Assembly (NCBI GenBank): GCA_950022655.1
Contig: OX465590.1
Span: 38,701,218-38,765,217 of the forward strand
Source of the DNA: Alentia gelatinosa
Lineage: Eukaryota > Annelida > Polychaeta > Phyllodocida > Polynoidae
Reading direction: 5' to 3'
DNA: 64,000 nt
A model generated the notes under the pieces. That model saw only the letters and a list, made by a program, of their open reading frames with translations, was not told where the DNA came from and ran no database searches. This document shows positions 1-64,000 of this stretch, piece by piece; position 1 is the stretch's first letter; every line of letters begins with the position of its first letter. The translations under genes and the position numbers were made by a program.

Positions 1-25
1 TAATCGTGGATCTAATTCATTGGAA

Positions 26-190
26 AAGATGGATAATAAATACAACGAAACGATGCATTTGTGGACAGGCGGCTCTTTTAACCACTCGAGGTTGAGTTCG
101 TAATACACTTGCTGACGATGGTGTTTTACTGATTGTCAACCTCTCGTGGTTTACGGCTGCATGTCTACAAAACCATCGGTTATTGTCTGC
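26..190. repeat. Palindromic element, family S, copy 1
   Basis: The arms AACCACTCGAGGTTGA (80-95) and TCAACCTCTCGTGGTT (136-151) form a dyad. An outer pair continues it, around GATGCATTTGTGGACAGG on the left and TGTCTACAAAACCATCG on the right. A second copy lies at 32466-32910, where it is split by a family B element, so this copy shows the empty site of that insertion. No coding capacity. The left boundary may lie near the window edge. Confidence 0.6.
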
Positions 191-240
191 GTACAGACTA
201 TAAGCCTCTGTAAGCGTCCAAACACTAACTTGACGCCTAA

Positions 241-613
241 CCCGGCGTTTACACTAGACGACTAAATACGTGGCGACTGTAGATCGTCAGCCAATAGTCG
301 CCAGGGGGTGGCAATGTCCACCGCAAAAGTCGTCGACCTCAGCATATAGCTGAGCGTTTACACTGACGACTCTTGAGTTTTCCCAAAACGCCGCCTATCT
401 AGACGACTAAATGACGACGGCTTGAAATAGTAGCCAGCATCAGAGTGTGACCAGTAGTCGCCAGGTGGTGCTGCATTGCCTCATCAGACGTAATCAGACG
501 ATCTGCAGTCGCCACATTCTTGGTGTTTACATTAGACGATTTCTAGACTTTCACGGCTAAAAGTCGTCAGCTTCAAGAATCGCCGCGTATAATCGTCTAG
601 TGTAAATGCGGGG
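241..613. mobile_element. MITE-like element, family R (TAA target duplication)
   Basis: Terminal inverted repeats CCCGGCGTTTACACTAGACGA (left) and the complement of TCGTCTAGTGTAAATGCGGGG (right) match over about 21 bases with two mismatches. TAA flanks both sides (238-240 and 614-616), fitting a 3-bp TWA duplication of the PIF/Harbinger type. The inside is rich in GTCGTC/GACGAC words and has two partial copies of the terminal motif, near 353 and 521. No transposase frame, so it is non-autonomous. The superfamily assignment rests only on the duplication. Confidence 0.7.
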
Positions 614-616
614 TAA

Positions 617-1379
617 AACGGATATCCCGTTTCATGAGAAAAGTTTTACCACTCATCCTCTGTCCTGGTACGTGTGAGCTGCAGAGAATAATCGGTCATC
701 AAGCCGTCCATGGATATATATGGCACACTTATACGGCATATAGCCTATGATTCATGGGCGCCGCCATGACGCCCCCCGAGTAGGTGTTCTTCACTAATGG
801 AGGTGAAAAAGTAGGTGTTCTTCACAAAAGGAGGTGGAAAAGAAGTGAGTGATAATTGGGAAATGTCACAACTTTAGCCTTGCTCAAATATTTATATAAA
901 GTATTCCATATGGAAAATATCATGTCTTGGGTTTAATCATTATGTCATCCTGCTTTGGGATGGGTGTAGAGAGTCAAGGGAACCATGGTAAAATGTTGAA
1001 AGGCAGTTGAATTTCGTAAGAACAAAGAGCAAGAATACAGGTTTGTCCCCCGACCACCTAGTGACTGCTTCATGAACTAACAATGGCTCTGTCCCCTATA
1101 GACATATCTTTACAGTGATTGGTTGCCAGTGTCCGCCAATAGGTCATCTTTCATAGCAGGCAACTGACGAATCAATAGTTTGACTCGAGGGAAACCAGAA
1201 TGGTCCACTATTAACTGGACCAATGTTGGTGCTAAACCACCATTCACTGCCATTCATATCGACATAAGAATACCTATTGTTTCACCTTGAGATTTCTCCT
1301 GCCAGTAACAATGCATCACTTGTAGTATTCAGGAAGTTATGTTTGATGAACCAACATAACATCTACCCAAGTCAATGCA
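617..1379. other. Non-coding stretch, no gene seen
   Basis: No frame with coding character. The only structure noted is a perfectly spaced pair of 31-bp direct repeats at 780-841 beginning GTAGGTGTTCTTCAC. Confidence 0.5.
780..841. repeat. Two-copy 31-bp tandem repeat
   Basis: The units at 780-810 and 811-841 share GTAGGTGTTCTTCAC and GGAGGTG, with a few differences between them. Short local duplication. Confidence 0.7.
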
Positions 1380-1905
1380 AAGTGTGACTAACTCGGTGAG
1401 ATTAATGTACCTCACAGGATTAAAGATCTCATGAGATTCTGTTCCGTTTAACATGGAATTCACACGGTGGTATTCATGTACCTCACAGGGTTAAAAATCA
1501 CATGAGATTCTGTTCCGTTTTACATGGGATTCACACGGTGGGTTCAAAACCCCATAAGATTCTGTTCCTTTTTAAGGGTAAATGTTGCCAACAATTTCAG
1601 CGGAAAACATGTCTCAGTCAAAATGGAACCCTACAATTTAGACGAAGAGATTGTGTTCCAGCAGAGAATCTCAGCAGGGTTTGTCTCAGACAAACACCCA
1701 GCGAGGTACATGAATCTTATCGTGTGAATCCCGCTCAAGGGTTTAATGTTGGCAACAATTGTAGGGGAAAAACATGTCTGAGGGAAATTGAACCCTACAA
1801 TTTAGACGAAGAAACTGTTCCAGTACAGAATCTCAGCAGGATTTGTCTCAGACAAACACCCTGTGAGGTATGTGAATCCCACCGTGTGAATCCCACTTAA
1901 CACTT
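1380..1905. repeat. Family I repeat, composite copy
   Basis: Several direct and inverted blocks share the words ATTCACACGGTGGGATTCA, CCTCACAGGG, TGAGATTCTGTTCC and GTTTGTCTCAGACAAACACC. The inner unit from about 1560 to 1730 is repeated at 1741-1905. The same family recurs at 41067-41582 and 62113-62432. The right end reads as the inverse of the left (TGTGAATCCCACTTAA versus TAAAGTGGGATTCACA in other copies), as expected of a transposon with inverted ends. The open frames here are chance readings. Confidence 0.6.
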
Positions 1906-2280
1906 GGGCCAAGCATGTCCATGGAGATGGGATATCACATGTGAACTGGCAGTCGCTGCAAAGGTCGTCAGGAAGGAAGGATGAGAAGGTCATTGGCCAA
2001 CAATAGGGGTCAGTCAGGACAGCAGGAGAAGAGATCAAACAAACGCCCGTGTCCACTTCTGATGCAATAAACTGGTTCTTATACTTTATTTCACGAGTTT
2101 ATTTCATATTTATCGGCACATATTTAGGAGGACAAATTACCTAAAAGTTTCCAGTCTTATATCATTTCAAGTTCAGATGCCATCCCAGGAAACCTTTATA
2201 TGCGTTAAGTTATAATTTCCTAGCCTTCAATATCCCTGGTAATGTCGGTACCCGTTTTACAGTAATATCCTAGAATACTA
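1906..2280. other. Non-coding stretch, nothing recognised
   Basis: No domain-like frame, RNA gene or repeat end was recognised between the family I copy and the palindromic element at 2281. Confidence 0.4.
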
Positions 2281-2572
2281 TCGTAAAACTGGATGAGTTT
2301 TAATCTTGGCCACCGTATGTCATGACTGGAGTTTGGCAAAGTGACTTCATGAGGCGAAGCCGAGTGAAGTCCGGAGCCAAAACTCCAGTGGCCACGATTA
2401 AAACGAATCAGGTTTTGATTTTATCCTACCCTGTCTCCTCGATTTTAGGATATTACGTGATAACAATTCTGTATGGCATTAGTGGCATATGATACTCCAT
2501 ATGCCAGTCAGCGTGGCATACGGAAACTCAATGTTAAGCCTATGGGATTTTATATTACGGGTAGGATAAATC
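2281..2572. repeat. Palindrome plus GGGTAGGATAAA-bounded unit (family E)
   Basis: A dyad has arms GTTTTAATCTTGGCCAC (2297-2313) and GTGGCCACGATTAAAAC (2388-2404), with the apex motif GAGGCGAAGCCGAGTGA at 2351-2367. It is followed by a unit bounded by TTTTATCCTACCC (near 2419) and GGGTAGGATAAA (2559-2570). The word ATGTTAAGCCTATGGGATT lies just inside the right border. The same modular layout is seen at 12902-13156 and 62752-63180. Confidence 0.6.
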
Positions 2573-3139
2573 CCTCTTCATGGTTCCTCAGGTGCAATAG
2601 ATTTATAACTAGGAATCTAAAGGTAATATCCGGAGTAACCCAGTGTTAAGTGATCCAAGAAAAATGTCAATCCGGTGAGGGAGAGTTTTGCACTGACAAG
2701 ACACTATTAAAAGACGACTCTTGAGTAATATGAAATTAAAATATTTATTGTGTATTTCTTGGGGAAGTGAACTTGGGGGAAACCTTTAAACGAAGGAAAT
2801 TGATTACCTTCTATTATATGAGATGGTAATTTCCCCGATATTTGGCCACAGGAAAAAGTAGAATGAGATACTTGAAGGTTGATCTATTGCAGTTTCTTAC
2901 TATACGAAAATCTGCCAATGATATCTGGAGTCTGCTGAATAACATATGCCAATGAAGGTATAGGTTACAAGGAGACCTCTAGACTTGCTCAGTCTTTGAT
3001 TATGAACATTCATTAAATGATTAAAGAAAATCGGAATACGATTCATTATAGCATGTGTCCTTCACTGACTGGCCCAGGAGTCACTCAGAAGGGGTGGAGG
3101 GGTAGGATGCAGGGACTGAGGCCAGTCTAGGAGACATCG
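2573..3139. other. Non-coding stretch with a dispersed repeat block
   Basis: No gene seen. The block around 2980-3020 (GACTTGCTCAGTCTTTGATT and following) recurs inverted at 34880-34925 and 44825-44875, so part of this stretch is an older interspersed repeat. Confidence 0.45.
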
Positions 3140-3308
3140 TACAACGGATATCGTTTAGTAATATTCAAACTCTTTCGCTAAGACAGTCCTAACCGATGGA
3201 AGGTCGTCTATAAGTGTTCACGAAAGTTGACCCACATTGTCTCTGGATCTCGTTGGCGTACAGAATAGGGTCTTCATTTACGAGCCCAGTTTATTCAACA
3301 GGCCCCCG
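3140..3308. mobile_element. Family M element, left end missing
   Basis: It matches the interior of family M: TATCGTTTAGTAATATTCAA, a CGCTAAGACAGT block, GTTGACCCACATTGTC, and a right end reading GTTTATTCAACAGGCCCCC. Better copies are at 37940-38156 and 43989-44212. No coding capacity. Confidence 0.6.
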
Positions 3309-4094
3309 ACTAGTTCAGCTACCGACCTGTTAACGTTGCTCTGCAATACCCTCACCTAGACCGGACAGAGTTGGCGTGCAACCATCTAGCAACAGCATTC
3401 CCATCATACACAATAGGTTACATTTGACTTGCAGTCAACGACTTGTTCCCGATGGAAATCTCAGAGAGTGTCTACGACAATCAAACATGTTAGATTGTCA
3501 CATAATTTCAGTGAAATCGGTGGCAAGTCATAGGGTGGGGCACTCTAACCTTTGGTGATGTATATTGCGCATGCATGCAGGCTTTAACAAATACCAAAAA
3601 AAACAAACCCAAAAAAACCCAACAACAATAACAAAAAACACACAAATACTCCAACACACCACAAACCATTCGCCTTCATGTTTTCACAGATAGATGATAT
3701 AGAAGATTATCAGTAGTACAATTAGCCCCAATTTCGAGAGATATCAAATTGAATAATCACGTTTTGTGTTTCTGTTCTGGACAATTCCCATGGGGTATAG
3801 TTCGTGTGTGGCATTGTTCCTATCACTCCAGGCCCCACCAATGCCTAACCCACGAGTCTCTACCTTCACAACAGATTGGGGGCCTTTATTGTGTGATGAC
3901 CTTGACATAAACTCTAAGCGCCAATTAGAATGGTTCGTTCACGTGATGTAAACATGGCTAAGAGATGATTTCATCCTGGAGTGGAGATGCGGGTGTATAT
4001 CCTGTTACATAACGTTTACATCACTGATAAATTGCAGAGATAGGTCAACCAGGTCCCAGGGGTCAGCTTTATATACATATGGTATGTATATGTT
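3309..4094. other. Non-coding stretch with an A/C-rich tract
   Basis: No gene supported. About 3590-3665 is almost purely A and C on the plus strand. Part of 3467-3600 resembles degenerate family X sequence (compare 60731-60870 inverted). Confidence 0.4.
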
Positions 4095-4148
4095 ACATGT
4101 GGAAGAATAGAGCGAAAATATATATTTTCCCTCTATTCTTCCACATGT
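4095..4148. repeat. 54-bp near-perfect palindrome
   Basis: The arms ACATGTGGAAGAATAGAG and CTCTATTCTTCCACATGT flank an AT-rich centre, AAATATATATTT. It would extrude as a hairpin on either strand. No larger element boundary was recognised around it. Confidence 0.75.
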
Positions 4149-4205
4149 TCCGATGAGAGAAAGACCTTCTTCTCCGGAAACTTGGTCTCCCTATTCCTAG
4201 ATATT

Positions 4206-4660
4206 TCTGGTAAGACATTGTACCAGAATGAGTGTCTCAATATGATACCTGATAAGACATGGTACCAGAATTGTGTCTCAATATGATACCTGATAAGACA
4301 AGGTACCAGAATGAGTGTCTCAATATGATACCTGAGAAGACATGGTACGAGAATTGTGTCTCAATATGATACCTGATAAGACAAGGTACCAGAATGAGTG
4401 TCTCAATATGATACCTGATAAGACAAGGTACCAGAATCAGTGTCTCAATATGATACCTGAGAAGACATGGTACCAGAATGAGTATCTCAATATGATGCCT
4501 GAGAAGACAAGGTACCAGAATGAGTATCTCAATATGATGCCTGAGAAGACAAGGTACCAGAATGAGTGTCTGAATATGATGCCTGATAAGACAAGGTACC
4601 AGAATGAGTTTCTCACATTGACAGCTGGTATTAACATCAGGGCAAGGTACCAGAACTTAG
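4206..4660. repeat. 42-bp minisatellite
   Basis: About eleven units carry GGTACCAGAATGAGTGTCTC followed by AATATGATACCTGATAAGAC with minor variants. Two units are 41 bp because GAATGAGTG is shortened to GAATTGTG. As 42 is divisible by three, one plus frame from 4342 stays open and encodes a 14-residue repeat; this is expected of the period and is not good evidence for a gene. The last units drift before 4660. Confidence 0.85.
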
Positions 4661-4865
4661 ATCTATGATTCCCGATACCGATACCTGAACATGGTCCAGG
4701 AACCTGATATCTGAGGTATACAACTCTTCATTGAGGACCCAGACGCGTCCCTTGGGGAGAGCTATGGTGTCTCCCCCTATCGGCCACAATTGCGCTACAT
4801 CCGTGTCTACAAATAATTCCCACAATCCCCTGCAGCGATCTGTGGTAATGGAAGAGTGATGCGGC

Positions 4866-5800
4866 TCAGAAGGGCAGTTGGGAGGGGCAGCTTGCAGGGG
4901 TGGCTCGGAGGTAGAGCTCAGAGGGGCAGCACAGAGGGGCAGCTCGGATAGGTTGTTTGGAGGGGCAGATCGGAGGGGCAGCTCGATGGGCAGCTCACAG
5001 GGCCAGCTTAGAGGGGCAGCTCGTAGGGGCAGATCAGAGGAGGAGCTCTGAGGGGCAGCTGGGACGGGCGGCTTGGAAGGGCAGTCAGTAGAGACAGCTT
5101 AGAGGGGCAGCACAGAGGGGCAGCACAGAGGGGCAGCTCGCAGGGGCAGTTTGAGGGGCAGCACAGAGGGGCAGCTCGCAGGGCCAGCTCGCAGGGGAAG
5201 CTTAGAGGGGCAGCAGGGAAGGGCAGTTTCAAGGGGCAGCTCTGAGGGGCAGCTCAAAGGGGCAGGTTGGAGGGGCAGATTGGACGGGTCGTATGGAGGG
5301 GCAGTTCGGAGGGGCAGTTCAATGGGCAGCTTGTAGGGGCAGCTCGGAGATGCAGATCGGAGGGGCAGATCGGACGGGTCGTACGGAGGGGCAGTTCCGA
5401 GGGGCAGTTCCAAGGGGAGCACAGGGGGGCAGCTCAGAGGGGCAGCACAGAGGGGCAGGTCAGATGGGTTGTTCGGAAGGGCAGCTGGGAGGGGCAGCTG
5501 GAAGGGGCGGCTTGGAAGGGCAGTCAGTAGAGACAGCTTAGAGGGGCAGCACAGAGGGGCAGCACAGAGGGGCAGCTCGCAGGGGCAGTTTGAGGGGCAG
5601 CAGGGAGGGGCAGATCAGAGGGGCAGCTTGGAAGGGCAGTTCCAAGGGGCAGCTCTGAGGGGCAGCTGGGAGGGGCAGATCTGATGGGTCCTACAGAGGG
5701 GCAGTTCAGAGGGGCAGATCGATGGGGCAGCGTAGAGGGGCAGTGCAGAGGGGCAGCACAGAGGGGCAGCTTGGACGGGCAGCTCGGAGGGCGGAGAGCA
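4866..5800. repeat. G-rich 12-bp minisatellite
   Basis: More than 900 bp are built from degenerate units of the form GAGGGGCAGCTC, with strong strand bias: runs of four G lie on the plus strand throughout. A longer block near 5084-5160 recurs near 5518-5605 (both include GGGCAGTCAGTAGAGACAGC), showing segmental copying inside the array. All overlapping frames on both strands are low-complexity by-products. Confidence 0.9.
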
Positions 5801-6130
5801 GTGATGAATCGCGGGCCTACTGCTGATGTTATTAATGTTAAACTCATGATGTTAACGAGTACTAGATCACTCTCCACAGAGATGAGAGCGGCGAGTTGCC
5901 GCCCGCGCATTAGGCATGCTGTAATCTCGGGATGACTCTCATTACCTGCTGCTCGGGAAGATGTCTCACCTGATAACCACACCATGAACGGGCGACGGTC
6001 CCAGTACGTGTTTAAAGTAAAAGGAAAACTGAGAAACCTGGATCGATTCTATAACTCGATGTGTAAAGCCCTCAGCCGTCCGGTCCAAGGTCTCCTGTGA
6101 TGGTAAAACCAGGCTATGAACAGTGATATC

Positions 6131-6270
6131 AGGGGCCCGGTTAATAATCTAGGATCCTACATGTAGACCCTTTTCTGTATAGAATAGAGACCCAGGGACA
6201 ATGTAGTACCCTTGTAGGAGGTACAGAAAAGGGTCTTCATGTACGAGCCTAGATTATTGAACAGGTCCCA
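6131..6270. mobile_element. Family M element, internally deleted
   Basis: It starts AGGGGCCCGGTTAATAATCT and ends GATTATTGAACAGGTCCC. The arms 6144-6180 and 6222-6258 are inverted copies (CATGTAGACCCTTTTCTGTA versus TACAGAAAAGGGTCTTCATG). At 140 bp it is shorter than the 217-224 bp copies elsewhere, because the middle is missing. Confidence 0.65.
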
Positions 6271-7298
6271 GGGCGGGTAATTAAATCCTGAGAGATATAG
6301 AAACAGTTAGAAGCCTTTCATGTTCCTCCTATTCAATGAAAATGTCAAGAATTTCCTAGATTTCCTGGAGACTAGTTAGAAGAACTTTCCATGAACTGTC
6401 CTGTAAGCCAGCTATTGCAAGAATACCATTTGAACCACTACGAATACCTTACCATTTTACAATACCAGGTCGATTAAATCCCTACTTATTATTCCTCACA
6501 GCTCAAGATCTATTAAATCCCCACCTATTATTCCTGACAGCTGACAATCTAGAAACATTTACAATAACTGGGGCACTGTCAAATAAACAAATTGATATTC
6601 AAAGAAATCAAAGTACTATTTAACAATAATAAGCAAATCATACTTTTCAACATGTAAAAAAAGATTCCTCTTTGTAATCAGTGTTTATAGTGAGCAATAC
6701 ATGTTGATGTCTAATGGCAGAAGCTGATACAAATGAGTTTACAAAGGAACTGAATATTAAAGGAATAAACATTACAACTGCATTGGCAGCCGCATAGAAA
6801 GGCAAGAGCCATTCAATTCACCCGACCCTTTAAAACCAGACGTTCTGAGTGTGCTGAGGCATTCTTTGTTCTTCCTTTAACATCTTGCAGAAACAATATC
6901 ATGGATATCTCATTGTTATCGAATCCTCATGATTTCATTAAAAACTGCTATTAAAAAACAAAACATTCGCGGACCGTAAACATATGATATGAGTGTTATG
7001 AAAACGACACAGAGTAAGTAGATTGCCAATATAACTGTCTTCTGAACTGGCTTTTAGACATCCCAGAATGGTGCCGCTATTTCCAGCATGGAGTTGTCCC
7101 ATTACACTAATTCCATATAAGGAATAAAGTAGACCGAGTAGCCAATGACTGCATTTGGAGCAAACCCCGACCTTCACCCTGACATCCTTACATGATATTT
7201 CCTAGCGCCTTGGGACGGCTCTTATGTCAAGAGTTGACCTACAATCTAATGGGCCACAACCATCTCTTACATCTCGCATATTGGTGGCGCCTGCATTA
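6271..7298. other. Non-coding stretch, no gene seen
   Basis: AT-rich with stops in all frames. The minus-strand 79-codon frame at 6938-7177 has no recognisable domain, and I do not call it. A short direct repeat of CTATTAAATCCC lies near 6471-6525. Confidence 0.4.
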
Positions 7299-7348
7299 CT
7301 TCTCTCTCACTCTCTCTCCCTCTCTCTCACTCTCACTCTCTCTCTCTT
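7299..7348. repeat. CT microsatellite
   Basis: About 50 bp of TCTCTC/ACTCTC dinucleotide-like repeat. Confidence 0.85.
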
Positions 7349-7468
7349 AGTGAACTTAGACAGGCGGCAGAAGAAGCCTGCACAGTTTACATTCAACCAT
7401 TAAAGTCCTTTTTGAACTGCAGACACGCTCTTTGCATTGTAACATGAAAGTGTTAGGACCAGAAAATA

Positions 7469-7725
7469 TCAAGAAATGTCACAGAATTTCATATTATTGT
7501 TTGGAGTTGTCTTTGCAGAATGATTTCACGAAGCGTAGCTTAGTGTTATCTTTACTGGAAGACAATGAACGCCATGTAAAGAGTTATATGAAATTGGGTG
7601 ACATTTAGATTTTATCCTGCACCGTCACGTCTTTTAGCTTCATATGTTACCTCTGGCATGTAAATATTTTAAGAGAGAAACGGTGGCAAAGAGTCACACC
7701 GTGTTAAGTCTTTACACCATTTTCC
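7469..7725. repeat. Family E palindromic repeat, copy related to 17141-17412
   Basis: It aligns by eye with 17141-17412. Shared landmarks are TTTCATATTATTGTTTGGAG, an apex-like TTCACGAAGCGTAGCTTAGTG (7525-7545), the return arm GAAGACAATGAACGCCATGT, then GATTTTATCCTGCACCGTCA and CACACCGTGTTAAGTC. The right border of the family is degraded here. Confidence 0.5.
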
Positions 7726-7739
7726 ACAAGCCAACAAAA

Positions 7740-8100
7740 TCTGCACCGATTTATTAATTCTCCTCCAAGTCGGTTTGGTGGTGGCCAACGACTGTATGTC
7801 GGTGTCAAGAAATTAGTGAGAATACTGTGTATGCCATGTTTCTGCTGTATTCAATAGGTCCATGCCGACAGAACTGTCCTCCAAAGACAATGACCATCAC
7901 CAACAATTTCAAACCCCTTTGATTCTGTCGGTCATTGACCAAGTCAGTCAGTGGTGGCCTTATTGCATAATCTATGCACAATTCATCGGTCTCTGCATGT
8001 CTGTTTCCATACATCGATCTGGCGTCGGTGGTTCCCGACCGCAGATCGGTGGCGAAAAGTTGGCCAGTGGAAAATGGCTTCATGTGGGTTTCTTTAAGGG
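7740..8100. repeat. Family J repeat
   Basis: It contains blocks typical of family J: TTCCCGACCGCAGATCGGTG, TCGGTCATTGACCAAGTCAG, ATTGCATAATCTATGCAC and a flank TGGCCAGTGGAAAATGG. Related copies are at 22573-22872, 45608-45772 and 55104-56512. No transposase frame. Confidence 0.5.
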
Positions 8101-8168
8101 GTAGGATAAATCTGCACTATGTGAGTAGTCTCCGTCAACATGAGGGCAGTCGCATAATGAAAACGCAC

Positions 8169-8474
8169 CCCTCTCATAAGATCTTACACTCTCTAAGTAG
8201 TAATCTATACAAGGTTCTCACTGCGCTTTATGGGAGAAGAATTCTTAATGAATTAGGCTTAGAGCCTTGATAATCCACTGGCACACAGTATTCCTGCTAG
8301 GTGGCATCATTTAGATTATAGGAATCTTTGGTTGCATTGATGTACGTCTTTAGCACGAGAGGCAGGCCAGTGGATTCTCAATGCTCTAAACCTAGTTCGT
8401 TAAGAATTCTTCCCCATAGAGCGCAGATAGAGTACAGAATACGGCTTAGAGAGTGTGAGATCTTATGAGAGGGG
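8169..8474. mobile_element. Family A element with long inverted ends, copy 1
   Basis: This 306-bp element has terminal inverted repeats of about 100 bp, beginning CCCCTCTCATAAGATCT and ending AGATCTTATGAGAGGGG. The arms also share TTCTTAATGAATTAGGCTTA and TCCACTGGC. Copy 2 (23210-23516) is 307 bp and has the same centre (TAGGTGGCATCAT, TTGATGTACGTCTTTAGC). A truncated third copy lies at 14577-14748. No coding frame. The target duplication could not be fixed. Confidence 0.8.
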
Positions 8475-8815
8475 TGCACAACATCAAACGTGTGTGCTTC
8501 TACAACTGCCGTCTGGACCGACGCGTTTCGCGCCGCCAGCGGCAGAGAGTGTCAACTTAGTATTGTGTAGAAGACTTTGGCTAACTTTGTCCTGAGATGG
8601 GTCCTTATTTATTGGTTATTTCCAGTTTAAAGATCTCGGTAGGTTGAATGGTATATCAGATAGATACAGCGCACATGTGTGGAGTCAGCGCAATGAAAAC
8701 CGATGAAGAGATAATTCTGTCTTTGTATAAATACCAGGGTTCCCATCGGATGAGACTTTCTGTCTAGTGCGGAATCCTAACGTTAAAACTTTTCAAAAGA
8801 GCTCAGTTGCTAAAG
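8475..8815. other. Non-coding stretch, nothing recognised
   Basis: Contains a CG-containing patch at 8515-8550 but no supported gene, RNA or repeat boundary. Confidence 0.4.
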
Positions 8816-9031
8816 CTAGAGACACACCAAGCCGGAAACGTAGCGATTTCCGGAATCGCCAACACAAAATGGCGAGTATGTGAGCTATTATTTTATATTT
8901 CACCTGATTATTGCTTCCGAGGCGCTAAATCATCAGTGGGAGATAATACAATGAAATAATATCTCACATACATGCCATTTTGTGTTGGCGATTCCAGAGA
9001 TCGCCGCCTTGACTCGCTTGGTGTGTCCCTG
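8816..9031. mobile_element. Family D element
   Basis: The ends AGAGACACACCAAGC and GCTTGGTGTGTCCCT are inverted. Next to them are CGATTTCCGGAATCGCCAAC and, inverted, GTTGGCGATTCCAGAGATCG. About 215 bp with a central dyad around TTTCACCTGATTATTGC. Three more copies lie side by side at 36954-37610, and related sequence makes up the 890-bp unit at 47461-50125. Confidence 0.75.
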
Positions 9032-9169
9032 ATATAATGTGCAACAGTCACTAAAAGGACCAACTTGTTCAAGTGCAACCAACGAGTATAGAGCACTCGT
9101 CGGTGTGACTCTTATCGGGAAATCTCACCTGTTGAGGTGTAACCCAGACTTGGATAGCACGTCGATGGG

Positions 9170-9600
9170 TGTAATAATCATTAATGGATACACAATATTA
9201 CCATCATTACGATGATTTTGATCTGGGTGGCCGTATTCTCCGGTAATTGGCGCGTATCAAAACTCAGAGCCATAGCGAGGAGTATTTGCTAGTGTCAATG
9301 ACAGGGAGAATACGGCCACATGGATCAAAATCATGGTAATATTGTATTTCTCGGTCACCTTTCGACTAAATATTAGAACAGAATCTTGTAAATGATTAGA
9401 AATTCGAAGTAACTGCCGTCTAAATTTTATGCAAAATACTTCATTTAGTGCCCGTCAGGTGGCAGAAAAAGCCTTATTCTACTGGGTAGATTCTGGATTT
9501 CTGTATTCTTCTCTGTATCGATCTATAGGCTCCATAAATTTACCACAGAGTCTTCGTATTAAGTGAGTAATGAAGAAGATCCACTTACTCATGAGGCATC
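9170..9600. repeat. Composite F/W repeat, copy 1
   Basis: The F part (about 9176-9360) is a palindrome with arms ATTACGATGATTTTGATCTG / CATGGATCAAAATCATGGTA and GGCCGTATTCTCC / GGAGAATACGGCC. Its apex is ACTCAGAGCCATAGCGAGGAG (9262-9282). It is followed by a W part with TTAGAAATTCGAAGTAACTG and CCCGTCAGGTGGCAGAAAAA. The same F-then-W order occurs at 15398-15800, so the two form one roughly 420-bp family. Confidence 0.65.
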
Positions 9601-9647
9601 AGGTGTAAAGTGCTGGTTCCACCAACACACACGATATAGCAAGATTG

Positions 9648-9842
9648 GTCGCGATTTGGTTGTCTTTTTCAATCTCCCTAGGTAATCGTTATATTTTTGC
9701 CACTAACCCTCAGTTTGGTTAAGCACCTTTGCCGTGCAAGTTTTGTCGCGATTTGGTTGTCTTGCTAAATCTCACTAGGTTTTGAGTAATCGTGTGCATT
9801 TTTGCCACAAACCATCAGTTTGGTTAAACACCTTTGCCGTGC
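9648..9842. repeat. 97-bp tandem duplication
   Basis: GTCGCGATTTGGTTGTCTT starts at 9648 and again at 9745. Both units continue through AATCGT, TTTTTGCCAC and CAGTTTGGTTAA to CACCTTTGCCGTGC. The copies have diverged by several substitutions and a small indel. Confidence 0.75.
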
Positions 9843-10068
9843 TCTTGCCGCGATAGATCGCGATATGTCACAATATATCGGCGATAGATTGCGAGGTGTC
9901 GCAGTGGTGGAGCACCAAACTAGACATATGTCATGGTGAAAACATACACCAACCACTACACGAGACGTGTTGCAGCAAAGGAGGTAAGACATATCACGAT
10001 ACTGTAAAATAAACAAGATATGCCAAGATATAAAACGGCAAATCCATGTTTTGGTGGAACAAGCCCTT

Positions 10069-10145
10069 AACACAGACTTGGATAACAAATCAGTCGGTGT
10101 AATAATCATTGATAAAGAAGACGCACCAGCTCATCAGGCACCTGG
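10069..10145. repeat. Duplicated copy of the exon 1/intron 1 boundary region
   Basis: ACACAGACTTGGATAACAA and GGTGTAATAATCATTGATAA match 10407-10475, 10797-10870 and, more weakly, 9139-9180. The run AGCTCATCAGGCACCTG matches the 3' end of the exon at 10855-10938 (GCTCATCAGGAACCTG in plus orientation), so a piece of exon was copied too. Its donor position has decayed. Confidence 0.6.
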
Positions 10146-10396
10146 GACCTGTTTCACTAGTTTCGTGACATGTCTAGATGGCGTCTATGACACCATACAG
10201 ACAGATTGGGGTTGACTAGTTTCCTGACAACATAAGTAGATGCCCTTAGGACAAGACAGACCCCAAACACGGTGTGTCCGGTTTCATAAAAAAAATTAGA
10301 CATTAGACTTTGTTTGGTCCGTTCTTGCTTGCACTGTTGGTGCCGCTTTTCATGTCTGTCTAACACTTTTGTCACGAAACTAGTGAAACAGGTCCA
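10146..10396. mobile_element. Family G element, copy 1
   Basis: The ends GGGACCTGTTTCACTAGTTT and AAACTAGTGAAACAGGTCC are inverted. The interior holds CGTGACATGTCTAGATGGCG, GACACCATACAGACAGATTG, TTAGACATTAGACTTTG and TGCACTGTTGGTGCCGC. Other copies are at 10478-10790, 38842-40147, 56547-56833 and, cut by the window edge, 63981-64000. No coding frame. Confidence 0.7.
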
Positions 10397-10477
10397 TGAT
10401 GTTCAGGTATAACACAGATTTAGATAGCAAGTCAGTGGGTGTAATACTCATTGATAAGAAGTCTCATCCGGCACCTG
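10397..10477. repeat. Second duplicated copy of the exon 1/intron 1 boundary region
   Basis: GGTATAACACAGATTTAGAT and GGGTGTAATACTCATTGATA match the segments at 10069 and 10797. A decayed exon tail, CATCCGGCACCTGGGACCTG, runs straight into the next family G element. Confidence 0.6.
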
Positions 10478-10790
10478 GGACCTGTTTCACTAGTTCCGTG
10501 ACATGTCTCGATGGCGTCTAGATGGTGTGTCCGGTTTCATACGAACTAGACATTAGACTTCGTTTTGTTCGTTCTTACTAGCACTGTTGGTGCCGCTTTT
10601 CATGTCTGTCTGACACTTTTGTCACGAAACTAGTGAAACAGGTCCATGATGTGTAGATTTGTCTAATTCTTATGTTTGGGGTCTGTCTTTTCCTAAGGGC
10701 AGCTATTTGTGTTGTCACGAAACTAGACAACCCCAATGTCTGTATGGTGTCACAGACATGTCACAAGAATAGTGAAAAAAGGTCCCTGTT
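10478..10790. mobile_element. Family G element, copy 2 (full-length layout)
   Basis: It begins GGGACCTGTTTCACTAGTTC and ends ATAGTGAAAAAAGGTCCC. Internally, at about 10625-10655, GTCACGAAACTAGTGAAACAGG repeats the terminus, so the element is a chain of inverted subunits. The order matches 56547-56833: AGACATTAGACTT, CTGTTGGTGCC, then GTTTGGGGTCTGTCTT and ACAACCCCAATGTCTGTATG. Confidence 0.7.
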
Positions 10791-10854
10791 CTGGTATAAC
10801 ACAGACTTAGATAACAAGTCGGTGGATGTAATAATCGTTAATAAAATCACTCAC

Positions 10855-10938
10855 CTGCTCATCAGGAACCTGTTCGGCCGCCCGTAGGAGTGCGCATGCT
10901 CCTAGGAGTAGCGCCAGGCAGAGCATCGTCCTCGCCAT
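10855..10938 (-). CDS. First coding exon of an unidentified secreted or membrane protein
   Basis: Read on the minus strand from the ATG at 10938, 28 codons give a classic signal peptide: MARTMLCLALLLGACALL, then RAAEQVPDEQ. It has a short basic start, a leucine/alanine core and small residues before a probable cleavage near A20/A21. The frame ends exactly in CAG followed by GTGAGT (10854-10849), a consensus 5' splice donor, so intron 1 is phase 0. The stretch just upstream (10939-11345) is GC- and CpG-rich like a promoter. Later exons would lie at lower coordinates, but I could not recognise any among the transposons there, so the product is unknown. The donor side has been tandemly duplicated (10069-10145, 10397-10477), leaving decayed partial exon copies inside intron 1. 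A chance frame is possible, but signal peptide, donor and promoter context agree. Confidence 0.62.
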
Positions 10939-11345
10939 GGTCCAGTGAGTCTGACCACCTTCTGCTCGTTAAGCCGCCTCGTCCCTGGGGTCCGCGTACT
11001 CGTTGTATCTATACCTGGAGGAAAAGTCGTCTGCTTTGCGCGTGACTAGAGCGAGACGCGCGAACTTTGCGGCGGCGTTTCCCGGGCGTTGATAACGGGA
11101 CGGGCAGCGCTCCGAGTGGTCAGTGTGTGAGTTGAGTGCGGTACGTCTCTTATCTACAGGCCTTACTTGAGGGGTCAGCTTCCCCGACGCTGGTGGCAGT
11201 GAAGTGGACGCCGGGACGCCGCGCGTTCTCTTATATGCGCGTCTCTGTTTAGGGACGCCTGCGCACGCCGCGCGGCCTAGTTCCCGCTAGGCGCGTTAGG
11301 GGGCGGCACTGTGAAATGCGGAGGCGGGCGTCAATATTCGTTCTT
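10939..11345 (-). promoter_or_regulatory. GC/CpG-rich putative promoter and 5' UTR
   Basis: This roughly 400-bp stretch is visibly GC- and CpG-rich (GCGCGTGACTAGAGCGAGACG, GGCGGCGTTTCCCGGGCGTT) compared with the AT-rich surroundings. It sits directly upstream of the minus-strand signal-peptide exon. No TATA box was identified. A pyrimidine-rich tract (11374-12090) follows on its far side. Promoter assignment is inferred from composition and position. Confidence 0.5.
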
Positions 11346-11373
11346 GTGAGTGTGCGTAGGTGGGGGTTGTTTG

Positions 11374-12090
11374 CGTTCTCTCTACCTCTCTCTCCCCCTC
11401 TCTCTAACGCACTCTCTCTCCCCTCTCACTCTCTCTGTCTATGTCTATGTCTCGCCCTCTCTGTCTCTGTCTCTCTCACTCACTCTCTCTCACTCTCTCC
11501 CTATCTCCCTATCGTCCTCTCTCTCCTCTCCCTCCCTCTCTCTGTACCTTTATCTCTTCCTTTTCTTTCTCTCCCTCTCTCTCTCCCTCTCTCTCCCTTT
11601 CTCTTTCCCTCTCTCTCCCTCTCCCTGTACCTCTATCTCTCCCTTTCTCTGTCTCTCCCTCTGTCTCTCCCTCTCTCTTTCTCTTTCCCTCTCTCTGTCA
11701 CCTTCCCTCCCTTTCTCTTTCTCTTTCCCTCTCTCTCCCCTTCTCTCTCCCTCTCCCTCTCTCCCCCTCTCTTCCTCTCCCTCTTTCCCTCTCTCTCCCC
11801 CTCCCTCTGTATCTCGTTCCCTGTTTCTCCCTCTCTCTCTCCCTCCCTCCCTCCCTCTCTCTCTCTCCCCCTGTCTCCCTCTGTCTCTCTCCCTCTCTCT
11901 CTTTCTCTCTCTCTCACTCTATCTCTCTCAGAAAGTCCCTTCCACTTCTCTCTCTCTCCCCCTCTCTCCCTCTCTCTCTCTCTCTCTATCTCTCTCAGGA
12001 AGTCCCTTCCACTTCCCTCTCTCACTCACTCTCTCTCACTCTCTCCCTATCTCCCTATCTTCCTCTCTCTCCTCTCCCTCCCTCTATGTA
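11374..12090. repeat. Long polypyrimidine (CT) low-complexity tract
   Basis: About 0.7 kb is almost only C and T on the plus strand, mostly CTCTCT, CCCTCT and TTTCTC words. A larger unit containing AGGAAGTCCCTTCCACTT / AGAAAGTCCCTTCCACTT is repeated near 11930 and 12000. The long Ser/Leu/Pro frames (plus) and Arg/Glu frames (minus) are artefacts. It lies upstream of the putative promoter of the minus-strand exon. Such tracts can form triplex DNA. Confidence 0.92.
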
Positions 12091-12895
12091 TGAAAAAATT
12101 ACAAAAACAAATTATTTTAAAATCACAAGGTGGCGCCACTGTGATTTGAAGGATATGCCTTCAACAAATCCAGTAGAGACTTTTGGAGATGTGATCAGGG
12201 TGTCCCTCGAGTGTCCCTTCATCTAATGAGACACTTGTGGTGGTGTCAGTTGCCAATGGTTGTTTTTCCTTAAAACTTTGCAAAATTTAAACTAAAACAC
12301 TTTGCAAAATTTCTCTTATAAAATGTTAATGTACATTTTGATATAAGTTCAGAAGATCTCTTTCATTAGGTAATGTTCGTTTTTCACACAACCACCATAC
12401 CCTTATACGACTAACAATTGGACACAATTATAAAATTATCAGTAATTAAAAGATCTCCCGATATTATGGTCATGAGATCACTGAGAAACCAGTTCAGTCT
12501 CAGCCCGCCAACCACATCAACGAACCTTTGATCTCTCTGAGAAAAGCGATAAAAAGATGTGTAAAACCATGGAAAAAGAGGTGAAAGTGGGAAAAAACAG
12601 TACCGTTGTGGGTCCCGCAATGTTGGTATTGGAACCCTTAATTAGTGTCCGTCTTGGGGAAAGTATTATTCATTAATCTAACCATAATCGTCTGGGATTT
12701 CCAAGCCGTCGGAGTTTATCTCATCTCCTATTTGATGAAGCTTTCATACCTCTGTAAATTTTTTCTTTCTTTTTAATAGAGCACGGCATTTATTTTCTAG
12801 TATACAGCATTTTACATCACATCTTCCCTTTATGATTATTAATCCGAATATCCCCTCTTACTGGACTATGCCTTGAAATATTGAGAAAGTTCCAT
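12091..12895. other. Non-coding stretch, no gene seen
   Basis: AT-rich with no domain-like frame. A short direct repeat of AAACTTTGCAAAATTT/AACACTTTGCAAAATTT lies near 12270-12312. Confidence 0.4.
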
Positions 12896-12901
12896 ATCAG
12901 G

Positions 12902-13019
12902 ATTTATCCTACCCCTAATAAAAAACGCCATAGGCTTAACATGGGGTGTGACATAAAGTGTTTTTTATGCCACTACTTTCTAATACTGAAAAAATCTAGA
13001 AACGGGGTAGGATAAAATC
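12902..13019. repeat. Family E unit bounded by inverted GGGTAGGATAAA
   Basis: It starts with ATTTATCCTACCCCTAATAA and ends with GGGGTAGGATAAAAT. Inside are CCATAGGCTTAACATGGGG and TGACATAAAGTGTTTTTTATG. Near copies are at 34085-34215, 34242-34370 and, inverted, 63049-63180. Confidence 0.65.
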
Positions 13020-13020
13020 T

Positions 13021-13156
13021 AAACGCCACTCGTTTGAGTTTGAGTTTACTTATGTCACTCATTTTGTTGGCTCCATAATGTCACTCGTCTTCGACTCGTG
13101 AAATTATGGAGCCAACAAAATGCGTGGCATAAATAAACTCAGACACAAACTCGTGA
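13021..13156. repeat. Long palindrome with apex CTCGTCTTCGACTCGTG
   Basis: The arms read TTTGAGTTTACTTATGTCAC, CATTTTGTTGGCTCCATAAT, then ATTATGGAGCCAACAAAATG and GTGGCATAAATAAACTCAG. The apex TCACTCGTCTTCGACTCGTG is at 13081-13100. A close copy is at 62925-63045, again next to a family E unit, so palindrome and E unit appear to move or amplify together. Confidence 0.7.
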
Positions 13157-13254
13157 CGTCTCTTTATGATACTTCATATTAATCGAGCTAATCTCTTGCT
13201 GCGGTAGCAGTGCAAGGTAACCTCACACACTGACCAACGACAAGTCAAATAAAC

Positions 13255-13850
13255 TTAATGACTAACACAGAAGCACGGGTATGGACATAAAATTTATTGA
13301 GTACGAGTAGAAGTATAAGGTAAATTCTATGCGTCCATGATTAATATATAAAGAAGATGTTTATATAGAACTGCATCGAGAATCGTATAAATACGCAATA
13401 TGCCACGAGTTTGGATGTGCCCCAATCGTCATCGAGGCGAAGCTGAGTGACGCTTATTGCACATCCAAACGAGTGGGATATTGAGTATTTATGTCACCCG
13501 TTTCTATGACATTAAACAGCATCAGAATATCAGAATAATTAGAATATACTTAGAAAATCCATATGACGTCATCGCATATTCACTACGCCACAGCAGTGGC
13601 ATAGTATTGTGACTTACGGGGGTGATTGTTGAGTATTTTTTCCTAATGTTATTTCTATGACTAAGCTTGTACCAAAGGTGAGATAAAAGAGAGAGTTCAC
13701 TATTGAGAAGGCCTACGAAGTAGGAGAAGCTGAGGAGATGAGATTGAAGAGTTTTTGTAGGGTGGGTGGATGGTTCCTTCCTCGTTGGCGTTCCAGGGTT
13801 GAAGTGGACGCTGGGGTGGTCACGTGACCGGGACCACGTGACCGGAATTA
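13255..13850. repeat. Family P repeat with an inserted family U palindrome
   Basis: The ends match 21020-21330 in inverted orientation: GACTAACACAGAAGCACGGG on the left, and CCAGGGTTGAAGTGGACGCT, GGTGGTCACGTGACCGG and TTTTTGTAGGGTGGGTGG on the right. The copy at 21 kb lacks about 300 bp of the middle. That middle includes the family U palindrome at 13375-13515, with arms GAGTTTGGATGTGC / GCACATCCAAACGAGTG and apex GAGGCGAAGCTGAGTGA at 13434-13450. TGACGTCA occurs near 13563. No gene is supported. Confidence 0.55.
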
Positions 13851-14245
13851 TGTGAGTGAGACCTTGACAACCGTGCTCTGTTTCACATTACAGCCAACTC
13901 TTCCAGTTAGCCCCAATGTATATCTAATGAATCTTCGGTCTCACAGGTATTGTAACTCACATAGGACAAAGTGCCAACACAATCATCATCAGAAGATGTA
14001 TTCAGTAACCTTTATAAGCTGCCTCCATAATTCATAATTGCACAATATTAAGTTTCCATAGTATAACTAAATCTGATAGAAATGTTAGATAACCATTTCA
14101 CATAGAGAATGTCCAACACTCGTAGACCATTCACAGATTCAGAGTCTATTCTTTGGTTAAGTCCAATCTCACACGATTCACAGTTCTCCAACGACATTAA
14201 CACACAGTTAAATAATCTCTCCAAAGTTCAGTGTTTCAACTCTAA

Positions 14246-14428
14246 AGCGCCAGTTCCACTAAGGCGACCAAGCGAATGCGTCTGCGATCCGTGCGACTGT
14301 GAGAATCCCATGCGATGATATTCAATAAATAGAATATTGTCGCAAGGCATTCGCATGTCCATTCGAACGTCTACGATCGTCTGCGAACCCAAATTAGCAT
14401 GGAAAATCGCCTTAGTGGATCTGGCGCT
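14246..14428. mobile_element. Family L MITE, copy 1 (183 bp, TAA duplication)
   Basis: The inverted ends are AGCGCCAGTTCCACTAAGGC and GCCTTAGTGGATCTGGCGCT. TAA flanks both sides (14243-14245, 14429-14431). Inner arms carry GCGAATGCGTCTGCGA and TCGTCTGCGAACC-like words. Copy 2 (16427-16609) is also exactly 183 bp with TAA on both sides, a strong sign of recent mobility. PIF/Harbinger-like by duplication; no transposase. Confidence 0.85.
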
Positions 14429-14576
14429 TAAATAAGTCCTCCTCAGGTGTGCACGAGAATGAATTTTGGTAAATGAAGTATAGAATTTGAGTATTTCACT
14501 TGTTTTGTCTCTATGGAGACTTGATTCATGTCCATGTTGCTAATCTGTTCAGTGATTTCTACCAGTAAGGAACAGT

Positions 14577-14748
14577 CCCCTCTCATTAGATCTCACAGTC
14601 TCTAAGTGGTATTCTGAACTCTCACTACTCTCTATAGGAGAATAATTCTTAACGAACTAGGCTTAGAGCCTTAAGAATGCATTGGCCTGCCTCGTGTGAT
14701 AAAGACGTACATCTATGTAACCCTAAGATTCCTATTATCTCAATGATG
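14577..14748. mobile_element. Family A element, right half missing
   Basis: It starts CCCCTCTCATTAGATCTCAC and runs through AATTCTTAACGAACTAGGCT and AAAGACGTACATCTATG, then stops at a T-rich run near 14750. The right terminal repeat found in the copies at 8169-8474 and 23210-23516 is absent. Confidence 0.7.
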
Positions 14749-14770
14749 CCTTTTTTTTTAATAGTTAGTC

Positions 14771-15018
14771 GAAAGGTGAGTAATAAATACAACATTATCA
14801 TGATTTTTTCCAACCATAGACCCCTTAGGGGAGATCTAAAGAAACGAAGAAATTACACCATTACCATGATTTTGATCTGTGTGGCCGTATTCTCCTTGTA
14901 GTTGATACTACGCAATTCTCCTCACTACCGCTCGGAGTTTTGCTTCACGTCAACTACGCAGAGAAAACGACCACGCAGACCCAAAATATAGTAATATGGA
15001 GTATTTATCTCACCTCTG
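14771..15018. repeat. Family F palindrome with mismatched outer ends
   Basis: It begins AAAGGTGAGTAATAAATAC and includes CCATGATTTTGATCTGTGTG, GGCCGTATTCTCCTTGTAGT, the apex CTCCTCACTACCGCTCGGAGT (14918-14938) and a return arm with CGTCAACTACGCAGAG. The right border reads GTATTTATCTCACC rather than the expected TATTTATTACTCACC, so the outer modules differ between the two ends. Confidence 0.55.
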
Positions 15019-15148
15019 GAATAAATGTCCATAGGCTTAACATTGGGAACTCGTTCTCCATGCCCCTACAATCATTGCAGTCCGTTCTCCACGGTTTATA
15101 TCCTGTGTGTCATCCATTCTTTTAGTGTGTACAGGGGTGAGATAAATA
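15005..15148. repeat. Family E-like unit bounded by TTTATCTCACC / GGTGAGATAAA
   Basis: The left border TATTTATCTCACCTCTGG overlaps the preceding palindrome. The right border is GGGGTGAGATAAATACAG. Inside is GTCCATAGGCTTAACATTGGG. This is the GTGAGATAAA variant of the GTAGGATAAA border. Confidence 0.55.
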
Positions 15149-15170
15149 CAGAAAGCAACTTGTTTTGATC

Positions 15171-15325
15171 AAAGTCGTCGTTCTTCAACTCGTTTGAATG
15201 CTATGTGATATTCATTTGACTAAAATTCTTTGCTGGAATGTGCGCGTTCCCTGTGAGGTGTGCGCTAATTCCGAGGCGCCTCGTTCATATCACTCCACAT
15301 CAAACTCGCGAAGAACGACGACTTT
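15171..15325. repeat. Palindrome with AAAGTCGTCGTTCTT arms
   Basis: The arms 15171-15185 and 15311-15325 are perfect inverses. Inner partners include AACTCGTTTGA / TCAAACTCGCG and TGTGATATTCATTTG / TCATATCACTCCACA. The centre contains GTGCGCGTTCCCTGTGAGG and TTCCGAGGCGCCTCG. Confidence 0.65.
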
Positions 15326-15397
15326 CACCAAAACCTTTAGGTTTCTTCTTTAGTATTAAAGAGGAAACGTGGACACAGATGAAAGGCGTGACTGAGG

Positions 15398-15800
15398 ACA
15401 GAACTAATAAATACACAATATTACCACAATTTCGATCTGAGTGGCCGTATTCTCCGCGTAGTTGCCGCGAAGTAAAACTCCGAGCGATAGCGAGGAGTAT
15501 TACGTAGTGTCAACTACAAGGAGAATACGGCCACACAGATCGAAATCATGGTAATGTTGTATTTATTACTCACCTTTCGAGTAAGTATCAGGAAAAAAAT
15601 CTAGTACATTATTAGAAATTCGACGCCAGCGCCGTCCTCTGTTACGTGAATTATTTCCTATAACGCCCGTCAGGTGGCCGAAAAAGCCGTATTTTCCGAG
15701 GAGATTCCGCAGGTCCGTATCCTACTCAGTAGCAATCTGTAATCTCCATAGGCTTAGTATGGAGACTCCGTATTTAGTGGGTAATAAACAACTAATCCCC
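15398..15800. repeat. Composite F/W repeat, copy 2
   Basis: The F palindrome has outer ends TAATAAATACACAATATTAC and AATGTTGTATTTATTACTCACC. Its arms GTGGCCGTATTCTCC / GGAGAATACGGCCAC surround the apex ACTCCGAGCGATAGCGAGGAG (15477-15497). W follows with TATTAGAAATTCGACGCCAG and GCCCGTCAGGTGGCCG. It ends near TTTAGTGGGTAATAAAC, after TCTCCATAGGCTTAGTATGG. Pairs with 9170-9600. Confidence 0.7.
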
Positions 15801-16059
15801 TTAAGCTCCCACACCTTCAGGTCATATCACACCCATCTCGTCCCGTGGTCTTCATTCTACTGAGAGTCAGGGATGTGTATGCCCTCTACCAGCAGATCAT
15901 TAAATAAGACGAGAGGCGCGACGGCAGTTAGGAAATTTATTAAGTAGGTGTAGGTAAAACAGGTAGTACAACAAGGTATACTTTGAACGTGGAGTATAAT
16001 AGGATATACTGAGAGACCTGTAGAGTATAAGAATTCTGTAAACATGAGTCCGGAAATTA

Positions 16060-16260
16060 TCCTGGTCGAAGGACCAACAAGAAAGTTCTTCTTTTAAATC
16101 CTGGGGCGCGCGTGGCGGCGTGACGTCATAGGGATACGTCATCATCAGTAGTATCCCGTCGCGCCGAGAGAGGGCGCCACTCACGTTATCCGGATTTGCC
16201 GCCGCGCCCTCGCTGACTTATCCTCGTGTAACCCTTCACCGGACAACCCTGCCTTCATTT
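16060..16260. promoter_or_regulatory. CpG-rich patch with a perfect CRE palindrome
   Basis: GGGGCGCGCGTGGCGGCG is followed by TGACGTCA at 16121-16128, the consensus cAMP-response/bZIP site. A second TACGTCATCA is nearby, then GTCGCGCCGAGAGAGGGCGCC and GCCGCCGCGCCCTCG. Composition resembles a CpG-island promoter in AT-rich DNA. No attached coding exon could be identified on either strand. Function inferred only from motif and composition. Confidence 0.35.
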
Positions 16261-16282
16261 CAGAGCTTTTAGACTTTTAGAT

Positions 16283-16415
16283 ATGATTTGCAGCCATCCA
16301 CTAAAATTTCAACCCATTATTCCCTTACAGTGGTGACTAATACACAGCAAGCTTTAAGTTTCACAATTCATAAGGGAATCATTGGGTTTGATTTTAGTGG
16401 GTGACTGCAGATCAT
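16283..16415. repeat. Inverted repeat with 45-bp arms
   Basis: The left arm 16283-16328 (ATGATTTGCAGCCATCCACT, then ACCCATTATTCCCTTA) pairs with 16371-16415 (TAAGGGAATCATTGGGTT, then AGTGGGTGACTGCAGATCAT) around a 42-bp centre. It is immediately followed by family L copy 2. Confidence 0.75.
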
Positions 16416-16426
16416 GTCAAGTCTAA

Positions 16427-16609
16427 AGCGCCAGTTCCACTAAGGCGACCAAGCGAATGCGTCTGCGAACCATGCGACTGTGAGAATCCCATGCGATGAT
16501 ATTCAATAAATTGAATATCGTCGCAAGGCATTCGCATGTCCATGCGAACGTCTGTGATCGTCTGCGAACCCAAATTAGCATGGAAAATTGCTATAGTGTA
16601 TCTGGCGCT
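16427..16609. mobile_element. Family L MITE, copy 2 (183 bp, TAA duplication)
   Basis: It has the same length and ends as 14246-14428, with TAA at 16424-16426 and 16610-16612. Only scattered substitutions separate the copies, for example GCTATAGTGTATC for GCCTTAGTGGATC. The right TAA overlaps the TTAA bordering the next element, so the two elements sit end to end. Confidence 0.85.
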
Positions 16610-16612
16610 TAA

Positions 16613-16964
16613 CCGTTTCTGGCAGTGCAATGCCATATGGCATTCCCCTGGCCATGGCAGGACAATGCCATATGGCATTCCCATATGGAATGGATGAACC
16701 ACTCTGTATTTGTTCCTTTGTAACTTTTTGAAAAATTATCGCAGAATCATAAAAAAAATACATTAGATATCATGCTTAATGTTGCCAGTAGGTCATTAAA
16801 ATATCGAAAAGTTCTAATAAAAAATACAGGTTTACTGAAAAATTTTAATTTTTAATTTCTTTTAATAATATTGACAACAAAAGCCGGCCATTCAAAGGCA
16901 ACAACTGGTTCTGGTGCCTGCTATAGTATGGGTACATGGTGAATGATGTGTGGCTCTTGAAGGG
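16613..16964. mobile_element. piggyBac-like MITE, family Q, divergent copy
   Basis: It lies between TTAA at 16609-16612 and TTAA at 16965-16968, with end sequences CCGTTTCTGGC and CTCTTGAAGGG. At 352 bp it nearly equals the 351-bp copy at 58535-58885. Two exact dyads ATGCCATATGGCAT lie at 16630-16643 and 16665-16678, at a subterminal position matching the ATGCC-N4-GGCAT dyads of the other copies. Primary sequence is otherwise diverged, so membership rests on length, borders and dyads. Confidence 0.5.
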
Positions 16965-17140
16965 TTAAGAGATCTGTTGAAACGGAGGGTAACTCACTCA
17001 TGGCGTGCCTCCAGTTGCCGACTGGAGGTACCTCAGGAACACCCAGTCGCAAGCATTTTAAATATCAAACATGTATAATATTTGGTACTGCTAGTCGCTG
17101 AATGGGCAGTCTGTATTAGGTGGATAATAATATTATGAAA

Positions 17141-17412
17141 CATCACGAAATTTCATATGATTGTTTATATGGCATGAGTTGTCTTCGCGGCATGATATCA
17201 TGAAGTAGAGCTGGGTGATATCTGTAGCGGAAGACAATGAATGGCATATAAACAATTATATAAAATTGAGTGATGTTTAGATTTTATCCTACCCTGTTAC
17301 ATGTTTTTAACTTCATATGTCACCAGTGGCATATAAATATGTTATGCCATAACTGTGGCATACAGTCACACCATGTTAAGTCTATGGAGATTTATATGCG
17401 GGGTAGGATAAA
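17141..17412. repeat. Family E palindrome plus GGGTAGGATAAA-bounded unit
   Basis: The arms around TTTCATATGATTGTTTATAT and GGCATATAAACAATTATATA flank an apex-like TCATGAAGTAGAGCTGGGTGA. Then come GATTTTATCCTACCC and, at the end, GGGGTAGGATAAA. CACACCATGTTAAGTCTATG lies inside the right border. Related to 7469-7725. Confidence 0.6.
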
Positions 17413-17799
17413 GTATAATACAATAGTTGTACATGTGTGGTCATGGATGAAAATAAGTATTCTACACAATGCAATACTATTTATACTTACACATCCGAAG
17501 TCAGGGAGCAACAAGAGAACATAACAATGATAATGACGATATGCTAACTATGTTTTTTTTGTTGCTCCTGAGATCCTGTGTACGTCTTAGAAGCCGCTTT
17601 CAGAGGATTTCCCTAATTACCATCAGTTCATCATTTTGTAAGTTCCGAGACTTTTATTCCTCTGTAAAATGGTGATATTTTTGTGTGTTCCTTCATTTAT
17701 CATGGACCAGGGAAATGTCGCTTGTTAGTTAAGCGTGTGTGAATATGCTGTGGGGAATTCTCAAAGGGCAGCTTTGTGTGTTTTATTATTGAGAACTGT
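17413..17799. other. Non-coding stretch, nothing recognised
   Basis: AT-rich, no supported gene or repeat boundary. Confidence 0.4.
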
Positions 17800-17965
17800 A
17801 TCTAGAATCCTGTAAATAGATAATAATCCACGTGTTTGGATGTGCTGCAATCGTCATTGAGGCAAAACCGAGTGACGATTACAGCGCATCCAAAGGAGTG
17901 GAGTACTGTTTATATATTTTACGATTTGAGTGCGGTTCTGGATTTATCTCACCCCATTCATGAAT
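17800..17965. repeat. Family U palindrome, copy 2
   Basis: The arms CACGTGTTTGGATGTGCTGC and GCGCATCCAAAGGAGTGGAG flank the apex GAGGCAAAACCGAGTGA (17859-17875). The right side reaches GGATTTATCTCACCCC. Other copies are at 13375-13515 and 33345-33470. Confidence 0.65.
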
Positions 17966-18931
17966 ATTGGAATAGCACTATATACCTTTATATTTGGTCA
18001 TTTCGCACTTTCGGTATTTATAAACTGTCTCCGAAGTCACGACATAATGGTGTCCGCCATCTTTAAATCTTTCGCCCTGAAGAGCACTTCCGGCCTCTCA
18101 ACCAATCAGAATACGTTATATCTTCAGAGCCCGCCATACAGCGGTCAAAGCATGCAATATATATTTCAAAAGCACGCAATATGCATTCAGTACAAATCTA
18201 CACAGCATTCTAAGCAGTATGTACAGAATTACTACATCCCCAGCAGCGGTGTTTATTTACACTGAGTTCGGGCAAAGGTATATGGTAAAACATCAATATT
18301 TCATCGCCATATCATTTGTTTTTTGTTTTTTTCTTAAGGTTTTTATTTATACTGGAACATGAGTTAGGTCGTACTAGCCGTCCCATCTTCCACTCATTCC
18401 AGATTTTAGATCCTTGTAGCCAGTTGTCTAACTAGTAGACTTACAGACATGGCATGTATTTCTTATCACTAAATTCGTGCATAATCATTTACAATTAATC
18501 TGAGTCAATTTGTCTAAACATTGTTTCTCATTTGTTCGTCTATATTTTTTGTACATACGAAAAATAGAATGATAATGATGCCACTTATTGGCCAGTCGAT
18601 GAAGCTGTCATTTTAAATCACTCCGCCACGACCATGGCGTATTACTGGTACTTTACGTGCTTTTGTTGCATATATTTTTTCAGTGTTATTCTTTGGCTTG
18701 TATGATAGTCAAAATAAACAGGTATATTTTTGGTTTCTTGGAGGTGTTTTTAAAAACTAAGAATTATAATGGGTGATGGACTGCGATTAAGACTACCATT
18801 GGCGATACTGACAAGGATTGTGATGAAGTTTCGTTGTTTAAACATTGTCGTTTAAATTTTTATCGTTCAAACCTTTCTGGTCCTACTGGAAGACATATAT
18901 ATATATATGTCTTTGTGGACAACCAATCAGA
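17966..18931. other. Non-coding stretch, no gene seen
   Basis: Several short plus frames overlap near 17836-18265, but none has a recognisable domain. A family-like CCAATCAGAATA block lies near 18101. The rest is AT-rich with T runs and no identified boundary. Confidence 0.4.
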
Positions 18932-18949
18932 TTTTTTTTTTTTTTTTTT
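18932..18949 (-). other. Poly-A tail of the LINE
   Basis: Eighteen consecutive T on the plus strand mark the 3' end of the minus-strand LINE copy. Confidence 0.85.
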
Positions 18950-20963
18950 ATTCAGGTAAACATAACAACATTCACCCAATAGGGCGTTTTTACATGTCGT
19001 CTGTGAAAAGGATAACATTATACAGAACATTACACTGTCATAGTCAGTGAAAAGTAAGTAGAAGTTGAGGTGAGTGACACAAAACAGGACAATACTAGAT
19101 AACAGCATTACAAATAGAAGAGAGACATATAGTATGTACAATTTACCGGCCAAGGGTTCGTCAAAAATAAGTGAAATTAGATTATTTCTGCTATGTTATT
19201 GCCAAAAGTTTGTGTTCCTTAATAGGTGTGTCTTTGCGTAGATCTTATAATATGAGGTGTCGTTCGTTTTTTGGAAGTTGGGCGGTATTGTGTCCCATAT
19301 CCCAGCACCGACGTAAAGCGGGCTTTTTTTTAATCTTTCCGTTTCTGGTTTGTCAATTTTTAGTATCCGTTTATCGTAATTTCTAGTGGTTCGTGTTGGG
19401 GGTTTACAATGCGATGGGTCATCTGACCACTGTTTTATATTCATGAGTAGACATATTAATCGGCGGTATGCTAGGGGTCTTAGTTTGCATTGCTCATATA
19501 GTTCCGGAATCGAGTGGTCCCTTTTATTTTTAATTCCAAGTGCTACCCGCATGCATTGATTGAAAGACGTGTCTAACATTTTTCGGTCCATTACCCTTGC
19601 GCCAGTGTAAATGTATCCAACATAGTCATACGTGGGTAAAATGGATTGTTTCAGTATCGTTATCTGCGAATCTTTGGGAATTTGATTTCTTAACAGATAT
19701 AACTTTCCTAGATTTCATCTCGATGTGTTTATGATCTTAGTAATTTGGTCCTTGAATGTTAATTGACTGTCAATTATGAGGCCTAAATAATTGAACTTCA
19801 AGACTCGTTCAAGTGTTTGGTCATTTACCTGACTTCCTTTAATCTCAATTTTTTCCAGTTTATTACCTATCCACATTTGCTTTGTTTTCTTGGTATTCAT
19901 TTCTAGCTTATTAGCTCTCAACCATTCTGATACTTCATCTAGGTCTTTCTGTATTAGTTCCTGGGCCTTCTCTATCGTGTTGTCACTTATTACTAAGGCT
20001 AGATCATCTGCGTACATAAACGCCTCACTATTGTTAATCACGGTGAACATGTCATTTATAAAAATAATGAAAAGGGTAGGGCCGAGAACAGAGCCTTGGG
20101 GGACTCCACATTCGATACTTAATTTAGAAGATTTCATTCCGGCTAACTTTACCATTTGGGATCTATTGTATAAATAAGATTTAAGCAAGGTTATTGATAT
20201 TTCAGGTAGACCTATTTTTTTCAGCTTATGTATCAGAATTTCATGGCTTACGCTGTCGAAGGCTTTCCGCAGGTCGACAAATGTACATTGGGTCATCTGA
20301 CCACGGTTCATACTTTCATGGATCTGTGTAATCAATCTAAATATCGCCTGGCCAGTGGATCTACCGGGCATGAAACCAAATTGCTTATTATTGATAATAT
20401 CATATTCAAAAAGGTGGTTCATTATTTGTTTTTGGAGTATTTTTTCTATTATTTTTGATAACATCGGTACCACCGTTATGGGCCTCCAGTTCGTATAGTC
20501 TTCTAGGTCGCCTGTTTTGGGTATTGGTGTAACAATACCGTGCACCAATGATAGAGGGAAAATACCCGTTTCTATACTTGTATTAACGATTGTAATCATG
20601 ACCTTCGGGTTGACTAGCAGGATCTTTTTCAGGTACGTTGAGTTAAGATTGGTGATTCCAGTTGATTTATCTGTTTTTAAACCTCTGAGAATTTCAACAA
20701 TTTCATTTAAGTCTGTTGGTTTAAATATTAACTCTTCATCGATTAAATTGTCTACCATTTTTAATTCTCCCAAGTTGACCGGGCCTAGTTTCTCGAGAAT
20801 TTCTGGACCTATCTTTGTAAAGAATGTGTTTATCTCTTCCGCTTTTTTCAGATTGGTTTCAGCTCCATTCCCCTCGTCTGATGCGGTGGGGCCTCTAGGC
20901 TTACAAATATCGTTTAGGTATTTCCAAAATAGTTTTGGATTGGATTTGCTAAGATCACACAAT
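18932..20963 (-). pseudogene. 5'-truncated LINE retrotransposon, reverse transcriptase fragment
   Basis: On the minus strand the frame from 20962 encodes about 415 residues of non-LTR reverse transcriptase. It has WRPITVVPMLSKIIEKIL (about residues 159-176), GFMPGRSTGQAI (196-207), motif A FVDLRKAFD (D230), GVPQGSVLGPTLF (286-298) and the catalytic FMYADDLAL (D319, D320). A TGA at 19715-19717 interrupts the frame. The same frame then stays open to 19196 and encodes the usual C-terminal region ending SPLYVGAGIWDTIP. One nonsense change thus separates two otherwise continuous parts. The endonuclease domain is absent: a stop and unrelated DNA begin at about 20963, the normal 5' truncation of target-primed integration. 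An 18-base poly-T run (18932-18949) on the plus strand is the poly-A tail. Clade not assigned (Jockey/L2/RTE-like). No clear target duplication was found. Confidence 0.85.
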
Positions 20964-21019
20964 TAGGGTTAACTGTAGAGTTGGACTTAATGTGAAACTG
21001 AGCACGGTCGTTAGGGACT

Positions 21020-21330
21020 CATTCCTGGTCGCTAGGGACTCCTTCAACCCGTTCCGGTCACGTGTCCCTCATGTGGTCACCCCACGACACTCCATCGACG
21101 CTCACTTCAACCCTGGGACGCCAACGATAAGGAACCACCCACCCACCCTACAAAAACTCTTTAGTCTCATCTCTTCATTCTATCCTACTCCTTAGGCCTC
21201 ATCAATAGCTCCTGAACTATCTCTTATCTCTAATGTATGTTATGATGGACCTCTAAAAGTTATCTCGTATCTCCTATACTCAATATATCTTATGTCCAGA
21301 CCCGTGCTTTGTGTTAGTCATTAGGATTTG
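21020..21330. repeat. Family P repeat, inverted relative to 13255-13850
   Basis: It contains CTTCAACCCGTTCCGGTCAC, GTGGTCACCCCACG, CACTTCAACCCTGGGACGCC, CCACCCACCCTACAAAAACT and, at the right, CCCGTGCTTTGTGTTAGTC. All match 13255-13850 in reverse complement and in the reverse order. No coding capacity. Confidence 0.65.
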
Positions 21331-22118
21331 CCCTCTACAAGGATCATCTTTGGTGTATGACTAAATATAATTCTAGCGGAGGACAAATCTTAGTGAAGTA
21401 AAATGCAATGCCATATTACAAATAAAACTTCTTTACACATCCATGATAGAATTATGTACATGTATAGGAAAATATAAAAAATATCATCAAGCTACACTTT
21501 AAGCTGCCATTCTGATCTGCGAGTAGCCAAATTGATTTATTTCTGGTAACCAAAGTACTTCTACGACACCCCTTAGGGTTGTCTTCCAATAAGACCGATA
21601 ATGGAGGTAGGACAGGCCTATGGACGATGTGGAACACGATTAAGATTTTTTTAAACCCTCAACATAAGGATATGTGCCTGATCCTCTTTGCTCCTCTTGC
21701 AAGACTGTCTTTCATGAAAACTGATCACTTTAGGTAACGAGAATGCAACAAAGACCACGGTAAGATCAAAATTTCTAATCGCTCTTTCCTTTAAAAAAAA
21801 ACCTCCCTGTTTCGCATTACCAGCATAAAAGTTCACCCTTGACCGTGAGTTCATCGACTGTAACTAGGATATCAACCAGACTTTATTTTCCACCGACCTT
21901 TGCTTTTAATGATGTTCATAACAAAAATACAACATGCAAAACATGGCCACAATGTGAGCGACCTTCATGTACACTCTCTCATCCCAGGGGCTCAATTCTG
22001 TATGTTGTCTCATATTGCATCAGTTTTTCTTCCAGGAAGTAATTTCTTTAATGAATCGTAGGTCAAAGCACGGTGAAGTATGAGCTGCTTGAAAGTCAGA
22101 CCGTCATGTCTATAAAAG
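21331..22118. other. Non-coding stretch, no gene seen
   Basis: No domain-bearing frame, RNA gene or repeat end recognised. Confidence 0.4.
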
Positions 22119-22144
22119 ATTGGGATCAGATCTCCGATGATCCC

Positions 22145-22312
22145 ATTCTAATAAAGTGGGAAAATTGACGTTTAATCTGCAGATAATTGTTACCAACTCC
22201 CAGATCTGCAAATACTTGCTCTGAGGCCGTCAGGAGGAAGGGGCGTATTTACGAATCTGGGAGTGAGTAATATTTATGGGATTAAACGCCAGATCGGTTT
22301 TCCCTTTATTAT
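22145..22312. repeat. Palindrome, family V
   Basis: The arms GGGAAAATTGACGTTTAATC / GATTAAACGCCAGATCGGTT and AACTCCCAGATCTGCAAATA / TATTTACGAATCTGGGAGTG flank a centre with TGCTCTGAGGCCGTCAGGAG. No gene. Confidence 0.65.
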
Positions 22313-22495
22313 ACACCTTCAAATGTTCTGAATTAATAAGAAATTACTATTATTATATACCTATGTACGAATGTCTATGAAATACTGCCTGCTGCTAGGG
22401 GTGCAGTAATAATAATGTTCGTGCCCGCTGTGAGTGTGACTTGATAAGTCATTAAATTGTCGTTTTTTGTCGATTTAAGGCATATAATGATAAGC

Positions 22496-22950
22496 AAACG
22501 TCCTGACTGTGGACGAAACGGTTCCTTTTCTCGGGCAGTCGTCGATTTCATACTGCCTTCCGCCTATTGGCATGTTTCCATTGGCCGACGAAATGTGTGT
22601 AGATTTTTTCAGTTACCCAGAAAGTCTGTCGGTGGTACCACTGACTGCGCGTAGGTAAAGAAAAATCGGTGAGGGTTGTAGATTTCATTCAGTGACCAAG
22701 CTTTCACTGAGTGGTGGGTGGTGCCACATTGCATAATCTAAGCAGAGAAAGTCGTGGGTCATTTCACGAGCTGGGTAGTTTCCATTGACCGATTTGGGGT
22801 CAGTAGTGCCAAACGTCTGTCGGTGGTTCCTGACAGTAGATCGGTGACGGGAGATCGGCCAATGGAAACGGGCCTTATGGCGTCAGGCAGTATGAAATCG
22901 ACGACTGACCTCGAACAGGAACCGTTTCGTCCACAGTAAGGACGTTTCCT
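22496..22950. repeat. Inverted repeat interrupted by a family J element
   Basis: The outer arms 22496-22560 and 22882-22950 are inverted (GACTGTGGACGAAACGGTTC and TCGTCGATTTCATACTGCCT versus AGGCAGTATGAAATCGACGA and GAACCGTTTCGTCCACAG). Between them lies a family J unit (about 22573-22872) with ends GTTTCCATTGGCCGACGAAA and GATCGGCCAATGGAAAC and interior TCTGTCGGTGG blocks. Either J inserted in the centre of an older palindrome, or this is one two-layer element. Confidence 0.65.
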
Positions 22951-23209
22951 AATAGTAATTGCCATTCGAAATCTAAATTAGGCATTCAGAACAGGTCCGT
23001 TCATGCTGATGTGGCCCTGCTACGCCAAAGCAGATGTTCTTTTTTGTTTTTTTCCCCCATTTTGAAAATGTTGATGCCTCAAATATTTCATACAAAATAT
23101 TGTATTTTTCTTCTGGAATATTTTTTTCAAATTCTATGCTTTTTTGCTTCATATGTGCATCTACATCTCGACACCTGTAGTGACAAAACAGTCTGTACAT
23201 GTTGGACAA
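22951..23209. other. Short non-coding stretch
   Basis: No gene seen. T-rich runs near 23038 and 23095-23130. Confidence 0.4.
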
Positions 23210-23516
23210 CCCCTCTCATAAGATCTCACTCTCTCTAATTCGTATTCTGTACAAGGTTCTCACTGCGCTCTATGGGAGGAGAATTCTTAACGAACTAGGC
23301 TTAGAACTTTGAGAATCCACTGGCACACATAATTCCCGCTAGGTGGCATCATTGAGATTATAGGAAAATTTGGTTGCATTGATGTACGTCTTTAGCGCGG
23401 GAGGCAGGCCAGTGGATTCTCAAGGCTCTATGCCTAGTTCGTTAAGAATTCTTCTCCATAGAGCGTAGTGAGAGTACAGAATATGGCTTAGAGAGTGCGA
23501 GATCTTATGAGAGGGG
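23210..23516. mobile_element. Family A element with long inverted ends, copy 2
   Basis: This 307-bp element has inverted ends of about 105 bp from CCCCTCTCATAAGATCTCAC to GATCTTATGAGAGGGG. The flanks hold TTGGAC on both sides (23203-23208 and about 23520-23525), a candidate 6-bp target duplication if the element extends 2-4 bases beyond the CCCC/GGGG. Nearly colinear with 8169-8474. Confidence 0.8.
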
Positions 23517-23561
23517 TGCTTGGACTGGGCCGTAAATGATATTTTTTTACAACTGTGCAAT

Positions 23562-23763
23562 ATGGGTGACTCATGGGCTTTGCTCAGGGGTAGTCATTGC
23601 CACCTCTGGTGTCCCCCTCTACCGCGCCTCACAGGCGCCCCTCCTGCCCCCTCGCGGCTTTCACACTAACCACGCAGTCACGTGGTCGACCCCTGTCCGG
23701 ACCCCGGTCTCACTTCTACTCTACCCTCCATACAGTACACATGTACTCTACACTTTTCTCGTC
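23562..23763 (+). repeat. Split direct repeat A1 of the Ngaro-like element
   Basis: It starts ATGGGTGACTCATGGGCTTT and ends CTCTACACTTTTCTCGTC. It is repeated at 28313-28514 with two substitutions seen (CCCTGTCC versus CCCGGTCC; ACATGTACT versus ACACGTACT). It should contain the 5' regulatory region and leader. Confidence 0.9.
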
Positions 23764-23865
23764 ATTTTTGGCACGTGCGCGCAGCCTTTGTCTGTACTCC
23801 ACGAGTCACAAAGGCCCGCACCCCATCACATCATACGAGGACAGTACGGGGATAACGAGTAGAAG

Positions 23866-24990
23866 ATGCCGAAAACGAGAGCAACCCCCGAAGCCGGACC
23901 GTCAAACGCCCCTGAGGCTGAAGACGGGTCCGAAATGACCGTGAAGGAATCGACTACGCAGGGAAGCGCCGAACACGTGGCCTCGGTCTCCGAGCACGGT
24001 TCGTCCGTTAAGACGTCTCGTATCGTGGCTCTGGAGGAGAACGTAAAGTCCATCCTCACGGCTATTACAAAGATGTCACGTGAACGGTCGCCATCACGAC
24101 GGTCAGCATCACGGGCGTCGAGACCGCCAACGGAACCATCTGCGGCGGAAGACAGGACGAGGGACTCGGCCAACGACCAGGCCTCACGGCTCCCACCCCC
24201 ACGGCAGCTCCGCGACCGATACGTCTCTGAGGACTACATCCAGCGCGAGATTGAACGGGAGACCCTACGGCACGATAGGACGGCCGGTAAGCTTGCAATC
24301 GATTTACATACCAACCGTCTTATATCAAAACCATACATGTATATCGACCGTGAGGGTGTGTATACCATAAGCCAGAAGCTCGAGGCCCGGAGCACTCTCG
24401 GGCCGCTCGAGTACATCGGAGCGTTCCTCAACATGATGGAGGACCACCGGGCCGTGCGGGAGGAGGACCGCCGCGACCTGTATCGCCACCTCACGCAGGT
24501 CACCACCGATGCCCAGACACGGCCGTGGGCCGGGGTACGGAGGTGGTCCAACCATGTATTCGACCAGGTTGAAGCCGGACGCCTGTATTGGTCTGACCAC
24601 GTGAGGATACAGGACGAGCGCGTCCGGCTCGCCATGACGGCCACGACAACGAACACGAACGGCCAAGACGTCTCTAAGCCCGGGGCACGGGAGTTACCTT
24701 GCCGGGCATTTAACTCGGAGAAGGGGTGCCGCCAACGTAACGGCCACCAGGATGGGGTCATAAAGTGGGTGCATGTGTGCTCTTTTTGCGACTCTGTAGG
24801 CAGGATGTGCACGCACTCTATCCACGCGTGTAACAGGAAGCTCGCCTACGGTGTCGGTTACGAGAGCGCTGTACCCACACCGACAGCGGCCCCACGCCGA
24901 GCCCCACCGGCCGGACACGTACTGCGGCCGACTCAAGTGCTCCCACAACACCCGAGTTCAAAAAACGCACCCGCCGCGCCCCAGGAGTAG
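23866..24990 (+). CDS. ORF1, Gag-like protein of the Ngaro-like element
   Basis: 374 residues, the first long ATG frame after A1. Residues 1-115 are polar, rich in Ser/Arg/Glu and probably disordered. Residues 120-260 form the likely structured core (acidic/basic helices; two WS.H pairs at W227 and W242). A Cys/His cluster follows: C279, C288, H294, H303, C305, C308, C315, H317, H320, C322, with spacing like the zinc-binding region of Gag-like ORF1 proteins in this order. The tail is Pro/Ala-rich. Role by analogy: a nucleic-acid-binding structural protein packaging element RNA. It stops at TAG 24988-24990, inside a hairpin that follows a slippery AAAAAAC in this frame (24960-24966). A fraction of ribosomes is therefore predicted to continue into ORF2. 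Function inferred from position and Cys/His pattern, not strong sequence recognition. Confidence 0.82.
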   Translation: MPKTRATPEAGPSNAPEAEDGSEMTVKESTTQGSAEHVASVSEHGSSVKTSRIVALEENVKSILTAITKMSRERSPSRRSASRASRPPTEPSAAEDRTRDSANDQASRLPPPRQLRDRYVSEDYIQREIERETLRHDRTAGKLAIDLHTNRLISKPYMYIDREGVYTISQKLEARSTLGPLEYIGAFLNMMEDHRAVREEDRRDLYRHLTQVTTDAQTRPWAGVRRWSNHVFDQVEAGRLYWSDHVRIQDERVRLAMTATTTNTNGQDVSKPGARELPCRAFNSEKGCRQRNGHQDGVIKWVHVCSFCDSVGRMCTHSIHACNRKLAYGVGYESAVPTPTAAPRRAPPAGHVLRPTQVLPQHPSSKNAPAAPQE

Positions 24991-24998
24991 GCGCGGCG
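24960..24998 (+). promoter_or_regulatory. Candidate -1 programmed ribosomal frameshift signal between ORF1 and ORF2
   Basis: AAAAAAC at 24960-24966 is phased in ORF1 as A_AAA_AAC (codons AAA, K366; AAC, N367), the canonical efficient X_XXY_YYZ heptamer. A 5-nt spacer follows (24967-24971), then CGCCGCGCC (24972-24980), which pairs perfectly with GGCGCGGCG (24990-24998) across a 9-nt loop. The ORF1 stop lies at the loop/3'-arm edge. Slipping by -1 enters the ORF2 frame, open from 24834 through the RT domain. GGAGT in the loop (24984-24988) could pair with ACTCC at 25031-25035 to form a pseudoknot; this part is speculative. Confidence 0.8.
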
Positions 24999-27725
24999 CG
25001 AGACACCACCCCTGCACTCGGTACGCATGCACTCCCGGGCAGGGGGAAGACCGACACCAGCGAGTGCCACACCTATGATGTAACACCTCCCGGGCACGTG
25101 ACAACAACACCGCGTGTCAAACACGTGGAGCGTGCAAGCGATGACAGCGACCCCGGGGAATACACTCTCACCGCTGACAGCTATAAGGGAGTGGAGGAGC
25201 AATTGCCTCGGCAATTACCCCGGGGAGAAATTGATATGGTGACCACACCCGACTTCGCCGCACTTAGGGAGGTGTGTGAGACCGGGGTGCCGGTCCCCGG
25301 GGTACAGACCGACCCGGCCGCATTCATCGGACACAGGCGGGCCCTCTGGCCCCAGTTCGCCGGGCCCGGGCCGCCGGGACACGCCTACATATACGGCGAG
25401 GTGAGGGAAACGGGACTGCCCAACGCTTTGGGCGCACGCATTGAGCTTCCCACGGACCTGAACATTCCGGCGTGGGTCCGGTACCTCTCCGGAATCCCCG
25501 GAAAACAAGAACTGCTCGACTTCATCCGGTTCGGGTTTCCCCTCGGGTACCTCGGGCCCGTCAGCGATACACAGGAGGCTCTCAACCACCCCAGTGCCAC
25601 GGGATTCCCGGAACAAGTCGACAAGTTCATAAGTAAAGAGCATGCACACAGCCACCTTATAGGACCCTTCAACGAGGCACCGTTTTCTCCGTGGTGTCAC
25701 GTGTCGCCGTTGATGACACGCGAGAAGCGGGGGGGCATTGAGCGTCGTGTCATTACCGACATGACGTATCCCAAGGAGAGCAGTGTCAATGCTTACATTA
25801 TAAAGAACTCTGTCTTCGGTCAGGAGCGGGAACACGGCCTGCTGACCGTCGACGGCTTCGTCGGCCGCCTGGTGGCCTCGGGGCCCGGTAGTTACATGAG
25901 CACCATAGACATTGCCAGAGCGTACAAGAACTTTCGGTGTGATCCGCTGGATTGGCCGTTGCTCTGTTTCGCGTGGAGGGACGGGTACTACTGTGACACG
26001 GCGATGCCGTTTGGTGCCCGTGCCTCCTCGTATCATATGCAGTGCGTGGCGGATACCATTGTCCAGATGCTGGGACAAAAGGGTGTGGACGCCGCCATGT
26101 ACCTGGACGATTTGATAATCCTCTCTCCCAACCGAGGAAAAGCAGCATCGGACTTCGCCATAGCGCGGGGGCTGTTCCGGGAATTGGGCCTCCCCGAGGC
26201 CACAGACAAGGCACAGCCCCCGGCACAGGTGGTCACTTGGCTCGGGATCATCATAAATGCCCCCGAGATGTCCATCACCATTCCCGAGGACAAGCTGCAG
26301 GACGTACGCGAACACGTTAGAACGGTCGCCAGGAAGCGGTCTCTCACCAAACGCCAACTGCAGTCGGTCCTCGGCAAGATACTTCACGTCTCTAAATGCA
26401 TACGGCCGGCACGGCCGTTCGTGAGCAAACTGTTGGAGGCACTGAGGGCCATGTCCGGGTACTACCTTAACATCAACGCGGATATGAGGCAAGACCTGGA
26501 CTGGTTCCTACGGTTCGCCGACGGCTGGAACGGCCACGCCCTCATCCCTCGAGGCTCACCCACGAAGTGTATCATCGTGGATGCGTGCCTCTCAGGAATC
26601 GGCGGGACGGACGGCACGTATTTCTACGCAGGACGGGTGTGCCCGACCGTTGACCCCGTGACATGCATCTCGGAGCTCGAGGCACTTAACACGGTGTACG
26701 CCATGAACACGTTCCTCACAGATCGCGACCGTGGTACACGTGTGGAGGTGTTCTGTGACAACCTGGGCACCGTCCAGGCACTCACCAGTGGGAGGGCGCG
26801 TAATTCGGTACTGGCCGAATGTGCCCGCCAGGCCTGGATGGTGCAGGCCAAGTTGCAGGTCGAACTCATCTACACCCACGTGCCTGGGGTCTTAAATACT
26901 GTAGCCGATGCCCTGAGCAGGGCACATCTGACCTCGAGGGATTATAATACTGCTGCCATGTTCATCGCATACCATTCCCTTACAGAGGTCATACCGTGTA
27001 CACATGCCTCGTTTATACCAGTCTTGCGTCTTCCATGCAGATCCGGCTCTACTCTCACTCCAGACGAGGGCATCTGCGCGGCAATCAGAGGCACGTGCCC
27101 GCGGAACGGTCGCCAACCAGAGGAGCGCCGTCGCCACGTACCTCGCGTTTTGCCGACGGATGCGGGCCGATCCACAGACACCTACAGTCAGCTTCACCAC
27201 AGCGTACCTCGAATACGTCGCGGAACACGCCCCCTCGCCGGCAACGGTCGCCAACCAACTCTCCCATGTGCGGTCGCACCTGCGACTGACGGGGGGCGAC
27301 GTCGCGCCAACCGAGGACTTCCGGGTGAAGCGGGCACTGGAGGCCATGAAACGCAACAAGGACTATCGCCCAAACGTCAAGCCTCCGGTGCCGATGGCGG
27401 TCCTCCAGGCCACCCTCGGGGCCCTAACGGACTCCCCCATGCACATAGTTCTGCGGGCAGCCGTCCTGATTATCTTCTACGCGGCCCTGCGGCAGAGCGA
27501 GGTCGCGCCCCCGACGGCGGCAGCACACGATCCAGCGCGACACCTGTCACGCCGAGACGTGGTGGTCACGCCCACCAGCGTGACAGTCCGCGTCAAGGCG
27601 GCAAAGAACCTCCAACTGGCCGGGGAGGAGAAAACGGCAACACTCCAGGCGTCGCCGACCCCCGCCACATGCCCGCTGGTAGCTATACGACGGATGCTGG
27701 CGGCCGCCCCCACGGCCACCCCTGA
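24966..27725 (+). CDS. ORF2, reverse transcriptase-RNase H of the Ngaro-like element
   Basis: The frame is open from 24834. Its first ATG is at 25236, so the start given here is the position entered after -1 slippage at 24960-24966; product about 1,286 residues as an ORF1 fusion. Numbering from the GTG at 25098: RT motif A STIDIARAYKNF (D271), motif B TAMPFGARASSYHMQ (301-315), motif C MYLDDLIIL (D337, D338), typical of DIRS-order RTs. RNase H follows with VDACLSG (D495), SELEALN (E526, E528), FCDNLG (D554) and TVADALSRAH (D604). It should copy element RNA to DNA and degrade the RNA strand. After about residue 620 the sequence becomes Arg/Gly/Pro-rich and shares its DNA with ORF3 for 722 nt, so this tail is probably not a conserved domain. 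The 425-codon antisense frame (25215-26492) is a mirror of GC-rich codons. Confidence 0.9.
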   Translation, partial: RTRRAPGVGAARDTTPALGTHALPGRGKTDTSECHTYDVTPPGHVTTTPRVKHVERASDDSDPGEYTLTADSYKGVEEQLPRQLPRGEIDMVTTPDFAALREVCETGVPVPGVQTDPAAFIGHRRALWPQFAGPGPPGHAYIYGEVRETGLPNALGARIELPTDLNIPAWVRYLSGIPGKQELLDFIRFGFPLGYLGPVSDTQEALNHPSATGFPEQVDKFISKEHAHSHLIGPFNEAPFSPWCHVSPLMTREKRGGIERRVITDMTYPKESSVNAYIIKNSVFGQEREHGLLTVDGFVGRLVASGPGSYMSTIDIARAYKNFRCDPLDWPLLCFAWRDGYYCDTAMPFGARASSYHMQCVADTIVQMLGQKGVDAAMYLDDLIILSPNRGKAASDFAIARGLFRELGLPEATDKAQPPAQVVTWLGIIINAPEMSITIPEDKLQDVREHVRTVARKRSLTKRQLQSVLGKILHVSKCIRPARPFVSKLLEALRAMSGYYLNINADMRQDLDWFLRFADGWNGHALIPRGSPTKCIIVDACLSGIGGTDGTYFYAGRVCPTVDPVTCISELEALNTVYAMNTFLTDRDRGTRVEVFCDNLGTVQALTSGRARNSVLAECARQAWMVQAKLQVELIYTHVPGVLNTVADALSRAHLTSRDYNTAAMFIAYHSLTEVIPCTHASFIPVLRLPCRSGSTLTPDEGICAAIRGTCPRNGRQPEERRRHVPRVLPTDAGRSTDTYSQLHHSVPRIRRGTRPLAGNGRQPTLPCAVAPATDGGRRRANRGLPGEAGTGGHETQQGLSPKRQASGADGGPPGHPRGPNGLPHAHSSAGSRPDYLLRGPAAERGRAPDGGSTRSSATPVTPRRGGHAHQRDSPRQGGKEPPTGRGGENGNTPGVADPRHMPAGSYTTDAGGRPHGHP

Positions 27726-28008
27726 GGACCCGTTCCTCATGCTCGAGGACCGAACCACGGTAACCACACGTATGCTTACCAAGGCATGGAAGCAGCTGCT
27801 AGTGGCCGCGCGACAGGACTCGAACTACACACTGCACAGCCTTCGCAAGGCAGCGGCAACACAGGCATTCCAGGCCGGGATGCCTGAAATCTCCATACAA
27901 CAATATGGAGGGTGGAAATCAAATGCCCACCGCTCTTATATCAAAGACGACAAGGAGAAAGCTGTGAACCTCGCCCTCCTCAAGTCCCTAAACCAAAAGG
28001 ACTCTTAA
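27004..28008 (+). CDS. ORF3, tyrosine recombinase of the Ngaro-like element
   Basis: 334 residues from ATG 27004. The N-terminal half (about 30-120) resembles the core-binding domain, with VANQRSAVATYLAFCRRM and TVANQLSHVRSHLRL. The catalytic domain holds R163 in ALRQSEV, a lysine candidate in RVKAAKNLQ (K198 or K201), H278 and R281 in HSLRKAAAT, W304 in YGGWKSNAH, and the nucleophile Y312 in RSYI. The R-K-HxxR-H/W-Y set is therefore intact. The enzyme should integrate a circular DNA copy by site-specific-like recombination rather than by DDE integrase. The frame is +1 relative to ORF2, overlaps it by 722 nt, and is open only from 26932, just after the end of RNase H; translation could use ATG 27004 internally or a second recoding event. 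It ends 46 nt before B1. Confidence 0.92.
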   Translation: MPRLYQSCVFHADPALLSLQTRASARQSEARARGTVANQRSAVATYLAFCRRMRADPQTPTVSFTTAYLEYVAEHAPSPATVANQLSHVRSHLRLTGGDVAPTEDFRVKRALEAMKRNKDYRPNVKPPVPMAVLQATLGALTDSPMHIVLRAAVLIIFYAALRQSEVAPPTAAAHDPARHLSRRDVVVTPTSVTVRVKAAKNLQLAGEEKTATLQASPTPATCPLVAIRRMLAAAPTATPEDPFLMLEDRTTVTTRMLTKAWKQLLVAARQDSNYTLHSLRKAAATQAFQAGMPEISIQQYGGWKSNAHRSYIKDDKEKAVNLALLKSLNQKDS

Positions 28009-28054
28009 ATTCTTCCCCCCCCCCTCTCCTTTTCATTTATTGGCTTCTTGGCCT

Positions 28055-28314
28055 TTTATTATCATACAATTCTCATTGTATTACCCATAATACAATCCAA
28101 CATTGTATTTCTATCTTATAATTTTATCATAATTGACTTTTATTCCAATGTCAATTATTCCATGTATTATTACTTACCTCTTATTATCATTACATCTAAT
28201 ATGTCGTCCAGTAAGGTCGACATAAAATTTTATCTACTACTTTACTGCATAAAATTCAATAAAATTTTATTTTCCCAGCTACTGCTTTCTACTTTCATCC
28301 AGGGGTAGGGTAAT
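28055..28314 (+). repeat. Split direct repeat B1 of the Ngaro-like element
   Basis: 260 bp from TTTATTATCATACAATTCTC to CCAGGGGTAGGGTAAT, repeated with no difference seen by eye at 28561-28820. AT-rich 3' non-coding region that passes straight into A2. Confidence 0.9.
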
Positions 28315-28514
28315 GGGTGACTCATGGGCTTTGCTCAGGGGTAGTCATTGCCACCTCTGGTGTCCCCCTCTACCGCGCCTCACAGGCGCCCCTCCTGCCC
28401 CCTCGCGGCTTTCACACTAACCACGCAGTCACGTGGTCGACCCCGGTCCGGACCCCGGTCTCACTTCTACTCTACCCTCCATACAGTACACACGTACTCT
28501 ACACTTTTCTCGTC
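28313..28514 (+). repeat. Split direct repeat A2 of the Ngaro-like element
   Basis: 202-bp copy of A1 placed directly after B1. The B1/A2 junction reproduces the join expected in a circular intermediate. Its right end is followed by a 46-nt linker (28515-28560). Confidence 0.9.
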
Positions 28515-28560
28515 CCACCCACCCACACCTTCTCTCTTTCTCAACTACTCACGTAGGGCC

Positions 28561-28820
28561 TTTATTATCATACAATTCTCATTGTATTACCCATAATACA
28601 ATCCAACATTGTATTTCTATCTTATAATTTTATCATAATTGACTTTTATTCCAATGTCAATTATTCCATGTATTATTACTTACCTCTTATTATCATTACA
28701 TCTAATATGTCGTCCAGTAAGGTCGACATAAAATTTTATCTACTACTTTACTGCATAAAATTCAATAAAATTTTATTTTCCCAGCTACTGCTTTCTACTT
28801 TCATCCAGGGGTAGGGTAAT
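28561..28820 (+). repeat. Split direct repeat B2 of the Ngaro-like element
   Basis: 260-bp copy of B1 ending GGGGTAGGGTAAT, followed by the genomic flank GATATACGTATAATACACTG. Marks the 3' end of the element. Confidence 0.9.
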
Positions 28821-29640
28821 GATATACGTATAATACACTGAGCATAGGCTAAGACTGAGGTGCACAGGTGTGCAATGAATGGCAAGATTACATATATGAC
28901 AAGTGTGACATGACAAGAGGAGGAAAGATCTTCCCTAGGGAATAGGGAATATGTGGTCCCTGCTTTCCCCTTAAGGTGTAGTATTTGGGAGAAAAAAAGA
29001 TATAACAAGGCAGATTGTAAAAAATGATTAACAAGGCAGCTTTCGTCCATTATTTCACTTCTTATGTCACATCAGGGGAGATCCAGTCACATACGAGCAG
29101 TTTTGAAGTCATCCCTGTAAAAACAAAAAGTCTCTCTGAAAAACACGACTTCACAAGAACGTAAAAGTAACATGACGTTAGGTTTTCATCCAAAGCTGGT
29201 TTTTACCAGGAGGTACCTGGTTTCTTTTGATGATAGCATCAAAATGAAGGAGGGGATTTATTTGTTTGGATTGTAAGACACTGCAATACAAGAATCACGT
29301 GTCCCTTATTATTTATGAATACTATTTAATTGTCAAATACTCATTTATGTGATTTTTTTTAATTCATTAGATCTGGTGTAGTGCTATTGAATCATCGCAA
29401 TTAAGTCTCTAGAGACTCAGGTATTATCTCCCTTTTATTGTGATATCTAGCTGAAAATATCTACTGCTATCGTAAATGCCAGCTGCGACTGGCGAAGGGT
29501 ATATTGTTATTCTGCAAAGATACGTTGTACCAATGAGTTGTATGTGATATATTGTAATTGAATGTATCTTTCGATGTATTCAATTTTGTTGGACTGTCCC
29601 GAACATCAGACCAGCCTGGGGGTAGCATGAATAACGAAAC
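28821..29640. other. Non-coding stretch, no gene seen
   Basis: AT-rich DNA to the right of the retrotransposon. The minus 100-codon frame at 28748-29050 starts in unique flank and runs into B2 and has no domain. Confidence 0.4.
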
Positions 29641-29876
29641 TTAAAAAAAGATTTTAAAAAACTAAATAAATGACCCTCTTTTCTATACATTTAATACAAA
29701 GTGTCCATGGTAAACCTATAGGAACTCTGTATGGAAATACCCGGGGCATACGGATATATGCTGTGTGCACCGGACCGCAAAATCTGGCGTATTGGGGAAA
29801 TGGTGCGTATGAAAAAGAATACATAGCTAAAGTAAATTAACATCGGTACGCCACTTGTCAGTTAAAGGTGGATAGT
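29641..29876. repeat. Degenerate dispersed repeat related to 60530-60620
   Basis: CTGTATGGAAATACCCGGGGC and GCATACGGATATATGCTGTG correspond, inverted, to GCATACAACATATCCG and GGGTATATCCATACACACTG near 60550-60590. Boundaries uncertain. Confidence 0.35.
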
Positions 29877-30024
29877 ATACAATATAGACTGGTTTCAGAT
29901 AAAAGCGGATGTATGCTCCTCGGAGTTGACTTTGCGCATGATCCTCGCATGCGCTCGGATATTACTACGCGTCAACTCCTCGGAGCATATGGGTGCTTGT
30001 ATCTGAAACCAGTCTATATTGTAT
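29877..30024. repeat. 148-bp palindrome
   Basis: The outer arms ATACAATATAGACTGGTTTC and GAAACCAGTCTATATTGTAT are perfect. The inner arms TATGCTCCTCGGAGTTGAC and GTCAACTCCTCGGAGCATA are also perfect. The centre contains CATGATCCTCGCATGCGCTC and TATTACTACGC. The near-perfect arms suggest youth. A plus frame through it is incidental. Confidence 0.8.
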
Positions 30025-30351
30025 ATGTATCTGAAAAACTCCATGTAATATCAAGTATTATGAAAACAAATTGTGCGACTATGTGCGACAGTGCGAAAAT
30101 ATTAAAAGATTTGTTTATATTTTCACATGCCGGTCGCATGGCCCTGCGAATTCAGATGAGCCATGTAACTCTCAATAGACCATCTGATCCAATGAAGCGA
30201 ATTTTTATGTGACCCTGACCTCCCTTCGAAAGTGAGCGATCGCTAATTCGCAAGAAATTCTCCTCATTGGATTTGCCGCTTTTCGTTGTATGTCGAGCAA
30301 CCTTTCAGAGCTCTGAAGTGATTCAGTGTCTCAGAGGCACGAAGCTGTAGA

Positions 30352-30800
30352 GCACAGAGTGATTGCTAGTTCTGCCATCATCCACCAGGAAATTGTAAAC
30401 TAGCGCCACTTAAGCCAAGAGACAACTGCTGTTATTAGTTATATTTTTTTTTTTATATAGTTCGCCAATGATGATACATTTAGCGGTCTACCACTATACC
30501 CAAATAAACTCCTATAATATATCCATGAGGTACATCAAGATATCCTCATCATGATCAATTGATAATTGTGAGAGGAGCCTCAAACCTCTTTTTGGCAAGC
30601 AGGTTAAAACAATCGCAAAAAAACAATCCATTGATAACTGTGCCACCAGATGTTCGTTTTAATTCATGTCGGGGGCAGGATGGCTGCCTTAATAACAGAA
30701 TAGCTATGTGCCCTATGCTCAGCGGCAGATGCATCATACTGCACCACTCTCTTGTGACATGTGACGAGTAAAGTCTCTGATCTCACTAAAGTGGCGCTTC
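30352..30800. repeat. Family N repeat, copy 1
   Basis: It starts near GAGTGATTGCTAGTTCTGCC and CCACCAGGAAATTGTAAACT, and later contains CATTGATAACTGTGCCACCA, GGCTGCCTTAATAACAGAAT and AGCTATGTGCCCTAT. Related to 43798-44280, 53955-54185 and, inverted, 59430-59590. About 160 bp of AT-rich sequence in the middle is not shared. Confidence 0.55.
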
Positions 30801-30883
30801 TACCTGCCGAAGAAAACCCCGCCGATTATATGTACCCTGTGCAAAAGTCGGTCGATGGTCATCCTTGAGAATTTGTCTGGTTA

Positions 30884-31186
30884 TGCCCAATACACATCTA
30901 CCGATTTCGGAATATTCATGTACCTTTGTCGGCGACAAACGGACGGTGATTTGTCTCAGGCGACGAAAAATCAAAATCGCGTCGGAAGGTCACCTAATAT
31001 CGGGGCAGTTGACCACGTTTCTGCGATTTGACACCGATAAAAGCCCCATACAACGCATGGTGGATTGGCATATCTAGATATATGTCTACGATTTTAGACC
31101 TTCCCGATATGTCTCCAATATTGACTTTTGTATCGATGCCATATCGGGAGGTCTAAATTTCTATCGTAGTAAGTGGACGCCAGGCC
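30884..31186. mobile_element. Chimeric element: family C left end, family B right end
   Basis: The left portion (TGCCCAATACACATCTACCG, TTTGTCGGCGACAAACGGAC, GTGATTTGTCTCAGGCGA) matches the left end of the family C element at 53596. From about 30965 it matches family B (AAAATCGCGTCGGAAGGTCA, ATATCGGGGCAGTTGACCAC) and ends GTAAGTGGACGCCAGGCC. The termini are therefore not mutual inverted repeats, unlike the intact family B and C copies. Confidence 0.6.
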
Positions 31187-31950
31187 TTTCGCTCATACAC
31201 TCAGTCATTTGTTGCCAGGTGTTTGTTTGTCTGCAGGCATTGCGTAACCAGGCAGATAAGGCGCGAACCCAGCCTCTGGAGAAAGGTCTATTGTTAACAC
31301 CAAATCACATGTACTCTGTTTCCACCTGACGACCAATAATATAAGTTGCTGAATGCCCTAATCTGTGGTCAAGCAGGTGAAAACGCCACTTTACATGTAT
31401 CTATCCTGGGATTTCCTTGCCATTCCTGCCAGGAACAAAATATGCAATGCTGTTTGGAGCAGCATAAAATAGAGCCATGGTTCTACGGGAATTATGACTT
31501 CATAAAACATTAGCCAATCAGTGCATCCAGAAGTAGGTCATGACCTGGTTCCACCAATCCTCAATGATGAACTAGATACATGAGCTATTTATTCTTTGGG
31601 GCTCCATAATAAGATTTCGGTGATTTGAATAATTTTTCGGTAATTATATAAATTCAATGGCTGTAAATTGATTAACATTAATAGATTGTTGTAAAACTTG
31701 AAAAGAAACAGCAACAGAATTGATAACTATTTATTATTAACAAGCCAATAACAGTCAAAGTTTCCTCAGCCATTTGCCAGCTGCACACTGACAACATGCA
31801 TCAGATAGATGGTGAACTAATGTAAAATTTAATGGCGTTTTATTTTTGGATTCCAAAGGTGGGATGAAATCAGGATACCACTAGAGTGAATTTTGTTTAG
31901 AATACCATACTTCATTGCGCTATATCACCTTACGAGGTGAGTTACCGTAC
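31187..31950. other. Non-coding stretch, no gene seen
   Basis: No supported gene. Several T/A-rich runs. No element ends recognised. Confidence 0.4.
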
Positions 31951-31954
31951 ATAT

Positions 31955-32175
31955 CAAACTTGTGGTTTATTATCCATCGTATACAAAGACCCCTTTGAAA
32001 ATGTATGGGGACTCAATAAACTACGACCCATATAAAACCTGTCAGATACCATAACTGTGGTATACGAATTCAAACCTGTGGTATACGGCCTCAAAACCAT
32101 AGTATATCGGAATAATAGTCCCTTTGTGCCATAGAGAAAAGAAATAGTCCTTATTGTTACACCCTTTAATATGTC
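31955..32175. repeat. Family T repeat, copy 1
   Basis: GTGGTTTATTATCCATCGTA, AAAATGTATGGGGACT, AACCTGTCAGATACCATAAC and TATTGTTACACCCTTTAATA recur in the same order across 59975-60520. There they are separated by an E-like unit and a family F palindrome, so the copy here shows the uninterrupted arrangement. Confidence 0.55.
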
Positions 32176-32180
32176 AATTA

Positions 32181-32463
32181 GGCCCGGCGTCCACCTACTA
32201 CGATATGGCTCCGATATGGTCTATGATGCAGCTCCCGATAAAAAAACAAAATCGCGTCGGAAGGTTACCTGATATCGGGGCAGTTGGCCACGTTTCTGCA
32301 ATTAGACACCGATAAAAAAACCCATACAATGCATGGTGGATTGGCTTGTCTAGACATATGTCTACGATTTTGCACCTTCCCGATATGGCACCGATTTTGA
32401 CATTTTATATCGGTGCCATATCGGGAGGTCTACGATTTTATCGTAGTAGGTGGACGCCGGGCC
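32181..32463. mobile_element. Family B MITE (283 bp, TTA duplication)
   Basis: The inverted ends are GGCCCGGCGTCCACCTACTA and TAGTAGGTGGACGCCGGGCC, flanked by TTA at 32178-32180 and 32464-32466. Inner arms repeat CGATATGGCACCGATT / ATCGGTGCCATATCGGGAGG. No coding frame. Length, TWA duplication and GGCC termini fit a PIF/Harbinger-derived MITE. Confidence 0.85.
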
Positions 32464-32465
32464 TT

Positions 32466-32910
32466 ACTGGGTCAATTTATCCAAAAAGATGGATTATAAT
32501 TGCAACAAACGATGTTCATGTGGACAGGTGGCTCTGTAAGGCCTGGTGTCCACCTACTTCGATAGAAGTTTAGACCTACCGATATGGCACCGATAGAAAG
32601 AGCAAATATCGGAGACATATCGGGAAGGTGCAAAATCGTAGACAATGTCTAGACATGCCAATCCGCAACGCATCATAAGGGTCTTTTTTTCGGTGCCTAA
32701 TCGCAGAAACGTGGTCAACTGCCCCGATATTAGGTGACCTTCCGATGCGATTTCGATCTTTTATCAGGAGGTGCATCCTAGAGCATTTCGGAGCTATTTT
32801 GTAGTAGGTGGACGCCAGGCTTTAACCACTCGAGGTTGACGTTGTGTATTACTACGCGTCAATCTCCCGTGGTTTACGGCCGCCTGTCAACAAAACCATC
32901 GATCATTGTT
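32466..32910. repeat. Family S palindrome, copy 2, split by a family B insertion
   Basis: The left part ends GTGGACAGGTGGCTCTG and resumes after the insertion with CCACTCGAGGTTGACG and TTACTACGCGTCAATCTCCC. It matches 26-190. The insertion 32540-32822 interrupts it at the position that reads CTTTTAACCACTC in copy 1. Confidence 0.7.
32540..32822. mobile_element. Family B MITE nested in family S (283 bp, TAA duplication)
   Basis: It has ends GGCCTGGTGTCCACCTACTT and AGTAGGTGGACGCCAGGCTT with TAA at 32537-32539 and 32823-32825. Orientation is opposite to the copy at 32181-32463. The length is again 283 bp. The intact family S copy at the left edge of the window serves as a natural empty site and supports the 3-bp duplication. 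Confidence 0.85.
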
Positions 32911-33110
32911 TATTTATGTCATCGACAGATTTACTCTCATGCGTTTCCTCTTTAAAGGTCGGTGAAATGTGAAGGGGCTTCCGTGGTCGTCTAAGATGCT
33001 CTTTGTTTCTCTCAGGAAAAAATGAGGGTAATTTGGGGAATATTTCGAAGGTCTCATTATCTCAACCCTAGTGCAAGTTGAGTCATAACAATAGCGTTTT
33101 ATTAAAATAC
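32911..33110. other. Short non-coding stretch
   Basis: No gene or repeat boundary identified. Confidence 0.35.
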
Positions 33111-33475
33111 TGAATGATCATCCTGGTAAAATGACAATACAACGCCATGGCCGTAGTGGAGTGAATGTGAGATGACGTCATAGGCGATTTACCAATCAGC
33201 AGCAAGGATTTCAGAGAGAAGACAAGACATCGAAATAGAGATTTAAACATTTCTAACTGGAAGTAATTTGAATTATTCTGATATTGTGATGCTATTCTAT
33301 TGTCCATGAAAGGGGTGAGATAAATCAAGGACTGCACACAAATCATAAAGTAAACAATTCTTCACTCATTTGGATTCACCGTAATCGTCACTCAGCTTTG
33401 CCTCGATGATGATTGCAGAGCATCCAAACTTGAAGAATATTTTCTATTCATACAATTCTCGATACAGTTCTAAAT
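33111..33475. repeat. Family U composite, copy 3
   Basis: It contains GTGAGATGACGTCATAGGCG, AATTATTCTGATATTGTGAT and GGGGTGAGATAAATCAAGGA, then a palindrome with TCATTTGGATTCACCGTAAT / GCAGAGCATCCAAACTTGAA and the apex TCACTCAGCTTTGCCTC (33388-33404, reverse orientation). Corresponds inverted to 13375-13640. Confidence 0.6.
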
Positions 33476-33512
33476 GAATCTGGTTTGATAACAAATGAGA
33501 GTCTACAAGATT

Positions 33513-33822
33513 CTTATGCCCCAGTCACACTGGCGTAAAAAAAGGGCGTTTTTCCGTGTACGCGCATCTACATTCTTCTACGCATTTTGAAATCTCAAAA
33601 TACGCCGCAAAACACAGAGATACGTAAAGGAAAGTCGGATTGCGCCGTAAACCCCCACAATGCGTACAGAAGCGTAAATAAGCGTTGATGAATGTTCAGA
33701 AGCGTACTAAAACGTTAAAGCAAAGCAACCAAATATGTTCCAAATCCGTAGCTAATAAGTGGTCTCCACCAATTCAAATATGTAGAAGAAACGCCAGATT
33801 TTATGCCAGTGTGACTGGGGCA
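33513..33822. mobile_element. MITE-like element, family Y
   Basis: The inverted ends are TGCCCCAGTCACACTGGCGT and ATGCCAGTGTGACTGGGGCA. About 310 bp; the interior is full of degenerate CGTA/ACGC words (GCGTAAATAAGCG, AGAAGCGTAC, TACGCGCA), which may be short subterminal binding sites. Single copy in the window. The flanks read TTA on the left and TAA on the right, so no clean duplication. Confidence 0.7.
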
Positions 33823-34080
33823 TAACATATCTATGCTGGCCTTGAAATCTAGAAAATCTTGATGACTGGAGTTGATGATAACCAGTATGCATGGAGGAGT
33901 GTATTATAGTTCCCTGGAATCCCGTCTCTAACTATCGGCAATAGAAGAAGCTGTCCTTGTGAACACCCTGGATAGGACAAAACTTTCCGGAAAACATTAA
34001 ATTTTAAAACATTCCCATTATCCAAAACCAGTTTTCGCCCGCGCCAGTGCCCGTGGGCTGGAGTTAGACTGGCTTCAGTC
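33823..34080. other. Short non-coding stretch
   Basis: No gene seen. Confidence 0.35.
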
Positions 34081-34375
34081 CCTTTATCCTACCCCTAATA
34101 AAAATCTCCATAGGCTCAACATTGGCCGACTGTATTCTGGTGAGCGTGCAGTAAAGTGTTATTTATTGCACGTGGGTAACAAACGAATTAATGGACACCG
34201 GGTAGGATAAATAATAAACTGAACTCAAGTTAGTAGTGTTGTGTTTATCCTACCCCTAATAAAAAACGCCATAGCTTTAACATTGACTCAATGTATTTGA
34301 CAGAGCTTTGGATAAAGTGTTATTTATGCACCAAGGTGAATAAAAAAATGGACCAATCAGGGATGAGATAACGAA
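34081..34375. repeat. Two adjacent family E units
   Basis: Unit 1 runs from CTTTATCCTACCCCTAATAA to ACCGGGTAGGATAAATAATA (34081-34215); unit 2 from GTTTATCCTACCCCTAATAA to GGGATGAGATAACG (34241-34375). Both carry CCATAGGCTCAACATTGG-type words after the left border and a TAAAGTGTTATTTATG-like block in the middle. Confidence 0.65.
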
Positions 34376-34499
34376 AGTAGATCCGGCAGCATTGATAAAT
34401 TTGGCCATCCTCTGATGAGTGTCAACATGCTACTAACATGGATAATTACAAATATTCTATTTATATCAGTGAGATGGGGTAGGATGAATATGAAACTGA

Positions 34500-34750
34500 A
34501 CTCGAGGTAGCCTTGTCAATGTTCATACCACTCAGGTCAGGTCTGCTACTCACTACACTCGGCTAACGCCTCGTGTAGTAATACACAACCTGCCCATCGT
34601 GGCATAAACATTGACAAGGCTAACTCTCGTTTGGTTTCTACTAATTATCGCACTCTGGTTAGGTCTGCTCCTCAGTACGCTCGGCTAACACCTCGCGCAG
34701 TAATTCGAGACCAGCCCATCGTGGGATAAACACTAACACTACTAACTCAA
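34500..34750. repeat. Two consecutive palindromes with CTCGGCTAACGCCTCG apex
   Basis: The first has arms GTAGCCTTGTCAATGTTCAT and ATAAACATTGACAAGGCTAA with CACTCGGCTAACGCCTCG at 34556-34573. The second has CTGGTTAGGTCTGCTCC and GAGACCAGCCCATCG with ACGCTCGGCTAACACCTCG at 34677-34695. The second right arm continues into ATAAACACTAACACTACTAA, which pairs with GTTAGTAGTGTTGTGTTTAT at 34229-34248, so the two palindromes and the upstream E unit are nested in one larger inverted arrangement. Confidence 0.6.
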
Positions 34751-34859
34751 GTTCAGTTTCTACTAATTAAACAATGGCTACCCCTCCACATACCTAAATC
34801 CTCCTTGCTGAGATAACAGGTTTGATTCATGGGCCAGTGCGATAAGGATACATACTATA

Positions 34860-35920
34860 ATGAACTTTATTCTGATTGTGTTTAATCATTAATTGAATGT
34901 TCATAATCAAAGACTTGAGCAAGTCTATGCTGCAGTGGGAGGGGCGTGGGGATAGTTTGTCGTCTTTTGTTGGTGGCCTGGCACTGAGGAAAAGCCCCAT
35001 TACACCTCCCCTCCCGCCAAGTGTCCGCCGCTTTTTACAATCACCTCCTCCACAAAGCACAATCACAAAATCATTTCAAAAACAATTTTGCAATTTCGGT
35101 TATTTGAGTCGGGGCTCTCGTAGAGTCCCTTCTGTGGTGGTAGAACACGATAATCGCGTGAAGGGGGAGGGGTAGGACTTAAGTCGTACAATATGGCGGA
35201 TTACTGGCCTTAATCCCAACGGCTTCCTAACCCACGAAGGATCGTCTGCAAGGTGCTTTCTCATTAGGCGTAATTAATCAACAAACGGTAACAAGTAATT
35301 AGGAGAGTGATTTACACCAAATTGCTTCTACCGACAGAAGTCATTTGAATTGGGTTTTAGATAATGATCATGTTTGATATCACAGCGGTATCATCCACAC
35401 CGCAAATACCAATTAAACTCATCAGTGTAAAGATTGTACATGTGTTTGTCTTGTGTTACTCTAATTGTAATATCCGTGGTGAACAAAATTAGGATTTGAA
35501 GAGTTTCCTTATTAAACAGTTATCTATGCAGTTTTCGAATACAGTATTCCAATCCACCTTAACCATGTTCTTTCCGTCGTTGTTACTTTATATGAAGCCA
35601 ACCATTTTAGTAGAAAGATGACGTCATTTTGAGAGGCAACAAAATATAACACAAAAAATATGAAAATACACACAAAAAAACAAGCAGAAGTAGCCAAGAG
35701 ATATAATTTATCGACTGATTGTAATAGCCGAAGGAAATCATAAGGAAATCTAGATGGATACTATTGACGTAAATAAACTGCTTTAAATATATAAAAAGAG
35801 CTTGTATCTTGTTGTTGAGGCATAAACCAAAACTATTATGAATCATGATTTCTTCATTTTTCAATGCCCTTCTAAAATCGGGCACCAATGATATAGGTAA
35901 AGGCATTGCCTTATTTCTTC
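34860..35920. other. Non-coding stretch with a dispersed block at its left end
   Basis: GTTCATAATCAAAGACTTGAG (34899-34919) recurs at 44841-44861 and, inverted, near 2980-3010. The remainder is AT-rich. The minus 99-codon frame at 35607-35906 is hydrophobic but has no start context or domain I recognise. Confidence 0.4.
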
Positions 35921-35923
35921 AGG

Positions 35924-36538
35924 CCCGGTGCCCACCTACTACGATAGCAATATAAGACCCCCGATTCACTACAATGCAAAAATAAAAAAATCATAGACAT
36001 TCCGGAATATAGAAAGACGTGGTTAGTGTGTCTGAATGGAATCTGTTCAGAGATATTTTGGTCAGAAATACTCACCGAATTCGAAGAATGAGGTTAGTAT
36101 TTCTGACCAAAATATCGAGGAACAATCTATGGAATTCAGACACACTCACAATGTCTTTTTATCATTATATACCTAAAAATCATTAAGAATGCCATTCTAA
36201 AAATCACTAAATAGAAGAATGAGTGGTCACATGGTACAGAGGGTAGTATTATAGAGAAACAGGCTTACTGTTTCCGTACGGATAAAATACGCGGTAAAAT
36301 CGGCGATCAGATGAACCGATGCCGTCGGATATACTACCACAGGTATATAATGATATATATATTACGCCACAGTGTGGACGGATGAAATCTTTTCTCCTAT
36401 CGCGTAAAAGGGATACATTCGTGCACCGGTGTATGATAATATCTATAACTTCCCCAAATGAATAGACTAGGAGAATCGGCATGTATCGTAACCATTTTTA
36501 ATGTATATCGATTTTGGAGCTCAGTGGACGCCCGACCT
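35924..36538. mobile_element. Degenerate family B element interrupted by a family H unit
   Basis: The left end GGCCCGGTGCCCACCTACTA and a decayed right end, CAGTGGACGCCCGACC, are about 0.6 kb apart. The excess is a family H palindrome (36012-36164) and the sequence following it, both shared with 39300-39600. Confidence 0.5.
36012..36164. repeat. Family H palindrome, copy 1
   Basis: The arms AGACGTGGTTAGTGTGTCTG and TCAGACACACTCACAATGTC, and the inner arms ATTTTGGTCAGAAATACTCA and TAGTATTTCTGACCAAAATA, enclose CCGAATTCGAAGAATGAGG. The copy at 39300-39447 has the same arms but the centre is inverted (TCATTCTTCGAATTCGG). Confidence 0.8.
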
Positions 36539-36539
36539 C

Positions 36540-36953
36540 CGGGCTGGAAATGAATGTAGATTATGGTGTGTTTTAGGGGTTATTATTATATGTAAGGCAT
36601 GTAGTCTATGATCGACATGGGCTACATTCACAAGACCAGGAAACCACACCAGAAGAAATAATCACAAGCCACCTCTATAATAACTTTACTTCCGTACGTG
36701 TACGAGTTGATAAATGTTTGATCACATAACTGATGTTATCACCCATGTTAATCAATTACAAATTCATCAATTACAAATTTGTCAATCTTTAACCTTCTTA
36801 ATTACTAGATATATAATCATGTCAATGTTAAATCTATTTCCAATCGACGAATCATTTATTTCAATTCACCCACTTCATATGGACTTCTCTGTATATATTA
36901 AGCAAGTTTTGCTCATGAATGAATGACACACTGCGTACCATATGCTGGAGACA
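36540..36953. other. Non-coding stretch, no gene seen
   Basis: AT-rich. Short direct repeats of CAATTACAAATT near 36749-36780. Confidence 0.4.
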
Positions 36954-37610
36954 CACCAAGCGAGTAACGCGGCGATTTCCGCAATCGCCAACACAAAATG
37001 GCCTATATGTGAGCTATTATTTCATATTTCACCTGATTATTGCTCCTGAGGCGCTAAATTATCATTAGGAGATATTTCTATGAAATAATATCTCTCATTC
37101 ATGCCATTCTGTGTTGGCGATTGCAGAGATCGCCACCACGACTCGCTTGGTGTGTCTCCGGTATAATGCTGGAGACACACCAAGCGAGTAACGGCAGCGA
37201 TTTCCGGAATCGCCAACACAAAATGTTGCATATGGGAGCTATTATTTCATATTTCACTTGATTATTGCGTCAGAGATGCTAAATTATTGGTGGGAGATAT
37301 TACTATGAACTAATATCGCACATACACGCACATTTTTGTTGCCGATTCTGGAGATCGCTGCCGTTACTTGCTTGGTGTGTCCCCAGCATAATGTCGGAGA
37401 CACACCAAGCGAGAAACGCAGCGATTTCCGGAATCGCCAACACAAAATGGCGAGTATGTGCGCTATTATTCTAAATTTCACATGATTTTTGCTTCCGAGA
37501 CACTGACTTATGGGTGGGAGACATTACGGCAAAATAATTTTTCATATACATGCTATTTTGTGTTGGCGATTACAGAGATCGCTGCTTTGACTCGCTTGGT
37601 GTGTCTCCGG
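36954..37610. mobile_element. Three family D elements in tandem
   Basis: Copies at 36954-37160, 37168-37384 and 37393-37610 each have GGAGACACACCAAGCGAG at the left and CTTGGTGTGTCTCCGG-like right ends, separated only by about 7-8 bp containing TATAATG. Each is a palindrome with GATTTCCGGAATCGCCAAC / GTTGGCGATT arms and a TTTCACCTGATTATTGC-type centre. Sequence differences between the three show the array is not brand new. Confidence 0.75.
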
Positions 37611-37679
37611 TGTCAGCAATGATCCTCACGAAGATTGTCAACTTTGATAAAGGACAATCCAGTCCGAAACGTTGGTTTA

Positions 37680-38335
37680 TAATACTAGGAGCAAAAAGTA
37701 AGTTCATCATAGATGAATGAGCGTGCAATTATAAACGTATAACAAATAAAAGGTCTCAGTTAGATTTAGCCTATGGATAGTTTTCTACAACCCACTTGCA
37801 CCCAGTCAACTTGCCATTTCTCTAACTGCCTGAGTCTAGGATCAAAAATATATCAAAAACAGTGGGTCAATGAGGTATTTCGGTCTTGAGTGATTGGTCA
37901 TGGTCAGCTGGGCACACTTCTAAGACCCTGAGACACAGGGGCCTGTTTTATAATCTAGGCTCGTACATGAAGGCTCTTTTCTGTACCTTGTACAAGGGTT
38001 ATCGTTTAATAATATCTAAGTCTGTTCACCAAAGCTGCATTAGCCGTTCATAAAGTTGTTTGTAAGTGTTGAATAAAGTTGACCCACATTGTCCCTGGGT
38101 CTCAATGGCATACGGAAAAAGGTCTGCATGTGTGATCCTAGATTATCAAACGGGCCCCTGGCTCCCTGCTGTGTTTTCACTATCATAGGGAACAGCATGC
38201 AGATAATAAAGGGATAGTTTTCTGGAAGCACACTGAAAGTTCAATGTGACCACTCTAACCCTGACTCTAAGCTCTAGATGATGTATATAGGCATGCAAGC
38301 ACGCTCTAATAATGCCTACAAATCAACCTGACTGC
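37680..38335. repeat. Family X repeat, inverted copy, split by a family M insertion
   Basis: 37680-37934 and 38157-38335 together match family X in reverse (ATGGATAGTTTTCTACAACC, ATTGGTCATGGTCAGCTGGG, AAGACCCTGAGACAC, then TGGCTCCCT, GGATAGTTTTCTGG, GCATGCAAGCACGCTC). Other copies at 58950-59335, 60690-61150 and 61370-61800 run across the break without interruption. Confidence 0.65.
37940..38156. mobile_element. Family M element inserted in family X
   Basis: The ends are GGCCTGTTTTATAATCTAGG and CCTAGATTATCAAACGGGCC. The uninterrupted family X target reads GAGACACTGGCTCC; here the flanks are ACAGG on the left and CCTGG on the right, consistent with a 4-5 bp duplication of (N)CTGG with changes. 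Confidence 0.7.
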
Positions 38336-38439
38336 CTCATGTTTTACTATCTTCTACATTACTATCTTTAAGGTTTTTCTGAGCACGTTGCCTGGTGGTA
38401 TGCTGTCGACATTCAGGTCTTGAGATGATGCCCCGATGT

Positions 38440-38835
38440 TGACGTTCAACTTGAGATCCGTTTAAACGCCGCGAGCCATACCCTGCCTCGTCTCCGGTGT
38501 CCATTCCGACAGTCTCCGGAAGTGACCGAGACTAAAAGCAACCTGCGTCCGCCATTTTCTCTTCCCGTGGTGCATTGCGCGGCCGGCAGTCCGGGCTGAT
38601 GATGTCACAGGAAAGTGGGTGCGGTGCAGAGAGATATTTGCGCCCAAAGAGAAGTTATGATGGATGTGGGCCACCAGTCAGGTCCAGTTGGTTGATGGAA
38701 GCACCGAGACAAACACTGGTGGCTTTGTGTACATAAATTAATCCCCAGCCTCTGGAATAAACCTGTTGCAGGCTGAAGCGTGAGGTCTGATTCAACTCCG
38801 TGAGGGTCTGATCGGAGAACAGGCAGCGTGACTCA
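38440..38835. promoter_or_regulatory. CpG-rich patch, possible promoter
   Basis: It contains AACGCCGCGAGCC, GTCCGCCATTTTCTCTTCCC (a YY1-like CCGCCATTTT), TGCGCGGCCGGCAGTCCGG and TGATGATGTCACAGG. On the minus strand CTGAG is followed by GTGAGTCACG at about 38837-38828, a donor-like sequence. The minus 70-codon frame at 38462-38674 could be part of an exon, but nothing confirms it. Confidence 0.3.
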
Positions 38836-38841
38836 CCTCAG

Positions 38842-40147
38842 GGACCTGTCTCAGTAGTTTTGTGACATGTCTAAATGGCGTCTGTGACACCATACGGACA
38901 GATCATAAGACTTCTATCTATGACACGCGGAATTTCACTCACTTCCCGTATAAAATTAAACAATGACACTTTAACACGATACACATAACCTATAATCGTT
39001 CCAAATATGAAGAAGATTGGCCGCCCTGGCCCAGCCCTCTGATATTTACCTCAGGGACCTGTTTCAGTAGTTTTTTTGTGTTTTTTTTTTAATTATTTAT
39101 TGTCAACATCTGACACAAGGTCAGGTCTTCCTGCTGTACAAGCTGTCGTAGTATTCTCAAAAGATTCATCAAGATCAAGGATGAAGTGATTTATGAGATG
39201 AGTGATGGGTGAAAATGTAATCAGAGTCTCTAGAATAAAATAGGAATACAAGCTGCTATATATTGTAACCTTTACCTCTAGGATGCGCATGGTAATAATA
39301 TAGAAAGACATGGTTAGTGTGTCTGAATGGAATCTGTTCAGAGATATTTTGGTCAGAAATACTCACCTCATTCTTCGAATTCGGTGAGTATTTCTGACCA
39401 AAATATCGAGGAATAGATGGAATTCAGACACACTAACTATGTCTTTATATTATTATATACCTAGAAATCATTAAGAATACCATTCTACAACTCACTAAAT
39501 AGGAGAATGAGTTGTCACGTGGTACAGCGGGTAGTATTATATACATTCCGCCACAGTGTGGACGAATGAAATCATTACTACTGGGGCATAAACCTGAGAC
39601 AATCGTGTACCGATATATAATGATAATAATATAAGGTTGTTGACAAGTAAACCTCGCAATCCATCATCCCCCACCTCTCGGCCAGGGTGTATCTTCAGTC
39701 ATAGACTACTCGCTTAGTGCTATGTGATATCATTCTCAGGGGCACAGGCAGAAAATTGAATGCATGAATATCCATACCTCTAGGCCATGGACGCGATCAG
39801 GCACTCAGACATTCACCTAGTGTCACTGTGTTAGTTCTCTCACAGCACGTTTAAAGCATGGGATTGTGTCGTGACATTAGGTCTAGACAGACATCAACAG
39901 CGGCACCAACAGTGCAAGCAACAGCGGAAAAAGTCTAGCAAATACCTGAGGGTCAGAGCAGCCAATCTTCTTCATATTTGGAACGATTATAGGTTATATG
40001 TATCCCCTACTCGTGTTAAAGTGTCATTGTTTAATTTTATATGGGAAGTGAGTGAAATTCCGCGTGTCATCGATTGCAGTCTTGTGATCTGTCAGTATGG
40101 TGTCACAGAATGTCTAGACATATCACGAAACTACTGAAACAGCTCCC
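38842..40147. mobile_element. Large family G-like element with roughly 200-bp inverted ends
   Basis: The left end GGGACCTGTCTCAGTAGTTT and right end AAACTACTGAAACAGCTCCC begin arms of about 200 bp sharing TATACGGACAG-type sequence, GCGGAATTTCACTCACTTCC, AAACAATGACACTTTAACAC and TTCCAAATATGAAGAAGATT. The family G left end is repeated at 39054. The interior (39300-39600) includes a family H palindrome. No transposase frame was found, so it is not autonomous despite its 1.3 kb size. Confidence 0.65.
39300..39447. repeat. Family H palindrome, copy 2
   Basis: Same arms as 36012-36164 (GACATGGTTAGTGTGTCTGA; TTTTGGTCAGAAATACTCAC), with the central TTCTTCGAATTCGG inverted. It is followed, as in copy 1, by TATATACCTAGAAATCATTA and CGCCACAGTGTGGACGAATG. 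Confidence 0.8.
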
Positions 40148-40199
40148 TGGGTCAGATCTGGGGCAGCTGTGGGTCACCTCCGGGGATGCTCCGGGGCTT

Positions 40200-40356
40200 A
40201 GGCCTGGGGTCCGCTTACTACGATAGAAATTCAGACCTACCACTATTGCACCGATACCAAAAACAGATATCGAAGAGATATCGGATAGGTTCAAAATCGT
40301 AGACATATGTCTAGACATGCCAATCCACCACGCATCAGAATGGGTTTTTTTAACGC
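40200..40356. mobile_element. Family B element, right half missing
   Basis: The left end GGCCTGGGGTCCGCTTACTA and interior AAAATCGTAGACATATGTCT are present; family similarity ends near GGGTTTTTTTAACGC. No right terminus. Confidence 0.65.
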
Positions 40357-40712
40357 TGATTTTGTCTATTATTGACGTTTGTTGCAGTAGTTTTAGTGAG
40401 AACCAATGTTCCGGCAATTAATTTCCTTCGTCGGGATCAGCATTTCCTCAGCAGGCGGATATTCCTGCAGTCCTGCATATTTGATACATGTATCTATAAT
40501 ATCCTGGGTTCAATGGCAGTTTCAACGGTCAGCACACATGGCAATAGTTACACAGGCCAAGACGTGTTGCCGAGTAGACGTTATATCAGGAGTTCATGAT
40601 CGACCCCAATAAGTACCTCGTCTATATTGATGGATGCAAGCCGTCTATTTATATCTGTTATAAATCTAAACATATTTGTATAACTGTTTATGTATAGTGG
40701 TAATTCTGTGTG
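40357..40712. other. Non-coding stretch, nothing recognised
   Basis: No supported gene, RNA or repeat boundary. Confidence 0.35.
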
Positions 40713-40715
40713 TAA

Positions 40716-40997
40716 GGCCCGGCGTCCACCTACTACGATAGAATCGTAGACCTCCCGATATGGCACCGATACAAAATATCAAAATCGGTGCCATATCGGG
40801 AAGGTGCAAAATCGTAGACATATGTCTAGATAAGCCACTCCACTATGTGTTGTATGGGGTTTTTATCGGTGTCTAATCGCAGAAACGTGGTCAACTGCCC
40901 CGATATCAGGTAACCTTCCGACGCGATTTTTATTTTTTATCGGGAGGTGCATCGTAGACCATATCGGTGCCATATCGTAGTAGGTGGACGCCGGGCC
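40716..40997. mobile_element. Family B MITE (282 bp, TAA duplication)
   Basis: The ends are GGCCCGGCGTCCACCTACTA and TAGTAGGTGGACGCCGGGCC, flanked by TAA at 40713-40715 and 40998-41000. Near-perfect inverted inner arms (GTAGACCTCCCGATATGGCA). Confidence 0.87.
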
Positions 40998-41066
40998 TAA
41001 ATTTCATCTTGTGAAATTGGCATCCCCCCGTCAACTCTCTGCGAGTGTGTTCGGGCGCTATCATTG

Positions 41067-41582
41067 TCTAAAGTGGGATTCACACGGTGGGATTCACGTG
41101 CCTCACAGGCCGTTTGTCTGAGACAAATCTCCTCGTGTGAATGACAGGGTTTGATTTTGCTGAGACAACTTTTTTCTTTTGCAATTGTCGGCGACAATCA
41201 CCCCTAACAAGGAATAGAATCTCATGAGATTTTTACTGTAAACAGGTTTAAAATTAAGAGGGGCATTTTAGTGAGACAAATGTATTTCACACGTTCTCCC
41301 GAATCTGTGAGTCTCAGTAGTCTCAAATAACACCTATTCACACGGGAAAGTACCTTGAGTCAACTACTGTGTACCCTGTGTACCCTGTAGGGGGTGTAGG
41401 GTGAGACTATGTACCTGTTAAGTCTTCCCATATGAAATGAATCCGCCATGTTACCCTGAGACTGTAGAACATCCCAATCAGTGAAACTTTGTACCCAGTT
41501 GGAAATAGTAGCCGACTGGTGCAAATGTGTGAAGTACACCAGTCTCAAGTACATTTGTCCCATCATGTGAATCCCACTTTAG
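41067..41582. repeat. Family I repeat, larger copy
   Basis: It starts TAAAGTGGGATTCACACGGT and ends ATGTGAATCCCACTTTA, so it has true inverted ends here. The interior includes GTTTGTCTGAGACAAATCTC, AATCTCATGAGATTTTTACT and CAGTCTCAAGTACATTTG. This is the best-bounded copy in the window. Confidence 0.7.
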
Positions 41583-41930
41583 ACAATTCTTTTAGATTCC
41601 CTATTGTATACTGGTAATTTACCTTTGCAAATACTCGTGCTACAAATTCCATACCTTGTTTGTGTTTTTTAGTTGTTTTTTTCATAGTTTCCACTTGGAA
41701 AATGCTGGGTTGTAAAATTGAAGAGCAAGACTATATACCTACTCTGGTTTTACATTGAAACCAGCAGATTATTTCGGCTATTCATTGGCCAACATGAATA
41801 AAAGTCTTGATACAAATAAAAAAAGTCATAAATGGGGGACACTTGATGTTATCGAACATATGCTGAAAAAAGATTTGTGTATTAACCAAGTATTCACTAA
41901 GATTTCTCACAACCTTTAGATTAAATCTCT
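41583..41930. other. Non-coding stretch, nothing recognised
   Basis: AT-rich, no gene. Confidence 0.35.
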
Positions 41931-41934
41931 GTGT

Positions 41935-42290
41935 GCTGAACAGGATGAATGTAGTCTCTATGACGTTTCAACCTGCCGATTATGACCACAGATTATGGCA
42001 ATTCGCTCCACCGACCGATTATTCAACTCTCTACTGCAACAATCGTAAGATGGACACAGAGATGGTCGGCGATTTATCTCTCTCAAATTATGCTATTTTG
42101 CACCAACGACCGACTTCTAAACGCACCGATGAAATCAAAGCGAATCAAATTTGACTACGTCCACTGTATTTTTGCAGTGAAGGTCACCAATAATGTACCA
42201 CTGACCTTTCACAAGGCGACCCATCGGCCGACTTTTGTACAGCGTAAAAATGGTATCGATCGGGCTTTCGACGTCAGGTGGCAACACATA
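41935..42290. repeat. Family J-related repeat
   Basis: CAACCTGCCGATTATGACCA, TGGTCGGCGATTTATC, CATTTTTGCAGTGAAGGTCACC-like words and ATCGATCGGGCTTTCG resemble blocks at 52800-53530. Ends not defined. Confidence 0.35.
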
Positions 42291-42295
42291 ATACT

Positions 42296-42560
42296 AAGGC
42301 CCAGCGTCAACCTACTACGATAGAAATTTAGACCTCCTGAAATGGCACCGATACAAAAAGTGAATATCGGAGACATATCGGGAAGGTACAAAATCGTAGA
42401 CATATGTCGAGACATGCCACTTGACCACGCACTGTACGGGCTTTTTGTCGGTGTCTAATCGAAGAAACGTGGCCAACTGTCCCGATATTAGGTGACCTTC
42501 CGACGCGATTTTGATTTTTTATCGGAAGGTGCATCGTAGACCATATCGGAGCCATATCTT
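42296..42560. mobile_element. Family B element, right end missing
   Basis: TAA precedes GGCCCAGCGTCAACCTACTA. Similarity runs through ATATCGGAGACATATCGGGA and the AAAAATCAAAATCG-type block and stops at CCATATCGGAGCCATAT, without the GTAGTAGGTGGACGCC terminus. Confidence 0.7.
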
Positions 42561-43127
42561 CCCTACTTCTTCCCTAGTCCCCTGGCCTCCTGCCTTAGAC
42601 AAAGGTCTTTCCTATTGGTCCACGCATGTCACATGGTCTGGGCGAAATGAATATTTACAGGCCAGAGGCAGGAGTCTTAACAACATTATCTTTGTTGTAC
42701 TCTTGCCGCGCCAGTTCTTTTTACCACGAATGGAAACAGCTACAGAATAAACAGAAGCAAATAAAAATGAGTTCTGTAAAGAATTGATATGGTTAGTGGA
42801 AGAGATTTCTTAAAAGAGAGACATTTGTATCAATATTGTATCTTTGATTCATCTGAATATTTCAAATACTGAGAAAGCAACCCATGAGTGTTTGGTGTGT
42901 GTCCCCATTCACCATTGAGTTTGGAGCGCACAGTGATTTGAAAAAGGCGATAGGCGAGTGAATATTCTGAATCGCTCCAAACTGGATGGCAAACGGGGAC
43001 TTAGACCAAACACAAATATGTCTCTGATTTAATCTGGAAATATTTATCTGATTATCACCCATTGAGTATGAGTTACCGTACTTGCAAGCCTGTTGAGTAC
43101 AATTTCATAATGTTTCTGTTTATACCA
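42561..43127. other. Non-coding stretch, no gene seen
   Basis: A short inverted pair TCCCCATTCACCATTGAGTT / AACTGGATGGCAAACGGGGA occurs near 42902-43000 (imperfect). Nothing else recognised. Confidence 0.35.
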
Positions 43128-43130
43128 GGC

Positions 43131-43708
43131 TTAGGCCCTGCCCCCACCTATGCAGAAGGTCTACGATAACTACAATTTGAAACGGCCAGATTGTAGCCTC
43201 TCGGGAGGTCCCAGAATCGTAGACTTCTGTCGAGATCCGATCTGTGAATCATACTCGATGACCACAATATCTTTCCGATAGGCTACGATACCCTATGATA
43301 GGCTATGAAAAAACCAACATGTTGGATTTTAATGGGACCTATACAATTGGTATTTTCAATCGCAGACTATCGTGAGGTGTCGTAGATGGAATCTCAGAAA
43401 CCTGTTCCACTGCCATGATTTATGGTGACCTCATGATAGAATCGGTATGGTGTCGGAAAGTCAATCGTAAGGCCTATCGGGACCAGAATCGGCGTTGGTG
43501 GGAGCAGGGCTATAAGGGGTCTCCCACTATCACGATTTGAGCCTCCGACACACTACGATAGCCTTACGACAAGCGTTCCGATGAAAAAATGAAATTTTTA
43601 TCGGAAGGAACGGGTCCATCGTGAAAGCTAGACTCGTTCCTTCCGATAAAAATTTCTCGGTACCATATCGGTAGCTCTTAATTTCTATCGTAGTAGGTGG
43701 ACGCCATG
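43131..43708. mobile_element. Family B-related longer element
   Basis: TTA precedes GGCCCTGCCCCCACCTATGC, and the right side ends CGTAGTAGGTGGACGCC. It is about twice the length of standard family B. An inverted inner pair GGAAGGAACGGGTCCATCG / GCTAGACTCGTTCCTTCC lies near 43600-43640 and a GGAGCAGGGC terminus-like block near 43500, suggesting a fusion or insertion of two relatives. Confidence 0.45.
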
Positions 43709-43797
43709 TATATTTATGTGTATGTAATAGTCACTGAGACACTATAGTATTCACACTTTACGAAACTCAACCTTCCGTTTCTAGCTGTAACCTATAG

Positions 43798-44280
43798 CGA
43801 ACAGAGTGATTGCTAGTTCCGCCATAAGCCACCAGGAAATTGTAAGTTAGCGCCGCAATAGTCGGGGGACAAGCACAATTATCTGCTGTCATAATCTATA
43901 GATAATCCTGAGATGAGGCGAAAAACCCTCTATGGTAGGCCAAACACGTAATCAAATTGATTGATAACTACATGGACCCACAACCTGGGGCCCGTTTAAT
44001 AATCTAGAATCGCACATGAAGACACTTATCTGTACCTTCTACAAGGGTTATCGTCTAAAAATTATTTAAGTCTGTTCGCTAAGATAGTATTAGCCGACTA
44101 TATGGCTATCCATTAGTGTTGAATAAAGTTGACCCACATCGTCCCTCAGTCTCTATGGCATACAGAAAATGGTCTTCATGTACGATCCTAGATTATCATT
44201 ATTAAACGGGCCCCTGGTGTTTTGATGGGCAATGTGGGTCACGATGGCCGTCTCCATAACACAATAGCTATGTGCCCTAT
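43798..44280. repeat. Family N repeat, copy 2, split by family M
   Basis: CAGAGTGATTGCTAGTTCCG, CCACCAGGAAATTGTAAGTT, TTGATTGATAACTACATGG, then after the insertion TGGTGTTTTGATGGGC, GGCCGTCTCCATAACACAAT and AGCTATGTGCCCTAT. The uninterrupted order is seen at 53955-54185. Confidence 0.65.
43989..44212. mobile_element. Family M element with CCTGG target duplication (224 bp)
   Basis: The ends GGCCCGTTTAATAAT and ATTATTAAACGGGCC are perfect inverted repeats. CCTGG flanks both sides (43984-43988, 44213-44217). The uninterrupted family N copy near 54105-54115 reads GCCACCTGGTGGG, a single CCTGG, confirming a 5-bp duplication. No coding frame. Confidence 0.82.
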
Positions 44281-45346
44281 AGAATGTCCGGGCAGCAGTA
44301 TTCTCCATACAGTGAGACGGAATCTATTCTTCCTGTTATATCATGACTAATGCATTCATACAAACTCCTTCTCTGTGATCAAAGGTTAGATAATACTGTT
44401 TCAAAAAGCTGATTCTTAAAATGATTGAAATACATATATAAACACAAGTATAAATAAACAATATGTGTGAAGTCTAATAGGATCAACTCAGTATACGAGG
44501 AGAATAATGTGGGATGTCGAGAGGCAGGGAAGCTTAATGCATTAGCAATGGACACATAGATAAATAGTTTAGTTTTGTGAAAACAGCCCTTCACATTAGC
44601 TCGTCAGATTTTAGGTGACATTTGTCCGACCAGGTCTACTAACTCGTTTCTAGTGTCTGAAGTTGAAATGTCTGATTTAACCATCGCGTTTATAGTACCG
44701 CCGGTTGGCAGGGACTACTCTAGACTGGCTCCAGTCCCTTCATCCTATAGCTACCCTCCTTGCTGGGATACATGGGCCAGTCATAGATGGATACATACTT
44801 TGATGAACTTTATCTTTATTGTGTTTAATCATTTAATAAACGTTCATAATCAAAGACTTGAGCAAGTCTAGGGCTACTCTAACAGTGGGTTGGTGAGATG
44901 CTTCTTGTTCATACTTGGAATAACTAGTATAACGATTAAAAGGTTTGGCTTTTATTACCCACCTATTACGGAGTCTCCATAGGAAATGTATAGGGTACCT
45001 GGAATTAGCTACCCGGAGATTCTGGCATGTCAGAATCTCCTGCAGGAGATTCTGGAGAAAAAGTCCCTGCCAAAATGAGGTCAATTCATAATTTACTTGA
45101 AAATCAGTTTATTTACTGTTCATTCAGTATTAATTAGTTATAATCAGTCACAATAATCTCATTTACCATAAGAAATCACTGTCATAAAAGGTTTTGCAAA
45201 TAAAACCCCAGAAAAATAGCGAACTATATAACAGGTGTAAGTATACACTAGATTACATGCTTGACAGTGCTGTGGCGCTAATCCGTAATCTGGAACTATA
45301 TACATGTACTTTCCAGGCAATAGCGAGTTATTAATCTTTTAGGTGG
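44281..45346. other. Non-coding stretch with degenerate repeat blocks
   Basis: GTTCATAATCAAAGACTTGAG (44841-44861) is shared with 34899. 44940-45060 (TTATTACCCACCTATTACGG, TCTCCATAGGAAATG) resembles 60030-60140. No gene. Confidence 0.4.
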
Positions 45347-45600
45347 GTAATAAATACAATAACGACTGGTTTTGTGTACGAGTGTCCGTAATCTCCTCGT
45401 AGTTGACGACATAATATCCTCGCTATATATATTGTGTATATATTAAGTCTATGGGCATTTTCTGTAACCCACATGCACCCAGTTAACTTGATATTTCTGC
45501 AACTGCCCTAGAAAGTTAGTTGAGTGCTATTCAGTATAAATACAAGTTTTTTTAAAAAGGTAATAAAGTAGTATAAGTTTCCATTAGAGGATTTTGCAAT
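45347..45600. repeat. Half of a family F palindrome joined to family X-like sequence
   Basis: GTGGGTAATAAATACAATAA, TTTTGTGTACGAGTGTCCGT and AATCTCCTCGTAGTTGACG form one F arm. Instead of the returning arm, the sequence continues with ATGGGCATTTTCTGTAACCC and CACCCAGTTAACTTG, which match inverted family X (compare 37775-37840). Confidence 0.45.
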
Positions 45601-45607
45601 GATTATG

Positions 45608-45772
45608 TAGTGTGGCACCACCCACCACTGAGTGAAAGCTTAGTCACTGAGTGAAATCCACTACCCTCACCGATTTTTCGTTACCGACCCACAATCAGTG
45701 GCACCACCGACAGACTTTCTGGGTAACTAAAAAGATCTACACCCTTTTCGACGGCCAATGGAAACAAGCCTA
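45608..45772. repeat. Family J repeat, partial
   Basis: GGCACCACCCACCACTGAGT, GTGGCACCACCGACAGACTT and TCGACGGCCAATGGAAAC match the 22573-22872 copy in reverse. Confidence 0.55.
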
Positions 45773-45773
45773 T

Positions 45774-45936
45774 ATATACACAATAATGACTGGTTTTGTG
45801 TACGAGTGGCCGTAATCTCCGAGTAGTTGACGTGTAGTAATATCCGAGCGCTTAGTGAGGAGATTACGTCGTCAACTACGAGGAGATTACGGTCATTCGT
45901 ATACAAAACCAGTTGTTATTGTATTTATTACCCACC
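45774..45936. repeat. Family F palindrome, variant with TTTTGTGTACGAGTGGCCGT arms
   Basis: The arms ACAATAATGACTGGTTTTGT / ACAAAACCAGTTGTTATTGT and GGCCGTAATCTCCGAGTAGT / ACTACGAGGAGATTACGGTC surround the apex ATCCGAGCGCTTAGTGAGGAG (45842-45862). The right border is TATTTATTACCCACCTT. Confidence 0.75.
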
Positions 45937-46779
45937 TTCAAGATTGATAACAAATCTATTGCAATTAAACAGTTTCTGTAAGCCATTTCGTTCCAGACAC
46001 CACAGAACTGTCAAGCATGGCAGTAATTCGGTGTAGACTTACAACAATAATAAAGTTCCCCATTAACCTGTGATTTTAGCATGTAAAACGTTGTATGACA
46101 GTGAGATCTGATGGTTATTTAGATTTCTAGGACTAATTGTAAATAATTTATATTGAATGAATATCCATGAAACTTGTTTCGAAGTAAATGATGATTTGAC
46201 TTGATTATGGATGGGACTTTTTTTCCGGAATCTCCTGGTAGCTGTTTCCAGGTGCTCTATGTATTTCCTATGGAGACGTATTTGGTGGGTAATAAATGGA
46301 CCTTGTGCATGGATTTGAATCCTGTATGGTGAATGTTGAATCCCAAAATGACAGATGAACTCGAGAAGATAGATCTCTTAAGAGGGGAAGGCAATGATGA
46401 AAAAACATCAAAGGGTGGAAATTTCTGTAAGAGGAATCAGTTAGGCATTGCAGAAAGCAAGGTGTATCACTTATTTTATTGAAAAAACAAAAACAGAGAA
46501 ACCTAGAGACCTCAAGCAAATGAAATAAATGTTTAGTAAAGAAAAGGAAGATAATATAACAGAGAGCCACGGAAGTGGCTTGTATTGATCAATGAGAAGT
46601 GAAATGAAGGTATTGCTTATGAAAAATAAGAAAAGAATTGAACGCTGGTTGGGAGTCAGTAGAATTTGCTGTTCGTTTGAAAAATTTCAGCGAAGTGGCA
46701 CACTGGACCATGCCAATAACATATATTCATGTTTCCTTAAGTGAAACTCCGGCTTTTTCCCATGACACTGCAATCTGCC
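45937..46779. other. Non-coding stretch, no gene seen
   Basis: It includes GGAATCTCCTGGTAGCTG and TATGGAGACGTATTTGGTGG near 46220-46290, similar to 44960-45060. No gene. Confidence 0.4.
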
Positions 46780-46782
46780 TAA

Positions 46783-47063
46783 GGCCTGGCGTCCACCTAC
46801 TACGATATGGCTCCGATATGGTCTACGATGCACCTCCCGATAATAAATCAAAATCGCGTCGGAAGGTCACCTAATATCGGGGCAGTTGACCACGTTTCTG
46901 CGATAAGACACCGATAAAAGCCCATACAACGCATGGTGGATTGGCTTGTCTAGACATATGTCTACGATTTTGCACCTTCCCGATATGGCACCGATTTTGA
47001 CATTTTGTATCAGTGCCATATCGGGAGGTCTACGATTCTGTCGTAGTAGGTGGACGCCAGGCC
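46783..47063. mobile_element. Family B MITE (281 bp)
   Basis: The ends are GGCCTGGCGTCCACCTACTA and TAGTAGGTGGACGCCAGGCC, with TAA on the left and TTA on the right, both fitting the TWA rule although not identical. Colinear with 32181-32463 over its length. Confidence 0.83.
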
Positions 47064-47099
47064 TTATCCTGGGACACTTTCTACCATATGTGAAGACTC

Positions 47100-47275
47100 T
47101 TCCACCTATATCCCTTTATCTCACCCCTTTTATTTTCCCCCATTGACTTAACATTGGGAACTTGTTTTCAACGCCCATTGAGTATTTAGGAAAAACTACT
47201 CAATGGGGGATTACATCACAAAGGTTAACCCATTAGTCAATGTGAAGGGTGAGATGAAATCAGAAACCTATTCAA
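47100..47275. repeat. Family E-like unit, TTTATCTCACC / GGTGAGATGAAAT borders
   Basis: It starts CCTTTATCTCACCCCTTTTA and ends GAAGGGTGAGATGAAAT. CCATTGACTTAACATTGGG and TGGGAACTTG lie inside. The centre holds the inverted pair CCCATTGAGTA / TACTCAATGGG. Confidence 0.6.
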
Positions 47276-47400
47276 GTTTACAGTCAGAGCTCGATCACAT
47301 CTCATTTGAATCGCTACGTAATTCATGAAGCTTCACCACATGAATTACTACGCGATTGGAACTTGATGGGATATTTCTGACCCTAAACGTTCGTAGGTTT
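47276..47400. repeat. Palindrome next to the E-like unit
   Basis: TCACATCTCATTTGAATCGC and TACGTAATTCATGAAGC pair with GCTTCACCACATGAATTACT and ACGCGATTGGAACTTGATGG. Outer CAGTCAGAGCTCG / TCTGACCC pairs weakly. Confidence 0.5.
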
Positions 47401-47460
47401 CCTCTATCGGACACTGTTTTCTGAGACCTTGGCCTTATTTGGGGACTCTGGCTGCCTTAA

Positions 47461-50125
47461 GCCGGAGACACACCAAGCAAGAAACGCAGCGATTTCCAGA
47501 TTTGCCAACACAAAACGGCATGTGTATAATAGATACCATTTCATAGGAATATCTCCCACAGATAATTTAGCATCTAAGAACCAATAATCAGGTGAAATAT
47601 GAAATGATAGCTCACAGATACGCCATTTTGTGTTTGCTAATCTGGAAATCGCTGAGTTTCTGGTTTTAAGCCGGAGACACACCAAGCAAGAAATGCAGCG
47701 ATTTCCAGATTCGCCAACATAAAATGGCATATGAGATATAATTTCATAAGAATATCTCACACAGATAATTTAGCATCTCTGCCACCTGGTCCCTCCAGGA
47801 ATGTAGGGAAAAAACAATTGTTTCTTATATAGGAGTATTACATCGAATAGCATAGACACATTGGTATTTATGCAAACTACAGGGTCTTTTTCTATGGATG
47901 GTCGCAAGGAATTAACAAAAACAACATCAACCCTCCCCCACTCATCTAGTCTAATTTCACCTGATAATTGCTTCCAATATGCTAAATTATAGGCAGAAGA
48001 TATTCCTATGAAATAATATCTCACATACACGCTAATTTGTGTTGGCGATTCCGGAAATCGCTGCGTTTCTTGCTTGGTGTGTCTCAGACATTATGCCTGC
48101 CAACATGCCAGGGTAACTTGTCACGGTGTTTGAAGCCGGGGACACACCAAGCAAGAAACTCATCGATTTCCAGATTCCCCGACACAAAATGGTCTGTATA
48201 TGTGAGATACCATTTCCCACCGATAATTTAGCATTTCAGACGCAATAACCGGGTGAAATATGAAACAATAGCTCACATATATATACCCCATTTTCTGTTG
48301 GCAAATCCGGAAATCGCTGCATTTCTTCCTTGGTGTGTCCCCGACATTAAGCCGGAGACACACCAAGCAAGAAACGCAGCGATTTCCAGATTTGCCAACA
48401 CAAAACGGCATGTGTATAATAGATACCATTTCATAGGAATATCTCCCACAGATAATTTAGCATCTCAGAACCAATAATCAGGTGAAATATGAAATGATAG
48501 CTCACAGATACGCCATTTTGTGTTTGCTAATCTGGAAATCGCTGAGTTTCTGGTTTTAAGCCGGAGACACACCAAGCAAGAAATGCAGCGATTTCCAGAT
48601 TCGCCAACATAAAATGGCATATGAGATATAATTTCATAAGAATATCTCACACAGATAATTTAGCATCTCTGCCACCTGGTCCCTCCAGGAATGTAGGGAA
48701 AAAACAATTGTTTCTTATATAGGAGTATTACATCGAATAGCATAGACACATTGGTATTTATGCAAACTACAGGGTCTTTTTCTATGGATGGTCGCAAGGA
48801 ATTAACAAAAACAACATCAACCCTCCCCCACTCATCTAGTCTAATTTCACCTGATAATTGCTTCCAATATGCTAAATTATAGGCAGAAGATATTCCTATG
48901 AAATAATATCTCACATACACGCTTATTTGTGTTGGCGATTCCGGAAATCGCTGCGTTTCTTGCTTGGTGTGTCTCAGACATTATGCCTGCCAACATGCCA
49001 GGGTAACTTGTCACGGTGTTTGAAGCCGGGGACACACCAAGCAAGAAACTCATCGATTTCCAGATTCCCCGACACAAAATGGTCTGTATATGTGAGATAC
49101 CATTTCCCACCGATAATTTAGCATTTCAGACGCAATAACCGGGTGAAATATGAAACAATAGCTCACATATATATACCCCATTTTCTGTTGGCAAATCCGG
49201 AAATCGCTGCATTTCTTCCTTGGTGTGTCCCCGACATTAAGCCGGAGACACACCAAGCAAGAAACGCAGCGATTTCCAGATTTGCCAACACAAAACGGCA
49301 TGTGTATAATAGATACCATTTCATAGGAATATCTCCCACAGATAATTTAGCATCTCAGAACCAATAATCAGGTGAAATATGAAATGATAGCTCACAGATA
49401 CGCCATTTTGTGTTTGCTAATCTGGAAATCGCTGAGTTTCTGGTTTTAAGCCGGAGACACACCAAGCAAGAAATGCAGCGATTTCCAGATTCGCCAACAT
49501 AAAATGGCATATGAGATATAATTTCATAAGAATATCTCACACAGATAATTTAGCATCTCTGCCACCTGGTCCCTCCAGGAATGTAGGGAAAAAACAATTG
49601 TTTCTTATATAGGAGTATTACATCGAATAGCATAGACACATTGGTATTTATGCAAACTACAGGGTCTTTTTCTATGGATGGTCGCAAGGAATTAACAAAA
49701 ACAACATCAACCCTCCCCCACTCATCTAGTCTAATTTCACCTGATAATTGCTTCCAATATGCTAAATTATAGGCAGAAGATATTCCTATGAAATAATATC
49801 TCACATACACGCTAATTTGTGTTGGCGATCCCGGAAATCGCTGCGTTTCTTGCTTGGTGTGTCTCAGACATTATGCCTGCCAACATGCCAGGGTAACTTG
49901 TCACGGTGTTTGAAGCCGGGGACACACCAAGCAAGAAACTCATCAATTTCCAGATTCCCCGACGCAAAATGGTCTGTATATGTGAGATACCATTTCCCAC
50001 CGATAATTTAGCATCTCAAACGCAATAACCGGGTGAAATATGAAACAATAGCTCACATATACCCCATTTCCTGTTGGCGAATCCGGAAATCGCTGCGTTT
50101 CTCGCTTGGTGTGTCCCCGGCATTA
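47461..50125. repeat. Tandem triplication of an 890-bp unit
   Basis: The units begin at 47461, 48351 and 49241 with GCCGGAGACACACCAAGCAA. Copies 1 and 2 differ at only a few positions (for example CATCTAAGAACC versus CATCTCAGAACC; GCTAATTT versus GCTTATTT). Copy 3 drifts in its last third and lacks an ATAT. Each unit is itself made of several family D ends (CACACCAAGCAAGAAACG and inverted GTTTCTTGCTTGGTGTGTC) around about 200 bp of unrelated DNA including CCACCTGGTCCCTCCAGG. Recurring small frames in the units are not genes. Near-identity implies recent unequal exchange, or an assembly artefact. Confidence 0.92.
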
Positions 50126-50690
50126 TGCCTGCCTGGAGACCGGGGTAACTTGTCATGGTGTTTGAATAGGCCCGGTCTTTTCACGAGGCAAGTTGAACTT
50201 CCCCGGTCCGAGGACGGGGTCGGTGTGGGGGTGCTCCCGGGCCGTCCTGCACCTCAGGCCGCCTGACCTCCCCGCCCGGGCCTCCTCCAGGCACCCGCAA
50301 TGCAGCATTCAACTGCTGGGCTTCCCACTATAGGCACAGAAGTAGCTCTCAATGCAATCCATGCATAGCTAATATGCCCCACTGGACCCGGCCGACCAGG
50401 AACCAAGAGATTCAGGACAGAGACATTGGTCAGCATTATAGTCTCTAGTGCTGGAGTCATTGGGTAAAAACTGAGCACATTTCTCTGGTTTGACCGGTAT
50501 TCGTCTCTTGGTTCGGCACTGCTGGCACCGCGGAGATTACATCTCTGAGGGACTGTCCCTGCTTGATCGGGCCTGTATTTATAGATGACATGGAAATTGT
50601 AGGAAGAAAGCTATGCTCACCTAACCACATCGGCTGTCTTCTGACGAGCCAGCCACTCATCTGGAGGTCAATGTTTAACAGGCTTTCGAC
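50126..50690. other. GC-rich stretch after the triplication, no gene established
   Basis: It begins with a partial echo of the unit (CATTATGCCTGCC, GGGGTAACTTGTCATGGTG), then AGGACGGGGTCGGTGTGGGG and CCCGGGCCGTCCTGCACCTC. It later contains a TGTATTTATAG word near 50572. No conserved coding frame or known RNA was recognised. Confidence 0.4.
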
Positions 50691-50694
50691 AGGC

Positions 50695-51060
50695 AGGCCA
50701 ATGACAGGCACTCTTTCAACAGGCCAATGATAGGCACTCTTTCAACAGGGCAATGGCAGGCAGTCTTTCAACAGGCCATTGACAGGCAGTATTTTGACAG
50801 GCAGACCAATGACAGGCAGTCTTTTGATAGGCCAGTGACAGACAGTATTTCAACAAGCCAATGGCAGGCAGTCTTTCAACAGGCCATTGACAGGCAGTAT
50901 TTCGACAGGCAGACCAATGACAGACAGTCTTTCGATAGGCCAGTGACAGACAGTCTTGCAAGAGACAGCAAATGACAGGCAGCTTTTCAGAACACAGGTC
51001 AATGACGGACACTCTTTCAACAGGCCTATGACAGACAGTCTTTCAAGAAACAGGCCAATT
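50695..51060. repeat. 26-bp tandem repeat with higher-order structure
   Basis: Units follow CTTTCAACAGGCCAATGACAG with variants (TTTTGATAGG, ATTTCGACAGGCAG). A larger block of about 120 bp containing four variants is itself repeated (roughly 50755-50875 and 50865-50990). Small frames on both strands are repeat-derived. Confidence 0.85.
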
Positions 51061-51725
51061 AGTCCCTGGGCCAAGACCCCAAATTTTCATATCCACTGCC
51101 CCCCCTCCCCCTGGAAACATTTGTTTTATTGTTTTATCTTGTAGATCCATCCTTCTAGTTCACATTTCCACTTGTTGTCGCTCTGGCAAGTGGTCAGATT
51201 ACCATAACAACAGATGTTGAAGAGACCTACCGTTAAAATGCCTGAACGCCGATAATTCTGAGTGCTGATTATCATTACTTGGTTCTGTGTTGTTTTAAGT
51301 ATTACAATGTCTCATCACATTAACCTTTGGTATTGGGCTCCATATTCCGGTCCTTTGTGGACTCAGCACAGCAAACAGAATCAAAATATGTCTTCTCAGT
51401 GGCCTACAGCGGCCTTTTTCATGTGTGTACTATTGATGTCCCCATTACACATCTGCAATTTTCCACATATTTGTTTCTTAAATAGTTTTAAGACTATATA
51501 ACCTTTTCAGATGCAGTTTTTTTGCTATCTGGCCATATTGTCGCATCCCTTAGGAACATTTTGAGCTATTTTTAGTGTTTTGTGATATCAGGTTCCTGGT
51601 ATATTACCGATTTTGCTACCCCTGCCACTCATGTCGTTTGACATATCTGACAACCAGTACTAAAGACATATAGCAACTAAAGACTACAGAACCTTTTAAT
51701 ATGCAGTTATTGCAAGAAATATTTA
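51061..51725. other. Non-coding stretch, no gene seen
   Basis: No supported gene. GACTACAGAACCTTTTAATATG (51682) loosely repeats GACTATATAACCTTTTCAGATG (51492). Confidence 0.4.
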
Positions 51726-51759
51726 CTTATATATGTATACATTTATGTATGTATATATA

Positions 51760-52302
51760 TGTAGGGGCCAGGGCAGTCAAGCAGCGTTGTTTCACTTTAC
51801 GCTAGGTAGCGTGAGTGCCGATCCCTGCTGTGCGGTAAAGCCGGCGGACCCGGGGTTTGCAAATACTACGGGTTCGCCCGCATTACGTAACTCAGTCACT
51901 ATATGAGTCCACAGCGGGTTGACAGGACTTCTCGCAGGGCCTCTGTATAGAGTGAACGCCTGGAGCCTTATGTGTTGGTAAGGTTGTGTTGTAGCACCTT
52001 TCAACGTTGAAGAGACCAGTATCTCTTCCCTCGCTAGTTGGTGCCCCGAAGCACCAACACACTGTAAACTTAATATACCGTAATAAAAGCTCGGTATAGA
52101 GAAACAGTCCGGAGTCTGGTTTTGTCTTCGTAGTTAAGCGGTAGGTAGCAGATTCTGCATCTCCCTGCCCTTTCCAGCGGGTAAAGCCGAACCCACCTGT
52201 ACTGGCACAGTAAGTACAGGGTAGCGACTGAAGTCTCGGAACCTCTGGTCGGCTGTCGATCGCGGAAAGTGGTTATACACTTCCAGCGACTAGAGGGAAC
52301 GC

Positions 52303-52306
<4 letters not shown>
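51760..52306 (+). mobile_element. Solo LTR of an LTR retrotransposon
   Basis: 547 bp from TGTAGGGGCCAGGGCAGTC to GAGGGAACGCTACA, with inverted TGTAG / CTACA ends. AATAAAAG at about 52082 is a polyadenylation signal in the right position for the plus strand. Both flanks are AT dinucleotide repeat, giving an apparent TATA duplication that cannot be sized. No internal coding region or second LTR is in the window, so it is a recombined solo LTR. The family was not recognised. Confidence 0.75.

Positions 52307-52362
<56 letters not shown>
52307..52362. repeat. AT microsatellite
   Basis: Pure TA dinucleotides with one TTTA interruption near 52350. Continuous with TATATAT on the left of the solo LTR. 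Confidence 0.9.
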
Positions 52363-52364
<2 letters not shown>

Positions 52365-52685
52365 GCTTGCATTAATCATATATTATAAGCTGGTGATCCT
52401 GACAGAAAGATAAAAAGGGTTCTTGTATTCTGCCATTATGAAGCCTAGTACCTGTCTACTTTTAGTATAGTCTATACTTAGTGCGTGCAAGTGGAATTAT
52501 ACATCAATAACTCTTCTTATCTGAACAAGAGCTCAAGCCTTTTCCCCGCCATTTGGTCGTGTCACATAGAGTGGAGATAGAGAACAACGTACTTTGACGG
52601 TGTATAGATACGTGGGGATTTGTAACCTCGGGATTTGCTGCCGAGTCAATGTTCCTGTGTGAGTAAAAAGATATCGGCTGCTGTC
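52363..52685. other. Non-coding stretch, nothing recognised
   Basis: No supported gene or repeat boundary. Confidence 0.35.
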
Positions 52686-52689
52686 TCTA

Positions 52690-53545
52690 ATCCCAGGCAC
52701 ACGGATCATTGCGGGATTTGTGAAAAGTTTCCCACAGATAAAATGTGAATCAGAGTGCTTGGCTGTATTATTAAAGGTTCTTTATCAAAGTCTCACCTCT
52801 GTTTTACCATTGAGTGGAGATATATACCACGGCTGCCAAACAAGTAGATCGAGTGCTAAAAATCTACCGATGATTTTCACGCTGTACAAATGTCAGTCAG
52901 TGGTTCTCCTTGTAAAAGGTCGGTGGTACATAATAGGTGGCCTGCACTGCAAAAATGCGGTGAAAACTCACGGAACTTTGGTAGTCAAATGCAGAGCATC
53001 ACCAATGAATTTTATGTGCTTTGATGTTGTTGGTGACTGTAGAACTTGGTCAGTGCCATATTGCATAAAGGCTGGAGAGAAGAATTGTTGACTATTTCTG
53101 TTTCCATCTGACGATTATTGCAGTAAATGTGTCGCATTATTGGTCAATGGTGCGAAAGGCCATAATTGGTGGTCATTATCGGCAGGTTGAAAGGCCGCAT
53201 AAGCTCCTCATAGAACTGACCCCCTGGTGTAATTAAATCTGTGGGCTAACCCATCAACTAACCTCGCGTTCCCACATACCGACTAAAAATGCAGAGGATG
53301 CCTACCGATGTTTAGTTGTAAAATGCAGACCATCACCAATTCATTCAGTGCACTTTCATTTCATCGGAGAGTGAAGAAGTCGGTTGGTGGTGAAAACTGC
53401 TTAAGGTGGGAGAGAAAAATCATCGAACATTTCTGTTTTCACCTGACGATCATTGCACTTAAAGTACCATATAGTTGGTCGGCAGTATTAAATGCGAGAA
53501 TTGGTGGTCATAATCGTTAGGTGTAAACATCACATTAGTCTAACA
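52690..53545. repeat. Family J-related repeats, two diverged copies
   Basis: CATCTGACGATTATTGCAGT with TTGGTGGTCATTATCGGCAG (53107-53190) repeats as CACCTGACGATCATTGCACT with TTGGTGGTCATAATCGTTAG (53440-53521). Both contain ATGCAGA-CATCACCAAT-type words (52990 and 53325). The plus 123-codon frame at 52720-53091 has no recognised domain and lies inside this repeat. Confidence 0.5.
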
Positions 53546-53595
53546 TATTGTGACTATTGTATGTGAGGATAGTAAACTAAATGAGTGACTCTTAA

Positions 53596-53909
53596 GGCCA
53601 ATGCCCATCTACCGATTTCGGAACATTTACGTACGTTTGTCGGCGACAAACGGAGGGTAATTTGTCTCGGGCGAGGTATCCTAACTGAGTCGGTAGATGT
53701 AGGACAGCTAGGCAAGGCTACCCAGCGATTAGTGAACCACCTCCCTCAGAGGTCCTTTTGTCCCCACAAAATAATACCCTCCAGCCCCTCTCCTCGAGGG
53801 CCGCAGGTCGAGCGAGGGGTTACGTAATTTGCCTACGACAAGGTGACCGATTCCTATACGATTTGGGAACTAATCGTATAACCCTAAATCGGTAGATGGG
53901 CATCCGGCT
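53596..53909. mobile_element. Family C element (PIF/Harbinger-like)
   Basis: TAA precedes GGCCAATGCCCATCTACCGA. The right end reads TCGGTAGATGGGCATCCGGC followed by TTAA, so the ends are inverted over about 20 bp. The interior has TTTGTCGGCGACAAACGGAG. Its left end is the donor type of the chimera at 30884-31186. Confidence 0.7.
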
Positions 53910-53954
53910 TAAGACCTTTTCCCGTTACAAGCTTTATTGCTGGTGTTACTGCAG

Positions 53955-54185
53955 TCATTGCTAGTTCCGCCATAATCCACCAGGAAATTGCAAGATGGAC
54001 AACCACTATGATCTGTTTTTATAATCTATAGATAATCTTGAAACAAGGCTAAAACCTATTTATGACAAGCACCAACTTTTTCAAAGATTAAATCTATTGA
54101 TAACTGCCACCTGGTGGGTTTTTTTGCGTCGGTGGCAAATGGCCACCTCAATAGCACAATAGCTATGTACCCTATATTATGGGGA
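53955..54185. repeat. Family N repeat, copy 3 (uninterrupted)
   Basis: It runs CATTGCTAGTTCCGCCATAA, CCACCAGGAAATTGCAAGAT, AATCTATAGATAATCTTGA, TTGATAACTGCCACCTGGTG, AATAGCACAATAGCTATGTA. The CCTGG here is single and undisturbed, giving the empty site for family M at 43989. Confidence 0.65.
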
Positions 54186-54586
54186 ATCACGAAGATGAAT
54201 CTAGGTAGTTCACGAAGTACAACTCATCAACATCCCAAATTCAGTTATGTTTAGTGGCTTTATTGAATAGTATTTTACAACGTTTTGGCAGTAAGCAGCC
54301 TTTGTCAAGTATCAAGTATCAAGATGTTCGAAAATAGCATCCAGCAAGGGTTTTTTTCCACCTGGCGCAGTAAAGTGTTTCCAGAACCCCAGGAAACCCC
54401 TCCGCCGCAGCTGAGCGTTAGGGAATGTCTAATTAGAATTGAGACCTTGAGAGGAACCCTTTCACAAAGTAAATGAGACCCATACTGACAATGTTTCTAT
54501 ACACGTTCTCACTGAGACAGCTAACAAGCACATTCAGCCACATTGCGGGGCATTCAGTAGAGCAGGTTTTTGAAACAGATACCGAT
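54186..54586. other. Non-coding stretch, no gene seen
   Basis: The 63-codon plus frame at 54285-54476 has no recognised domain. A short GTATCAAGTATCAAG duplication lies near 54308. Confidence 0.35.
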
Positions 54587-54590
54587 TTTA

Positions 54591-54890
54591 CCCTTTAAAG
54601 GCGGATGATGCCTTAAGGCATTATTTGCTTTGTATTTATGAAATCGTTTTTAAAAGGAAAATAACATATCAATAATTCTGAAATTTGCACAGAATGTAGG
54701 TCCAACATGATATTTTTGATTTATAGATGATAGAAATCAAGATATTGAATATAACATAATATATCACGTGATGAACCTTCGAATTCTGAGTTCAGAGGAC
54801 AATGCATCCATCCCCTAGAAGTATGCGCAGACACTAGTAGCCTTCCCGAAGCGTGTTGATGATCTGCCATAGGCGGCCGTCCTTAAAGGG
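54591..54890. mobile_element. piggyBac-like MITE, family Q (300 bp)
   Basis: The ends CCCTTTAAAGGCGG and GGCCGTCCTTAAAGGG are flanked by TTTA and CTAA, decayed TTAA. A subterminal dyad ATGCCTTAAGGCAT lies at 54608-54621. AATTTGCACAGAATGTAGGT is shared with the copy at 58535-58885 (TTTTCACAGAATGTAGGT). Confidence 0.7.
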
Positions 54891-55103
54891 CTAAGCTTTC
54901 AATGTGCGAGGAGCAGAAATGGTTGCAGCAATTAAAACAAAAAGTCATCTCGCAATAAATTGTCCACAAGTCCAGCTTTATGCTTCGTTATCAAATGGGT
55001 ATTAATTGCTAGTCTGATCATCATATGAAATAGTTTTTCCATATATTGCCGGAATCATAATTTGATCAAATAGATAGATATAGTAATCTAGCTAAAGGAT
55101 ATT

Positions 55104-56512
55104 TTCCATTGGTCGATTGTGTTTCCATTGGTTGATTGTGTTTCCCTAAAAGGCTTTTGGTGGTGTGTTGGTCGCCGCGTGTCTAGCAGAATGGAAGACC
55201 CCTTTCAGGAATGCTAATCCCACCCTACGAGCTATTACGTAGGTCGATTCGGTTTTCGGCAGGTTTGCACGAACCTAATCACACACAACACAACTCACGA
55301 GTTTGATAAACAGGGATGTTTATTAACGATTACTTCCCGGAAAGATTTGGAAGATCTTTCCCACAAGTACAGTACCCCAGCACGATGTGCCGGGTAGCGC
55401 TGGAGAGGCTAATCTGAAAGACTCGCCTAACCACCAGGAAAGTTACGAGAACCCGCCTGCCAAGGCACCGATCTGCAGTTGGGAACCACCAATACTTTTT
55501 TTGTGTGCACCGATGGCAGATAGGTGAATGGAAAACAGACCTGCAGAGAATGCTTGCAGATTAATTTGGTATAGATTATGTAACAAGGCAACCACTAACG
55601 GATTTTCCCACAGAAAATCTGTGTGTACCAGGTAAATACAGTTGAAACGGTACATACACTACACCCTCACTGATAAATTAATACCGATATACAGTCGGTG
55701 ACACCACCGACAGACTTCTAGGGTAAATGATAAAATTTCTGCCGTTTTCGCTGGTCGGTGGAAACGAGTTCTATTTTTGTCATGTTTTCACTGCATTCCA
55801 TCTGTCCAGACCGACAGAATCTTCATGCTAAATCTTGATCCTTACCAAAACCGAGGCGTTTTGATTTTGTCAGCCTTTGGTGGTCTTTTGCATAACCTTT
55901 ACCAAATTTACCGACGACCATTTAGAATACCGATCTGAAGTCGGTAACAGAAACATCGATCGGTGGTTCCCGACTGCAGATCGGTGCCGAATAAAGGCTG
56001 TTTCCATTGGCCGACGAAAACGATGGGGATTTTTTGAGTTCCCTTAAATTGTATGTCAGTGGTGCCACTGCCACTGTGCATCAGCATCAAATAATTGGTG
56101 AGGGTAGTAATTTTCACTCAATAAACAAGTTTCACACAGCGTTCACAGTTTATAGAAGACCTTCTGTGCTTGGACTTTATTTTTGCATAAAATCAATGAT
56201 TACTTTGACCTTCTAACATAGATAACTGTGGTCTAGACTATTCCGGAGTTAATTCCGCGGAACTCGCCTCATATACCGACAGATTTTTCTTATAGGACCT
56301 TCAGGATCCCTGATGAAATCAAACGGCTTTGATTCTGTCAGTCGGGAACGAAATCTGTCAGTGGTGCCACATTGCAAAATCTAAGCAAAAAAGGTTTTTG
56401 ATTGTTTCACTAGCTGCGTCGTTTCCATTGACCGATTTTGAGTTAGCAATCCGTCGGTGGTTCCTGACTGTAGATCAGTGATGGAAAATTGGCTAATGGA
56501 AACAGGCTTGAA
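55104..56512. repeat. Cluster of family J repeats with a GC-richer insertion
   Basis: Repeated blocks include GTTTCCATTGGCCGACGAAA, CGATCTGCAGTTGGGAACCA / TGGTTCCCGACTGCAGATCG, ACACCACCGACAGACTTCTA and GCCACATTGCAAAATCTAAG. About 55150-55455 (TGTTGGTCGCCGCGTGTC ... AGAACCCGCCTGCC) is unlike family J and contains TTTATTAACG, an inverted polyadenylation-like word. It may be an inserted LTR fragment or other element. No gene. Confidence 0.5.
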
Positions 56513-56546
56513 GTAGCCCAACAGAAAAAGGCTTTAAGTAATACCT

Positions 56547-56833
56547 GGGACCTGTTTCACTAGTTTTGTGACATGTCTAGATGGCGTGTCCAGTTTGTCC
56601 GGTTTCATAAGAACTAGACATTAGACTTTGTTTTGTCGGTTCTTGCTTGTACTGTTGGTGCCACTTTTGTCACGAAACTAGTGAAACAGGTCCATAATGT
56701 GTAGATTTGTCTAATTCTTATGTTTGGGGTCTGTCTTCTCCTAAGGGCAGCTACTTGTGTTGTCACGAAACTAGACAACCCCAATGTCTGTATGGCGTCA
56801 CAGACATGTCACGGAACTAGTGAAACAGGTCCC
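56547..56833. mobile_element. Family G element, copy with clean ends (287 bp)
   Basis: The inverted ends are GGGACCTGTTTCACTAGTTT and GGAACTAGTGAAACAGGTCCC. Internal GTCACGAAACTAGTGAAACA repeats the terminus as in 10478-10790. Other landmarks are AGACATTAGACTTTG, GGGGTCTGTCTTCTCCTAAG and ACAACCCCAATGTCTGTATG. Confidence 0.8.
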
Positions 56834-57520
56834 TGTGGCTGGATACTGCGCTTCACTGCCAGTACCGTTCGGTTCTTGGCGGGTGAATGACCGACACTGT
56901 GCTATGCCAGGGTCAGACACTATCCAGTTTCCTCCTTGGACTATCATTTGTTGAAACTCATGAGCCATCACCGTACTGCAGTTTTATAGACTCATTGTTT
57001 TGTCGCCTGCCAATGACATAATTCTTGCTCTATCAATTGCACTGTCTCTAATTGTGTCAACTGAACTATTCCCTTGAACGTTGTATACAAAAAGATACCA
57101 TGAGAAATTCAGTATAATTGGAGAAGAGAAAGAATAAACCTTTGCTTTTAATATGTCCATTTTGATTATTTCAGTATATTGGTAATTTCTACTGCAATTC
57201 GCATGGTATTTGTGGTGCCACTATTTTGTTTATAAATATCATATTCAAATTGTCATGTGATTCCATAAGTTTGAAAAAAACTGCCAATTTAATGAAATTG
57301 CTTGTAAATATTCCACATTTATCAACTGGAAGAATTGACTGTGATCTAATGTTGAATAAATAACTAGGTAAACAGAACTCCATCCCATTTAGATCCAAAC
57401 TCGCTGCGACAGTTTCCATGAAACAATAATATTTATATATTTGAATCTGGCTTACAGACGCTCAATACCGGATGTTAGAACTGGAGTGAAGAATACCTCA
57501 ATGTTTACACTTTCCCTCCT
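56834..57520. other. Non-coding stretch, no gene seen
   Basis: The minus 76-codon frame at 57189-57419 has no recognised domain. AT-rich. Confidence 0.35.
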
Positions 57521-57622
57521 AGTTTGATTGACCAATACACCATTGTTTACCTCTGTGGAAAACAAGGTCAGAAACATGGGGAAAAGGAAGAAGGTCGAAA
57601 GAGGGAAACAGAGAAACTGTAC

Positions 57623-57769
57623 CTGCCCAGACCCAGAAAAGACAAGTTTAGGAAGTCAGCTATTTATTTTGGGATCGGCCTATGGAACTCGTTATCTGCG
57701 GATTTGCAGAATGAAGGTAGTAAGGCAATTTTTAAGAATGGAATTTTGTCTGTATTAGAAAAGATGTAA
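57623..57769 (+). pseudogene. C-terminal fragment of a LINE reverse-transcriptase protein
   Basis: The plus frame encodes KLYLPRPRKDKFRKSAIYFG, IGLWNSLSADLQNEGSKAIF and KNGILSVLEKM, then stops. The pattern (Leu-Pro-x-Pro-Arg, Arg-Lys-Ser, Gly-x-x-x-Trp-Asn-Ser-Leu) is characteristic of the end of many non-LTR retrotransposon ORF2 proteins. It resembles SPLYVGAGIWDTIP at the end of the LINE at 18932-20963 but belongs to another lineage. No RT core precedes it, so it is debris of a severely truncated copy. Confidence 0.65.
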
Positions 57770-58530
57770 AGCCTTTTTCCCCAACAAAATTATTGTATCA
57801 CCAGTTGGTGAGACATGGCAGTGTTCACGAAATGACTGTAGTTTGTACATATGTCAGATAAGAAAGGAACTTGTTTATAGATAATCCCTGTGGGTATTAT
57901 ACACTCACAAGGTAATGCATCAGAGACTCCAGTTAATTGGGCATTTAATCATAGTTAATTGTATTTTTGCTATATTTGATTATTTGATAGACTGGAATAT
58001 ATTTGAGCAAAAACTCATTGTACATATCATACATTTCATTGTTGTGTTCACCTGCTGTTGCTGGAAGAGCGATTTCCTGTAAATCCAAAACAATAAAGCC
58101 TTTAAAAAAAGACTCAGAAATGTTGAGACAATTAAACTCGGAGCCGGGAACAGAAGGAAGGAGACTGAGAGGAAAGAGATTGTGAAGCACTGAAACTATA
58201 CGAGAATGGCCAAGTGTGATACTTTTTTTTATTTATCTTTAAAATTATTTCTTTATTGACTCAAATTAAAACAAATTAAAACATTTCCTGTATGCTTCAG
58301 TTTTTACATGGTTATTTAGTACAGTGTCAATAAAGGGGCCGTTGGCATCAGCTGGTATTTGGGTCAGCTGGTATTTGGGTCAGCTGGTTTTAATTGCCTG
58401 GCCTTTCTTGGTATTATCTCAGATGGTGATAGTAAAAAACATCCACAATTTTACATTTTGATTCATCAAACAAGAGAATGTGGTACACTCAGGTCAGTGC
58501 CATTTCAACTCAACTCAGAGAGAACTTGGA
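57770..58530. other. Non-coding stretch, no gene seen
   Basis: It probably begins with the 3' untranslated part of the LINE fragment. A triple GTCAGCTGGTATTTGG-like direct repeat lies at 58346-58390. No supported gene. Confidence 0.4.
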
Positions 58531-58534
58531 TTAA

Positions 58535-58885
58535 CCCTTTAAGGGCGAAAGATGCCTTGAGGCATCATCCAGCCCATGGCGAATGATGCCGGCCCAGGGC
58601 GAATGATGCCTTGAGGCATCATTTCTCAAAAATATACAAATTCTTTTTTAACAAGGAAGTAATGGAGCAATATTAATCAAATTTTCACAGAATGTAGGTC
58701 TAATATCATAAATAGTATTTGTATTCAGAAACAATTAAATATTTAAGATTATATATTGTATCCCATGATTAAACACTCAAATTATGGGTTTTGACGACTA
58801 AGTGCTCGTCCCCTAGCGGTATAAAGTGCCACCAGCACCCGTCCTTTAGGGGGTACCTCGGCCGCAGGCAGCCGTCCTTAAAGGG
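58535..58885. mobile_element. piggyBac-like MITE, family Q (351 bp, TTAA duplication)
   Basis: Exact TTAA on both sides (58531-58534, 58886-58889), ends CCCTTTAAGGGCG and CCGTCCTTAAAGGG. Two dyads ATGCCTTGAGGCAT lie at 58552-58565 and 58606-58619, separated by CCCATGGCGAATGATGCCGG. TTAA duplication with CCC termini is the piggyBac signature. No transposase. Confidence 0.85.
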
Positions 58886-58949
58886 TTAAGTGAGAGAAAC
58901 TCTTGCATATCGGTAGGGAATCGAGGACTTGAAAGCTATAGGACACCTC

Positions 58950-59335
58950 ATGCTAGAGCGTGCTTGCACAAATATACGTTGCCCAAAGGTTAAAGTGGTC
59001 ACATACGGACATCCAGCATGCTGCATAAAAACTACCCCTTCACCATCTGCGTGCTATTCACTGTGATATACGGAAAGGAGCAGGGAGCCAGGTTCTCAGG
59101 GTCTTAGAGGCATGCCCAGTTGACCATGACCCATCAACACAGACTAAAATACCTGAAGACCACTGGTGCTTGACATATTTGGATACTAGACTCAGGCAGT
59201 TCCGCAAGTTAAATGGGTGCGAGTGGGTTACAGAAAACTATCCATAGACAGAATGTAACACAAGCCTTTTCTTGTTATTCATTCATAATTGCACGCTCAT
59301 TCATCAATGATGAACATACCATTTGCTCCTAGTGT
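58950..59335. repeat. Family X repeat, copy 1
   Basis: CATGCTAGAGCGTGCTTGCA, TTAAAGTGGTCACATACGGA, CTGCGTGCTATTCACTGTGA, CAGGGTCTTAGAGGCATGCC, CAGTTGACCATGACC, GTTACAGAAAACTATCCATA and CATTCATCAATGATGAACAT. Same order as 60690-61150 and 61370-61800. Confidence 0.7.
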
Positions 59336-59429
59336 TATGGAGGTGGTGATCTTACCCCTGATGCCAAACAAAACACCAGGTGATGGGTCCAGTCTTCAAT
59401 TAATTTCATCAAAGATATTTATTCTGGCT

Positions 59430-59590
59430 TGCCATAGAGAGGTTTTAGCCTCGTTTCACGATTATCTAAAGATTATAACAGCAGATAATAGTGATTGTCC
59501 CCCGACTACAGTGGCGCTATCTTACAATCTTCTGGTGTATGGTGATGGAACTAGCAATCACTCTGTGCCTTATAGGAGCCAAGGACTGCG
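59430..59590. repeat. Family N fragment, inverted
   Basis: GCAGATAATAGTGATTGTCC, CCCGACTACAGTGGCGCTAT and GGAACTAGCAATCACTCTGT are the reverse of the first third of family N. Confidence 0.6.
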
Positions 59591-59970
59591 ATAGAAAGAG
59601 GTTGGAAATGAAACAAAAGGCAATAGCTGATCAGGGAACAGATATTCAGAAAGGGGAAGGTGTGAAGAAAGAGTTGTGCAGGAACGGGAAGGGAGTCTAT
59701 TTTTCATGGCTCCCAACCATTTCGGGATTTCTGACCTCCCCTACTAGCCATTAACTATGGCAGCATTGGGCTCTATGAAGGTCAATGGGGTACTTGTGGC
59801 CTGGGCGATGACTATGCACCAGGTCTCATGACCACCAATCTCCGAGAGCAGAGCTGGCAAGGTCTAACATGCCTCCATACAACCCATGTTGACTGGCTCC
59901 TTGCTTCATCTTACCCACCTATCTCTACACCTTCACAACCCTCCTATTTAACAGTGATCTCTCTGTCTGC
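59591..59970. other. Non-coding stretch, nothing recognised
   Basis: No supported gene. Confidence 0.35.
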
Positions 59971-59974
59971 ACGC

Positions 59975-60520
59975 CCTTTTTATCATCCATCGTATAGAAA
60001 GACCCCATTGAAAATGTATGGGGACTTTAGATTTTACTACCCACCTGATACGGAGTCTCCATACTAAGCCTATGGAAATTACAGATCGCTACTGAGGAGG
60101 ATACGGAGCTCCGTACCCTCCTAGGAGGGTACGGATTTTTGAGATGAAAGTAGTCCCAAACATAACTTCTTAATTACGTTGAAAAGTTTTATAATGATCA
60201 TATTTATTGTTTAAATCTAAAAATAAGTGAGTAATAAATACACAACATTACCATAATTTCGATCTGAGTGGCCGTATTCACCTTGTAGTTGAAGCTACGC
60301 AATACTCGTCAACTACGCGGAGAATACGGCTACTCAGATCGAAATCATGGTAATATTGTGTATAAACCACAAACCGTTATAGAACCTGTCAGATACCATA
60401 ACTGTGTGGTTTACGGATTTAAATCTGTGGTATATACAGCCTCAGATTCAGTTGTGCTATAGAGCAAGAGAAACAGTCCCTATTGTTATACCATTTGATA
60501 TGGCAACGACTTGGTTTAAC
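59975..60520. repeat. Family T repeat, copy 2, carrying E-like and F insertions
   Basis: Family T parts are ATCCATCGTATAGAAAGACC and AAAATGTATGGGGACT at the left and ACCTGTCAGATACCATAACT at the right. Between them lie TTACTACCCACCTGATACGG / TCCATACTAAGCCTATGG and a family F palindrome (60222-60370). F has outer GTGAGTAATAAATACACAAC, arms GGCCGTATTCACC / GGAGAATACGGC, and a short apex (GAAGCTACGCAATACTCG) with the usual apex core deleted. Confidence 0.6.
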
Positions 60521-60689
60521 TTATCTTTCTGTATGCGCCACCCGTAGCATACAACATATCCGTTTACGTCGGGTATATCCATACACACTGTATTATGTGG
60601 ATAATAAATATATAAATATGCATTCACCGATCAACCGATAGGTTTGCTGTGTTTTTCATTTGCTACATGTCGATGGAGCGAGTGGCGGT

Positions 60690-61150
60690 TCTCGCACTGA
60701 TACTTCGAAGCACGTCTCTCTCTCTCTTAAGAGCGTGCTTGCACGCCTATATACATCATCTAGAGACCTAGAGGTTAGAGTGGTCACATATATACACTTA
60801 CAGCGTGCTGCCAGAGAACTATCCCTTCACTATCTGCATGCTATCCACTGTGATAGTGTGAAAGGAGCAGGGTGCCAGTGTCTCAGGGTCTTAGAGGCAT
60901 GCTCAGTTGACCATGACGAAAAATCACTAGAGACCGAAATACCTCATTAACCCACTGGTGCTTGACCTTGATATTGTTGGATCCTAGACTCAGGTGCTTG
61001 CAGAAATAGCAGGTTGACTGGGTTCCATTAGGTCACAGAAAACTATCCATAGGCTGAATGTTACCCAAACCTTTTAGTTGTTATTCATTTATAATTGCAT
61101 TTATAATTGCAAGCTCATTCATCAATGATGAACATCCTATTTGCTCCTAG
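60690..61150. repeat. Family X repeat, copy 2
   Basis: AGAGCGTGCTTGCACGCCTA, GTTAGAGTGGTCACATATAT, CTATCCACTGTGATAGTGTG, GTGTCTCAGGGTCTTAGAGG, GTTACAGAAAACTATCCATA and CATTCATCAATGATGAACAT, in the same order as copies 1 and 3. Confidence 0.7.
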
Positions 61151-61369
61151 TTTGTCTTTGGACAACGGTGACAGAGTGTCAGGCTGAAATCCAGCTTGCA
61201 CCTGTCGGGAGGGCTCACGGTTCAAATCCATTTGACTTGGCAGTTGATTTTGATGTCATTCGGAAAAGCTCACACGGATCAGTGTATCGAGTTTGACATT
61301 GTGATTTCTAATATATAAATCAAGACATGAGACCTGTATCACTGTTCCAATCTGCGAGCGAGTTGAGCA

Positions 61370-61800
61370 TTTTCCTAGATCAAGATCTTTTTAGAGCGTG
61401 CTTGCACGCGCTAAATACATAATCTAGAGGTTAGAGTTGGGGTAAGAGTCAGAGTTAGAGTGGTCACATAGTACTTTCAGTGTGCTTCCAGAAAACTATC
61501 CCTTTACTATCTGCATGCTGTTCACTATGATAGTGAGAACAGAGAAGGGAGCCAGTGTCTCAGGGTCTTAGAAGTGTGCCCAGCTGACCATGACCAATCG
61601 CTCAAGACCGAAATACCTCATTGACCCACTGTTGCTTGATATTTTTTTATTCTAGACTCGGGCAGTTAGAGAAATGACTGGGTGCAGGTGGGTTACAGAA
61701 AACTATGCATAGGCTAAATCTGACTCAAACCTTCAAACCTTATAATAGCACGCTCATTCATCTGTGATGAATATACTTTTGGCTCCTAGTTTGGTGAGAC
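61370..61800. repeat. Family X repeat, copy 3
   Basis: AGAGCGTGCTTGCACGCGCT, GTTAGAGTGGTCACATAGTA, CATGCTGTTCACTATGATAG, CAGGGTCTTAGAAGTGTGCC, ACCGAAATACCTCATTGACC, and near the end CGCTCATTCATCTGTGATGA. Confidence 0.7.
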
Positions 61801-62110
61801 GAGAGAGGTCACCAATCTTCGCCGCAGTTAGCGTACAGTAGTGTATGAGTTTGTTTTAGTTTTTTGGGGGTTTTTTTTGCAACAAATTTATTCAGCTTCA
61901 CAAATGTACAAGGTATATTTTCTTCGCGTTCATCTTTCCAGAATTATGACCGTACAACATTTTCAGTTTGACAGGTGTGCTCTCTCAATCATGTCTTTGT
62001 TTTTTGTTTTTGTTTTATTTTTGATGATGGGCAAAGAAAGATTGATCTAACTGAGACCTGACTGACTATTGTATCATTTGTTCTCTTATGATTGCCACTC
62101 TCATATCTCA
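61801..62110. other. Non-coding stretch, no gene seen
   Basis: The 69-codon plus frame at 61841-62050 is hydrophobic but sits in T-rich DNA; not called. Confidence 0.35.
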
Positions 62111-62112
62111 TA

Positions 62113-62432
62113 GCGTAAAGTGGAATTCAAATAGTGGGATTAATGTACCTCACAGGGTTCACAATCTCATGAGATTCCGTTCCTTTTGAGCGATAAATTT
62201 CACCAACAATTGCAGGGGGAAAACACATGTCAGGGAAATAGAACCTTGCAACTTAGACGAAGAAATTGTGTCCGAAAACAGAATCTCAGCAGGATTTGTC
62301 TCAGACAAACACCCTGTCAGTTACATGAATCCCATCGTGTGAATCCCACTTAACATGGTACAGAATCTCAGCAGGATTTGTCTCAGACAAACACCCTGTG
62401 AGGTTCATGAATCCCATCGTGTGAATCCTGCT
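62113..62432. repeat. Family I repeat, copy 3
   Basis: It begins TAAAGTGGAATTCAAATAGT and ends ATCCCATCGTGTGAATCCTG. GTTTGTCTCAGACAAACACC occurs twice (about 62297 and 62374), showing partial duplication of the right end. Confidence 0.65.
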
Positions 62433-62750
62433 TGTGTGTGTATCGATATAGCAATTCGGCAAAGCTTCTCTTGAAGTCGCCAAAATAACGCAAACAGGTT
62501 TATGCGGCTGATAACGTCAGAATACTGACTCATATACTCGTAGCCGTAGTAAAGGAGTATGTTGATGCGTTTAGCGATGTCGGAATATATATTAGAATGA
62601 CACATGAGGTGGGCTGGTTTCATAAATTACTGGTAATGTTCTGTATCATGTGAGCAAACAGTTGATCGAATGGGCAATTTGAGTGCAACCGGAACTTTTT
62701 CTCATAGTACCTTACATTCACATTTCAGGCAAAATTTTGATTCCCCCACC
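62433..62750. other. Non-coding stretch, nothing recognised
   Basis: No supported gene or repeat boundary. Confidence 0.35.
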
Positions 62751-62751
62751 C

Positions 62752-63182
62752 CACCCCTGAGTGCGTACAGACTCTATGGATGTCACATGACTACAATTCT
62801 GTATGTCACTAATGACATACAAAACTCTGTATGTCGGTTAGCGTGACATACAGAAACCCAATGTTAAGCCTATGGGATTTCATATTAGGGGTAGGATAAT
62901 ATGAAGAGACAACACAAGTTTGAGTCTCAGTTTATTTATGCCACGCATTTTGTTGGCTCCATAATTTCACAAGTCGAAGACGAGTGACATTACGGAGCCA
63001 ACAAAATGCGTGGCATAAATAAGCTCAAACTCAAACGAGTGGCGTCTAGATTTTATCCTACCCCATTTCCATATTTGTTCAGTATCAGAAAGTAGTGGCA
63101 TAAACAACACTTTATGTCACACCCGTGACATAAACAAATCCCATGTTAAGCCTATGGGATTTCATGTTAGGGGTAGGATGAA
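62752..63182. repeat. E unit, palindrome, E unit composite
   Basis: Left E unit ends ATGTTAAGCCTATGGGATTT, ATATTAGGGGTAGGATAATA (about 62900). The palindrome at 62925-63045 has arms ATTTTGTTGGCTCCATAATT / ACGGAGCCAACAAAATGCG and apex CACAAGTCGAAGACGAGTGA (62969-62988). The right E unit runs from GATTTTATCCTACCCC to GTTAGGGGTAGGATGAAT and has a second ATGTTAAGCCTATGGGATTT. Mirrors 12902-13156. Confidence 0.7.
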
Positions 63183-63705
63183 TGACGGGTTTGCTGATGA
63201 GCAAATCCGATCAGAAAATCTGGCCATAGCAATCAAAAATCAACAGCCATTTCACCAATCAGCCTTTCTCTGACCTCCACAGTATGTTGAAGATCAACAC
63301 TTATCGATGAACCACATCTCTCACCCTAGTTGTAATTATGTTCCTGACCTAATCGGGAACTTACACGGTGTAGATATAAACCCATGTACTCGGGTGATTG
63401 GGAGTTGATCAATACCACCGTGATATAATCCCAGACGCAACCTCATCCAATACACACATCTCTGACTCCCAGGACTCGATTCCGACTTACCAACGACAAA
63501 TAGGAGGCGGGGTTACTGGAGTCGTATGGCAGCTGAGGCCACGGAAAAACTGAATTTGTTTCTCATCACCGCGCGCATCAGCAAAAATGTTTTTAGAAGA
63601 TATTTTTTTTATATGAGATGAACCTTGATGGAAATTATGAAAGGCAGGTTTATTTGGTATCATATTAAAGCTCCTGATGTCAGGGATGCATTCAACGTGG
63701 TATTT
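63183..63705. other. Non-coding stretch, no gene seen
   Basis: No supported gene or RNA. Confidence 0.35.
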
Positions 63706-63785
63706 CAGTAGAACCCCGGGTAAGCGGACACCCTCCGTTCTGGGCCAAAGTGTCTACTTACACGGGGTGTCTGCTTTAGAATAAA
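63706..63785. mobile_element. Possible pogo/Tigger-like terminus
   Basis: CAGTAGAACCCCGGGTAAGC followed by GGACACCCTCCGTTCTGGGC and TTACACGGGGTGTCTGCTTT resembles CAGTNGAACC-type ends of pogo-superfamily elements. It holds an inner inverted pair (AAGCGGACACCC / GGGGTGTCTGCTT). No matching second end was seen before the window stops. Confidence 0.4.
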
Positions 63786-63914
63786 CATCTAATATAGTAT
63801 TATTTTATAACGTTTCAAAGGCCATCTTTGATCCAGCAAGAAAAAAAATTAAAGCGCCCTCGTCATAATGTTCATGGTTTGATGATGAGAAACAAAGTGG
63901 ATTTTTTTTGAGTG

Positions 63915-64000
63915 GCGTTAGAGGCATGCTCAGCTGACCATGAGCAATCATTAGACACCGAAATACCTCATCGAACAACTGGGACCTGTTTCACGACATG
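63915..64000. repeat. Family X fragment joined to a family G left end
   Basis: GTTAGAGGCATGCTCAGCTG and ACCGAAATACCTCATCGA are family X. GGGACCTGTTTCACGACATG at 63981-64000 is a family G terminus cut by the window edge, already missing the CTAGTTT segment. Confidence 0.5.

Follow-up and report, generated by a model that had tools for sequence, protein, structure and literature searches.

At the −1 frameshift sites by which retroviruses and animal LTR elements express Gag-Pol (or Gag-Pro), a heptamer of the form X_XXY_YYZ lies in the phase of Gag and is followed by a short spacer and a downstream structure, with pol in the −1 frame. According to PMC5009743, 28 of 51 surveyed animal elements have pol in the −1 frame, many of them with such heptamers; for mammalian ribosomes, A_AAA_AAC ranks with the heptamers most prone to shifting; and spacers are 5–9 nt in many studies and 6–9 nt for the majority of stimulators. 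Ngaro elements are organized as A1 – ORFs – B1 A2 B2 and encode a Gag-like protein, a reverse transcriptase (RT), and a tyrosine recombinase (YR). Three sources bear on reading frames: overlapping frames are mentioned for Ngaro elements (PMC9210276), these elements are stated to be usually without ORF overlaps (PMC3266345), and the YR ORF may lie in a shifted frame with respect to RT (PMC3783388). A methyltransferase domain marks DIRS1-like elements (PMC3266345). In the literature searched, of which the coverage is incomplete and the sources were available in part (an earlier mention is possible), we found no description of a Gag-Pol slippery site in Ngaro or DIRS elements and nothing on the mechanism by which tyrosine-recombinase retrotransposons balance Gag against reverse transcriptase.

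Here, we present an analysis of the junction between the first two reading frames of an Ngaro-type element in the window, i.e., the whole 64,000-nucleotide stretch of Alentia gelatinosa DNA that was analyzed. This junction shares with the retroviral and LTR sites the heptamer in the phase of Gag, the short spacer, the downstream structure, and the −1 position of the following frame; however, the element itself is not an LTR element, since it encodes a tyrosine recombinase and is bounded by split direct repeats. Conversely, it shares the repeat layout and the three kinds of coding region with Ngaro elements and differs from them in the candidate −1 frameshift cassette at the ORF1/ORF2 junction. 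An initial annotation of this DNA had called such a Gag-Pol strategy familiar from retroviruses and some LTR elements; −1 frameshifting is common in LTR elements (PMC5009743). We are probably dealing with a known mechanism in a class of elements for which we found no earlier report, a novelty that is limited to the literature searched.

The element and its surroundings

The features of the element are listed in Table 1. The repeat layout A1 ... B1 A2 B2 is present, with 2 differences in 202 positions and 2 in 266 between the respective copies. Classed by this layout and by its domain content, the element is apparently an intact Ngaro-type element with all three ORFs open, and it is probably young, judging by the near-identical repeats. 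The split direct repeats and the RVT_1 and Phage_integrase matches also agree with the initial annotation, which had taken the element for a tyrosine-recombinase retrotransposon. As expected from the comparison with Ngaro elements, ORF1 to ORF3 gave no methyltransferase Pfam match at an E value of 1 and no DDE integrase match. A search of the window for a further copy returned only the element and its own repeats.

Table 1. Coordinates, in the window, of the element, its reading frames, and the parts of the ORF1/ORF2 junction
Feature	Position	Strand	Basis
Whole element	23562–28821	+	Split direct repeats and three open ORFs
Split direct repeat A1 (5′ end of element)	23562–23763	+	200/202 identical to 28313–28514
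ORF1, Gag-like by position, 374 aa	ATG 23866, TAG 24988–24990	+	38% identity to P0121 over 82%
ORF2 (−1) frame already open inside ORF1, upstream of heptamer	24834–24959	+	ORF list
Candidate slippery heptamer A_AAA_AAC	24960–24966	+	ORF1 phase; base-by-base check
Spacer, 5 nt	24967–24971	+	Base-by-base check
Perfect 9-bp all-GC stem	24972–24980 pairs with 24990–24998	+	Base-by-base check, fold
ORF2 from heptamer: linker, then RT/RNase H	24960–27725	+	RVT_1, E 5e-11
ORF3, tyrosine recombinase, 334 aa	27004–28008	+	Phage_integrase, E 1.1e-8
Split direct repeat B1	28050–28315	+	264/266 identical to 28556–28821
Split direct repeat A2 (3-bp overlap with B1)	28313–28514	+	Repeat comparison
Split direct repeat B2 (3′ end of element)	28556–28821	+	Repeat comparison

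The ORF1 protein matched no Pfam family at an E value of 0.01 and no PDB sequence at an E value of 1. With a capsid fold in mind, an AlphaFold2 model of it (mean pLDDT of 56.8) was compared by Foldseek and gave no match at an E value of 0.001, an uninformative result. Its C-terminus contains a zinc-finger-like Cys/His cluster with Cys/His columns that are invariant among five aligned sequences. ORF2 has its YLDD motif at 26100; RNase H was matched weakly (RVT_3, E value of 0.098, under the cut-off), motifs that we take to be those of RNase H are located in ORF2, and the protein has no PDB sequence match at an E value of 0.001. In ORF3, we located R (in LRQSE), HSLR, and Y (in SYI), which we assume to be the recombinase residues. 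Compared with ORF2, ORF3 is shifted to the +1 frame, and it starts at an ATG of its own (27004); therefore, the −1 site does not serve ORF3. A second heptamer for the passage from ORF2 to ORF3 was considered and rejected: the sole XXXYYYZ sequence in 26901–27730 is CCCAAAC at 27369, which is out of phase and inside the YR gene. The ORF2 frame stays open for 722 nt into ORF3 (27004–27725), far past RT/RNase H. On the minus strand, antisense to RT, a 430-aa frame is open from 25215 to 26507 with no Pfam match at an E value of 0.01; it is perhaps a by-product of GC-rich codons.

Other features occur elsewhere in the window. Nested inverted repeats (23209–23252 with 23474–23517, and 23275–23324 with 23408–23457) look like a foldback element spanning 23209–23517 and ending 44 bp before the Ngaro element. 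Two further inverted-repeat pairs, at 22490–22953 (99-nt arms) and 29876–30025 (55-nt arms), are both 85% complementary and are possible foldback transposons. The RT of another retroelement lies on the minus strand at 19196–20962, with an RVT_1 match (E value of 1.1e-42) in 19715–20962; beyond an in-frame stop, it is followed by another open stretch that matched no Pfam family. At 11253–12226, long overlapping frames are open in CT-rich simple sequence and do not have the appearance of genes.

The junction of ORF1 and ORF2

ORF2 follows ORF1 in the −1 frame. The ORF1 codons at 24958–24966 are TCA AAA AAC, which places X_XXY_YYZ in the ORF1 phase. Read in this phase, the heptamer gives (S)KN; read in the −1 frame, it gives KK(R). 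The structure begins 5 nt past the heptamer, at the short end of the range of spacers given in PMC5009743. The 5′ arm of the stem reads CGCCGCGCC and the 3′ arm GGCGCGGCG; they enclose a 9-nt loop (24981–24989), and the TAG of ORF1 straddles the boundary between loop and 3′ arm, with two bases at the end of the loop and one at the start of the arm. A pseudoknot or kissing loop between 24984–24988 and 25031–25035 is not claimed, since 1,446 of 5,000 shuffles equal this pairing. The open stretch of the −1 frame extends from 24834 to 27725, with the first ATG at 25236.

To define heptamers, we used XXXYYYZ with Y being A or T and Z not being G. Three such sequences occur in 23863–27000, and the only one in the overlap of ORF1 and ORF2 is A_AAA_AAC at 24960. 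The window as a whole contains 548 (278 on the plus strand and 270 on the minus strand), and only the heptamer at 24960 has, 4–10 nt downstream, a perfectly paired stem that is 8 bp or longer, includes 6 or more G/C, and closes a loop of 3–15 nt. When 24834–25050 was shuffled with preservation of dinucleotides, an in-phase heptamer arose in 387 of 20,000 sequences and heptamer plus stem in none; after shuffling of the ORF1 codons of the overlap, 1,187 of 20,000 sequences had a heptamer and one had both the heptamer and the stem. For its composition, the fold of the hairpin is only moderately unusual, with z-scores of −2.1 (35 nt), −1.8 (80 nt), and −1.4 (100 nt). What is improbable is the coincidence of the parts and not the stem by itself. 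The initial annotation had described the heptamer, its ORF1 phase, the 5-nt spacer, and the 9-bp GC stem, had placed ORF2 in the −1 frame without an ATG before 25236, and had judged the chance of heptamer, phase, spacing, and stem coinciding to be low; the base-by-base check and the counts above uphold this description. We regard a programmed −1 ribosomal frameshift, making a minor Gag-Pol fusion from Gag's own RNA, as quite likely to be the best explanation of the junction.

Relatives of the ORF1 and ORF2 proteins

Because the protein searches scored only the candidates with the most shared words, relatives may be missed. Searches with ORF1 gave one full-length free-standing relative, P0121, and the search with the ORF1 alignment returned P0121 and two fragments, P0122 and P0123, of which the C-terminal ends carry no information on this point. 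The C-terminus of P0121 reads ...QASKNAM vs ...PSSKNAPAAPQE in the window, and SKNA is common to both. KN occurs once in each ORF1, with its K 9th from the end in the window and 4th in P0121, and 44 and 54 residues, respectively, past the last zinc-finger Cys. The match of SKNA comes from the multiple alignment, in which the two motifs line up, and from their position; the pairwise local alignment with P0121 ends before the C-terminus. Under the genetic code, the one sequence that can encode SKNA and, one frame back, KKR is A AAA AAC GC. From this coding constraint, P0121 probably carries the same heptamer, a conclusion drawn from its protein.

Among the candidates scored in the ORF2 search, at least 145 were relatives, and 120 of the 145 were examined. 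They bear on a rival reading in which translation of ORF2 begins at the ATG at 25236, whether through reinitiation, leaky scanning, an internal entry site, or a separate RNA, and the cassette is a coincidence. This ATG sits just ahead of the conserved RT domain (MVTTPDFAALREVC). Upstream of the ATG, the linker is without detectable conservation: in the three frames, the segment between the heptamer and RT had no detectable similarity to ORF2-frame segments of 66 relatives (best score of 20.0 bits; 200 shuffles reach 25.4; the segments, of at least 50 aa, were taken from P0001–P0108, excluding P0109–P0120). Moreover, all 75 relatives with at least 20 aa ahead of the RT-domain anchor carry, ahead of RT and in frame with ORF2, a start Met predicted by the database, so the missing ATG of the window is not general, and a start at an ATG is possible in relatives. 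However, Met is found in the 10 residues before the anchor in just 3 of these 75 relatives, and Met25236 is thus not a conserved start; within 40 residues before the anchor, 17 of 69 relatives have a Met. A ribosome would also meet 15 ATGs, counting all frames, between the start of ORF1 and 25236; four of these, in a frame other than that of ORF2, lie past the ORF1 stop (25027, 25075, 25078, and 25141). These ATGs, together with the rarity of Met near the anchor, make a start at 25236 unlikely; in addition, such a start leaves both the cassette and the matching ORF1 end of P0121 unexplained. Separately, we observed that a motif like K(Q/H)x(1-2)DVI(S/T) recurs in the Gag-RT linker of P0002, P0004, P0015, P0017, P0025, and P0046 and is absent from the window.

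In three of the 120 relatives examined (P0077, P0086, and P0090), the Gag zinc finger and RT are in one frame. KKR is what AAA AAA CGN encodes when read one frame back, and in all three relatives with the zinc-finger pattern in the RT frame, it lies past the last zinc-finger Cys, by 79, 50, and 46 residues, respectively; shuffled 90-residue tails of these proteins contain KKR in 255, 553, and 1,123 of 20,000 cases. P0009 and P0015 have KKR 43 and 49 residues after the predicted start, i.e., with the predicted Met upstream of KKR, and the Gag zinc finger is not in frame. The frequency of KKR across the 120 relatives is higher ahead of the RT anchor (7 in 9,354 residues) than beyond it (8 in 86,997). 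Of the 15 relatives in which the anchor is preceded by 130 aa or more, 10 lack KKR. P0077, P0086, and P0090 resemble the window element in having the Gag zinc finger, KKR, and RT; unlike the window element, they have no change of frame between Gag and RT, and because the two are fused, they need no shift there.

The fused relatives, with KKR at a similar place, are what one would expect if Gag-Pol had once been one frame here too and the window copy had suffered a one-base upstream indel, KKR being kept as a basic motif, e.g., a nuclear localization signal, whose codons AAA AAA CGC spell the heptamer by chance. PKKRV in P0086 and P0090 resembles what we take to be a classical basic localization signal. 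In contrast, the ORF1 of P0121 likewise ends just past SKNA, the remainder of the window copy is open with repeats that are about 99% identical, and the stem and its spacing would be unexplained; we consider this history very unlikely. Joining of ORF1 and ORF2 by splicing, or by slippage of RNA polymerase or reverse transcriptase, rather than by the ribosome, would make use of the run of six A, but such a run is short for transcriptional slippage and neither process needs a downstream stem at ribosomal spacing, making this explanation the least credible and highly improbable.

The DNA of relatives was sought in addition to their proteins: none was confirmed in IMG/VR (scans with a single ORF2, an ORF2 alignment, and an ORF1 alignment) or in GTDB genomes (two scans), and a tblastn comparison of the RT with phage records gave no match. 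The evidence for a conserved site consists of protein-level traces, and at that level the site is not universal in the group. The traces suggest that the junction site is common to other elements of the group, though not all of them need a frameshift. Accordingly, the −1 frameshift strategy proposed in the initial annotation gains from SKNA in P0121 and from KKR in some relatives, but it is not fixed in the group, in which 3 of 120 are fused.

A model for Gag-Pol expression and its implications

In the programmed −1 frameshift that we favor, most ribosomes would read ORF1 to the TAG at 24988. The stem would reach the mRNA entrance when AAA and AAC occupy the P and A sites, and some ribosomes, stalled by the GC stem 5 nt on, would slip one base back on A_AAA_AAC. 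These ribosomes would re-pair on AAA AAA and proceed with CGC into ORF2, i.e., into RT/RNase H; the predicted junction after tandem slippage is ...PSSKN-RTRRAPGV.... That slippage occurs, its frequency, and its stimulation by the stem are all three features that we infer from the nucleotide sequence. The ORF3 recombinase, in another frame, would have to be expressed by different means.

We speculate that a −1 frameshift at A_AAA_AAC might be a long-standing Gag-Pol control in one clade of Ngaro elements that arose outside or before LTR elements, although we hold this broader scenario to be doubtful. According to this scenario, some members would later have fused the frames, keeping the KKR codons either as a leftover from the slippery site or for slipping out of the fused frame to make Gag alone.

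A frameshift site of this kind in an intact element, if real, would connect tyrosine-recombinase retrotransposons with the way in which retroviruses and LTR elements organize Gag-Pol expression. Moreover, the two-frame and the fused relatives would provide a natural comparison for the gain and loss of Gag-Pol control.
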